Origin: Onchidella celtica
Taxonomy: Eukaryota; Mollusca; Gastropoda; Systellommatophora; Onchidiidae
Assembly: GCA_963931925.1 (NCBI GenBank)
Contig: OZ007569.1
Location: 42,929,521-42,993,520 of the forward strand
Direction: 5' to 3'
DNA: 64,000 nt
This document shows, in pieces, positions 1 to 64,000 of the stretch. Positions within the stretch are counted from its first letter, which is position 1. The number at the start of each line of letters is the position of its first letter. The translations under genes were made by a program, and so were the position numbers. The notes below the pieces were generated by a model that ran no database searches, had not been told where the DNA came from, and saw nothing but the letters and a program-made list of their open reading frames with translations.

Positions 1-1042
1 TTTACCATCTAGATACTGTAAAATTGTTGCTGGCAAGTCTGAGGTCTGGGAATGGAATTTTTATCTCTGCCAGATCCATTTCTAGTCCAACTGTTGCCAA
101 TTTTGTCAGCTGCTTGATTTGTTTTCTATGCCAATAATGACCCAGGATCAAGCAACAATTGATTTCTTTTCCTTTTTCACACTGTCAGAACATTCTTTGT
201 AAAAGTGAAATGATTTTGGGGCTTTAACCACCTGGTGGTTAGGGGCCTTCAGACAGACAAACACATCTGACATATCTGTACTGTTCCAAGAGTGAAGATA
301 GCATGGGGTGAGGGGAGTGACTTGGGTGGGGCTGGGCCTAGCACATGAATACTCCAGTCAGACAGAGGGACCACTCTGTAGGTTAGCCGCAACTGTCTCT
401 CCTTTTTTTTTTTTTTTTTGGAAAGATGAGTACAGAATCCGCGATGTCAGGGGCCAAGGCCAAAAACTGGATTTCTACTCACTCTTAATCTCTTGTTTTG
501 ATTAGCATTGTTTTCTCTCTCTTTCCACCTCCCTCTCCCCAATTTCTCTTTTTGCATCTGCCTTATTCCCATCTAATTAATTTCCAAACCGAATGCATAT
601 CAAATGTGTAGCCGCCCGACAAAATGAGACACATTTCGGCACTACCTGATTCAAGAAAATCGTTAAAAGGCATCAGAGGGTCAATTTTATCAATTTTGCA
701 TTTTCAGTGTTTTTGAAAAGTTACTTACTATCCTTTTCCAAATGATAATCCTATTTGAGAAGGGTAAATGCCTCAAAATTGACTTTGAATTGAGTCATCA
801 TCAATAATTTTGACTAAAAGCTGAAACTTTAAACACGTTTTTCTCAAAACTGTGGTTGTGTCACTTCCTGTCTTTGGGACGCCATATCTTCTCTACTCAT
901 TAAATTACAGCAATATTTTTTTTACCATATGAATGGACTTTGAAAAACCTATTTGGCGATACCAATATCTCCATTCCACCAAAATGCACGAAATGCCTCA
1001 TTTTGACGGATGGCTACACAAATACAGTTTTCCATACACAGG

Positions 1043-1290
1043 GGTTATCGAGGGGAGCAAAAAAAAAGTTCATAGTATTGTACCGACATAACAACATTTT
1101 TAAAAGATTGCCTGAAACTTCGATGAATACAATAGTTCCATATAAAAGTGATTGAGTTAGATTAGTTGACTGCTAAGAAAATTAATTTTACTATTATTGA
1201 AACTGTTATTCCGGCTGCGGCATTGAGCAAAAAAAGTGGCCACTTTGCATTACAATGAAATACTTCCCCCACTAATTTTTTTTATAATAA
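1043..1290 (+). repeat. Dispersed repeat family copy A (5'-truncated)
   Basis: Diverged copy of the repeat seen best at 37014-37875. Shared landmarks in order are GGGGAGC..AAA..TTCATAGTATTGTAC, the AAAATTAATTTTA block, 'gcattgagcaaaaaaag', and the terminal 'CCCACTAATTTTTTTTATAATA'. The structured head seen in other copies is missing. Confidence 0.55.
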
Positions 1291-1292
1291 GA

Positions 1293-1361
1293 TAGAGTGG
1301 CTGAATGGTTTGGCAGGGCAGATGGTACCTTAGCAGAGGTTCAGTCCCCACCCCATTCACA
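1293..1361 (+). repeat. tRNA-derived SINE head
   Basis: tRNA-like sequence with an A-box-like GTGGCTGAATGGTT and a B-box-like GGTTCAGTCCCC about 35 bases on, as in Leu/Ser tRNAs. It lies immediately downstream of dispersed repeat copy A. No cloverleaf is intact, so this is a SINE head and not a tRNA gene. Confidence 0.5.
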
Positions 1362-1581
1362 TATCTTTCTTCTTTCTCGTACTCCCATTTCTTTTTTAAG
1401 CACTAACTAGGCATACACTCTTTAGCGCCTTATTTTTCTCTGGTTAGTTTCCCAGTGTCCATGCCCCACCCAATTCACGTGTCCTTCTTCTTTCTTTCAC
1501 TCTCGCTTTTTTTCAGCACTAACTAGGCATACATTTCTAAAAGCCTTCTCTTGTCTGTGGTTAACTTCCTAGAGTCCTGTC
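1346..1581 (+). repeat. Two tandem copies of a 118-bp unit
   Basis: Units begin at 1346 and 1464 with CCCCACCC(C/A)ATTCAC. Both contain a CTTCTTTCT tract, GCACTAACTAGGCATACA and a 'ctctggtta'-like end. The duplicated block follows the SINE head and is probably its body in tandem. Confidence 0.6.
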
Positions 1582-1726
1582 TCCCGCAAGCATCTGCTTA
1601 CCTTCTTTACTTACTGCATCTGGCAGCACCATTTTTGTTTTGATTGATATTGTGCTTGGAGCTGTTTCCATGGCTGGACACTCCATTATGCATCAAAGAC
1701 ACACCATGATCAGAGTGGAGGCTCAC

Positions 1727-1832
1727 CTGAACTAGCTGTTTGGCATCTTCCAGGTCAGACTGTGTCAGTAGGAACAACAGATAGTCCAGCATCACCTCAA
1801 CCACTGCCAGTTTTCGTAGCACATACACCTGC
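1727..1832 (-). CDS. TAF1A-like exon d
   Basis: 106-nt exon after acceptor CGACAG, with donor GTGAGC at 1726-1721. The first base completes a Lys codon. The exon then reads QVYVLRKLAVVEVMLDYL and LLTQSDLEDAKQLVQ. It ends in phase 0. Confidence 0.6.
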
Positions 1833-4800
1833 CTGTCGAAAGACAAATTTCCCATCTTGCAAGATAACATTTAAGAAGTACAGTAATATTTTTCTTTTTA
1901 TTATTGGCTAGAACAGCAGCAAGATCTGCAATTATAAACTGACTTCCTCCAAACTATAAAGAAAAATAAGAAAACACAGTACTGCTATTGTCAGCAATGA
2001 TCTCCATACTGTTTGTTTGCAATTAGAGTTTTTGAACTCGTGGAGCTGTCGTAGATTTGTTTTTTTAAGCCAGACCTCATGTAGCTGGAAGATTGTTATA
2101 TACTTTGGATTTTACAGCATTCTATTGTAGTTATGACCATAGTGTTTCAGACTGATAACAACAGCGTAGAAATTCTAAGCATCATATGTACTTCCAGGAG
2201 AGACCACGATATATTTACAACCTGCTCATCCTCTACTAAATGTCATGAAAAGAAGGCAGTAAAATCACTGAAAATTATATCTAGAAGTCAACATCATTTG
2301 AGCTTTAATGCATCTCTTCTACAAAGAATAAACTTATAATGATTGAATTCAAAAAAACTGACTCTTGTCACTAACAGGACAGAAAATACTCTGCATCTAG
2401 TCTATCACAAATTCAGTTTAAAAACAAATAAAAAGAGAATTCTAAAAATGCGATCTTTTTACTTCTGACAGCTGGAGTTACTTATTTTCAAATGAAGCTA
2501 TAAAAAAATATGGTTCCATCACAACTTCAAATTTTGCTATGCAAAATAAAACGTCTTACTTGACAAACTGTTCCACTAATCGACGGCTGCGTCTCTCATC
2601 CTGGTACAGACATGCCAGTCCAACCTAAAGAGAATGAAGACAAACAAGTCTCAGGCAGTAAAAAATAAGTTGTTGTTTTTTTTAGTTTCTAGATAGGGCA
2701 AGATTAGATTCCCTGAGCTCTAAAGCTTTGTTTTCTTGTGGAAGAAAACAGAATGGCAAAAATTCATCCATTACTCAAAAAGAGCATGTCATTCTATGTG
2801 CATGGGAACTGTGATGAAGATGGCATGTGGAAATGCCAAAAAGAAATTTTTTTTGCGGAAGACAGCAACCGTTTTTGCTTTTTCTTCATAGTAATCATTA
2901 TCATAGTAAAACTTTTTCCTTTTTTTTTTTCAGTATGAGGTGCAGGGGAATTAGTCTGAAGACAATCAGATCTTCACTGTCTAAAATTTCGAAGGCAGAA
3001 AAACTCATGGAGCTAGTCAGAGAGAAGGAAAGCCTACATGGAGTCAGAATTTCAGACCATAAAAACTCGGAGTTACACAAAAATATTTAGGGGTACATCA
3101 ACCATGCCATGGGTCATGATGACATGACTGATGAGTGTGTATTTTATCCTTCACTTCATTCAGTAGACTTTGTATGTGAAAGAGGAGAGAATCTTGATAG
3201 ATTACAGAAGAATCTGCTGCTAAAGCAAATTATGTTTTCCATTATTTTGATCGTTTTCCCTTTCCCTACACATACACACGCACACACACACACATTTTAT
3301 GTCATCTCTGCATGTGGAGGACATTGCCATTGCTGAACACATGAAAATACAACTTCAATTAGGTAAAATTTTGTTCCCACAGTTAACACTATTCCTCCCA
3401 AGTATTTTTCACATGAGTGTTTTCCCCTGCCCAAGTAATTTTTGTCAAATTTGACCTCTGTGCGGTTGGTATAGAAAAAATAGCATAAAATGATTACTTA
3501 TTGATTGTTTTTTTAAAATTTTTTGTGCTAAAAGTACAGAATTGGTTACTGTTTAATATAAAACTTGTTTTTGTCATATTTCAATGCAGAGAATTTTTGT
3601 GTGGAGTTGCAAAACGAAAAAAGTACAAAATTATAAAATGTTGACAACATCAATGATTTCAGAATCACTAGAACCATCTGCAACAAGTTCTTCATCACTG
3701 TCGTCCTCCATCATCTCTTCATTACTGTGACTATCCAAGAAGATTTCATGCAAAGTTTCGGATGTTGACAAAAATTTTGAAAACTTGCCTCGCCGTGGTT
3801 AGAATCGCGAAAAAATACAGTTAATTGCACGAAAACAGTTCCCTATTATTATTAGAGTAGCGTCCCTTCGATATCCATCAAGGGAAATCATTGTGAATAA
3901 AAACTACAGACTGTAAACTACTGTAGAGTAACGAAACCTCAAAAATGGGTAATACTCGTACGGGCGGCCGCGTCGCAAATTGGAGAACGGGTAATACCCG
4001 TTCACGGGAGGAAATGTGTTAATTGTGGGTTTAATGCATAGCATCACAAGTGTGATGAAAAAAATTTTAGGAAGGAAAAAAAAAAAAGAACATTTAAAGA
4101 TTGCTGCACAAATATTTCACATGCATTTGGTGAATTGGCAACCACCTTCAACCAGGCTTATCTCAAGGAAAAAATAATCATATCATGATGTAGACATGCT
4201 GTCTAGTGACCATTGGGATCGTTAGAATACATCCACATATACCTTCCAGATGGTGCTGTCCGTGCCTTTTGGTTCTTTTGTCAACACTTGTACAAGCTTA
4301 AGAGCTTCAGACCACTCGTGGCTGAGGATGCTCTCTCTCAACAGGTGCATGAATCGTGGCACAACATTGCTGAAATTGACCTGGGTCCTTATTGGGCTTT
4401 TCAAGTGATAATAGTCTGGACGAAGAAAAAATATGATGACAAATGTTTCTTTTAAACAAACATAAGGTATATTTTCAGGTTTCAAATGAGACTAATGAGC
4501 ACAGAATTTTATTTCACAAAAAATGGTGTTAAATACAACATTTTACTTTTAGAGCAACAATTTCCTTCCTTTAAGTGACACTGAAATCTTCAACTTCAAA
4601 TTGGAGTTAATGTCCACCACCAAGCCAGTATAACAATGATCACATGATGTTTAATGCTATAATCTGAAAAAAATGTTGGAATTACAACATTCAAGCTGCT
4701 AAGTGTATTACACATGTAAACCTGTACTTCATTCTGTATTCCTGTTTTTAAAATTTAACTGATTTAATGGCCTCTGACAATCAAATGATGCATTAAATGA

Positions 4801-7800
4801 AATATTTTAATCTTCAGCCATAAATATCAGACCTCATATAAATCCTACCATTCTGTTATCAGCTGCCAATGTGTTTATTGTAGAAAAAAACTAATGTCAA
4901 AATTGTCTTGTTTTTGTTGTAGTCTTCTTCCTTATCTTTGGTAGCGCATTCAAAAGCCAATCCCATAGCTAGCTAGCAAGATTTGAACATTTAAGTACAA
5001 GTCCATCATGCATTCTGGCATATGGTCTGCTTTATAGTTTGTATTATGGGAACATGCACCAAAACTACTAAATTTTAATCACACTTTTGTCATATAATGG
5101 GCAGGTATTTATGGAAATTTTTTGCTCAGAAATAAAAACATTAAAAAAAAAACTTTAATAAGTTTCTTGCCTCCCACATCCTGGGTCGTTTGAAAATAAA
5201 AACAATGAATTTTACATAACTTGAATCTTAGTTATACTTTCAATTTTAAATGCCACTGTCTACTATAGGGAACTGATCCTTGTGACAGTATTTTTATAAG
5301 CTACGCCTTGGAAGATGTTCAACTTTTGTGCATGACAATTACTTTTGTTTCCACAGACAAAGGAACTTCACAAATGAAACCAATTTGACAAACGAAGTGC
5401 TTATTCCCAAGTTCCTCCAGCCTAAGGGGTCTGCAGTAGTGCAATGACTAGCATCTGCGGTTATCAGTCAGAGACAATGGGTTCGATCCCATGCCGAAGC
5501 TTTTTTTTTTTCTTTTTTAAACCTAGTACTGCTCATCATCATCATCATCATCATTGCCTTTCTCACCCTGGATCAGGGTATAGGCCACCAACAAACACTT
5601 TCCATCCCTCTCTATCATGGGCCAGTCTCTTTACATTATTCCAAGTCTTTCCGCTTCGTTGCACATCATTTTCTCTGGCTCTTCTCCACGTTCCGCGCGG
5701 CCTTCCTCTTGATCTCTTGCCCTGGGGATTCCAATCCAATACCTTCTTCGTGATGCTGTTTCCTGGCCTCCTGAGAGTGTGGCCGATCCATCTCCATCGC
5801 CTCCTACCAATTTCCTCTCTGACTGGGCTCTGTCTTGTTCTTTTCCATACAATTTCATTGCTGACCTTGTCTGTCCATCTGATCTTAAGTAGCTTCCTCA
5901 AACATCTGTTGATGAAAACTTGGATTCTCTTTATGCAGGCCTGGGACGCATTCCAAGTCTCACATCCATACAACAGGACTGACTTCACGTTCGAGTTGAA
6001 TATCCTCAGCTTTGTTTTTAGAGATATATCCTTGGTTCTCCAAATCTTGCTTAAGGACGTGAAAGCTGCCTGTGCCTTTCCAATTCGTGCTTTGACTTCT
6101 GCCTCTGTTCCTCCCTTATTGTCAATGATACTACCAAGATAGCAGAAGGACTCTACATCTTCCAGTGGTTGATCTCCTACTCTGACTTGTGCGCTTGGGG
6201 GTGCAACAATTTTTAGGACCTTCGACTTCGCAGGATGTATCCTCAATCCAATAGATTCTGAAATTTTGTTTAGAGCTGTAGTCTTTGCTTGCATCTGGTC
6301 GTGTGTGTGCGACAATAGTGCCAAGTCATCTGCAAAATCTAGATCGTCCAGCTGTGTCCATGGGGTCCATTGTATGCCATTTCTTCCTCCACTGGTGGTT
6401 TCTTTCATAAGCCAATCAATCACCAGGACAAACAGAAATGGGGACAGCAAACAACCCTGCCTAACACCAGTCTTGATATCAAAGCTGTCAGTAAGCTCGC
6501 CATCGTGTACGACTCTGCAACTTGTCCCCTCGTACATGCTCTTGATAAGGTTCACCATCTTCTCTGGGATTCCATAATGTCTCAATATTCTCCACAGTGT
6601 TTCTCTATCGATGCTATCAAAGGCCTTCTCGTAGTCAAGGAAGTTCACTATCAGTTGGGAGTTCCACTCTAGCGACTGCTCTACTATGATTCTCAGCGTG
6701 GCGATCTGGTCGGTGGTTGATCGATTACTCCTGAAACCAGCTTGCTCCTCACGAAGTTTTGGGTCTGTTGCATTCTGTATTCGCTTGAGAATAATCCGGT
6801 TGAAAACCTTTCCTGCTCATAATTAGTAATATTAGGAATCATTGTTTTTTTTGTTTTTCTAAGGGTTTTGCAAAATCAATATCAAGGAGAAACAGATCAT
6901 TACTAGTGTGCTCCAGATTACTTCTTTTATTTATTCCTGTTCATTGCATGGGACAGTCGCCAATTAGAAATAAAAAGTGTAAATCGAATATTTGGCATGT
7001 AAATGATTTCTTTAAGTCAGTGTGAACTGAAAATTTCATCTCTCTCTATGGTAACATAGACCTATCCTGTATTTTACTGAAAATATAATTTGGGGGTCTT
7101 CTGCTTCAGCTATTTGTTGTTTTGTTTTATTACCTTTTTGTTAGCAAGGCTGCTTAGCTCATTTTTATTTGCTCTTCGGACTTTCACTGTGATTGCAAAC
7201 CTAACAAAATTGGCTAATAATATCATCTAAACAAAACAAAAGAATCCTCTTCACAACAAAAATTTTATACCCTGGAGCAAAGCAACGATGATCAATGGGG
7301 GAAAAGGCAGAAAAAAAGTTGCAAAAAAATTTTTTTTTTAAATTGTCAGCTCTTGCGGAGATCTGAACACCCCTTACCGACTCAGCAGGCGAGTTTACCA
7401 ATTAGCATGCGACTGCGGAACCTGGGTAAAGGGATTCTCTAATGCTAAAGAGGACATGATAACCAATAAGTATCATTAAAAAAAGACAACCTGCTGCATC
7501 ATTACAGTAAGAAACATCGTGCGTTACTCCGAATCGAGCCATCTTACTGAGTGAAGAGCTTAATTATTCAACGAAACGAGCCAGATTTGAGATCTAAAGG
7601 AGCCCTTCCTAAATGAAAACCACAAAACCAAAAATCCATCTGCGAATAAGATCTGGATCTAATTTGTAGACATCTGCGAATAAGCATTTAGCTTTTGACA
7701 AAATGTGCAAAAGAAACCTATTACAAACCTTTCATTTAATTTCCATTAATTGGACTGTGTTATGCACTAGCTGCATAACATTAAAAAAAAATATTATTAC

Positions 7801-8032
7801 TATGCAATGAGCATTAGAATAACACCAAGCTTATTTAAAAACAATTGCACTTCCAGTTCCATGTTTACTGATGACACACACCTGACCAAGTCCAACAAAT
7901 GCAACATTTACCTGATATACGCCTTGAGCTCTGTGTAAAAAAACTTAACATCTCAAGCAGACTTTCCTGTTTTGCTTTGTCCTCTTGAGTAAGTGAGGAT
8001 GGATCAGGGTCCAAAAGAAGAAATATTTCATT
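1727..8032 (-). CDS. TAF1A: TAF1A-like gene, four internal exons
   Basis: Four exons on the minus strand join in one open frame of 155 codons: 8032-7912, 4415-4243, 2624-2560 and 1832-1727. Every junction is AG/GT and the phases agree (1, 0, 2, 0). The joined protein has helical HAT/TPR-like segments such as LLRESILSHEWSEALKL, then IWK, then LLTQSDLEDAKQLV. From memory of the family, TAF1A (TAFI48), a subunit of the SL1/TIF-IB factor that recruits RNA polymerase I to rDNA promoters, has the same order: a 'HQW..AA' helix, IIWK, and about 56 residues later a DAK helix. The spacing from IWK to DAK matches without gaps. The start exon and the C-terminal half are not identified; a weak candidate next exon is 109-6, which stays open in phase. 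The assignment rests on motif spacing, not on a search. The protein should be nuclear or nucleolar. Confidence 0.6.
2560..2624 (-). CDS. TAF1A-like exon c
   Basis: Small 65-nt exon between acceptor CTTTAG and donor GTAAGA. It encodes VGLACLYQDERRSRRLVEQF plus Val and two bases (AA). It is too short for an ORF scan and was found by splice sites and frame. Confidence 0.6.
3387..4018 (-). mobile_element. Internally deleted piggyBac-like element (632 bp)
   Basis: Both ends are flanked by TTAA (3383-3386 and 4019-4022). The termini are inverted and alike: CACTATTCCTCCC on the left and, on the minus strand, CACATTTCCTCCC on the right. TTAA target duplication is the hallmark of piggyBac-type insertion (established knowledge). 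On the minus strand at about 3790-3630 a short reading frame is rich in Asp, Glu and Ser (EEMMEDDSDEELVADGSSD) and ends in a stop. This resembles the acidic N-terminal region of PGBD-type transposases. The catalytic domain is absent, so it is non-autonomous. It lies in a TAF1A-like intron. The family call is inferred from ends plus acidic head. Confidence 0.55.
4243..4415 (-). CDS. TAF1A-like exon b
   Basis: 173-nt exon after acceptor TCCAG and before donor GTATAT. It encodes 58 residues from DYYHLKSPIRTQ to STIWK, and a full codon ends at the donor. This exon has the strongest family resemblance (HLLRESILSHEWSEAL). Confidence 0.65.
5425..5522 (+). repeat. tRNA-derived SINE
   Basis: tRNA-like head containing TGCAATGACTAGCATCTGCG and the B box GGGTTCGATCCCA at 5479-5491, followed by a poly-T run. 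It abuts the 3' microsatellite of the minus-strand LINE that follows, with only about 15 bases between. Confidence 0.55.
5532..6817 (-). mobile_element. RTE-like LINE, 5'-truncated
   Basis: Minus-strand reverse transcriptase fragment. It begins in the fingers region (EEQAGFRSNRSTTDQIATLR), runs through NFLDYEKAFDSIDRETL, GVRQGCLLSPFLF and the catalytic FADD box, and ends in a typical RTE C-terminus (GHTLRRPGN, RGRPRGTWRR, GWKVFVGGLYPDPG). It stays open for 361 residues (5563-6648) and further up to about 6817, where homology stops abruptly, so endonuclease and early RT are lost. A (CAT)n microsatellite at 5532-5552 is the 3' tail, as known for RTE elements. It is not functional because of the 5' truncation. 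It lies in a TAF1A-like intron. Confidence 0.85.
7330..7424 (-). repeat. tRNA-derived SINE head
   Basis: On the minus strand the sequence reads GCATGCTAATTGGTAAAC, then CTGCTGAGTCGGTAAGGGG, then the B-box-like GTGTTCAGATCTCC, followed by a poly-A stretch. The arrangement is like a Leu/Ser tRNA with a long variable arm. Confidence 0.45.
7912..8032 (-). CDS. TAF1A-like exon a
   Basis: 121-nt exon. The acceptor is CCCCAG just above 8032 and the donor GTAAAT is at 7911-7906. It encodes NEIFLLLDPDPSSLTQED and ends ..SSRRIS plus one base, whose codon is completed as Asp by the next exon. There is no in-frame ATG early in the exon, so at least one upstream exon is missing from this model. Confidence 0.55.
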
Positions 8033-8039
8033 CTGGGGA

Positions 8040-11000
8040 AAATAAATTCAACATCATTTTCATATTACAAGCAAAATAAAAACATCTACTCAACTGATAG
8101 ATAAAGGTAATAATGTCCGGTCCATTTTTCACATTAACTGACATAAGACCAGACACTCCAGATTCTATCTATATTTAAATCTGCAGCTTAATTTCAGTCT
8201 CTGGCTGCTTTCACTTTTTTTTTTTCAATTAAAAAATTTTATGTTTCATCATGGTAAAGCCAAAGTGCTGGATATCGAGATCTAGACTCTAGATCTTGTC
8301 TAGAATCTAGATCTATTTATGACTGTTCCAATCTCTAGATCTAAATATCCTCACACTTGCAATGCCTGATTCTTGATGATTGAAATCAATTAACTGGCGG
8401 CAGACAGTTGCTTTGAAAAGGAAGGGCTAAACACATTTGTAGAATAAAATGCTTGGAGTCTGCTAGATCTAGATCTAGACTCTTATCTACTGACTGGGGA
8501 ATGTGGAAAGAGAAAAACAACAAAATTCAACGCATGCAGTTATATTTTCCAACCCCGTTTCTCCCTGCATCCAGCCATACTCTTCCACTTCTGCATTACC
8601 AATTTGTCTAACTCCTTTGTAACTTCTCGGCTGGCCATTCTTTATTAGGTGTCGCTGGGATTTCAACTGGACTTTTTGAACTTCGTGCACCTGTTTCAAT
8701 AGTTGCGAGTTATGTCTTTATTGTCACCCCTCTTTTATCAAAGGAGTTAAATTTGTATAAGGTTTGTTGTTACCAGATTTTTACTCACTTATTCAACACA
8801 ATAAATGTCTTTAACTATAGAAGCTCAAGTGCTTCATTTCTGTTGGTTGCATTAGCCAAATCTCGTGGTGGTTCCTAGTATACGACATGGGTTTCGTTCA
8901 TAAATACTGATTTACATAATTAGTATCAGCACCGATGTAAAAAAAAAATAATTTAAAAAGTCACAGTGACATTTTTGGCAAATTGGCAATTTAAAATAGG
9001 CAAAGAACTGAAGCATGGACGGGATGGACTTTAGCTATCACATAATAACATCCTTGATTTGTGGGCTTTTGAGTCATTCCTCATTCTATCCTCCCCGCCC
9101 CCACCAAAAAATCGATGGAGGGGGAAAGAAGATACACATAAGATGCTCCCCGCCCCTTTTCTTTCTCCTTAATTTTCTTCCTCTCATTTTTTTGTTGTAG
9201 ATTTTCGATTTATTTGACGTAACGTACTTGAAAAATTGGGCCTTTAGGGCCTATAAATTACAAAAATGCTTTATCAGTTACTATAATTGAGCCACTGTGA
9301 ACAAATTAAGTTTGAAGGGAAATTATCTACATTTTGCCCTCCCCCCCCCCCCCCCATCAATAATTTAACATAAATTCCTACCTCTTTTTTGCTTATAGCA
9401 GAAAGTGATGGGAATTCACATTTTCTGAGTGATTTTTAGATAAAAATCATAGTACATGTATATAAAGGGAATTATGGAGAGCTTTGGAGTTACACCAGTG
9501 ATGTCAATCTCGAAGAAACGAAATTAACCTGGCACTTTAGAGTTGTATGACTTGGACCATTATACTCACTTGATAGATTAAAACCTTTCATTTTGACAGT
9601 GTGGTGTTCATAACTCGAAAATGATATAAACTGGACTTAGACCGGTATTGTTTTCAGTGGCTCAAGTAGTACCGGTATCAAGAACAGACACAAGATACCG
9701 AGAAGAACCACTCCTCCTCATGGGATAATTATGTCTGCAAAACTATGCGCCCATTTTCCTCAGTGTCACGAGTAACACCGCTGTGACTCTGAGCTGTTTG
9801 GACAGTATATAATTGAACTTGGGAATGAATGGGTCTTAATTTCACAGTTTGAGTCTGAAGCAACAAACTTATGAAGTTATCGTGGTGGAAGGAAGTGCTG
9901 TAGCCTATCGGAGTCCTTTTCTTTTACAGAAATAATTTCATGCAGAGAGCAAGCGATTTAAAGTGTGTAATGTTTGGCTACTATATTATGACAAACAAGC
10001 TTCTATACGTTTGTCCACATCTATAAAATACATAGTTTATTTGTTTGTGTGTTAGCGTTTTATTCTGAAACTGCCAGAGATAGACGCCTAAAATCAATAT
10101 ATTCTGATTCAGTATCACCCAGGGAAGGTTTATCACTTATCTAGCTGAACGGACTAAAAAAAAAAAATTGCAAAAGTGTCAAAGAGCACAATAATGTGGA
10201 GGTCGCCTGGCTGTTAGCCAGCAGTGTGTTGTTGTTCACAACAAAGCCTGTGCGCAATAACGCGCTTCGTAGAGAGTAAATCAGAACCTGGTGTGAGATC
10301 ATGTACCGGTACCGCAAACAGCTTATAGTACACACTATACACTGTGTACGATAGAAGCACTTTGTAGTACGGTAGTTCTGGCCTCCACGGTTAGAATATT
10401 GAAGAAAAATTACAAAAATGGAGAAGGGGAGGGGGGAGAGAAGGAGGGGAGGGGAAGAGGAGAGGAGAGAGAGGATGAGGGTGGAATGGGAAGGAGAGGG
10501 AGCGATGGAAGGGGAGGGGAGCAAGAGGGAGGGGGAAGATTGAGAGGGCGGTTTGTCCTGAGTATCATCGAGTACCTCTGTCAGTCACATATATCATAAT
10601 ATCCCAAGAGGTTGAAGAGCTAGCTGGGTACTTTGAGCTGTCTAATTACATTTACTAAACTCATTCACACAAAAACTCGCCCATACAACAATTCAAATCT
10701 GAATGAAACGAAAGCAATTAAGATGTAATGCCGATAAGTACGACTATTTCCTAAAGGATGAATGAACAATTATTGTACGTCCTGGATTCACTTCCTTGTC
10801 AATATTAAATGTATTACAAATCATTCTGCCATTGCGCCAATAGTGGAATCGGCATTCAGCACACCCATGCTGTTGATACTTTGTTGTGGCATCTGCGTGT
10901 GTTTTACAAAAATGATAATCACGATAAAAACAATTTCCTCGACTTGGTCTTTGTCCTACAAAGTAGCTTCAAATTCATTTAAATGAAAATAAATAAATAA

Positions 11001-12927
11001 ATACACAAATAAGTAAATAAATAAATAAATAGATTTAATAACAATTAATTAAAATGATTAATAAAAATAACTAATCAAAAAAAATATTAATCATATTAAT
11101 AATCATAATCACAATAATAATTTGATAAATAGGAAATTAGGGGTGTGATATGTGCCAAGTTCTTTTTTTTTATTTTTCCTTTACTGGTGAATAATGAAGG
11201 GGCCAGCAAACAAACAAACAAACAAGCCTCGGACGTTGTGGTTTAGCATGTTTCACTCATAATCTAGCTTTGCGTCGCTCTTGTCTCAAGAACACGAAGA
11301 TTATCATATTTTGAATTCGTTGCATTATATATTTTAGTTTCGTGGTAAACAAAATTTCGTGTGGCATTTGGTGAAGAAATACACTGCGATGGTCTAATCC
11401 GTGACGTTCTACATTGGTACGCGGTAACTGTCGTTTCGTTCTTCAAAACGCTAAGCTGATAACCCTAGGCGTACGAATGCATGCTTGTTGGCAGATGTTA
11501 ATGCCGCCTCCTTCAACGATGCTATTCTATGTTCGATTCAGAAAAAGTGACACAGACAATGAATTTGTGTTTGGCGTCCATTAGACCACTGACCTGAGGA
11601 GTGTGTGGAAGATAGAGAACGAGAGAAAGAGAAAGAGCCTTTTGAGAAGTATCTGTAAAAGAAAGCACAAGATAACCCCTACCCCCCCCCCCCCCCACAC
11701 ACACACACAAACAAACAGAAATTCTTCAACTGTAACAGAACGAGAGACAATACTGTCACAATAGACAGACAGACAGACAGAGAGATGGAATGAACCAACG
11801 CGTATGTCCCTACCATTTACTAGCATGCCTTTAGAGCAAGGCAACTTTCAGAGAAGAAGAGCTATATCTGAGAAGTGCTATTGAATTCAACTTTCCAGTA
11901 AGCGCATGAATTCTATGTACCAGAAATATGTATTTTCATAAACAGTTTTTTGTTTTGTTTTTGTTTCTAATTGGCCATTAAGAAAAGCATACAGAGCATC
12001 AAACCACAACAGCTAGTTGCCGATCCTTGCTTAAGACAGAATGCCTGGGTTGTGGTATGTAGAGAAAACAGCGCAGACAAACAATGATAAAGACGGAGGA
12101 ATGCAAAACGCTAAAAAAAAACCTAGACATATCAATAGGTTGCAGAGACTGGTCATTCATAATTATTATCATGATAATGTAATAATTATCATGTGTCATG
12201 ATTATTCCATGTGGGGCTTTTCCTGGAAAAGGTTTTTAATTACAAACAACAACAATGCCAAAGAGGTCACGTCAACACGATGAATGTCCCCTGATTTTAC
12301 AAGTCAAAGATCAGATATGATGCCATGGGGAATGGAGGCGAACATTTCCGGCCAGTAATGCTCGTAACCCTTATCCCGACCCATCCTTTTTGTCCCTGCT
12401 GACTAATCCACTTGGCAACACGGATGTAAAATCTGCAATTTCAGTATTCCACACTGTTTTTCATCATGCACCGCCACAGACATGTTAGTCTGGCTGGATA
12501 GCCTTACAACTGTTTGTATGAATTTATTTTACAGCTCATCAAACTGATTACGGCTAAACTGCGGCACTCTATGGATTCATGAAAGGTGGGTTTTAAAATT
12601 TATTTCTAATTCTTTTTGATGAGGAAAACAAATTAGCTAAGAATAGTCCTGGGTGGGTTAGAAAAATAACGCACATCTATAGTAGACCTAAGTTAACCAC
12701 AAAGTTGGTGAGCTCCAATAAAAGCATAACCTCAACTTTATAATGCGGCCCCAAAACTTTTGCTTAAGGCCCTCAAGTATAATAGCCTGTAGATTTTAAA
12801 ATTAAACATTTAAACTGGGGTGTGGAAATCGATTCTCTAAAGCCTGTTTGCGTGCAAGTACTTTATTATCTGATTATTATTGTTTTTATGATTTCAAGCT
12901 TCGGCTGCCATTATTTTGTATGCCATG
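8040..12927. other. Gene-poor AT-rich interval
   Basis: No exon can be supported. It holds a cluster of TCTAGA/AGATCT words at 8274-8480, a poly-C run near 9343-9353, a purine-rich GGGA/GAGG tract at 10418-10545, an AAAT-rich stretch at 10982-11130 and a poly-C/(CA)n patch near 11680-11710. The 5'UTR exon of the ankyrin gene beginning at 13654 must lie somewhere upstream of 13621 but was not located. Confidence 0.5.
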
Positions 12928-13112
12928 ATTTAGACGCATTTAAATTTACAAGGATTTGATTCTTGACCTTTACCCCACTACCCCAAGATTTAGACCTCCA
13001 TTGAAGTTCGCATGGATTTGTCACTAGACCCTTAGCCCAGTAATCCACGATTTAGACCTCCATTTAAGTTCACATGGATTTGTTACTGGACCTTTAGTAC
13101 AGTAGTTCCAAA
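12928..13112 (+). repeat. Three diverged tandem copies, about 70 bp each
   Basis: Each copy contains GATTTAGAC(G/C), then CAT(T)..AA(A/G)TT(T/C)(A/G)CA, then GGATTTG and a GACC(T/C)TTA block. Copies begin near 12928, 12990 and 13050. Confidence 0.5.
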
Positions 13113-13623
13113 CAAATAGGGCCTACATTTATGATGGAACTATATTAAAAGTTTCCCTTGTTGGCAGGGAGCCATTGTCTTAAAGCTTGCAATTCCCCTA
13201 TTTGTTACCACAATTTAATGGTTAATTGGCTCCTTGTGACATTCGTCAGTAAACCAAGACTCAGTTTATAGGATGGGAAAAGTCTGCCCTCACACTATTA
13301 GTCGAAAAAAAAAAATTCATAACGAATTACGTGAGAAATAATTTAGTAAATCAGACTCTTTTCATCTCCATAATAATTATCAGTTCTCATTAGAAAAAGC
13401 AAATCAAAATCAACGTAACCGAAAATGCCGTTAGTAGTTTTGCTGAGTGATAAGAGACCGGTCACGAAATCTTGAAAACTAGTGTCTGAAATATCTGGTG
13501 GATTTTGAAACATCAAGTGATATCTTGATGCACACATGCACACAATAGAAGAAAATGACATGCTTAATGGCAATTCAACTACTTTCTATTGTTAACTATT
13601 TATTTGTTCATTTTTATCCACAG

Positions 13624-13653
13624 AATTTTCAGGAACGACCTCATAAACAAATC
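13624..13653 (+). other. 5'UTR part of the ankyrin coding exon
   Basis: A splice acceptor (TTTTTATCCACAG, ending at 13623) lies 30 bases before the ATG at 13654. The open frame continues upstream of the acceptor. However, the paralogue at 40555-44028 begins at the residue equivalent to 13654 and has its own acceptor 19 bases upstream of its ATG. The 5'UTR is therefore probably spliced just before the start in both genes. Confidence 0.6.
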
Positions 13654-15429
13654 ATGACGTCATGTTCTAGGAATGAGGCAGTGGCAGGCATTCTTATTCG
13701 AGCCAAATCAGGAAATGTGGCCGAGCTGCAAACATATCTAAGAAATACTGCTGTGGACATCAACTTGACAAACGACCCTGGTTTCTCTGCTCTGATGCTG
13801 GCAGTAGAACTAGGTCAGATAGAGGCATTGAACACACTGATACATGCTGGTGCTGATATCGATTTGAGAAGCAACTCTGGATCACCCTCTTTGAAGCTTG
13901 CAGACTCGAAGAAAGTAGTGAAAGACCCAGAAACGCCATTGCGAGGTGGAAACGCCACAAATCTGAACGATTTTCGTCATGAAGGAAAAACACCATTGAT
14001 GGTGGCATGTATGAAAGGATATCAACCGTGTGTCCAAGCTCTCATTGAAGCTGGAGCTACAATCAATATTTGTGATGAAGAAGAAAACACTCCATTAAGT
14101 TTAGCTGCAACTCAGGAATGTGTCAGAACTCTCGTAGAAGGTGGGGCGGATGTAAATTATCGTACGACATCAGGGATACCGACGATATCTCTTTTGACAT
14201 GTGCCGACAGGGTGCAAATGTTACTCGAAGCTGGGGCACATATTGAACCTGATGATCCGCATCAAGCGACTCCGTTGATGCATGCAGCCGAGAAGGGAAA
14301 TTTGGCAGCTATTGAAGGACTCTTGCGATGGGGAGCTGATCCCAACAGGCAGGATAGCAATGGCATGACAGCCTTGATGCGAGCAAGAAATGTCGACTGT
14401 GTCAAAGTTTTAATGCAAGCTGGTGCAGATGCAGAGCTTGCAGATTGCTGTGGCCGTACTGCCCTGATGACAGCGGCCAGAAAAAATTATCTGTCCATTA
14501 TGAATGCACTTCTAAATCGTGGAGCCGACCCTGATAAACAAGATGACGAAGGTATGTCAGCATGGGTGCACGCAGGGAATATCGGATGTTTCAGGACTTT
14601 GTTAGTGAACCACTATTCAAATCATAAAGTGCTCATACTCGCAGCATGTAAAGGGAATACCACTGTAGTTCAGGCTCTTTTAGATAAAGGAGTAGACCCT
14701 AATGTGAAAGATGAAGCCGGCACGACGGCATTAATGTGTGCTGTCACACCTGAATGTTCTAGGGCTTTACTCCAGGCTGGAGCCGACACGGAGATAACAG
14801 ATGAACGCGGTCGTACTGCCCTAATGTTTGCAGCATGGGGAGGTAACTTGTCCGTCCTCCATGTACTACTAGAGAATGGTGCGGATCCCACACGACAAGA
14901 TATGAAGGGGTGGACAGCATTGACGTGTACAGATCAGCTGGAATGTTTAAACGCCTTGATTGAAGCGGGAGCAGATATTGAACAAACTGACCAGTCAGGT
15001 CGCAGTACATTGATGATTTCAGCTAGTAAGAGACAAGTTGCTGTTGTTAAGAAATTATTACAAAGTGGAGCAGATCCTAACAGACAAGATAATATGGGCA
15101 TGACCGCATTAATGTATGCTGTGGACGTAGAATGTACAAAAATTTTGTTACAAAATGGAGCAGATATTGCAAAAACTGACCAAAGTGGTCGCAATGCACT
15201 TATGATTACAGCCATTCGAGGTAATGTACCCGTTCTACAGGTGCTTCTAGAGAGAGGACTCGATCCCAATAAGAAGGACAATTCTGGACAAACCGCATTG
15301 ATGTTGGCAAAGAACGAAGAATGTTTCAGCGCTTTACTCAAGACTGGTGCCGTTTGCATGACAATCGACTCTAAAAAGAAAGCAGTGTCAGCTACTCAAC
15401 GCAAGAGACCTAGATGTGTTCTCTCTTGA
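13654..15429 (+). CDS. Ankyrin-repeat protein with C-terminal CaaX box
   Basis: Single coding exon of 591 residues. The start ATG at 13654 (MTSCSRNEAVAGILIRAKSG) aligns with the start of the paralogue at 44028. About 17 ankyrin repeats follow. From roughly residue 220 to 570 they alternate between a canonical 33-residue form (such as QSGRSTLMISA..GADPNRQD) and a 30-residue form with a shortened helix-helix turn (NMGMTALMYAVDVECTKILL..). The C-terminus is DSKKKAVSATQRKRPRCVLS: a basic stretch and then Cys-aliphatic-aliphatic-Ser, a textbook CaaX farnesylation signal (the same four residues end H-Ras). This predicts membrane anchoring of a cytosolic ankyrin scaffold (inference). There is no signal peptide, transmembrane segment, SOCS box or enzyme domain. 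The binding partner is unknown. A polyadenylation signal lies at 15634. Confidence 0.9.
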   Translation: MTSCSRNEAVAGILIRAKSGNVAELQTYLRNTAVDINLTNDPGFSALMLAVELGQIEALNTLIHAGADIDLRSNSGSPSLKLADSKKVVKDPETPLRGGNATNLNDFRHEGKTPLMVACMKGYQPCVQALIEAGATINICDEEENTPLSLAATQECVRTLVEGGADVNYRTTSGIPTISLLTCADRVQMLLEAGAHIEPDDPHQATPLMHAAEKGNLAAIEGLLRWGADPNRQDSNGMTALMRARNVDCVKVLMQAGADAELADCCGRTALMTAARKNYLSIMNALLNRGADPDKQDDEGMSAWVHAGNIGCFRTLLVNHYSNHKVLILAACKGNTTVVQALLDKGVDPNVKDEAGTTALMCAVTPECSRALLQAGADTEITDERGRTALMFAAWGGNLSVLHVLLENGADPTRQDMKGWTALTCTDQLECLNALIEAGADIEQTDQSGRSTLMISASKRQVAVVKKLLQSGADPNRQDNMGMTALMYAVDVECTKILLQNGADIAKTDQSGRNALMITAIRGNVPVLQVLLERGLDPNKKDNSGQTALMLAKNEECFSALLKTGAVCMTIDSKKKAVSATQRKRPRCVLS

Positions 15430-15633
15430 CCTAAGTACAGCTTCCTTCACTGTCATACACGGTGTGTATTCCAAGGCTGATACACCAGCGATGTCGGCTG
15501 TACAAAATTCAACCTCAACACTCTTGGCTGGTCTTTTTCTGAAATAATCGACTTGGCAAACAATGACTCAGTCAAATCTTTTATAAAGCTGGAATTTATG
15601 TGCCTACAATGATATAGTTCCAAATCTCGAGAC

Positions 15634-15639
15634 AATAAA
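15634..15639 (+). terminator. Polyadenylation signal AATAAA
   Basis: AATAAA lies 205 bases after the stop codon of the CaaX ankyrin gene and is the first such hexamer downstream. Confidence 0.5.
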
Positions 15640-15963
15640 CATTTACCATGCGCAGGCTTCAGCAAAAGGTTGTATAGACAATAAGGACCTACACGTTTGA
15701 TCTTAGTTGGGTATTACACCTCTTTTAAATACTGCCGTGAGCGAGCTTGGAAAAGGAGATCTTTCACACTTTGGTCAAGCATTCTAACCAACAGGTCACC
15801 GCACAGGGTTCTATAATTTTTTAACCTATTGCTTAAATAGGTCCACTGTTCCTCAAAACATACGCCCAACCCTTATATATAATATTTATTAAGAAATCGA
15901 AAAAAATATACTATTGGCGTCCGTTACAGCATGGACCTTGTGTAGGAGCTCATTTCTCTTTAA

Positions 15964-16022
15964 GTGCACAAATAAATAAACAAATAAACAAATAAATAAA
16001 TAAATAAATAAATAAATAAATG
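15964..16022 (+). repeat. (AAAT)n microsatellite
   Basis: About 14 AAAT/AAAC units in a row. The flanking DNA from 15640 to 17000 has no supported gene; its open frames contain poly-C and poly-A runs and look like chance. Confidence 0.9.
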
Positions 16023-17008
16023 AAAAGTGTGCGGAAGAAAGATTTTGACAATGTACTTGATTAATTTAACATACATTTTTGTAAAAATCATCAACAGAAT
16101 ACTACTTTGTGGTGTCTTTAAACTATTTTTTAAAAAGTTTCGGAGCAATTGAAGCAATATAAAATTATATACGTTACGCTTTAAATAAGTAATGGTATTG
16201 GTCTTATATTTAATATCAAATGCTTTCAACGTACAAATAACAAAAACATCTCTTACAACGTGTTTATTTCAAACATGCTTTATAGATGTGTATAAAATTA
16301 AATGCCCACGCTGTTGACATCGACTTTGCACAACGATTCCCACATAGAGCGAACACTTTAGATGTTTGAGTTTGGGTTTAATTATTAAAGATGAATCGTC
16401 TGGGCAAGGTTGTAAGATCACACCACACCGTTCATTGATGAGGTCGGGTCAGGCGAAGGTTTATAGTTCACAAAGTCAAACAACAGCCCCCCCCCCCCCC
16501 CACACTCCTCGCTTCCAAATATATCCAGTCAGGAAAACGAGCAATTCACACTTTTTAACTTTGTTCTGTATTCCTAGCTGTATTTTAACAGAACTTAGAA
16601 GTTTGAAATGCATTTTTGCAGAAAAAAACCCACAAAAAAAACAAAAAACGATTGTTGGTTTAGAGAAACGATTTCCTCCAAACCAAGTGCACGGCACTAT
16701 TTCGGTAGCGTCGCCCGACTGGGATATCACATTTCGGGTAAAAATTAATTTACACCTATTTTTTAAAATAAACTCTGAGATGCAAGCGGGTGGTTGGTGG
16801 GCGCTTGTGGTAGGGTTTCGTCCTGTCCTATCATTGCTGTTATATTCTGTCTATCGTGTTGCTATTTCCCCAGCACAATGTGGCCATTACCGCATCGATG
16901 TGCTTTGTCCAAACTCAAACTCAAATTCAGAAGCAGTTTTCACACGAGCAACATATCAGCTTTTCTTTTCAATAAACGATACAATAATGACTTGCTCCTA
17001 TATCACCT

Positions 17009-17301
17009 GTCCTGCTAGTCCGCATGATTTTTTTTTCATACTCACTTTACCAATTCAGGAGCATGGCAGCAACAGCCCCAACATATTACAGTTACAGGCA
17101 TTTTCGGTGACGTTCAGAGTCATGTTAGGGTTAGGGTTAGGGCTAGGGTGCACAGTCCAGAGATTGCAGCACCCAAGGCAGTGTTCGGTAGGACGAGAAA
17201 TCCCTTAGCCGATGACCTGTGTTTGAGGATCTGTTGCTGCCATGCTCCTGAATTTGGTAAAGTGAGTACGAAAAAAAAATAAAAATCACGCGTCCTGCTA
17301 T
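17009..17301. repeat. Inverted-repeat element with telomeric repeats in its loop
   Basis: Arms of about 60 bases (17009-17072 and 17232-17301) pair on opposite strands: CACTTTACCAATTCAGGAGC on the left and its complement GCTCCTGAATTTGGTAAAGTG on the right, extending outward through poly-T/poly-A and a GCAGGAC/TCCTGC end. The 159-base spacer includes TTAGGG repeats at 17124-17149. No open gene is inside. Confidence 0.65.
17124..17149 (+). repeat. Interstitial telomeric repeat
   Basis: Three TTAGGG units followed by a variant GCTAGGG. This is the metazoan and molluscan telomere motif, here inside an inverted repeat and not at a chromosome end. Confidence 0.8.
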
Positions 17302-18223
17302 GTTCATGGCCTGGAATTCTTTTTGTTTTAATGCTTGTTCAAGTTGTCGTGAATTGCGGTGCTCAAGTGATTTCAATAGTTGGTTTTTTTAACCCTTTGA
17401 ATATTAATGTCGTTCAGCATGTGATTTTTAAATAGCCCTCGCTGCTTTCAGGTCTGGCTATTTATTCATTTTATCTTGTATCAAAGTGAATCTGGACGAC
17501 AGTAAATGCCAGTAGGTGTCCATGATAAGAGCAAAGCGTCAACACCATGAGTCAGATGTGCAACAGACTGTTCAAGATTTCCGTCGACATCACGACGTTA
17601 GTGTAAAACAACGCGAATTCACTTCTTGGTTTTTCAGCTTATGCGAGTTAGAACGCATAATAAGCCTGAAACTCCGTGCAGGTGTTGCTCCGACGAAGGC
17701 TTCTTGTACATAAAATCACATGGGTAAATTTAAACTGGGCGACCCCAATATACGAAATCCCGTATTATGTGAGTGCGTTCATAGTCTTTTCTATCGCCAA
17801 TATTTAAATATCTACTCTTTTCAAGAACAAGAGCCAAGAGAATGCGGGAACAATTTTATTAGAGTATGTTTCTGTGGTAAAAGGGTGGGTTAATTTAACA
17901 TTAATGAAACATCTATCATCCTTACAACAAAAGTAGGTAAAGATAAGCTGAGGGTTAGACAGAGAACAATACAATTCAGAGAAAAGATGAGGCTATCAGA
18001 TGTGTACATGTGCCTGGTTAATGCTCAGAAAAAACGGGAGGACAGTACGATGAAAAACAAATTACCACGACTGGTATCGACCGCTGCTGTGGCATCATCC
18101 GCCCTGCCAGAAGGAAAGCAACCCTCTCAACCACTCAGCCACTGTCTCATTTTAAAAAAAGAGACGATTGCAGCCGAAATATCAAGCGGTGTCTTTTGCT
18201 GACTCCCTACTTAATTTATCCTG

Positions 18224-19244
18224 CTACTGGCTCTTCTCACTAAGGAACCAAAATTTTTTACAGAAAACATTATAAAAGACATTCCTATAACTCTGGTTCA
18301 AGGTAAAATATACCACAAAATTGAAGGACGCATTCACGGATGTCAAAAAGAAAGCCACTGATGTCGCTATGATGAACACGTCACTGTATTCGGCTCCATA
18401 GTCAAATCCAGGTACCAGTACCTTGACATATACACCTATCACCGTCGGTGTGTTACACAGTATGGATATGCAAGACAACGAACACACCACTGTGATTAGT
18501 CTTACATACTTATGAGAGATGACCAAACGCATATCCCCTTCTTTTTGATTTGTTGAATTTTTATCATCTCGATTTCTTCTTTCGCTGTTTCCCGATTTTT
18601 GCTGTTTTACAGACTTTATAGCATTCGTAGCTGACTGTTTCTGAAACCGAGTAGATTTTCTAAGCCCCAGAACCATAATAACAGTATTGATGCATATGAT
18701 AACTTCACATACAGTGGGCAGCAAAATGGTGTTAGTGATATTATGAATCATTTCCACCTGTGGTCTCCAGTCACCCATGCCAATGGTCACTTTTGTCTTG
18801 TTGAATATGTTATCATAATACGCTATCAGTTTTAGGGAGGCGAAAATCGGTGTTGAACTTAATTAAAGCGAAGACTGTACGGCGCATGGTGAAGAGAAAC
18901 TGTACACGAAGAGGGACGATAACACATAGACACCGTTCCAGGGATACCAGTACTGTGGTCACAGTGGAGACGTCAAAGAACATTGATCGTGTCCAGGAAA
19001 AGACATACTTCTGAAATGCTTCAAAATGTACTGGAACCCATGGGAGTTGAACTTGGAAAAAGTTAGAAGTATAAAACATCAAACTCCAAATTAGCACCAA
19101 GAAATCTGAGACAGACAAGGAAAGTAATGTTAGTGTGACATTGTTGGTTCTGTAGTCTTGATTCAGAAATACAACGATATTGGTGAAATTTAGCAAACTT
19201 CCAGCAAGGCAGAGAAATACAGAAATCACGGTAATGAAATCCAT
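18224..19244 (-). pseudogene. Class A GPCR, frameshifted in TM4
   Basis: Two minus-strand frames make one rhodopsin-type receptor. The first (19244-18813) holds TM1 (ITVISVFLCLAGSLLN), TM2 (LTLLSLSVSDFLVLIWSL) and TM3 with a DRY-position variant (SLERCLCVIVPL), then RRTVFALI. The second, entered by a frame change near 18840, holds IFASLKLIAYYDN (after TM4), TM5, a basic third loop, TM6 (RLITVVCSLSCISILCNTP) and TM7 with an N-x-x-x-Y motif (NFVVY). Only about 8 residues separate RRTVFALI from the post-TM4 loop where about 20 are expected, so TM4 looks partly deleted along with the frame. An AG acceptor just before the ATG (TTTTTCCAG) suggests an N-terminal exon elsewhere. It resembles molluscan peptide or chemosensory receptors; the ligand is unknown. 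A sequencing error is the alternative to pseudogene. Confidence 0.7.
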
Positions 19245-19409
19245 ATCTGGAAAAACCGTCCACGGCTCCTTTCTTTGCGAAGAACCCAGCTTCTTCCTCC
19301 ACGGAACAAGCTTTTTTTAATTCTCTAAGTGAACGCAGCATGTAACGACAAAACTTAACAAGGAATATATTAGTTTCATCTGTATGCAGATCACAATTTA
19401 AATCCAAAA

Positions 19410-20640
19410 CTTTGACCTGTTACCTCTCCACTTATTACCGACATTAAATTTTAATGAAAGAGATATCCTTAATATGGTCCCTTTGTCTCATTGTTTGTGA
19501 AACAAACCAAAAAACAACAACAACAAAAAAAAGTGACTTTACTTACACCAATAAAATTATTATTCATTTCAAAATTTCCCTGCTTCCTGTCTCATTGCAA
19601 TCCAGACCGCATCTTTCATTTCAGGGCAAATGGTATAAAATCTACGATCTCAGCATGTTTTCTATGTGATTTTGTTGTTAATACACAATTATTGTCATGA
19701 TTATAATATGTTCTGTTGCATTGTTGTTTCCTCATAATTTGTGGGCGTGCTTTTGTTTTAATACTTTTATTTGTTTCAAACGAAAATTATGCTTAGTTTA
19801 TGGTTATTTTCTGGCCGAATGGTTGTTGATCACTTTAAATTTCGTGAGTGGAGCCGAGTATCACGGGGATCTGCCTATTGCTGCATTATCTACCACATGG
19901 GTAATTACAGCCAATCTGCTGGCACACCCTGCAATTTTCTGCAGAAAAGCGAACTCATGAACATCATTTATTGTACAACAGTCAAAAACTGAATACCCTT
20001 CTGCCTTGATAAAATACATGTATATACTTTTCATGAAATGCTTTTACATATGTCCATATAAAACGATGCCGAAAACTACTTTCTTGCTTTGGTAAATAGA
20101 AATAACACTTTGTGCAAAGTTTCATCGATTTTTAGCCATCCGTTTAAAAGCTTTTGCCGCTGTAGTAACGCCTCGAAGTTTGAAACGCACTATAGTAGTG
20201 CACTGGGTCAAGTCTGATTGCTCTGGTTTTAGCGTGGGATGTGCACTACGGAAATAAACGTCACCTCGCCCTCCAGTGAGACTCAAATATGTCTGTCTCG
20301 GTAGTTGATTCAAAGAAAGTTCAAGACTGAATCAAAACCAACGTAAAATAGATTTGCCCTAGTGGGCTACATTACTACACTCTTGTAGAAACAAGCCTCA
20401 AGTTAGATAAGTAAAATGAGAGACCATTTACCTCCAGGCCATATTCTGTTTTAAAAAAATGAGGGATTATTTCTGTGTCTGTAAAATTTTCCTTTGTGAA
20501 GTTTTGGTTTCTAGTGGGTTAAATGGGGACTTATGACAAAATGTTTGTTCTGTATTCTATTGTTTGCATTATTAAAAGAGACTGGTTCATAATAATCCTA
20601 TTTTTTGTCGTAATTCTATTCTGACTAAGCCTGCCTGCGC
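19410..20640. other. No gene seen
   Basis: AT-rich DNA with short chance frames only. No splice-supported exon or repeat was recognised. Confidence 0.4.
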
Positions 20641-20642
20641 TG

Positions 20643-20825
20643 GACTTGAATGTGGAATCTACTTGAATGTGGAATCTACTTGAATGTAGAAGCTACTTGA
20701 ATGTGGAATCTACTTGAATGTAGAAGCTACTTGAATGTGGAATCTACTTGAATGTAGAAGCTACTTGAATGTGGAATCTACTTGAATGTAGAAGCTACTT
20801 GAATGTGGAATCTACTTGAATGAAA
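20643..20825 (+). repeat. Minisatellite, 17/34-bp unit
   Basis: About ten copies of TACTTGAATGTGGAATC alternating with TACTTGAATGTAGAAGC, giving a 34-bp higher-order unit. Confidence 0.9.
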
Positions 20826-21879
20826 TTTACACTAGCCATAGCCTTTTTTCTTTATTACAGAAAAGATAGACATCTTATTTTCTCCTCACTATGGGATGAA
20901 ACAGAAAACGTTCGGATTAAACAGTTTAAACACAAGAGGTTGACATTCATATCTCAATAAAGATCAATTTACCCAGTTAATGTACACGTACTCATATGCG
21001 GACACACACATGGATGCGCGGACATTCATAATTTGTAGGTGCTAGAAGTGCGGTAGAAAATAAATGTATGTAGTAAAGCTTCTACTGAAATTTAAGGAAA
21101 TCGTGGCTTTTCTTGACAAAACTTACAGTAAAAAAAAACAATAACAACATAGTACAAAACAAAGACAAAACGCCATACCTTCACAATTCAACAACAGTTT
21201 CCTCAGATCAGTTATTGGTCATAAAAGGTTATTTAGATTACTTTAACTATATAATTATCTCCAATGCCAGTAAAGTCAAAATTAAATCACAAAACATAAT
21301 ATTTTATATTTCCTGAAAGAGGCTTAAGAAGCAAGTTTGTCTTGTCCTTTCATAGAATACCAAATTCCAGTGAAACAGTGAACTTTCACTAACAATTTCA
21401 ACATTATTCACAAGCACAAAAAAACAACAACAACAAAAAACACACAAAAAAAACATGAATTTCCTTGGCGTCCTATCAAATGCTTTTGCATGGCCAAAGG
21501 TTCGGTAAAAATTAAGATTTTTTTCTTTTTGTAAACAGATTATCCATCAGTTCACTCATTTATAAGTCAGCAATGGCATTTGTCTACTGAACAATCTATT
21601 CAGTATATCATTCATAGCATGTCTGTAGTTGGAAATCGTAAAGAGCAGGCCGCACAGGCCGCTGCCCGGGCAAAATTGAAATTAAAATTAATAGATTAAA
21701 ATTTAGCCATATCACCCCCCCTCCCCCCAGATCACCAACAAAAATTTATAATTCATTATTAAAATATAAATAGTAATAGATATTCAAATATTATTTATAA
21801 TACTTTAGAATACGTTGTGAGTTGTGAACTATTGTGAGTTGCGAACTGCGTCTAACAGGCTGCGGTTACAATTTGCTCT

Positions 21880-21880
<1 letters not shown>
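20826..21880. other. No gene seen
   Basis: AT-rich, with poly-A and CAA runs near 21130 and 21420. No exon or element could be supported. Confidence 0.4.
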
Positions 21881-21881
<1 letters not shown>

Positions 21882-21914
<33 letters not shown>

Positions 21915-22045
21915 GTAGAGAGAGTGAGAGGGTGAGAGTAAGAAAGAGCGAGTGAGAGAGCTTCTGTAAAGCGCATAGAGCATTTCTAATGGCAATTGAT
22001 ATGCGCTATATAAATGCCATCCATTATTACTATTATTATGTCCGC
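21882..22045 (+). repeat. GA microsatellite and SINE-type 3' end
   Basis: A (GA)n/(GATA) tract to about 21960 is followed by GTAAAGCGCATAGAG.. and TGCGCTATATAAATGCCA, then ATT triplets. The same GTAAAGCGCATAGAG and GCGCTATATGAAT words occur at 54131-54175. The words plus the ATT tail look like a shared SINE 3' end. Confidence 0.45.
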
Positions 22046-22105
22046 TCGTCTCTTCTCGGTGTTGCCCAGACTGTCATCAATAAAGGTCTTGCTTTTTCAT
22101 TATAG

Positions 22106-22307
22106 AAACCCAGCCAGGACACTGAAATCCAAAGTCTCGTCAGGATGGCCAAAGTATGACCTGGAGAACTCTTATTATCTCAACTTTGAACCAAAACTCT
22201 CTGTCAGAAGTGGTCTGGAGGAGGACAAGAAAGAACTATGGATGAAGACCATTCCCGAGTGGCTAAGAGAACTTCACGACACTGCAGCTGTTCACATAGA
22301 ATTATAA
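22106..22307 (+). pseudogene. Orphan terminal exon of a carboxylesterase
   Basis: Acceptor TTTTTCATTATAG is followed by 67 codons reading NPARTLKSKVSSGWPKYD, then YYLNFEPKLSVRSGLEEDKK and ELW, then a stop. This is the C-terminal signature of type-B carboxylesterases/cholinesterases (WP.Y....YL.......R..L...FW). It aligns with the last exon of the intact gene at 29322-29520, in the same phase (first base completes a codon). No matching large catalytic exon is present on the plus strand between the ankyrin gene at 15.4 kb and here, so this looks like the remnant of a tandem duplicate. An AATAAA is at 22319. An unusually long intron reaching out of range is the alternative. Confidence 0.65.
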
Positions 22308-22318
22308 TTCACGCTGAG

Positions 22319-22324
22319 AATAAA
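22319..22324 (+). terminator. Polyadenylation signal AATAAA
   Basis: Lies 12 bases after the stop of the orphan esterase exon, consistent with a true gene end. Confidence 0.45.
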
Positions 22325-22861
22325 TCCCCGAAGTTCTTGGGTTTTTTCCTTTTCCTTTTTTTTTTTTTTATTGACCTAATTGGGTTCACAGAAATGCGTT
22401 GATATGATATTTTGCCAGAGGATCGTTTCGTCAAATGCTTTATTACTTTATATCTCAGTAATTATTTATCGTAATTATATTTTGAGCACATTATGTAAAC
22501 AGATAGTAACTGCAACAAGTCATTCAAGAAGTATTTTTTCAGCCATCTTTGACATCAGATCTCCTTGTATTTGTTGTTTTATTATGTTGTTTGTTTGATC
22601 GTCTCTGTGTGTATGTGTCTTTTTGTCTTTTTGTGTGTGTTTGAGCGCGAGCGTGTACGCGTGCGTGTTTTATGTATTTTAAGAATCAATTTGTTCGATT
22701 AAAGAGGAAGAGTGATAGTGTCGGCATTTAAATATATTTTGTAGAGCAGTTTCTGCCAATTTCTTAATACAGATTACAGTATTTGTACTTAACAAAAGTT
22801 TTTTTGACCTACATTATTTGTCGTGTTTACAAGTTTGCGTAGAATGCTATGTAGTATGTGA

Positions 22862-23100
22862 CGGTCGAGTCTTTGTAGGCATTTGTGCAAGTCAGTATTT
22901 GACAGTGGGGCCTGTGTAAAAGTCTGTGCAAGTCAGTATCTTCACCGTTGAGTCTGTGTTTAAATCTGTGCAAGTCAGTGTTTGACAGTGGAGTTTGTGT
23001 AACATTCTGTGCAAGTCAGTATTTTCACCATAGAGTCTGTAAAATTCTGTGCTGGTTGAAGGTGGAGTCTTTGTAAAACTGTGTGCAAGGCAGCATTTGG
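22862..23100 (+). repeat. Diverged tandem repeat, about 55 bp unit
   Basis: Five degenerate copies of a block containing TGTGCAAGTCAGTATTTGACAG or TTCACC, then GAGTCTGTGTAAAA.. . Units alternate in their second half. Confidence 0.6.
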
Positions 23101-24009
23101 TAACATGTCGTCATGAAACGCAATTTCTATCAATAGATTTATGAAAGAATGACACGAGAGATGTCAGAGATCAAATCCGTCCTAAGCCAACACAGACTCT
23201 CTGACTTGACATTCTTCATTCTCTATGTAAAGATAGGACAGTATATTCTGCTGGGGCTCTTATCAACAGCAGTTTATTTGGAAGCCCTGGCTCGGAAAAA
23301 ATACTGACTTCGCCATGGAAGAGCAAGTATAGACAAAAGACAGTGGACAATGACAGGCCATGGGTCATGTTGTTCTGGCCTATCTTCCAACCAGAACACT
23401 TCAACCACTTTCTGAATATCGTTTTTAATTCAATTTTCTTTAAACCCCTCACTGCACCTGAATAATATATCAATGTCAAATGCTTCTTCAGTTGAAAAAG
23501 GCTTGTGATTTCATGCAAAACTGCACGTCATAGCTCTAAGATCCTTTGAAGTCTTCTTGTAAAACGGACTGACCTTACGAAGAATTTGCCTGGTGAAGCA
23601 TTTAGTATGATTTAGTCACTTTCACTCTGGATTGCTCGGTGATTACTTGTGTCGGTTTCAGCTTGTGGATATTGAGTGTGAACGTCAAAGTTATCACGTT
23701 TTCATTTCAATTAAAATTACGTAGAACCTTCTTGTTGTTATAGTGCATAACATAGTCGGTCGGCCGTTGGATCCTCGCTAAAACTGGCCTTGTTAGGGGA
23801 GCTTGGTACTTAACATAGTAATTTATAGATGAGAACGGGCACTGAACACAACTCAGTATTTTCTCTATTTAGCTTTGTAATTAGAGTACGGTCCCCTAAC
23901 TATAGTTTAAATTGCCGGTTTCACTGAAGTTCCAACAGCCGGTGGACGATAGCAGTTTTATACATAGAATATAGTTGGTATATCTCAGGACATAAGCCAT
24001 CATCTCATC

Positions 24010-24462
24010 TTATTATAAAAAAAAATAGTGGCGAGAGTAATTCATTGTGGTGCAATTTTGACTCCTTTTTTGCTCGACGCTACAGCCTAAGTGACAGTTT
24101 CAAAAATTATAAAATTAATTTTCTAAAGTGTCAACTAATTCAGTCCAGTCGCTGTTGTATCGACCGATTGTGTTGATACAAGTTTCAGGTATTTTTAAAT
24201 AAAAAGTTGTAAACATGTAAAATACAATGATCTTTGTTTTGGCTTCCTGTAGTAAGCCCATCGCACCGGAAACGATATTAATACGCGTTCACTTTGTGTG
24301 CACAATTTCGCTATCAGAAATGAGTGCGCAGTGCTCAGGAGCGCATGGAATCTGTAGTAAGACTGTAGAGTATGGGAAGCTTTGTGGACCAAAAAGAAAG
24401 AGAGAGATAGAATGGTGGGTTCACAGGTTTATTCCGGATAATGTCGGGAACTTCATCTAGTA
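24010..24462 (-). repeat. Dispersed repeat family copy B (near full length)
   Basis: Full minus-strand copy of the repeat at 37014-37450. On the minus strand it opens with TACTAGATGAAGTTCCCGAC and ATTATCCGGAATAAACCTGT, passes a GCACTGCGCACTCATTTCTG block, CACAATCGGTCGATACAAC and TGTAGCGTCGAGCAAAAAAG, and ends CGCCACTATTTTTTTTTATA. No open reading frame spans it. It has no clear terminal inverted repeats. Confidence 0.7.
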
Positions 24463-25312
24463 CATATAAATTAATTTTGCCTACAGTGATCTATTTAGAA
24501 CTTTTAGATTTAGATAACACGATGATCTTTTATCTCACCCACGGAAAATAAATGCCATTTTAATAGCTAGAAAGCAAGGCATTTTTTCAACATATTCTGT
24601 TCAAGTTTACTTTTTTCTTGAATCAAAAACTGACATAGCAATACACTACATAATCTGCGGAGAAATATCACTGTGAAAATACATGAACTCCGATAGAAAG
24701 TAGTTTTCTGAAGGCGTAGGTAGTAATAATTATTAATGATCGGCTGGACGCCGTATGTAGACTAGTTCAGATGGCCGGTAGCTATATCTATAAAGTGTAG
24801 ATAATTTAGCTCCTAGAATTTGAAACTGTTGGATTCTTTTCACGTGAACGTTCTGGCGTAAATCAGGAACCGGTACTCTTACCAATTCATTGTTAACCCA
24901 GCCACTGTACATATAATTGACCTACTTTCATTCCATGAAGAGAAGATGCCATTTTCCCATCCTGATGAATAGATGCTTTATTTGATATAATTATATTGGT
25001 GATGTGACATTTTCTCCCCCAAATGCCTGCATCGGGCGTGTTTTTAGTATGGACGCATTTGTGCCTTTTGTTTGGTTGTTTTAAGCGGATTCAAATTGCC
25101 GAAGTCGTGAATGAATAGGAGCCAATGTTCAAAAATATATACACAACTTGGGCAAATACAACATTCATGCGAGGGTCATGTCCAGGAAAGTATCTGAAAA
25201 GTATATCATAATCTTCCTACAAGTCTTGAATGAGCCAGGGCACTCCGCACTTCTTTCTCGGTAGGGAATTTGCACCAACTGAATGCATGTCACATATTCT
25301 CCTATGCGCATC

Positions 25313-25485
25313 AAGCTGTGTTTTCATGTGTACAGAAACGGCAATGGAAACGTCAAAAAAAACTTCAAGTAGTGAAGAAACGCCGTTTCCGTACACATGG
25401 AAACACTCTTTCTTTGTACTACTTGATGGATTTTTGATATGTTTCCGCTTCGGTTGCCGTTTCCATACACATGAAAACACAGCTT
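25313..25485. repeat. Foldback (MITE-like) element, 173 bp
   Basis: The ends are perfect inverted repeats beginning AAGCTGTGTTTTCATGTGTA on each strand. Each arm runs about 60 bases, with AAACGGCAA and AAGTAGT blocks inside. The short loop contains CGCCGTTTCCGTACACATGG. There is no coding content. The duplicated target site is not clear. Confidence 0.65.
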
Positions 25486-25972
25486 TAGTGTGCTAAGCAC
25501 TCCGTTCTAGTAGCAGACAAAAGTGCACCAATTTGGATGCCTTTGAAAAGCCGTCAAATATTAATAGTAGCTTAAGGTCATATAAAAAATCGCCTAAAAC
25601 AATTAGGGGTTAAACTAACACACAGAAAAAAGACCAACAGACAAGCTGTATTACTTCCTGTGTCAAATTACCTCGTGTGAACCAAATTTTAGTCACCCCA
25701 GGTTAGCGTTTTGAACTTTTATAGGTAATAAGCAAACACGGTGACAGATATCAACTTTTATTTAATTGGATACAACAGAACAGTATAGACTGACTGGCTT
25801 GTATAGTGGCTTGTAGACATAGTGACACATTAGTGCTATGTTTCTGAAATTGTCTAGTTAGATGTAAGTGACATTTTTCTCAGTGTGACATTTTCTCGTC
25901 GTGCCAAAACTTATATTGTTTTCCCCTAGGCCGTCTTTACTGAAGAGTTGTGGTGATTTTGACAAAAACGCC

Positions 25973-26219
25973 ATGGATAGGATCATTTCCAGCAAGCCTT
26001 GCCAGGGGGTCAACTTCCGTAACATTTCGGTGTTACCGTTAATGTGTTTGACCTTTGTCTCAAGTTCCTATATCGTGGATGCACCAGCGGGGAGATTTGA
26101 AGGGTTGGAACTGACGGCCCCGAATGGACAGAAGTATGTCGGTTTTCGAGGAATTCCGTACGCCGAACCTCCGGAAGGAAAGTTAAGATTTTCTAAACCG
26201 GTGCCCCATCCTAGAATTG
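25973..26219 (+). CDS. Carboxylesterase exon 1
   Basis: Starts at MDRIISSKPCQG; the donor GTAAGT is at 26220. Ends one base into a codon, which exon 2 completes as Asp. The start is chosen because it precedes the signal-like hydrophobic segment; no other ATG is in frame after the acceptor at 25929. Confidence 0.75.
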
Positions 26220-29200
26220 GTAAGTGCTTAAGTAAACGAATTGAATGCATTTAAATGTATGTATAAAAATCAGTTCTCACACAATACAATGCCCATACAA
26301 CATTAAAAGATCACAACTGCCAAACAGGGAGGGATATACCTATTCAAGGCACTCAAAAAATGAAGAGAACATTATGTTTCAATACAATTAGGCGAGAGAG
26401 AATCTAAAGGACCTGATCTATAAGCAAACTGCTGGCGCTGCAGATCCGAATGTCTCGTTTCGTCTCCTCAAGACAAAATGTTTAACACTTTAAATACTAG
26501 AGCGCCCTCCTCCCAGCTAATCATTGGATAAATGGCCATGGTGGCCATCGATGATGTTTCTGTAGGGAAATAAATGTACTTCGTTCTCAAAATGATTAGG
26601 AAATTTGCATTCTGCACATTATGCATGACTGTGTGTGGTTTTTCAATAAGCTGTCGTCTGAAACAGAAAATATGGCTCGGTTATAATAAGGTAACGGAAA
26701 GTGATTCGTGATCTGCAATGCTGTTTGAATTTTTTTGTGCTCGAGACAACCACAGTCACCTACATGTATTTTATTGTTATTATTTCATATTATGGGCCAT
26801 CGGCTAGTGGTGCTTCAGAACTCATTTGAAAAAGCTGTGAAATGGGGATTGACAAGAAGATGGACTATATGAAAGCATTAAAAAAAAAAAACCTGTATTC
26901 TTTTAATAACCCGTCATTGCAATTTTTGAGCTATCAGGACTTGAATACTTTCCCGAATGTTATTATGTGCTTTCCACTGAATCCTTATCTGCTGTCGTAT
27001 ATTATCTCTTTCTTCTACGTTAGCAGACGGTACTTTTAACGCCACACGAGAACCGGTTTGGTGTCCGCAACTTCTACCAGTGCCACTTTCTCCAATAAAT
27101 GTACAAGAGGACTGCCTGATCCTGCATGTTTATGATAAGCAAACCCTGAATCAACACCATGTTAAGAGGAAAGTACTTGTTTTCAGTCATGGGGGCGCAT
27201 TTATATTTGGGTCTGCTGCAACTTGCCTTGTTGGAAACTTCGTTACTGAGCAAGACATTATCGTTGTGGCCATCAACTACAGGTTGGGCATTCTAGGATT
27301 TCTGAGCACTGAGAACCAAGTCAGTCCGGGTAATTATGGTCTATGGGATCAGGCTTTGGCTGTTCAATGGGTCAAGGATAACATTGCATCCTTTGGAGGA
27401 GATCCTGATGACATTACAATAGCTGGAGAATCAAGTGGTGCTTCGTCGGTTGCGTTTCTCTCCATGAGTCCAGCTGCAATAGGACTTTTCACGAAAGTGT
27501 TCCCTATGAGCGGCACTGCCACTTCTATGTTAGCCAATGCTGTAAATCCACAACTTCATGCTTTACAGTTCGCTAAATCTGTAAATTGTTGGGATGGTGA
27601 AGTAGATCATAAAGTAGGAATTGAACAGAGTGAAGACATAATCAAATGTCTACGGGAGCTCCCACTGTCAAACTTTACTCATTATCCCGCTTTCAATTTG
27701 GCAATACCACAATTCGTTCCAACTGTAGATGGAGAATTTGTTCCAAATTCTCCATTTAAACTAATCAAGGACAAAGAATATCTGGAGTCTGTAAATTTCT
27801 ACCAAAGGTCTTACCTAATTGGACTGGACAATAATGAGAAGACTTTTGTACAATTGTGGGAAGTTCCTGTACAGTCCATGGAGGACATTCCTGAAGCTGA
27901 CAGTAATGAAACTGTTTCAGATATGCTTAATATGAGCAAAGCATTAGTTTTGCAATCACGATTTGGAATAGATCCATCCCAAATATTGATAGATAAAGTA
28001 ATGAACTGGTACGACCGACGATTTGGAAAGGATTCCTTAACAGAACTAATGTCGGATAACTTGTTCTTGATTCCTACGTATGATCTGGCCGACGCCCTCG
28101 CTGATAATCAGCAAAGTAATGCTTACCTCTTATACTTTAACCACTATCCAAATTTCATGAAAGGGGACATTAAAGGAATGGCCCATGGCGTAGATATGCT
28201 GTATTGGCAAGATCATGGAGTTGAATCTCTGAAATCTGTACTGGAAGGCGTGGCTGGAGACATGAATTTGGAAGACAAAGAAATGAAATCAGCGTTTTCA
28301 GCGATCATCAGTGACTTCGTCAAAACAGGGTATGTTGCGTTTATCTCTTTGTTCTGCTTCCACTTGCAATAGATGCGATTATGATGTCATTTCCGAAAGA
28401 AGGCTGAAAAGGAGAAACTCAGATGAATGAATAAACAAACCACATGTAGTTTCGTGTGTTGTTTTGTGTGGAGACGGATTCTTTGTTTAATTCCCTTCTT
28501 GTGTTCCTTCCCTTTCGTTTGTCTTTTACCATCAATCATTCGGCGTTTTTGTTCTCATTTAATTGTTCTCCTTGGTCTTATATTATGTCCTCTTCAAATC
28601 TTTGTTATAATTGCTTTTATTTATGTTTCTTTAACCTCCTTTTGTTCGACTTTCAGTTATTGGGTTTATCTCGCCGTGGCTTTTGTGTGCCTTTCGATTT
28701 CGTTTCCACCATCTATTGCCGTGTTCATATTGTTTTCTGTCTTCTTTACTTGCTCTACACAAACTGCCTTGTTTTTTCTGTCTTATGGAGACTGCCAGCA
28801 CACCGGTGCAGCAAGCGTATTATGTGTTTAGGCTGCGGGCAGAGTGGGGCAGAGCACCCAAGTAGACCTATATCAACGCACAACTAAGTGGCTGAAGAGT
28901 TGTCGCTCGATGAGTAAAAAACGAGTAGAAATAAAGCCTAGCTGATTTCGCACCGCTTTGCCGGCAATTTGCACACCCCACGTTACATCTATTATAGCGT
29001 TTTATCTGCCCCGAGGTGCCTTGCTAGCTGTCGGTAGGCCCCTTATTGAGTTTAAAAGACAAACACCGCCTAATGAAGTCCAGGCGTGGGAGAGTCATAC
29101 ATTGGAGTAATGTGTTGGAATTGCTCTCTCTTACCACACGGTTAACCACCCACCCAGGGAAAACAACTTACAGCCGAATCCTTCAATCACTCGAACAACC

Positions 29201-29520
29201 CATTTCCCCAATGTTTCACCCTGACAGTCTTTTAAAATCTCATATATTCATGTCAATATTGAACCCATCCGTACGTCCACGACATCAGTCTTCTTTTCAT
29301 GTTCTTTTTATCAATCAACAGAGATCCAGGGAAAACACTGAAAACCAAGATGACTAAATGCTGGCCACGGTACAATGCTGGGTGTTCCCTCTATCTGAAC
29401 TTCGAACTCAAACCCTCTGTGAGAAGCCGTCTGGAGGAAGACAAGAGAAGACTGTGGAAAGAAACCATTCCAGGGTGGATTTCAGAACTTCAGAACGGCA
29501 CTGCCCATACAGACCCATGA
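25973..29520 (+). CDS. Type-B carboxylesterase (cholinesterase family)
   Basis: Three exons join in frame: 25973-26219, 27027-28329 and 29322-29520 (583 codons with stop). Exon 1 gives a hydrophobic N-terminal segment (ISVLPLMCLTFVSSS), then APAGRFEGLELTAPNGQKY and the family motif GFRGIPYAEPPEGKLRF. Exon 2 has EDCLILHVY, the oxyanion loop HGGAF (about 137), the nucleophile elbow GESSG with Ser about 218, Glu about 353 in LDNNEKTF, and His about 469 in MAHGVDMLY, a complete Ser-Glu-His triad. Exon 3 is the usual C-terminal W-P-R-Y..YLNF block. The length suits a secreted esterase; no GPI or transmembrane tail is seen. The ATG at 25973 is preceded by an acceptor (TTTTCCCCTAG) at 25929, so an upstream UTR exon is likely. 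The substrate is unknown. It is paralogous to the orphan exon at 22106. Confidence 0.88.
27027..28329 (+). CDS. Carboxylesterase exon 2 (catalytic)
   Basis: Acceptor TTAGCAG at 27026, donor GTATGT at 28330. It is the 1303-nt exon carrying DGTFNATREPVWCPQ through the whole catalytic triad to DFVKTG. Leaves two bases (GG) for exon 3. Confidence 0.9.
29322..29520 (+). CDS. Carboxylesterase exon 3
   Basis: Acceptor ATCAATCAACAG at 29321. The first base completes Gly, giving KTG-DPGKTLKTKMTKCWPRY, a canonical family junction, then a stop at 29518-29520. Confidence 0.85.
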
Positions 29521-29737
29521 TTTCCATCATTGATTGAACCGTTTGCAATGTTATTGTAGTCATGCATGAGAAAGCTCCTTCCGTTTCTACCCGTTTCAAA
29601 AATATGCATGCAAAAATGGTGTAAAGGGACATTAATATGCATTGGTTTCATTATCGGGGATTGAGGATGCCAAAATGTTTTTAAAGATATTAAACACTGG
29701 GGGCTTACTATGGGGTTTTTATTCACCTTGGTTACTT

Positions 29738-30645
29738 TTCAAGAATAGAAAAGTTTAGTCTTATTATATTTTTATCTCTACATTCGTTACTTTCAGTTAG
29801 TTTTTATTTTCCATCCGTTGCCAAGTTTGATATTTGTTAATGGCGTGGATCAAAGAATAGAAAAGTTTAGTCTTTGTTATATTTTTATCTCTACATTCGT
29901 TACTTCCAGTTAGTTTTTATTTTCCTTCCGTTCCCAAGTTTGGTATTTGTTAATGGCGTGGATCAAAGAATAGAAAAGTTTAGTCTTTATTATATTTTTA
30001 TCTCTACATTCGTTACTTCCAGTTAGTTTTTATTTTCCTTCCGTTCCCAAGTTTGATATTTGTTAATGGCGTGGATCAAAGAATAGAAAAGTTTAGTCTT
30101 TATTATATTTTTATCTCTACATTCGTTACTTCCAGTTAGTTTTTATTTTCCTTCCGTTCCCAAGTTTGGTATTTGTTAATGGCGTGGATCAAAGAATAGA
30201 AAAGTTTAGTCTTTATTATATTTTTATCTCTACATTCGTTACTTCCAGTTAGTTTTTATTTTCCTTCCGTTCCCAAGTTTGGTATTTGTTAATGGCGTGG
30301 ATCAAAGAATAGAAAAGTTTAGTCTTTATTATATTTTTATCTCTACATTCGTTACTTCCAGTTAGTTTTTATTTTCCTTCCGTTCCCAAGTTTGATATTT
30401 GTTAATGGCGTGGATCAAAGAATAGAAAAGTTTAGTCTTTATTATATTTTTATCTCTACATTCGTTACTTCCAGTTAGTTTTTATTTTCCTTCCGTTCCC
30501 AAGTTTGATATTTGTTAATGGCGTGGATCAAAGAATAGAAAAGTTTAGTCTTTATTATATTTTTATCTCTACATTCGTTACTTCCAGTTAGTTTTTATTT
30601 TCCTTCCGTTCCCAAGTTTGGTATTTGTTAATGGCGTGGATCAAA
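29738..30645 (+). repeat. Satellite array, eight 113-bp units
   Basis: Eight near-identical head-to-tail units. The landmark TGGCGTGGATCAAAGAATAG recurs at exactly 113-base spacing (29841, 29954, 30067, 30180 and onward). Differences are a handful of single bases (such as GATATT/GGTATT), and the first unit is the most diverged. No coding content. Confidence 0.95.
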
Positions 30646-31885
30646 GACGTCTTTCTAAGTTTTACCTCCCCTTCTTACTCCCCCCCCCCACCCTCCCCCC
30701 CCTTTTTTTTTGCAAAGAGAACTGAAGATTTAGCTTTCCAAAAACGTTAAAAAAAAACCTAACTATTAATATTAATGTCTAAATGATCATGACCTGTGGG
30801 CCTATATTTTTTTATCTTCTTTTGACTTTTGACTTATTTCTTTATTGATTAATTAATATCGTCATGGTATGCCATAACTGTTTTGTTTTGGAATGAGGTC
30901 ATACTTTTTTGACATTTTTTAAATATGCCATACCGTATTTATTTTAAATGACTTCATTACCTTTTTGTATGTTTAGAACTCTCGCGACAAGCACAGGTGT
31001 TGCTGCGTCATCATTTTATGTATATGTTGTGGACAGGAAATTGACGTAGCTAAGAATCAACTTGAAACTACACGAATATTCGTTATACAATAGATGGTCT
31101 TTTAAGATGTAAAAAGACATGAGTTTAACTAAACAGCCAGTCCCGTAGTAACTTAGTTTTGCAGGGGCCATTCTTTTACGTGTGCTGTTGGGAGTATTTT
31201 ATCTACAACTTTTCTGTGATCGTGCGACCAAATCCTTGAAAGTATTATAATTAATATCTGATCTTCATCTTCTGCTGTGTAAGAGCTACCATTAATTTTT
31301 TATGTTGAAACTGCTCAACAGTTTATATGTTACATCGTGAATCGTGAGAGTTCAGAACATTTTCCTGTTTTATGATTACAATGTTATTACAATATTATAC
31401 GTAGGTAGACCTAGATTGTCAACAATTTTGTGGCCATTAGTTTTAGGTAGTGTTGCTTCGGCTTGTCTCATTATTTTAAAGAATAAACTTCAGAATTTCT
31501 GTAACCAAAACGTTAAACGATCCTTCGGATGAATTATTTTGAACTGTCCTCGTTTACTGTCGTTTTAATCTACATATTTGTTATCTTCTCATCTCGTAAC
31601 AATAATTGTCAATATTAGTTTTTGTTTTATATTTCATCAACACTCGTGTGAATCTGTGGGAAATGGATGCATCTGTGGTCATCAGTGTTGCTGCTGATGC
31701 TGATGTTATTGTTGTTGTGGTGGTGGTGGCTGTCGCTAATGCTGTTTCCATGATTTGTTTTGATTGTGTTTCTCATCTTTTTACCCATCTCGTAAGTTTT
31801 TTGTTTTTTATTTTTAATTTTTATTATTATTTTTTTAATATCACTTGATGAATTAGCCAGCATTACCTGTTCTCTCATCTCATAC

Positions 31886-31931
<46 letters not shown>

Positions 31932-31984
31932 TTCTTTCTCTCTCTCTGTGTGTCTCTCTTTCTCTCTCTCTCCTTCTTTCTTAG
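30646..31984. other. No gene seen; CT microsatellite at its end
   Basis: Poly-C/poly-T patch at 30680-30708, otherwise AT-rich DNA. A (CT)n tract occupies about 31888-31972. Open frames here are chance, including one of GTT/GTG codons at 31700. Confidence 0.45.
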
Positions 31985-32375
31985 GTATAGAAAGTTTCCC
32001 ACAATAATCGACATTCTCGTTACAGGTCACGGCACTACGCACTCATTTCTAGGCAGGGAAATTCCACCAGATTGAACGCGTGCCAAATACCGTCTCCCAT
32101 GTCCTGAACTTGGCAAAGGGAGCATAAAAGAAGACCCGTGTATTTTATCGTCACGACAAAATCTTTAAAGGTTTACTTGAAATTTGAACAAACACTATTT
32201 GTCGATGCAAAAGAAACTGGGCCAGTTGTGTTGATACTTACAGAAATTAATTATATATTTTCTCAGACTGTCACCCAAGCTGTAGCGTTCAGAAAAAAAA
32301 ACTCGAGGGGTTGGGGGGGGGGCAAACTTACATCACTATGAAAGTCCCGCCACTGGGGGCCATTATTTTTATTTT
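31985..32375 (+). repeat. Dispersed repeat family copy C (diverged)
   Basis: Shares the blocks TTAGGTATAGAAA..TTCCCA, GCACTACGCACTCATTTCT, AGATTGAACGCGT, ACTGTCACCCAAGCTGTAGC and CCCGCCACT with the copies at 37 kb. The order and spacing match, so it is a diverged near-full copy lacking the hairpin head. Confidence 0.55.
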
Positions 32376-32734
32376 TTTTACAACTGCATTTATTTATCTT
32401 AATCCTAAACTTTCTCTTCCCAAGTTGCCTTTCATTCTCTCATCACCACCACCCCTCCCCCGCCCCACCTTTCCAAGTCTAATTGGTTCTCTGCTTTTTG
32501 TTTTCTACTATATCCATGCCTACCCTTCTTACATTTATTGTTCAACAGATGGGATGAACCAATGGATGAATCAAGGCAATTGCTACAACTTAAACACTTA
32601 TTTCTCACTATGCAAGTGCATTAAAGCAAGGACGAAAGGGACAACAAAATAGATGTAGTTCACCATATCCTCAAATATCTACGAACTTTCCTACCCAAAA
32701 ACTCTTAACATACTAAAGACCATTCTCGGCAACA

Positions 32735-32830
32735 GAATGGGGCGGGGATCGTGATTCCCTGTTACATCACTATCGCACCCTGGTTCGATCTAAACTAGAC
32801 CGCGGTCATCTTCTGTAAGATGCACTAAAA
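32735..32830 (+). repeat. Possible tRNA-derived SINE head
   Basis: TGGTTCGATCTAAAC resembles a Pol III B box, about 40 bases after a weak A-box-like stretch. No clear cloverleaf or tail. Confidence 0.25.
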
Positions 32831-35800
32831 GAAATCCAATATATCTTAATCAAAATTAAACATCATGTGAATGTTTTATTTCCTGAACAATGTGGGATAA
32901 TCGGAGAATAATTTCAATGATTAACTGGAACGTACCAAAAAACAAAAAAATGACACACATATATAAAAATAAAACAACTGGAAGTAATGTTTATGATTAA
33001 TAATATTACTGTTTTCCAAGCCACTTTTTTTTCTTGTTTTTTTTAAAGACTAACATCCTTACCTATCCTATGTGTGTTTTGTACAAACATTTCTTTTTTC
33101 GGTGTCATCTTTCTGTAATTTGGCAGTACTTTCCGGGACAGCGTTATATCATGACGGCGTATAAAATAATGCCAATGAAGATGTGCCCAGGATGGCATAT
33201 TTTTGTATAAGCACGGACGCGGTTTTGGTTAATTTATCGACAACTTTCGTCACGTACCCTCTTCACAACAAGATTTTAGTGTCACCCGGGCATCGGTAGG
33301 TTGTCCTCATTGCACAGGCGCGATCTCAAACTTAGGATCGATGTTGGTTTGTTTGTTGTTGTTTTCTGCAAGGAGGGCCCAATTATTGTTAGGCGTTTGC
33401 AAGTAATAATAGCTTGGTTACTTCCCTTGGACCACAATCAACACCCCAGAAAAGTATGTAATTCTACTGTTGTGTTTGCTATACCAACAAGACAAGTTGA
33501 CTGAAAAGTGAAAGTAGAACTGATTGGGCAAAATGTGTTCAGAAAATCATACTTAGGACCTTATTATATTATTTTGATATGAGTGAGAATGCGCCAAATT
33601 CTGACACTGATACATTCAGCTGTACATATCATCTGACAAGATAAACATGTAATCAAAACGAGACTCTACACTTTACTTTACATGTACTACTGTATGAAAA
33701 CCCTGCATGGTGTGGCTAAATGCTATCATTCAGTTAAAATAATAATGTTTTATTGATAGTTGGCAGTTGCATGCCACACATTCAGGGGGGATCTTGTCCC
33801 CTAAGTAAAAATGGTGTGTGAGGTGGGTATGACCCAGACGGAGTCTACTAAGGACCATTTCAACAGCATTGTTCAGCAATGGGTTATAATGTAAAATACT
33901 ACGTTCCCCTCATAAAGCCATTTATAACTAAACAGGAGGTGATTTTACTATACATTGACATATACTTGAAATATGATTGATCTACCCGTTCTGCGAACAG
34001 TAAAAAGCAAATTAGGGCACTTTATACCGAAAAGACTCCGCAAAAAAAAGTTCGATTGGTACCCATGCCGAGTAGCCCGCAGTAGGGCCAACCACTAAAT
34101 TCAGTGAGACAAATATCGCAATTTGTGTCCCTATAGCATAAGATACGGGCGTAACATCAACAATGTACCAGTGAGACAGACGTCAGAATCTGTATTTCCA
34201 TAGTACAGGACGATGATACAACAACGATAGACCAGTGAGACAGACATCAGAGTCTGCATTTCCCCTATACAAAACATCGATGTAACAAGAATTTACTGCA
34301 CGGTCTATCTATGCAAACTATTTGCGTGGAAATAATTGAAATGGATAATAATTGTAGCAGTCAGTGCCACAAGATTAAAGTGTCTCAATCAGAGGATATC
34401 AGGCCAAGATGTTGCACAATTCCTGTCGTCATTTTCGATTAGAGAAACACAGCATCAACAATAATGAAAACTATCCTTCCTCCCTGACATGAATCTTTTG
34501 AAAAGCTTGAAGAAATCTCGCCCAAACATTCTTGGGCACAGGCGTAGAGAGTTTATGCTGTATTATGATATGTCTTTTATCCATTTAAAATATTCGTGTT
34601 ATAATTTAGTTACTGGGCAGTATCTTTTAAAAGTGCTCAAGTTCGTATGTAACCTTGCTATGGTTTATTAACGTACATTAACAACAATTGTTTGTTCATA
34701 ATTTTTTTTAAAAGGCAAGTTTAGCTCATAATCTGTTTCAAAATGTAGAATAGAATAGAAGAGATGAGAATAGAATAGGTTGGAATCATATTAAACTATA
34801 TAATAAAGCTATCATGCAAATGTTCTTTTTCCTGTAATAATTAATATGTTGAACACAGTTCAGTATCATATAAATGTTTGTGTGAGTGTGTGTGTGCTTG
34901 TGTGTGTGTGTGTGTGTTTAATACACAATCATGTAAATGGGTCTTATTATTGATTTTTATAAAGTGCAAAGAAGTCAACTCAAACTTGAACTGCGGTCTA
35001 ACAAAGAAAAGACACGTTTCTTAATTAAGGTTAAGTGTGAAATACGAACTCCTTCAAAATTAAAAATACATGCACATCCAACACACAGTTTCGATAAAAT
35101 CGACGTTGATCCTGCCCATTCTGAAAACAGACGCACTACGGACGCATCAAAGAAGTGACATCCTATTGGTTTGTTGCGGTTGACGTCACAAAAAGTTGCG
35201 CTCCTCCCTCCCCGACAACAAAAGTTGTCCACATTTGGCACCATCGAAACACAAATCTGGCCACAGTTACTGAACTAGAACAATGCATTCACTTGCCCGA
35301 CACTGTAATCAGTTCTGATAAATGGCCTGTTTTAACTGAGTTCATTGCTGCAAATTAGGCAGTTTGACAGAAAAACTTGGCACTGAGTAAAAATACTGAA
35401 ACAGCCAATGATTCGCACTAAATCAGCCATCAGTGTAGCCTATTTACATTCAGTTACATCTACAATAATTATTATGTATTCGTTTTTAAGAAAAAAAAAT
35501 TGTGACAGTTATTCCAATTGTTCAGCCTAACGAAGTTCCCCGGCAATGTCTTCCTTACGTTCACACAATTCTCCTGTTAGGCTGTTACCAATTTTAAGTT
35601 AAGATGAAGCAATCTCCTTGCAAATTCTTGCAGAATGAGGAAATTTTTTTTTTTTTGGTCAAGACAAAATGGTTGAGAAGATCATGCCAAATTTGGGATA
35701 CATGGATTTACCCAAGGGGCTCCCATATGTGAGCACTTATGGGGATGCTCGGTGTGCTAGGACTGTGATTCCTGTCATCAGTCAACCAATCAAACCCAAG

Positions 35801-37010
35801 GGGCGAGGTCATTTTGACAAAACATAGCTCATTTATTTCCGTAGGCATTGTATTTTTAGTACAAATCCAGATCTAACGGACCTCACTTGGATGCATTGGT
35901 ACAAGTATCTGAATCGAGATCCAATTAAAATCAAAATTAAATACAAAAAAAAAAAAGAAGAATGGAAATTCTCTCCAGAACGAAACACAAGAGTGCTGCA
36001 CAAAGGTATGAAAAACATTATTTTACAAGGAATATAGACATCTCTCTGTCCGTCTGTCTGTCTGTTTGTCTGTCTGTCTGCCTCTCTCTCTCTCTATCTC
36101 TTTCTCTCCCCCCCCCCCCTCTCTCTCTCCCTCGCTTCTGTAATACAAGTATAATTTTATGCTCTACAAAACATACAAGGCAGGCATTATCCGTCAGTCA
36201 GTAATATTTCCGATTCAGGACCGATTTTAGCTCAGTTCTGAATCTCTCAAATGAAAAAAAATCTCTCTTTACTTTTGGAAACTGATCTTCATCTAATATT
36301 GCAACAATGTGAACAGTTTGAACCTTGTACATTAATTGTTAATTTTCTGTCAGTGAGTTATTGAAAACAGCCCTAAAAGAAAAAAGGGATTTCGCAGACA
36401 ACGCTGGAAAAAAAATGCAGTCAGTGAATTGATTGAAAATGAAATGATTGGAGTATTAGGCATACATCTTTCGCTTGGCCGACTAAATATGGTAATAAAG
36501 TTGATATTGAGTTTGAAATTGTAAACCAAATGCAACTGTAACATTTATATTGTACATAAACTTGCTGCAGATCCGTTTGTGAGATTGTATAATTTTAATC
36601 ATTCCTGAACAACTTGAAGTGAAAGCTCCACTGTTCATTATTTGTGCTTTCTAGCACTGTCAGTATTGTCAGGGTATCACAAACAATGCTTTTTGGGGTA
36701 TCACAAACAATGCTTTTTGAGATATCACAAATAATGCTATTTGAGTATCACAATTAATGCTATCAGGATATCATAAACAATGCTGTCAGTACCTGTTACT
36801 AAAATGTGATACATCTCGAGGAAACCAAAAAAACAAACAGACAAACAAAAATACATCTTGAGGGAGAAAAAGCATTTCATTGTTTCTATTTTAAAAAGTT
36901 TGAAATGCTCATTATATGTCTAGGCATTCCAGAAACCGAATGCTATTTTGTTGCATTGTCACACTTCCATATGTTTTGGAGTTTACAAAATGCATAATTA
37001 TGACTTCTGT
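32830..37010. other. Gene-poor interval with short tandem repeats
   Basis: No exon could be supported. It holds three diverged copies of about 75 bp built on CAGTGAGACAGAC(A/G)TCAGA at 34105-34290, a (TG)n tract at 34880-34918, a (CTGT)/(CT)/poly-C tract at 36040-36135 and about five copies of a 23-bp unit (GTATCACAAACAATGCTTTTTG) at 36670-36787. Confidence 0.55.
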
Positions 37011-37013
37011 ATT

Positions 37014-37875
37014 ACTAGATGAAGTTCCCAGCATTATCCGGGATAAAACTGTGAACCCACCGTTCTCTCTTTTGGGTCTACAAAGCTTCCCATATTCTAC
37101 AGTTTCGGATTTCGTACGCACCAGAGTACTATGCACTCTTTCGTGGTAGGGAAACTGTGCGCACAGAATTGAAGGCGTATTAATACATCCTTTCCGGTGC
37201 GATGGGCTTACTACAGGGAGCCAAAACAAAGATCATTGTGTTTTACATTTATACTACTTTTTATTTAAAAATACCGGAAACGTGAATCAACACAATCGGT
37301 CGATACAAAAGCGATTGGACTGGATCAGTGACACTTAAGAAAATTAAGTTTATAATTTTTGAAACTGTCATTTAGGCTGATGAGTCGAGCAAAAAAAGGG
37401 GTGAAATATCACCACAATGAATTACTCCCGCCACTATTTTTTTTTATAATACTAGATGAAGTTCCCGGCATTATCCGGGATAAACCTGTGAACCATCATT
37501 CTATCTTTCTCTCTCTTAGGTCTAGAAACCTTCCCAAATACCACAGCTTTCATGCGCACCAGAGCACTACGCATTCATTTCTGATAGGGCAATTGCATGC
37601 ACCAAATTGAACGCGTATTACTACATCGTTTCCGGTGTGGGAGCCAAAACAAAGATCATTGTATTTTATATTTTTACAACTTTTTATTTAAAAGTACCTA
37701 AAACTTGAATCAACACAATCGGTAAAGACAAAGCGATTGGACTGGATTAGTTGACACTTCAGAAAATTAATTTTATAATTTTTGGAACTGTCATTTAGGC
37801 TGTAGCGTCGAGCAAAAAAGGGGTCAAAATTGCACCACAATGAATTACTCCCGCCACTATTTTTTTTTTATAATA
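37014..37875 (+). repeat. Dispersed repeat family, head-to-tail dimer (copies D and E)
   Basis: Two consecutive copies start at 37014 and 37451 (437-base period), each with ACTAGATGAAGTTCCC then a short hairpin (CCCGG-CATTAT-CCGGG in the second). Shared blocks follow: CACCAGAG(T/C)ACTA(T/C)GCA, ATTGAA(G/C)GCGTATTA, TTTCCGGTG, GATCATTGT(G/A)TTTTA, ATCAACACAATCGGT, GCGATTGGACTGGAT and ACTCCCGCCACTATTTTTTTT. No coding capacity. Other copies: 1043, 24010 and 31985. The class is unknown. Confidence 0.8.
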
Positions 37876-38525
37876 GATAGATAAGATGTAAAATTACAAG
37901 CAAAGATGTCCATAAATTTTCAAGTACACATTGTTTAAATTCATTGTGTGGTTAGTAAGTAATGCATCCATTGTCCACCATAACACACGTGGATTTCAAA
38001 CATTAAAATGAAAGTAACTTTCGCCTACATTCGTATCTTACAATTATATGCACAAGATTATGGGTTCAGAAAGTAACTTACATTAAAAATTGCCATAAGG
38101 TGGTTGAATTATGGCAGTGGGAGTTGTAATTTGACACTCTATTCTCTTCACTTCATTCTCACACATCACAAAGATAGAAATATGAGCAAGAGGAAAGTGT
38201 ATAATTATAATGACACTATTTTGCCCTCACAGTGACAAGATATGACAAGATGATTAAACTGAACAGCAGAAATGACAGGGCAAAATGTATTCAGGTAATC
38301 ATACAGAAAAAAAAATTCAATTATTTTACATAATGAGTAAGAGCGTGCAAAATAATGATACTGTTACATTGTAGCAGAAGTGTATTAAAGTAGTATAGCT
38401 CTTCTGATCCAAAATGACTGACCATGAAAACATAACTATAGCCTTGCTTGTTTCAACATCCATAACTTATAAGGGAGACAATTGTGTCTTTTCAGGGAAC
38501 AAGTTACATTTTCATACTAAAAATA
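37876..38525. other. No gene seen
   Basis: AT-rich DNA between the dispersed-repeat dimer and the LINE fragment. Nothing recognised. Confidence 0.35.
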
Positions 38526-39020
38526 TTAATGACAGTGGACACCATCGCATTGTGGAGTGCCAGGCAATGAGAAGGCAGACCAACTGGCCAAGGAGGGTTC
38601 TGGCTTGGAGCAGCCACAGTGCCTCTTAAACTGCTACGAGAAGAAAAACCTCATCAAAAACAACAGTAGGCAGCAAATAAACCAACAGGATAAATATCAT
38701 CTCCTGAACAGAGAGGATCAATTGATATTGTTCAGACTAAGAACTGGTCACAATAGGCTCCACCACCATATGTTCACCAAGTTTAAAATAAGAACATCTG
38801 CCATATGCAAGTGCAGCCAGTCTCCTCAAAACAGAGCATATATTTCAGAACTGTACACTCTTCTCAGCACTACGAGAAACACATTGGCCCAAACCCACCG
38901 ACCTGAATGTCAAACTCTATGGTGCTCTGTCAGAACTGCAGAAAACAGCAGATTTTCTTAAAAGAACAAATCTGCAGATTTAGATTGGTGAACGAAAGAA
39001 GAAGAAGACAAGTACAAAAA
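38526..39020 (+). mobile_element. 3' end of an RNase H-bearing LINE
   Basis: Opens with the end of an RNase H domain (QWTPSHCGVPGNEKADQLAK) and continues through a C-terminal region (LFRLRTGHNRLHHHMF..CKCSQSP) that in related non-LTR elements (I/Tad-like groups) ends in a Cys-rich motif. At least one frame change occurs. The 3' end is GAAAGAAGAAGAAGAC. The reverse transcriptase is absent, so it is a dead 5'-truncated copy. Confidence 0.65.
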
Positions 39021-39315
39021 AAAAAAAAAAGTCTTTTGCCCAATGTCATTAGAGTCTATATGGTTTAAACTTTCTGCAAAATGTTTTCGAAAGACACTGA
39101 AGCATATTATAGAAGCTATGCAATTAAATTATCAGACGTGAGATTTTGGTTTCACCTCAGAAACATGCCTGCCACCACAGTGATTCCATTATTCCACATT
39201 TTATCAGTTATTGGGCCCAGGAGGGGTTTGTACACTGGAAGCCAGAAATTATACAACGACAACGTAACTTTACATAGGAACATTTTCCTTCTTTCCTTCG
39301 GTCTGTCCGGTCGTT

Positions 39316-39446
39316 TCTAAAGCAACCGACCTAAATGTCAAACTCTATGGTGCTCTGCCAGAACTGCAGAAAACTGTAGATTTTATTAAAAGAACAAATC
39401 TGCAGATTTAGGTTGGTGAATGAAAGAAGAAGAAGAAGAAGAAGAC
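39316..39446 (+). mobile_element. Second short copy of the same LINE 3' end
   Basis: Repeats the last 110 bases of the copy at 38900-39015 almost exactly: GTCAAACTCTATGGTGCTCT, AACAAATCTGCAGATTTAG and a (GAA)n tail expanded to five units. It is a severely 5'-truncated insertion. Confidence 0.75.
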
Positions 39447-39449
39447 ATA

Positions 39450-40554
39450 GGAACTTAATATATAAATATACACTTCTCAGTTGTGCTTTTGCCAATCCTT
39501 AGCCATTGTGATATTCATGTAGCAGCGAATTTCCAATACGTATTGGTGTACAGAAATTATATGAAATAGAAACTGGTCTTTCATCTCAACATTTACAGCT
39601 CAACTAGGAACCAGTGAGCGTTCTGACTCAAATATGAACTGAGTTTATAAACGAATCAACTGCTGCCAACTGTAGGAAAAATTCCACAAAACAAAAATAT
39701 TGGTGCCCTTTACGCATTTCATTCCATTCTATAGGCAAGAACATTTTGATATTAATAATATAAAACTAACAATTAATGTATCCTGTATATAGAGAAACAA
39801 AAATTAACCAAAGTATTGGTGTTCTGATAAGAAGTCATTCAACAGTGACAATAGTCAGATATAGAGATAATAACATCTAGATAACAGTAAATGAATATAA
39901 TCATTGCAACATTTCTCCAAGTCACATAGGCTTTCCTCTGGAGAACTCTGGCATGCTTTGAATTTGAGCTAAAGAGATGTCCCTGCATATGCTATGCTGT
40001 GGCTACATACAGTAAAACTGTTTCCAATGTGTTGTGATGTGTTGTCTTGGGTGTCTTTTTTGTGTAACTATGAATTTTTAGCGTAACAACACCTTATGAT
40101 GGATTTAATTTTGGTCTCTTAATGATAATTATACTAATGTTACGAAACGGTTCAATCTATTTAAACAAAACAACTCCCTACAAATGCAATAAACCCAAGA
40201 ATACACAATTACTACAGAAAGAGAATAATAACGATTCAGAAACACAATAAGACATGAGATTGCTAAAAGATCCCAAAATCTGACTGTCCGAGGCGATACT
40301 GCCGCTTGTGCCTCGATCTGAATGATATTTCCCCCTTGTGGATTTGTGAGAAGAAATGGTACATGGGACAGTATTAAGGTGTAGATGTTTTTCAAAATGT
40401 TGGTCCTCTGCAACTAAGCTGAAAGTAACATCAAATATCCTGTAGACAGCTGAGAGGAAGAAATGACGAGAAGCTAAATACATTTGGATTTGGGAATACA
40501 GATGCCGATTTGTTCAACACGTTAAAGCACAGTAGTATTCGCCTGATTGCCTTG
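39450..40554. other. 3' flank of the ankyrin-SOCS gene; nothing else seen
   Basis: AT-rich. The stop codon of the minus-strand gene is at 40557-40555, so this stretch probably holds its 3'UTR. No canonical AATAAA was found on the minus strand close to the stop. Confidence 0.4.
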
Positions 40555-43500
40555 CTATGTCAGGTGCTGTCCTCCAAGTGGCCAGTTATAAAGTAAAGGT
40601 CTTGGTATGGGCAATGTTTCATACTGTACTGGATCAAAGCAAAAAGAAATGTTGGACCACTGACTGGGTGGCAGTCGTGCTACAGGTGTTTGGAACATGA
40701 GCATACGCTGAAGTAGGGGTGGGAGTCCTGTCTGTCTGATGCGGCCTTCTCTCTGAAGACTGGGTCCGAGAGCCGTAGACACCGCTATAAAAGCTAACTT
40801 GACCAGTGGCCAGGGATATCTCATCGCTTGCTGCAGGAAGTAAACCATTGTCACCTTATCATCTCTTTCTTCTGTGAGTCTATCTGACTCTGTCTGTAGC
40901 ACAGGTTGTTGTGTTTGATGCCCAGAGATGACATGACGAATAATTGTTATATCTGTATTTGTAACGTAACAACAGGCAAGCATATATTTGACTGCCTGTA
41001 TGTTATGAAAGTCAAGTGCCCAGTGGAGTGTAGATGTTCCATATAAATTTCCGTAGTTATGTTTAGTCACTTTACTGTAATGTAGTAGCCCATTGTTCAC
41101 ACCTAACCATAACATTAGCTGGAAGTTGGTATCAGGCAGTCCACTCATATAAATCTTAAATTGCTCATGTAGCAAATAATGTCGATATGAAAAGTTGATT
41201 ACAGGGGAAGCGCCTTTCTTCATCAGCACAGAAATGGCGGGTATGGCATTGGGCATCTTAAAAGGATTTTGAAGGGGCTTACGGTGAGCAATATTTTCAG
41301 CAAGTAATTGTAACCTTGTAACCAGAACAGTGCGATCCAAATGATCTAACAGGTCAGGATCAGCTCCATGATCCAGCAAACTTTCGAGACAACCCATGTT
41401 ATTGGCATGCATTAGTGCTGTCATGCCGCTATTATCTTGTTTGTTAGGATCAGCACCTTTCTCCAGAATTGCTTGTACAATGTTCGTATTTCTTTGTTTT
41501 GATGTCATCATTAACGCCGTCCAGCCGTCATTGTCTTGTTTGTTGGGGTTACCTCCTCGCCGTAATATTGTTTTTGCCACGCACCCATGTCCTGCTTGCG
41601 TTGCTGCAATTAATGCGGTCTTGCCAGCATTGTCTTGCAGGTTAGGGTTTGCTGCCCCATCTAGTAGTTCTTTCACTATATTCACATTCCCTTTTTTTGA
41701 TGCTACCATTAAAGCGGTCTTGCCAGCATTGTCTTGCAGGTTAGGGTTTGCTGCCCCATCTAATAGTTCTTTCACTATATTCACATTCCCTTTTTCTGAT
41801 GCTACCATTAAAGCGGTTTTGCCATCACTGTCTTGCCTGTTAGTGTAAACTCCTTTTTCAAGTAATTTTTTAACTATCGTTTTATTACTATTATGTAATG
41901 CTGTCAATAACGCTGTCCTGCCACGATGATCTTGCCTGTTAAGTTCACAACCTTTTTCTAGTAATGTTTCAACCACTTTTACATAACCTTTCTCTGATGA
42001 TAATATTAATGCGCTCTTTCCAGTATTGTCACATCTGTTGGGGTCCGCTCCCCCTTCGAGCAGTGCTTTAACCACACCTATGTTGTTTCTTTCCAACGCA
42101 ATCATCAAAGCTGTCTTCCTGGAAATGTCCCTTGTGTTAGGGTCGCATCCACTTTCTAGGAGCGCTTGGACCATAGCGAAATGTTCATTCTTTGAAGCCA
42201 TCATTAAGGCGGTCTTGCCGTTTCTGTCTTGCTTATCAGGATTGCCTCCCCCTCCCAGTAGTAGTTTAAACACGCGTAAATAACGGTGTTCTATTGCCGT
42301 CATTAACGCCGTTTTACCACTCTTATCTTGTTTGTTAGGATCGCTTCCGCTTTCTAGCAACATTAGAACTATCATCTTATTTCCAGTTTCAGATGCCATC
42401 ATTGACGCGGTCTTCCCACTCATGGTATGCTTGTTGGGGTCAGCTCCCCTTTCTAGCAGTGCTTTGACCACTTTTGTTTTACTTCTTTCCGACGCCATCA
42501 TTAAGGACGTCTTTCCTGTATTGTCTTGGCCATTGGGATGGGCTCCCCTTTCTAGCAGCGCTTTAACCACGCCCACATCATGTTTTTCCGATGCCACCAT
42601 TAGAGCTGTCTTCCCAGTATTGTCCTGTCTGTTAGGGTCAGCTCCCCCTTCTAGCAGTGCTTCCACCACGTTCAGTTTACTTTTTTCCGATGCCATCATC
42701 AGGGCTGTCTTCCCAGTATTGTCCTGTCTGTTGGGGACAGCTCCTCTTTCTAATAATGATTTCACCACGTTCAGTTTACTTCTTTCCGATGCCACCATTA
42801 AGGCTGTCTTCCCAGTAATGTCCTGTATGTTGGGGTCAGCTCCTCTTTCTAGCAGTGCTTTCATTATGTTCAGTTTACTTCTTTCCGACGCCATTATCAT
42901 AGCTGTCTTCCCAGTAATGTCCTGTCTATTTAGATTACACTCCCTTTCCAACAATACATTAATCACTTCCGAGTTTTCTATTACAGATGTCACCACGAAG
43001 GTGGTCTTCCGACTACTGCCATATGAATTATCACCGGTATCCTTTTCTAAAATTCCAACTGCCACATGTGTATTGCCTGTCTGAGATGCTAACATTGATG
43101 CTTTCATATCACTGTTGTCATGCTCGTTTTGGTCAGCCCCATTTCCCAGCAGTTTTTCAATCACGTTCAGTTGACCTGTGTTTGGCGCAGTTTCATCACT
43201 GCTATCTTCCTTGTGTGTGTGGGCTCCTCTGTCTGAGAATACGCGTGTCTTACCAACAGTCTGTTTTCGTTGACTACATGAAACACTATGGCAGTTTTCG
43301 GGTACACACACCCTGTGCATCAAAGCTGTGAGGCCTGTATCATCAGACTGTTCAAGATTTGCTCCAGCATCCAGTAACACTCTGACACATTTACTGCTCT
43401 TTGCCATCATTAAAGCTGTCATGCCAAGAGAATTCTTTTTGTTAGGGTCAGCTCCATTTTTTAATAGAGTGTGGAGAACAAGTAGATTATCTTTCTGCGC

Positions 43501-44028
43501 TGCTCTCATAAGCGCATTGCATTTGTAGTGATCTGTTTGCTCTATATCTGCCCCAGCTTGTAATAAAACTCTGACACATTCGAGATTCTGTGCCTGCATC
43601 AGAGCTTTTTGTGTCCCTATGTTTCCACACAGACTTTCATCCGCCCCTCTGTCTAGGAGATATTCTATGCATTTCAGATATTCAGTTAGTATTTCCTGGT
43701 TGTTATTTTGTTCATCAAAAGCGTTGACTGTGACACCAGTTTCCATGAAAGTTTGACCACACTCTGTATAGTCGGTCTCACATGCTACTATCAACGGCGT
43801 TTTTTCTCCAAGTGCAAAACTCTTTATGTTTACATCAACACCGGCCTGTATCAACGCTTTAAGTGCTTCGACCTCCCCCTTCTGTATAGTCTGTATCAAG
43901 ACGGACCAGGCAGCATTCCTTCTAGAATCGATGTCAATGTTGCTGTCACTTAAATATGTTTGCAGTTCTGAAATACTTACTGCCACGGCTCGGATCAGAA
44001 CGTCCGAAACTGTGTCACTTGACGCCAT
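40555..44028 (-). CDS. Long ankyrin-repeat protein with SOCS-box-like C-terminus
   Basis: Single coding exon of 1157 residues starting MASSDTVSDVLIRAVAVS. It carries about 26 ankyrin repeats: an irregular N-terminal third, then some 17 very uniform 33-residue repeats (xTGKTALMVASE..VVKALLERGADPNRQD). After residue 900 the sequence leaves the consensus (LPDTNFQLMLWLGVNNGLL). At about 1074-1083 PLVKLAFIAV fits the Elongin B/C box pattern, and at 1102-1106 LPPLL lies where a Cullin-5 box sits. Together these look like the SOCS box of ASB proteins, substrate receptors of CUL5 ubiquitin ligases (family knowledge; the assignment is inferred). Another 40 residues follow, unusual for ASBs. A splice acceptor ends at 44048, 19 bases before the ATG. 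It is a paralogue of the CaaX ankyrin gene at 13654. Confidence 0.85.
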   Translation of the reverse strand: MASSDTVSDVLIRAVAVSISELQTYLSDSNIDIDSRRNAAWSVLIQTIQKGEVEALKALIQAGVDVNIKSFALGEKTPLIVACETDYTECGQTFMETGVTVNAFDEQNNNQEILTEYLKCIEYLLDRGADESLCGNIGTQKALMQAQNLECVRVLLQAGADIEQTDHYKCNALMRAAQKDNLLVLHTLLKNGADPNKKNSLGMTALMMAKSSKCVRVLLDAGANLEQSDDTGLTALMHRVCVPENCHSVSCSQRKQTVGKTRVFSDRGAHTHKEDSSDETAPNTGQLNVIEKLLGNGADQNEHDNSDMKASMLASQTGNTHVAVGILEKDTGDNSYGSSRKTTFVVTSVIENSEVINVLLERECNLNRQDITGKTAMIMASERSKLNIMKALLERGADPNIQDITGKTALMVASERSKLNVVKSLLERGAVPNRQDNTGKTALMMASEKSKLNVVEALLEGGADPNRQDNTGKTALMVASEKHDVGVVKALLERGAHPNGQDNTGKTSLMMASERSKTKVVKALLERGADPNKHTMSGKTASMMASETGNKMIVLMLLESGSDPNKQDKSGKTALMTAIEHRYLRVFKLLLGGGGNPDKQDRNGKTALMMASKNEHFAMVQALLESGCDPNTRDISRKTALMIALERNNIGVVKALLEGGADPNRCDNTGKSALILSSEKGYVKVVETLLEKGCELNRQDHRGRTALLTALHNSNKTIVKKLLEKGVYTNRQDSDGKTALMVASEKGNVNIVKELLDGAANPNLQDNAGKTALMVASKKGNVNIVKELLDGAANPNLQDNAGKTALIAATQAGHGCVAKTILRRGGNPNKQDNDGWTALMMTSKQRNTNIVQAILEKGADPNKQDNSGMTALMHANNMGCLESLLDHGADPDLLDHLDRTVLVTRLQLLAENIAHRKPLQNPFKMPNAIPAISVLMKKGASPVINFSYRHYLLHEQFKIYMSGLPDTNFQLMLWLGVNNGLLHYSKVTKHNYGNLYGTSTLHWALDFHNIQAVKYMLACCYVTNTDITIIRHVISGHQTQQPVLQTESDRLTEERDDKVTMVYFLQQAMRYPWPLVKLAFIAVSTALGPSLQREGRIRQTGLPPLLQRMLMFQTPVARLPPSQWSNISFCFDPVQYETLPIPRPLLYNWPLGGQHLT
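41615..41812 (-). repeat. Recent 99-bp tandem duplication inside the ankyrin array
   Basis: Two consecutive ankyrin repeats (each GNVNIVKELLDGAANPNLQD) are encoded by almost identical DNA with a 99-base period; landmark GCCAGCATTGTCTTGCAGG at 41623 and 41722. The flanking repeats are clearly more diverged at the DNA level. Confidence 0.85.
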
Positions 44029-44229
44029 CCTCCCTTAATGTGATTGTCTGAAAAAACCGAAAGAGAAAAAATACGCTTGAGGTAATTGTTTTGGTCAGCA
44101 CTGCTTTGAGACGCCCATTCCTGTCTCGATTTCAGGCCTGAATAGCTCCTTGCCGTCACAGAAAACGCATATGTCAATTATGTTATAAATTCTCCATTAA
44201 TTGACTGTTCCACACTGCCTTGTGTGTTG

Positions 44230-47200
44230 CTATGATAGCAAAGGCTATGGGAGTAAACCCAGACAGAAAATCAGGAGTGGAGACCCGAAGGTGGTTGTCA
44301 GGGAGAACTGCATCAAACTGGCTTCCAGCATCTCCTGCAGCCGGACTAGTTCCAAATGTATTGACCTGGTCTCTCCCTTGGGTTTAACTAGAATGGCAGA
44401 GAGAGGGGTGGTGCCTCTGGGCAAAGCACCATCTCTTAAAAATAGCCCAGGCAAGGCAGCAAAACGAGGAGGCGTTTGCTCGGGCTTGGCAAGCGTCTGT
44501 CTCTCCTCTATAAGCCCACCCATTTCCGATTTGGAGAGGACACTCCAGCCATCCGTTACGGATGGGCACAACACGGGAGGTGGCAGTTACCGGTGATAAG
44601 CTCAATCCATTTGGCGTACGGATGAGCGCCAGGGGTCCCCTCTGTCGGTGGGAGCGGCTTTTCAGCTGCATTGATCAACTACCGCCCGCCGTAACCTGGG
44701 CAGCCCCCAGGCAGTTGGGTGTTGTTCCGCCACGTCAGCCTGCTTCATAAGGTGGCTGGAGCTAGACCAAAAGTCAAAAAGCTGACGTAAAGTGTGCACC
44801 TGGCAAAAACAGAAAAATACTAAAACTTGGTACCTGGAACGTCAGAACAATGCGCCCAGGCTTGCAACAGCAAGATCTCACTGATATTGACTCCATCAGG
44901 AAATCCCAAATTATTGATCGAGAACTTCAGCTACTAAACATCGACATCGCTGCCCTTCAAGAAACTCGACTTCCCGACTCCGGGTCAGTCAAAGAAGAAA
45001 ACTACACCTTCTTCTGGCAGGGCCTTAGCAGCGAACAGCCGAGAATCCACGGCGTGGGCTTCGCCGTAAAAAACTCCCTTATCAATTCGATCGCAACTCC
45101 AATTGGAGTGTCAGAACGCATCATGACACTCAGACTGAACACTCGGTCTGGTTTTACCAACATTATCTGTGTCTATGCCCCAACACTTACCTCCTCTGAC
45201 GAAACCAAAGACATTTTCTACGAGGCATTGCAGAGGACTCTCCACAACATCCCTCTCACCGAAGGCCTGCTAATTCTGGGTGACTTTAACGCTCGAGTGG
45301 GAGCAGATCACTCCGCATGGCCAAAGTGCATTGGGCACTTCGGCATTGGCAACATCAACGAAAACGGGCAGCGCCTTCTGGAGCTATGCTCCGTAAACTC
45401 ATTATGTGTTACAAACACGTACTTTGACCTTAAGAGATGCCAAAGAACATCATGGCGCCATCCCAGGTCTGGCCATTGGCATCAATTAGATCTTATTCTC
45501 TCAAGGAGGAAGAGTTTGGGCTGTATAAAAATAACTCGTTCCCTCCACAGTGCTGACTGTGACACCGACCATGCACTGGTAGTCAGCAAAATCAAAATTT
45601 CGGCCAAGAAAATATACAGATCAAAAGCCCCTTCAATCCCTAAGATCAATGTAACAGCAATCAGAGATGAATCAAATAGAAAGTCTTTTGAAAAGTTATT
45701 TGCTGAAAGCATGGATAATGTCACCCAATGTGACTCGGTAGATGAAACATGGAACACTCTCAGTTCAAAAATTCATGACTGTGCCATCAAGTCTTTTGGA
45801 CAGCATAAAGTTTCAAACAACGACTGGGTAGCCCAGAACAGCGAAATTCTCCTACCTCTCATTGAGCAAAAGAAATCTGCTTTCAATGAGTATAACAAAA
45901 ATTGCAATCAGAGTACAAAAACTTGTTTGAAAAATGCAAAAGCTAAACTTCAGCTGGAGGTAAGACGTTGCGCCAACAAATACTGGACAGACTTGTGTAA
46001 CAGCATACAAGAGGCAAATGAAAAGGGAGATATGAAAACCGCCTTTAGTCAGATGAAAGTAGCTCTTGGGCCAATCATCACCAAAAGCGCCCCACTTAAG
46101 TCTGTAAATGGTGAACCCATCACAGATAAAAATGAACAACTGAATAGGTGGGTAGAGCATTACTCTCTGTTGTATTCAACTGAGAAAAATATTCCACCAG
46201 ATTTTGAGGAACACCTCCAAAAACTGCCAATAATGGCCGAACTTGACGCTGAACCTTCCTTAGTCGAGCTTTCCAATGCAATCGACCACCTGTCTGCTGG
46301 AAAAGCCACAGGAAGTGACAACATTCCTGCAGAGGTATTAAAAGACCTAAAAGGCCCACTATTACCACACCTGTATAATCTGTTACTGCAGTGTTGGAAA
46401 GAAGGCGTGATACCACATGATATGAGAGACGCCAAAATTGTCACACTTTACAAGAACAAAGGAGACAAAGGCGACTGCAACAACTATCGAGGCATATCCC
46501 TCCTCAGCATTACTGGAAAGGCTTTTGCTCGCGTCATCCTCTGCCGCCTTCAACAACTGGCGGAAAAAGTCTTACCAGAAACACAATGTGGCTTTCGAAG
46601 CAAACGATCAACTATTGACATGATATTTGCACTTCGGCAAATCCAAGAAAAATGTAAAGAACAAAACAGGCCGCTTATAACATGCTTTGTGGACCTAACA
46701 AAGGCTTTCGACACCGTAAGCCGATCTGGCCTGTATGCAGTCCTTAAATCCATAGGCTGTCCACCAACATTGCTAAAACTTATTGCATCCTTCCACACTG
46801 ACATGAGGGCATGTGTCAACTTTGAAGGCTGCACATCCAATTCATTTGCTGTAAACAGCGGTGTGAAGCAGGGATGTGTTCTTGCTCCTACCTTATTTGG
46901 TATATATTTTGCAGCCCTACTCAAGAATGCCTTTGGTCAATGTTCAGGTGGAGTACTTATTAACACCAGAGTGGACGGCTCCATTTTTAATGTTGCCAGA
47001 CTAAAAGCAAAATCTCGTACAGAGCATATTATGTTACAAGAGCTCCTCTTCGCAGATGATGCTGCAATCGTGGCCCACGATGAAACCACGCTCCAGGCTC
47101 TCATCAATAGCCTTGCCAAAGCCTGTGACAAATTCATGCTAAGGATCAGTGTCTCAAAAACTGTAGTTTTGACGCAAGGCTTGAGAAACCCCAACCCAAT

Positions 47201-48055
47201 CATGCTGAATGGCTCTCCTCTGGAGCAAGTGGGAAAATTCTGCTACCTAGGCTCAACCATCAGTGGTAGCACAGACATAACAACTGAAATAAATGCCAGA
47301 ATAGGAAAGGCGGCCACAGCTTTTGGCAAACTCTCAAAAAGGGTGTGGAACAATAGCAAGCTGACCATCAAAACAAAGGTACTCGTGTACCAAACTTGCG
47401 TCCTAAGCACCCTGCTGTATGGCTCAGAGACATGGACCACCTACTCCAAACATGAAAGATCCCTCAACTCCTTCCACCTGCGCTGCCTACGCAAAATTCT
47501 CAAGATCAAGTGGCAAGACAGGATCTCAAATATCGAAGTTCTGAGCCGAGCCAACATTCCATCAACTCAGGCTCTCCTAGGCAAAAAAAGACTGCGGTGG
47601 CTTGGACATCTCCACCGTATGGAAAATGATCGCATCCCCAGACAAATTCTCTACGGGGAACTTGCTACTGGCAACCGACCCAGAGGTAGGCCACATCTGC
47701 GATTCAAAGACACTTGCAAGGTCACGATGAAAGCATTCAACATCGACCCCAATGAATGGGAGAACCTTGCAAATGATCGAAGCAGATGGAGACAAAAATT
47801 GCGCAGTGGCACGCTCGCAATAGACTTCAAGGCAAAAGAAACATACCTGACAAAACGACAGAGGCGGAATGAAAACACTCGCCAAAGTGAACCCAAAAGA
47901 CTGACCTGCAATCACTGCCATCGCACTCTCGGGTCAAACATTGGTAGAATAAGCCACGAGAGAAGCTGTCAGTCAAAGTGAAAGTGAATATTCTAGCTGC
48001 TAAGACCGTCTGTAAAGACGCTAAAGGCCATATACAATAATTCATAATAAAGATG
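44230..48055 (+). mobile_element. Near-complete non-LTR retrotransposon (RTE-like)
   Basis: A 5' region of about 0.6 kb precedes one long intact frame (44850-47981, open from about 44778), and the element ends in a short AT-rich tail near 48055 (AATAATTCATAATAAAG). There is no LTR and no long poly-A. It lies opposite in direction to the ankyrin-SOCS gene, starting about 200 bases above its ATG and probably inside its 5'UTR intron. The 5' boundary is approximate and target duplications could not be fixed by eye. The intact frame suggests recent arrival. Confidence 0.75.
44850..47981 (+). CDS. LINE polyprotein: endonuclease, reverse transcriptase, zinc finger
   Basis: 1043 residues from the ATG. 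The endonuclease fold begins before it (LKLGTWNVRTM spans the ATG), so translation may start upstream at a non-ATG site. The APE-type endonuclease has LQETRL, GDFNA (144-148) and a late TDH. The reverse transcriptase has YKNKGDKGDCNNYRGISLL, CGFRSKRSTIDMIFALRQIQ, FVDLTKAFDTVSRSGL, SGVKQGCVLAPTLF and the catalytic FADD (734-737). A C-terminal segment (GHLHRMENDR, RGRPHLRFKD) leads to a zinc-finger-like C-x2-C-x12-H-x3-C starting at 1020. No stop or frameshift breaks it, so it could be active. RTE-type organisation is likely, but exact clade needs a tree. Confidence 0.9.
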   Translation: MRPGLQQQDLTDIDSIRKSQIIDRELQLLNIDIAALQETRLPDSGSVKEENYTFFWQGLSSEQPRIHGVGFAVKNSLINSIATPIGVSERIMTLRLNTRSGFTNIICVYAPTLTSSDETKDIFYEALQRTLHNIPLTEGLLILGDFNARVGADHSAWPKCIGHFGIGNINENGQRLLELCSVNSLCVTNTYFDLKRCQRTSWRHPRSGHWHQLDLILSRRKSLGCIKITRSLHSADCDTDHALVVSKIKISAKKIYRSKAPSIPKINVTAIRDESNRKSFEKLFAESMDNVTQCDSVDETWNTLSSKIHDCAIKSFGQHKVSNNDWVAQNSEILLPLIEQKKSAFNEYNKNCNQSTKTCLKNAKAKLQLEVRRCANKYWTDLCNSIQEANEKGDMKTAFSQMKVALGPIITKSAPLKSVNGEPITDKNEQLNRWVEHYSLLYSTEKNIPPDFEEHLQKLPIMAELDAEPSLVELSNAIDHLSAGKATGSDNIPAEVLKDLKGPLLPHLYNLLLQCWKEGVIPHDMRDAKIVTLYKNKGDKGDCNNYRGISLLSITGKAFARVILCRLQQLAEKVLPETQCGFRSKRSTIDMIFALRQIQEKCKEQNRPLITCFVDLTKAFDTVSRSGLYAVLKSIGCPPTLLKLIASFHTDMRACVNFEGCTSNSFAVNSGVKQGCVLAPTLFGIYFAALLKNAFGQCSGGVLINTRVDGSIFNVARLKAKSRTEHIMLQELLFADDAAIVAHDETTLQALINSLAKACDKFMLRISVSKTVVLTQGLRNPNPIMLNGSPLEQVGKFCYLGSTISGSTDITTEINARIGKAATAFGKLSKRVWNNSKLTIKTKVLVYQTCVLSTLLYGSETWTTYSKHERSLNSFHLRCLRKILKIKWQDRISNIEVLSRANIPSTQALLGKKRLRWLGHLHRMENDRIPRQILYGELATGNRPRGRPHLRFKDTCKVTMKAFNIDPNEWENLANDRSRWRQKLRSGTLAIDFKAKETYLTKRQRRNENTRQSEPKRLTCNHCHRTLGSNIGRISHERSCQSK

Positions 48056-50487
48056 AGGCAGTTAAGGTTGATTTTGCTTTAATTCAATCTAAGCACTGAT
48101 CGGGATTAGAAAAAAAATGTAACTGAACTGAAAATAGCCGACATCAGGCAAAACATTCTTTCTTTTCAACGGTTTTCGCGAGAGATAAAATGTCCTGGCC
48201 TGAGACACCATATCGCTGTGATCTAAGGCACACTTCTTGTGTTTTGAAATGTAAATAGAATGACATGTCTGAGGCCAAGTGCAATGATTCCGTGTTGCCA
48301 GTCATGCACGTTCCGCTTCGCTAGCGAGTCATTCACTGTGTCCTGCTGCCGTAAACGTAACAAACGATAAACCACCAGCTACGTATACGACGTACATGTA
48401 TGACTTAAAGTGAATCCTGGCAGTTGATCTCATTCACTTTGATCAGATATCTCATACTAAAACAGGCGAATTGATCGCACGAATAACACCAACTACACAG
48501 CAGTTCTCCCAATGGCTTCAGCCCCGCATTATATTTTTTTTTATAGCGTTGCAGGTACCGATAGCCTCTTTGGGTCAGTTTCTGCCTCACATACATAATT
48601 AGATTTATGGATAAAGAGGAGCCGAGGTCAAAACTGTAGACTTACCCTGACAGAAACAGTTCACATTTTTACTGGATGGTATCACTGAGTTGGTAAGCTG
48701 CCCCTGCTTCAGGTGTGTTGATATTACACATAATATAGGTGAAATGATTGCATTGGTTTTCATTCTACACGCTCTGGAGTTCGGGCATTCCCGATAAGAG
48801 GTCGATAGCAGGCCGTGTCGTTGGCAGATAAATAGCGGGTTCCATACGATTCCTGTTTTCATGTCTGTATTGTCTTTGCGTATTGAAACATGTCTGATGA
48901 TGGTGCAATGGCTGAGAATTCAATTGGACTAGCGTAGGAAATGCGAAATGCTGGTATTTCATAATGATCAAGCAGATGACATAACGAGACCTTAGTTCTT
49001 GTTTGTTCCAACCCCACTATTGGCACAACTGAGAAACTCGACGCTAAATGTTTGCGGCTTTAGTACTATGACAAGGTGTCAGAATAAATCGGAACTGTGA
49101 AACAGCTTGATTAGTGCCACAACGCATTTTAAACTAGTGTCAACGTGTGCATTAAGTTAAACGTCTTCTATATACTAGGAGATCTCAAGTTTTTTTTTTC
49201 TTCAGAAAATGGAGATAGAACAAACAACAACTTAGGTTGCGATAACATAATTATGTCATGAATCTTCTGTAAAGTTGGGTAAGGAACTATTGGAGTCTGT
49301 GCTTCGAGACAACGGTTCAGGAGCGGCGAAAGAACACGTATTACATAATAAAAACATGCCAGGAAAACCAGCGAATTATCAGCGCAAAAGGGGAAAGAAT
49401 CCCACTCCAACAGAACCCACGAGAATAAAAGGATAGCATGTTTTCATAGAATGAAAACATTTTACCAACGACCAAACCCAAGAAGTCAGCTCTCCCACTT
49501 ACACTGAAACGGAAGATAACATTCGAATAATACAAGCAAAAATTAGGAAGCGTTTTCAAGTTATTGCTTCTACATAGACAGCTTTACTAATTTTAAGGTG
49601 TTGTTAATCTAGGAATATGGGTGAGGAAATTATAATTATGTATAAGAGCAATGATTTCAAGAAGTTCGACAAATTCACAAAAGACAGTTTTGTTGACTCA
49701 GTGAGTTTATTATCCAAAATTACGCCAAATGTCCAGTATTTTTTCAACCAATAGTCAGAATGTGAACTTTTCTATCACGTCTGCAATGTCTGCATGTGGA
49801 GAAACTGATAATATGGAAGGAAAACTGAACAGAACAAACATTTTATAGAATTTGAAGATCATTAATTTTATTCTTGAATAAGTTAAAGTGTCGACCAACA
49901 AAGTAGTATGGAGCGGTCTTAATATGAGTGCACTGTACTGAGACTGGGGCAACCCCGCCCTTTGTACATAGTAAACAAATCGCCCAGCAGGGTAGTAACC
50001 AAGATCCCGTTTCTAAAGGCCGCTTTGTGATAACCTCTCCATTGGAACCGGCAAAGCAACTCGGTGACCCCGCAACTGAACTGTCAAGTGAGAGGCAAAG
50101 CGTTGTGACAGACTGTGGGAGGTCGTTACAACAGATCAATACACCAGTGCGATGGTGATCGGGTCTTGTAGGATTCGACCCGCTTTCAAAAGGCTGCCAT
50201 TTTCCTGAGAAATAATGCACGGTCCATAGTCACACGAAGTTTTAATGAGCTGCTGAAGCAGGTTTAAAACTGCGTTACTCATGCTGATGAGTTTCATCAT
50301 AATTATGTTCACTTATTGACCATACAATGCAGGTCAGAGGTTGAAAAGTTAGTGCTGCGTCAAGGGACACAAATGTGAAACAAAATAATAACAGTGATAT
50401 CTGCTGACCGAGTGATATCGTCATCCTCAAGCCTTGTATGTTTTGTATAGCATGAAAGTGCGTAAAGTATTTTTAAGTACCGGTAAA
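48056..50487. other. No gene seen
   Basis: Mixed-composition DNA with short chance frames. A minus-strand frame around 49850-50215 covers a moderately GC-rich block with a weak B-box-like GGGTCGAATCC near 50170. That may be an old SINE, but it could not be supported. Confidence 0.4.
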
Positions 50488-50489
50488 TA

Positions 50490-50545
<56 letters not shown>

Positions 50546-50561
50546 AGGGAGGGAGAGAGTG
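50488..50561 (+). repeat. (GA)n microsatellite
   Basis: About 35 GA dinucleotides with GGGA interruptions. Confidence 0.95.
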
Positions 50562-50979
50562 TGAGAAACAGAGAAAGTTGTTCATTTTCTTTGTAAAGAG
50601 CCTTGGGTCCACTTTACATTACTATTATTATCATTAGCCTTATCACCATTATGAATCCAGGCAGTAACATAAACCTTCTTTAGCAAAGCATGCACTGAAA
50701 TTCTACATCAAATTAAATGTATGGAATTTTTCCCTCCTAGAAATGGGAAGCTGCTAAATTTTCATCACTGTATTAAGAATAAAATTCACATGTTTGATCT
50801 GTTAACTGTGGATGTGTCGGGTTTTGTACCCATAACATAGCGATTCATACCGCTACTGTCATTATGTTCAGTTTGATGGGTTTTTTTTGTAGTTTTTTTT
50901 TGTTAATTTTTCCTGAAATTTGAATTACACTACTTTTAATTCTTATTACCGATATTAATTTGTTAAATAATAAAATACG

Positions 50980-51215
50980 CTAGATGAGGTACACGGTGTT
51001 GCCCGGGATGAACTTGCTTCCTCCTCCTCCTTCCCTCCCACGCTCTCTCGCATGTCTCTGTACCCTACTCTCCTCCCCTCCCCGCACTGACCTCTCCCTC
51101 TATCTCTTCATTTTTCTGTTCCTTCCCCTCTGTTTTTCCTTTCCCCTCTCTCTCTCCCTCTTTTCTTTTCTCTCTCCCCCACTCAACCCCCCCCCCCCCC
51201 GCATTTCTTTTTTTT
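50980..51215 (+). repeat. Dispersed-repeat head followed by CT/poly-C tract
   Basis: CTAGATGAGGTACACGGTG then TTGCCCGGGATGAAC is a variant of the structured head of the 37-kb repeat family. It runs into pyrimidine-rich DNA (CT, TCCCTC and a poly-C run at 51188-51200) and shows no later landmarks of that family, so it is a different subfamily or a truncated copy. Confidence 0.4.
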
Positions 51216-51560
51216 TATTTCAATGATTATTTCTATTTAACCAGATCATACTATTGGGTCATTAACATGCAGCTTTATTGTTGTCGCTGTCATCGTTATC
51301 CTGCAATGAAATATGTTCATCGCACCATTTCATTGTTGTCGTTGCTACGAAACCTTTTTTATTGTGTCATTAATACCTACCTGAATTGTAGACATCCTCG
51401 TTATGCAATGTCTGCTATAGAGATTGCTATGGACAGGATCCGTAGATTGATTACATCGAGGGTGGCACGGTAAACTAGCGTAACCCAGCTTTTGTTTTCA
51501 AAATTTCAGATATTAAGTCTTGCTTGTCGCCCTTGACCGCCCCCAAGATTGTGGTTATAA

Positions 51561-51900
51561 CCAGAGAGTATAGATCAGATGTATAGAGAGATCTCACTTC
51601 CGCCAAATCGCGAAACTAGGTCGCTGCGGTAAACAAGAAATTGAAGAATTGAAAGAGACCGCCTTCACCAAAGATAGTGTGCATATTTGTTTACTGTGGT
51701 TTGTTTATATTTTTTCGGCTGATAGGAACTATTTAGAGCCATTTGTAAGTTCTTACCCCTCGTGGAAATGCACAAGCGGGTATAGTTTACCGCAGCGACC
51801 TACTTTCCGCTCCATGCTAACAATGGTTTCGCGGCACCTCTCGTGTCTGGCAGTGCAAATCGAACAATAGTGAAACCTATCTATACATCTATACTCTCTG
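51561..51900. repeat. MITE-like inverted-repeat element, 340 bp
   Basis: The ends are inverted: CCAGAGAGTATAGAT.. on the left and, read on the other strand, CAGAGAGTATAGATGTATAG on the right. Both sides are flanked by TTATAA (51555-51560 and 51901-51906), a candidate 6-base target duplication. A second inverted pair inside is GGTCGCTGCGGTAAAC / GTTTACCGCAGCGACC. Non-coding. Confidence 0.65.
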
Positions 51901-51906
51901 TTATAA

Positions 51907-53270
51907 TTAAGAGTTAAGTGACGTTTTGTTGTTGTGGGCTGTTTTTTTTTTTTTTTTAACAGCATAAGTATTAGACCTAGGCTAAATCTGGTAAAGAAAG
52001 CTATTCAGTTTTTTACTTCTCCTGAAAACAATTGTTAAAACCAAGATCTTCCATTTTGCGATTTCATTTCACACCTCAGGCTGTCAAAACTGACGATAAA
52101 ATATTTAAGGAGCGTTGACGGCAATGTTATAACCCCAGGTAGTCGTTACACACCGCCTAAATCACCCAGGAACTGGATATTGGTCGGTGTCTGCCTTTAC
52201 CTGGGAGATCCCCATCGATTCCCTTATCAACCCCATTCGTTTCCAGAAGGCGAAGTCGACTTTGTTATAATATACCAGACCGTTAGGCCTAAATATTACA
52301 AAAGTACAAAAGGGAAATTACAGTGTGTTTAGAAGATCTCTATAATCTGCTGTCTTGCTTCATGTCCATTTTGCATTTCTTTCTGGGAGGGTGGGGGGGG
52401 GGGGAACTGCAGCAAACTGAATGTTCATCAGATGCAGTGTTGTTTTTTTCATCCCAGGTCCATTAGTGGGCAACGCACACCTTTCTTGGGAGAAACGTTT
52501 TGAGGAGTTTGAGTCAGGAGAAAGCGATTCGACATGATTACGGCCATATTGTTCTAGAATGACAGGACAGAAGAACCAGAAGTACCCACCAATCATCTGC
52601 CCTTGGGAGAGAAAAATGCACCCGACGGAAAGTTCTTGAACGAGAAAATGTTTGGAAAACTCTTCTCGTATAAAACAAAACCCGACACTACAAAAAAAAT
52701 GAAACACCACTGCCCACCAGGGATGATCTTTGGTTAAACATTAAATCACTAACAATTCTTTGCTTAGGCTAAGCCTTATTCAGTATAGCACCTCACCTTA
52801 TATATATTCATTGTGTCTATCCAACACGTGCATGTTTGTGTTTACATCGCTGTGTCAGCAGAACACCTTTGCTGTTAAATGACCGCTATGTTTTGTATAG
52901 ATTCTTGACGAAAACATTTTTACTTCAAACTCTATGGATTTCAAGAAAACCATCATGTTAAAGCAAACTGAAATCGGAGGCCATGTTAAATGTAACCATG
53001 ATTGATCCAAGCAAGGCCGAAATATAAAGGAAATTGTAAAACCATTGTATATATTATTGTTGAACGAAATTACGGGTTGTTAATGACACGCTAATGTGCA
53101 GCATGTACCAGAAACAGTAAAACCATGTCACACGAATTTCATTTACGTGACCTTACTACAAAGATAATTATATTTATAATCTGGGTAAACTGGAATGCAA
53201 AACAAAATTCATATGAATATCCTTTAAAAACATTTAGATGTACAGATGATAATAAAGATGCAGTTAATGA
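51907..53270. other. No gene seen
   Basis: No supported exon. A poly-G run sits at 52393-52404 (on this strand) within a chance minus-strand frame. Confidence 0.4.
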
Positions 53271-53277
53271 AGAGGGT

Positions 53278-53640
53278 TTAGTATTGATTTAAGTTTTCAT
53301 AGAATTTCATAGAATGCTTTACGTTCAGACTGACTAATGACAGGACTCCTGCCAGTACAGAGATCCAATAAGTCACTGTAGGTGTTAATGGAGACTTTGG
53401 GAGGAAGTTCATAATAATATATGGTGTTTGAGGTTCCAGGGTGTTCTTTCGGTAAGGTGTCAAAGTGATGGAATCGTAAGAATCATTCACGTGTGATGTT
53501 TTAAAGAAACCATTCTCTGGGTGCTCCTTTTCAATGTTGATCTGCATTAACTCTGTCCAAGTGACACTTTGCCCTCCTTGTGATCTTCGCATGTGTACAG
53601 AGCATTCCCATTGTGGAAGCCGGAATAGTAACTTTCCCAA
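53278..53640 (-). CDS. Possible 3' exon of an unidentified membrane protein
   Basis: A 120-codon open frame on the minus strand with non-repetitive composition. Visible: WECSVHMRRSQGGQSVTW, one N-x-S site (NDS) and a hydrophobic stretch TYWISVLAGVLSLVSLNV near residues 89-106 that could span a membrane. It ends with a stop at 53278. No true ATG starts it and no good acceptor fixes its beginning. I do not recognise the family. It may be chance. Confidence 0.2.
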   Translation of the reverse strand: MGKLLFRLPQWECSVHMRRSQGGQSVTWTELMQINIEKEHPENGFFKTSHVNDSYDSITLTPYRKNTLEPQTPYIIMNFLPKSPLTPTVTYWISVLAGVLSLVSLNVKHSMKFYENLNQY

Positions 53641-55285
53641 TCTTGCATGTAGGCGGTGATTATGAAACCACCATTGAAGGGCAATTAAACAGTCCCTTAT
53701 GTCTCAGTCTCACTGGACTATAGTTGACTGTCTTGGGTTGATTATGAAACCACCATTGAGGCGGAGCAACTGTTTTGCCCGTATGTCATGCAGCCGAGTG
53801 GTCGTGGATGGCTGTTTACCTTTTAGTCATAGCACATAATTTGGTTTAAAAAATTGGCAAACTCGTCCATGTGGAATAATGTCACCAAACTATAGACCAC
53901 GATAAACTGAAAAAGTCATTCCCCCTCAGTTTGACCTTTGTGCCCCTACACCACAGCGAAGTTGTGCCTTTGCCTTTCGTTCTACAGGTGTTGTACTTTT
54001 TCGCCTCTTAAGTCATATAATCGACGATTTATCAAAAGTAAATAAACAGCAACGCGCTCCTGTTTCTGACCATCGTCCCATGTTCTGTAGGTTCTCTGCT
54101 TTGGCGGATTAAAAGTAAGTTGAGCAATGCCCGTAAAGCGCATAGAGATTAGACGGGGTGAAGCGCTATATGAATATTTCGAGGGGTGCCTACACAAAGA
54201 CCGTATCGCCAGTTTTGACAATTTTACAGGTGAGCAATCTGAAAGTTTGGCATGAAGTATCAAATGTCTGTCACGACCTTTAAATCCTCATCAACAATTA
54301 GGTCAATTATTTTGATAATGGAATTTTCATTACGTCAAAATGTAGTACTTACCAAGGCGAAACAGAGCATGCAAAAACAAAAAAATAGGAAATTTTGAGT
54401 TGCGGTGTTTGCGCAGGCACCTCTCGATTTATTATCAACATTATTGTTTTCCTTGCTCTGATTGAAGTATTTGATTCTGTACCCCATCTGACTACCTGTA
54501 GTTTCTTCGAGGGGAACACTGATGTAAAACCGAAGACAAAATCTATTTCCGGAAAAACCAAAGCTCACGCATAGGAAAATGACTTTTGAACCATAGAGTG
54601 GACGTTTTTTTCTTGTTCGCTGTTGCGCCATTCTTTCCGTCCCAAACAGAACAGGTCAGGTATCATCCCAGTCTCAGCTCCATTACTCCCGGGGGGAAAG
54701 TTAGTGAAGACAAAGAAGTAGCATTCAAAAAGACAAGTTTCCCAAAGAATGTCGGATTGCTTTGTCATCATTGATCATGTTTACAGGATAAGATCCGCAC
54801 AGGCAGGTCAAATTCTAGAACAGATAAGCCGAGTGCTGCGTGGTAAACTGTCATTACTTGATTTTAACACTTTTTTTTTTCAGGAGAAGCAATAAAAAAA
54901 AAATGGGGCAGCTCTCTTTATCAGATTTAATAATTCGATATTTTTAACAAAAAGAAAAAAAACAAAACAAAAAACAAAAGCAAAAAACGTTATTTAACGC
55001 TTAGTTTTCAGAATGTAACACCCAACTTAATAAGGCAATCTGTGGGCCGTCAGTGCCTACAAGAATGCCAAATACCTCACATTTTTTAACAAGGGCGAGC
55101 TACGACGGATTACCGTGCGGCCCTCGAAATGAGAACTTTCAAGACAACAAAGAACATCGTTTTCAAACAAAACATCGTGAAAACAAAAGGCGGATATCTA
55201 GCCCAAATCACAGCCTTGAAGACACTCCTGTTCTCTTTCTTCACAGAAGGATGTCCGGCTTTTAGTTTCATACTGAGGCCCGACT
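53641..55285. other. No gene seen; SINE-like words
   Basis: A 20-base word GATTATGAAACCACCATTGA occurs at about 53657 and 53738. GTAAAGCGCATAGAG and GCGCTATATGAAT at 54131-54175 match the SINE-type end at 21967. The remainder is AT-rich with no supported exon. Confidence 0.4.
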
Positions 55286-55287
55286 AA

Positions 55288-55483
55288 GGGTAGCCACACA
55301 AAGGCCACCGAATTCGGTCACCGAGCCACTAGGCGCTTTAGGTGAGAAGAATTGCACTATATAAACGGACCGAATCTAGGTGGGCTCTATGTGCAGTTGT
55401 TGAAATTATATAGTGCAATTCTTCTCACCTATCAGCGCCTAGTGGCTCGGTGACCGAATTCGGTGGCCTTTGTGTGGCTATCC
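55288..55483. repeat. Foldback (MITE-like) element, 196 bp, TAA target site
   Basis: Nearly perfect arms of about 75 bases: GTAGCCACACAAAGGCCACC.. inward to GAATTGCACTATATA on the left, with the complement on the right. Ends read GGGTAGCC and GGATAGCC. Both are flanked by TAA (55285-55287 and 55484-55486), a candidate 3-base duplication as made by PIF/Harbinger-type elements (TWA). The loop is about 40 bases. Non-coding. Confidence 0.75.
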
Positions 55484-55489
55484 TAAAGC

Positions 55490-57430
55490 ACTATTTTTGG
55501 CTAGGTCATCCTCTGTTGATACAACTTCCCCAGGGGCGTACGTCTACTCAACTCATGACATCTGATAGCTAGATTTTTTTTAAAGGGGGAGGGGGGGGGT
55601 ATATGACAAACTGTAAGACTACCGGCCGCTATCAATTCTAGAAAATAAAAAGAAAATTTGGTAAAAGAACATTGCAATAAAAATATCCACGACAGGTACA
55701 TAAAATGCTATCAATCAGCGAACTATTGCCCTTTTTTTGTCACCTAGACATTTCTCGCTGTAAGATATAGGCAAACAAACTGTCTGCTTCCAACTGGCAC
55801 TGAAACTATTTAGCATAAATTTCACATGTCTGAGATTTTCTTAAATAGTGTGGGCTGGGTCTCAAATTGTAAATTTTACTTTCTTTTTTCTCTGTACATT
55901 TCTAATCCCTACAGTGCCTACTCTCATTTTGGCGGGTGGGTGATGGGTCCTTCCGGTGGCATCTCCTTCTGTCCCATAATTCTGCTGTATTCAGTTTATT
56001 GCCTTGCCTCTTCCGCGCACTTTCTCCAAACTCACGCCAAAGCTCTCATTTGGAAATGGCTTTGAGGACGTTTTTGGTGTATCCGATTACCAGGGAAAAG
56101 CGATCCGACGTCTGGTATAAACTATGGCATCATTGTCCATTTCCTGGTGTGAAAGTCGAAACTGCTTTAAAAGTTTGGATTCGTTATCTACTATGAATAG
56201 CCACACGTCATTTTTTTTTTTATATACATGTTATTTTTACAAAGTTTGGAAAATGCTGACATTCTCCTTAAAACAGTAGTAACTAGTTTTGACTACTTTT
56301 CAGGAGAAGCAAAAAACTTTATTTTAACACAATAGTTCTACGTACCATGACTTTTTGAAAGTTTGCCATTCGATTACTTTTCGTCTTAGGAGTCTGGAAC
56401 CAATGTCATTCTGTACGGCTTTGAATGTGCTTGAACATAATTATAAAAATCGAATTCTCGAATTTTTTAGTCCTATAGTCCTAGGGAGTGCTGACGAATG
56501 TAAAGCAACGGCATAGAATCAGTAATGTGTCATAGACGCCCAAGTTGAAGAAAATGTAATGTAATAATATAACTTGTAGTGTGTATAGCGCTCAAGTCCA
56601 CAACAACAACAACAACAACAAAAGATGTGCTCTACGGCTCTGAACTAAATTAGAAACAGGATTAATTCAAGATCAACTCATTATGCTTTCACTCCCACAC
56701 ATTAACAAACTTAATCTACTCTCATCCTCAAACCTCTGAGACCAAAAGGGACATCCTGCAGTTTCAAACAAAACAGTCCTGAACAAATAATTTTGAGTCT
56801 ATTTTTAAATGTCGTGATGTTCTCACTTTTCTTTGTGTCAAGTCTGATGTTGTTCCACAATTTAGGCCCACCTATACAATACGCCTTTACACTAAGCCAC
56901 TAAAATCCAACAATATGAAGGTTAGAGCTCAAAGATAGAGTTCAAAACTTGGCATTTGAGATTGTTATCTCTGCTATCGTTGTTTTATCAACATACTGGT
57001 AATTTTTTTTTGTCTTTGGGCGACTGCGACGTTTTACCGACCCACTGCTGTCACCTCACATATTAACCTTCTGCAGAATCATTTATTATGTCTGTACGCT
57101 ATACAATATTGTTTGTTGTGGGTGAAACAATAATGTTCTGGAATTCTTTTATTACTGACAAACTTTTAATCCCTTTGCGTCCCCCACAAAGCGATGTGGG
57201 AGAAAGACAAAAATTACACAAGACATATATAATGTAACAAAATAGGAAAAAGTAAAATAATAATATATTTAGATCTCTTTTATGTTTTTTAAAATGGAAT
57301 CATAAACACAGGCTTTAATATAATAAATTTATGTGGGCTTTTCACTGCCAGAATTTGAGAATCTTCGAGCTGAATTATGACATGGCAAAACTGCCTACCG
57401 GATGGGCCCCTTTAAAAAAAAAAGAATTGT
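55490..57430. other. Upstream flank of the amylase gene; no gene seen
   Basis: AT-rich, with (CAA)n at 56602-56622 next to a GTGTATAGCGCTCAAG word. No supported exon. Enhancer elements for the amylase gene could lie here but none can be named. Confidence 0.4.
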
Positions 57431-57436
57431 GTGCAC

Positions 57437-57444
57437 TATAAAAA
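57437..57444 (+). promoter_or_regulatory. TATA box of the amylase gene
   Basis: TATAAAAA begins 42 bases before the amylase ATG. Transcription would start about 25-30 bases downstream of it, leaving a 5'UTR of only about 10-17 bases. Confidence 0.65.
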
Positions 57445-57478
57445 CGTGGTCAATTTCTCTAACCTTCGCATAAACACC

Positions 57479-62915
<5,437 letters not shown>

Positions 62916-63126
62916 GTAGATCAGTACAGTAAGGTTCATCTGGATCATCAGGTAGATTCAGATAGTAAATCTGGATAGTTAGATAGATCCGGACAGTAAA
63001 CCTGGATAATTTGGTAGATCCGGGTACTAGGATTGTAAGTCTGGATAGTTAGGTAGATCCGGATAGTATATATCTGGATAGTTAGATAGATCAAGATAGT
63101 AAATCTGGATAATTAGGTGGATCTTA

Positions 63127-63424
63127 AAGACCCTTTTCATTTCCCGTCCTGCATATCACGTGATTTACAAACAAAATGGCGGTGTGCCCCACTTGTAGGG
63201 CGGAAGTGGTGGACAACGGTCGAACGATGCCATCCTCTTGTTGGGCACCCAGCTGTACAAACCCGTTACGTGCTGCTTCTGGCATAAAAATGCATCTTTG
63301 CTTAGACTGTGCCTATATTCAGATGCGATCACTAAGGCAAGTGCAGGTTTTTGCCCTACACGGTGCTTTTCGAAGCCGTGCGGCTCCCCGCAAACAACCG
63401 TAACGCGGAAGTGAAAAGGGCCCA
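63127..63424. mobile_element. Small TIR element carrying a Cys-rich frame
   Basis: A 298-bp block unlike the surrounding minisatellite. The ends are imperfect inverted repeats (CCCTTTTCATTTCC and, on the other strand, CCCTTTTCACTTCC). Both sides are flanked by TTA (63124-63126 and 63425-63427). The composition is GC-richer than its surroundings. It contains a 75-codon plus-strand frame at 63176-63403. Confidence 0.6.
63176..63403 (+). CDS. 75-residue Cys-rich frame in the TIR element (THAP-like start?)
   Basis: The frame starts at an ATG and holds CPTC, then MPSSCWAPSCTNPLRAASGI, then CLDC. The middle block resembles the beginning of a THAP zinc finger (M-P-x-x-C-x4-C-x-N..G-I), a domain found in P-type and Kolobok-type transposases. 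The later Cys-His pair and the conserved Pro and Trp of a full THAP domain are not visible. It is probably a transposase scrap and not an expressed gene. Confidence 0.3.
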   Translation: MAVCPTCRAEVVDNGRTMPSSCWAPSCTNPLRAASGIKMHLCLDCAYIQMRSLRQVQVFALHGAFRSRAAPRKQP

Positions 63425-64000
63425 TTAGTAAATCTGGATAATTAGGTGGATCTTATTAGTAAATCTGGATAGTTAGGTAGATTCGGATAGTAAATCTGGA
63501 TAGTTAGGTAGATTCGGATAGTAAATCTGGATAGTTAGGTAGATTCGGATAGTAAATCTGGATAGTTAGGTAGATTCGGATAGTAAATCTGGATAGTTAG
63601 GTAGATTCGGACAGTAAATCTGGATAGTTAGGTAGATTCGGATAGTAAATCTGGATAGTTAGGTAGATTCGGATAGCAAATCTGGATAGTTAGGTAGATT
63701 CGGATAGTAAATCTGGATAGTTTGGTAGAACCGGAAAGTAAGTCTGGATAGTTAAGTGGATCCAGATAAATTTGGATAGTTGGACAAATCCGGATAGTGA
63801 GTCTGGATAGTAAGATAGATCTGGATAGTAAATCTGGATATTTAGGTAGATCTGGATAGTAAATCTAGAAAGCTAGGTAGATCGGGATACTAAATCTGGA
63901 TTAATTAGGTAAATCTGGAGACATAGGTAGATTTGGATACTTGGGTAGATTTGAAACGGTCGTGCAGATGTGGAAAGTCTAGTAAATCAGGACACACAGG

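Follow-up and report, generated by a model that had tools for sequence, protein, structure and literature searches.

Does an ankyrin-repeat gene of the gastropod Onchidella celtica that ends in the last four residues of H-Ras encode a protein held at a membrane by a farnesyl group? The gene lies in the window analysed in this study (the whole stretch of 64,000 nucleotides), at 13654..15429 (+; 591 aa plus stop; Pfam Ank_2 E 1.4e-88). Our comparisons make it likely that this gene and its closest paralogue encode farnesylated, membrane-tethered ankyrin scaffolds in which a CaaX box replaces the C-terminal domain of most of their relatives.

An ankyrin solenoid with a CaaX end

All seven Pfam families found in the window protein were ankyrin models, its PDB matches were ankyrin proteins, and the Pfam search found no GTPase domain. 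The predicted model (mean pLDDT 82.6, pTM 0.56), built from a three-sequence alignment, is a solenoid of 17 ankyrin helix pairs counted from the DSSP list (residues 6-563; 13669..15342, +), thus Pfam, PDB matches and predicted helix pairs all place repeats along the full length of the protein. Ankyrin hallmarks in window 14362-15342 recur at intervals that alternate between 30 and 33 residues, apart from a single 56-residue gap, and the four-residue first helix in 8 of the 17 pairs of the model is consistent with this 30/33 spacing. Values of pLDDT below 50 were confined to residues 1-3, 75-108 and 571-591, the last of which is a basic tail (15364..15426, +; identified by pLDDT and charge) that leaves the C-terminus flexible and accessible in the model.

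The protein terminates in DSKKKAVSATQRKRPRCVLS followed by TGA (15427..15429, +), and RCVLS, an H-Ras-type CaaX box with its preceding Arg, occupies 15412..15426 (+) according to the frame and the paralogue comparison. The initial annotation described a Lys/Arg-rich stretch followed by CVLS and an immediate stop, and RKRPRCVLS-stop is indeed what is read in the frame. Under a CaaX rule that places Cys at -4 and permits VILMATS at a1, VILM at a2 and SMQACLF at X, this extreme C-terminus qualifies, and it is the only one to do so among the 1,230 stop-ended frames of at least 30 codons in the window, 46 of which have Cys at -4. As a crude check for other targeting signals, we computed Kyte-Doolittle hydrophobicity, and the best 19-residue mean of the window protein was only 1.45, so that no strong hydrophobic stretch is present.

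The start of the coding region is less certain than its end, since the reading frame upstream of the ATG at 13654 is open through a splice-acceptor-like site (a pyrimidine tract then CACAG, with its AG at 13622..13623, +), which would start the exon at about 13624. However, in the paralogue an ATG occupies the corresponding position and is preceded at 27 nt by an acceptor-like tract and AG, the second ankyrin gene of the window likewise has an ATG there, shortly after an acceptor-like pyrimidine tract and AG, and blastn similarity between the window gene and the paralogue begins at 13647, with none upstream. The ATG at 13654 is therefore probably the start codon, and the coding region would then lie entirely in one exon. 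The possibility that a further coding exon joins the frame ahead of this ATG was set aside, the start of the blastn match making 5' UTR the likelier, and probable, identity of the upstream stretch.

A paralogue that keeps the CaaX box and not the basic run

The test for a conserved CaaX box was confined to the 1.14 Gb genome from which the window comes. A protein search of this genome returned at least 252 matches, a lower bound with 74 of 561 candidates scored. Among the matches listed, one paralogue (G000:C3:40473035-40474810), 2.5 Mb from the window gene, is clearly separate from the other relatives: it has 591 residues, is 73% identical over residues 2-591 and also ends in RCVLS-stop, and the next best match (E 1.9e-64) reaches only residue 562. 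When the last 55 residues were used as query, 61 matches were obtained, of which only the window gene and the paralogue reach the query end, the remaining 59 ending at query residue 49 or before. The CaaX box is thus kept in the sole close paralogue found in this genome, and the distant relatives read lack it. The reading frame is intact in both copies, and dN of 0.154 and dS of 0.472 (dN/dS about 0.33) suggest that the genes are under purifying selection and did not duplicate recently.

The tails of the two proteins have diverged up to the CaaX box. Between DSKK and RCVLS only 2 of 9 aligned residues are kept, together with a two-codon indel, and the paralogue tail, SKKISGFSTECKRCVLS, has lost most of the basic cluster and kept CVLS, with net charge over the last 20 residues being +3 compared with +6 in the window protein. 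RCVLS-stop itself carries four nucleotide differences between the two genes (the stop is TAA in the paralogue), all of which preserve the peptide and the stop. Under random substitution, and across the starting sequences and transition biases used, the chance of four such differences is 0.0025-0.006, for a stretch that was chosen afterwards, and that of the three differences within RCVLS alone is 0.015-0.019. When identities were shuffled, the values were 0.04 for the last 30 aligned columns and 0.01 for the last 14.

Because the paralogue keeps CVLS and loses most basic residues, the conserved element appears to be the CaaX box and not the basic run. Of the layout of basic stretch plus CaaX proposed at the outset, the CaaX half is retained in the paralogue and the basic half is less conserved. 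In Ras proteins either a basic run or a palmitoylated Cys upstream can serve as the second signal: K-Ras4B has a basic stretch before its CaaX, as the window protein does, and H-Ras has cysteines near its CaaX, comparable to a Cys that the paralogue carries three residues before the CaaX Cys. It is tempting to speculate that the same alternative applies to this gene pair. Both Ras proteins are GTPases, whereas only ankyrin repeats were found in the window protein.

Prenyltransferases and published data on CVLS

Nine exon matches to Pfam Prenyltrans were found at three places in the genome, and none in 14 control genomes. The exon at C3:56.695 Mb is closest to farnesyltransferase beta (best PDB match, E 5e-16), that at C1:43.098 Mb is closest to geranylgeranyltransferase-I beta, and the third place is on C11. 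In yeast, human FTase farnesylates CVLS, the CaaX of HRas and identical to that of the window protein, and an HRas-type reporter showed no shift without FTase (PMC11152559); another report counts CVLS with the CaaX peptides of highest efficiency (PMC8584866). For human geranylgeranyltransferase-I, one experiment lists CVLS as better modified than by the yeast enzyme, but in another CVLS was unmodified (PMC11152559), and as these results differ, some geranylgeranylation of CVLS may also occur. Together with the retention of CVLS in the paralogue and the disordered tail of the model, the farnesyltransferase beta exon and these published data favour the prenylation and membrane tethering predicted in the initial annotation.

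Prenylated ankyrin-only proteins were also called unusual there, a statement that needs correction in view of TIMAP, MYPT3 and Legionella AnkB. TIMAP (PPP1R16B) and MYPT3 (PPP1R16A) resemble the window protein in combining ankyrin repeats with a C-terminal CaaX, and prenylation and membrane association have been reported for them (PMC6737228, PMC3560227). They differ from it in that MYPTs possess a KVxF PP1-docking motif and a MyPhoNE element (PMC6737228), and TIMAP has five ankyrin repeats (PMC3560227) compared with the 17 predicted helix pairs of the window protein. Regex searches for RVxF-type PP1-docking or MyPhoNE-like motifs matched neither the window protein nor the paralogue, which places the pair outside the TIMAP/MYPT3 (PPP1R16) family by this test. 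AnkB of Legionella is likewise an ankyrin protein anchored through host farnesylation of a C-terminal CaaX, but it is a bacterial F-box protein, set beside the window protein here by published description only (PMC5506055). In the limited literature covered on prenylated ankyrins and on gastropod ankyrin expansion, no title dealt with an ankyrin/CaaX gene pair of this kind. A scan of viral contigs with the window protein gave seven stretches matching a pattern and no relatives.

A large ankyrin family with another C-terminal domain

The window protein shares its N-terminal part and repeats with a large ankyrin family. With 150 of 828 candidates scored, its first 76 residues have at least 50 matches in the genome at a threshold of E 0.01. 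Seven of these, self and paralogue among them, reach E 1.5e-8 or better, and genome matches indicate that the N-terminal part proper, about residues 1-68 (13654..13857, +), is common to few relatives. Four of the five closest N-terminal relatives beyond self and paralogue were read to their end. A conserved C-terminal domain terminates three of them, i.e. L058, L059 and the second ankyrin gene of the window (40555..44028, -; 1157 aa, non-CaaX end, assigned from sequence matches and frame); the frame of the fourth, L057, ends early, and the fifth relative, at C7:48449247, has an internal stop. Within the examined loci there are 16 ankyrin-coding frames with a stop. Besides the two CaaX genes these include 14, and Cys at -4 occurs in none of the 14, or of 15 when the second window gene is counted; within this count an internal stop closes the frame of L005, L043 has masked stretches, and for some frames the true end of the protein may lie elsewhere.

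The conserved domain gave 108 matches in the genome, some of which are fragments, so that the genes are fewer than 108, and none of the matches falls at either CaaX locus. Both CaaX genes thus lack the domain, and tblastn with the last 330 residues of four relatives revealed no convincing downstream remnant of it (window to 40400, paralogue to C3:40481499), the matches lying on ankyrin repeats or being weak and outside coding exons (best E 0.064 and 0.23). That the CaaX pair is related to this very large family, whose conserved domain both genes lack, is the point that these sequence matches add to the initial annotation.

In this family the conserved domain ends in a motif like LPRPRPLLxYWPxGR. 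By eye the domain looks like a SOCS box, and the combination of ankyrin repeats with a conserved C-terminal helical domain likens the domain-bearing relatives to ASB proteins, which have ankyrin repeats and a SOCS box. A first Pfam scan of two stretches of relatives found no SOCS box; in a Pfam search of seven members, one, L052, matched SOCS_box over profile positions 2-39 of 39 (E 0.0017, 19.0 bits, below the cut-off of 23.5), with no such match in the other six. A PDB profile search with the domain gave two weak matches, neither of them a SOCS box, and structure comparison gave many weak matches, ASB9 ranking 42 and 49 with a model of mean pLDDT 63. The domain is possibly SOCS-like.

The genome also holds three ankyrin copies with identical scores at about 21.7 kb spacing (G000:C3 44.298, 44.320 and 44.342 Mb), which reflect either a recent tandem array or duplication in the assembly. 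Other elements of the window comprise a frame of 1071 codons without interruption that matches endonuclease and reverse transcriptase and is LINE-type in layout (44766-47981, +), a reverse transcriptase fragment with DUF6451 (5563-6816, -), exons of the carboxylesterase family (25889-28372, +) and two overlapping frames matching the 7TM chemoreceptor families Srw and Srx (18224-19316, -), which are perhaps one receptor gene in two frames.

Alternative explanations

The CVLS end might instead have arisen by chance when a relative was truncated and lost its C-terminal domain, and have been kept in the pair through shared ancestry only. Both CaaX genes do lack that domain, and at the gene-wide dN alone five unchanged residues would be expected with a chance of 0.18. 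However, the tail just upstream has diverged while every difference in RCVLS-stop is a preserving one, the adjacent 3' UTR is identical at only 86 of 138 positions, and an end of this kind occurs in a single window frame among 1,230, which together make this explanation improbable. An even less probable account treats the basic tail as a nuclear localisation signal, KKK...RKRPR reading as bipartite, with CVLS incidental to it. The cluster that gives the window protein its charge of +6 over the last 20 residues fits such a signal, but the paralogue retains CVLS with most of the cluster gone, so that the CaaX is the conserved element. A nuclear localisation signal and a CaaX could moreover act together, as in lamins.

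It is also conceivable that the annotated end goes unused, through onward splicing of the mRNA or lack of expression of the gene. A donor-like site, GAG|GTGTGT (7/9), lies at the RCV codons of the paralogue, but the window gene is without it, and in the last 400 nt no donor-like site (at least 6/9) is common to both genes. With a candidate polyadenylation signal, AATAAA, 204 nt past the stop (15634..15639, +), splicing onward before the CaaX is not favoured, and frames intact in both copies with dN/dS of about 0.33 argue against an unexpressed gene; of the three alternatives, this one seems to us the most remote.

A proposed membrane scaffold and its meaning

We therefore return to the farnesylated, membrane-tethered scaffold as the preferred reading. 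The window gene would give a long ankyrin solenoid with a flexible C-terminal tail ending in CVLS, to the Cys of which farnesyltransferase would add a farnesyl group; as in Ras, the last three residues would then be cleaved off and the new C-terminus methylated. Aided by the basic tail, the lipid would keep the solenoid on the cytosolic side of a membrane, and there the solenoid would bind a putative partner protein. As the CaaX stands where most relatives carry the conserved domain, the same kind of binding surface would have been moved in this pair from the function of the C-terminal domain to a membrane.

A bolder version, which we regard as rather doubtful, is that an ancestral gene related to a family of up to about 100 genes lost the family's effector domain, perhaps an E3-recruiting SOCS-like box, and gained a Ras-type farnesyl anchor, so that the pair would now act as membrane decoys or scaffolds for the family's ligands and bypass the effector pathway. 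The second signals would have drifted since, to a polybasic run in one copy and an upstream Cys in the other.

Since CVLS is a standard farnesyltransferase substrate, the predicted farnesylation is cheap to test. Under the scaffold reading, an ankyrin-only protein would have a well-defined address at a membrane, and the family would provide a natural comparison of one kind of binding scaffold with two alternative tails in a single genome. If the other tail is an E3-recruiting domain, this would show how membrane-anchored members can arise in a family of degradation adaptors when one tail takes the place of another.
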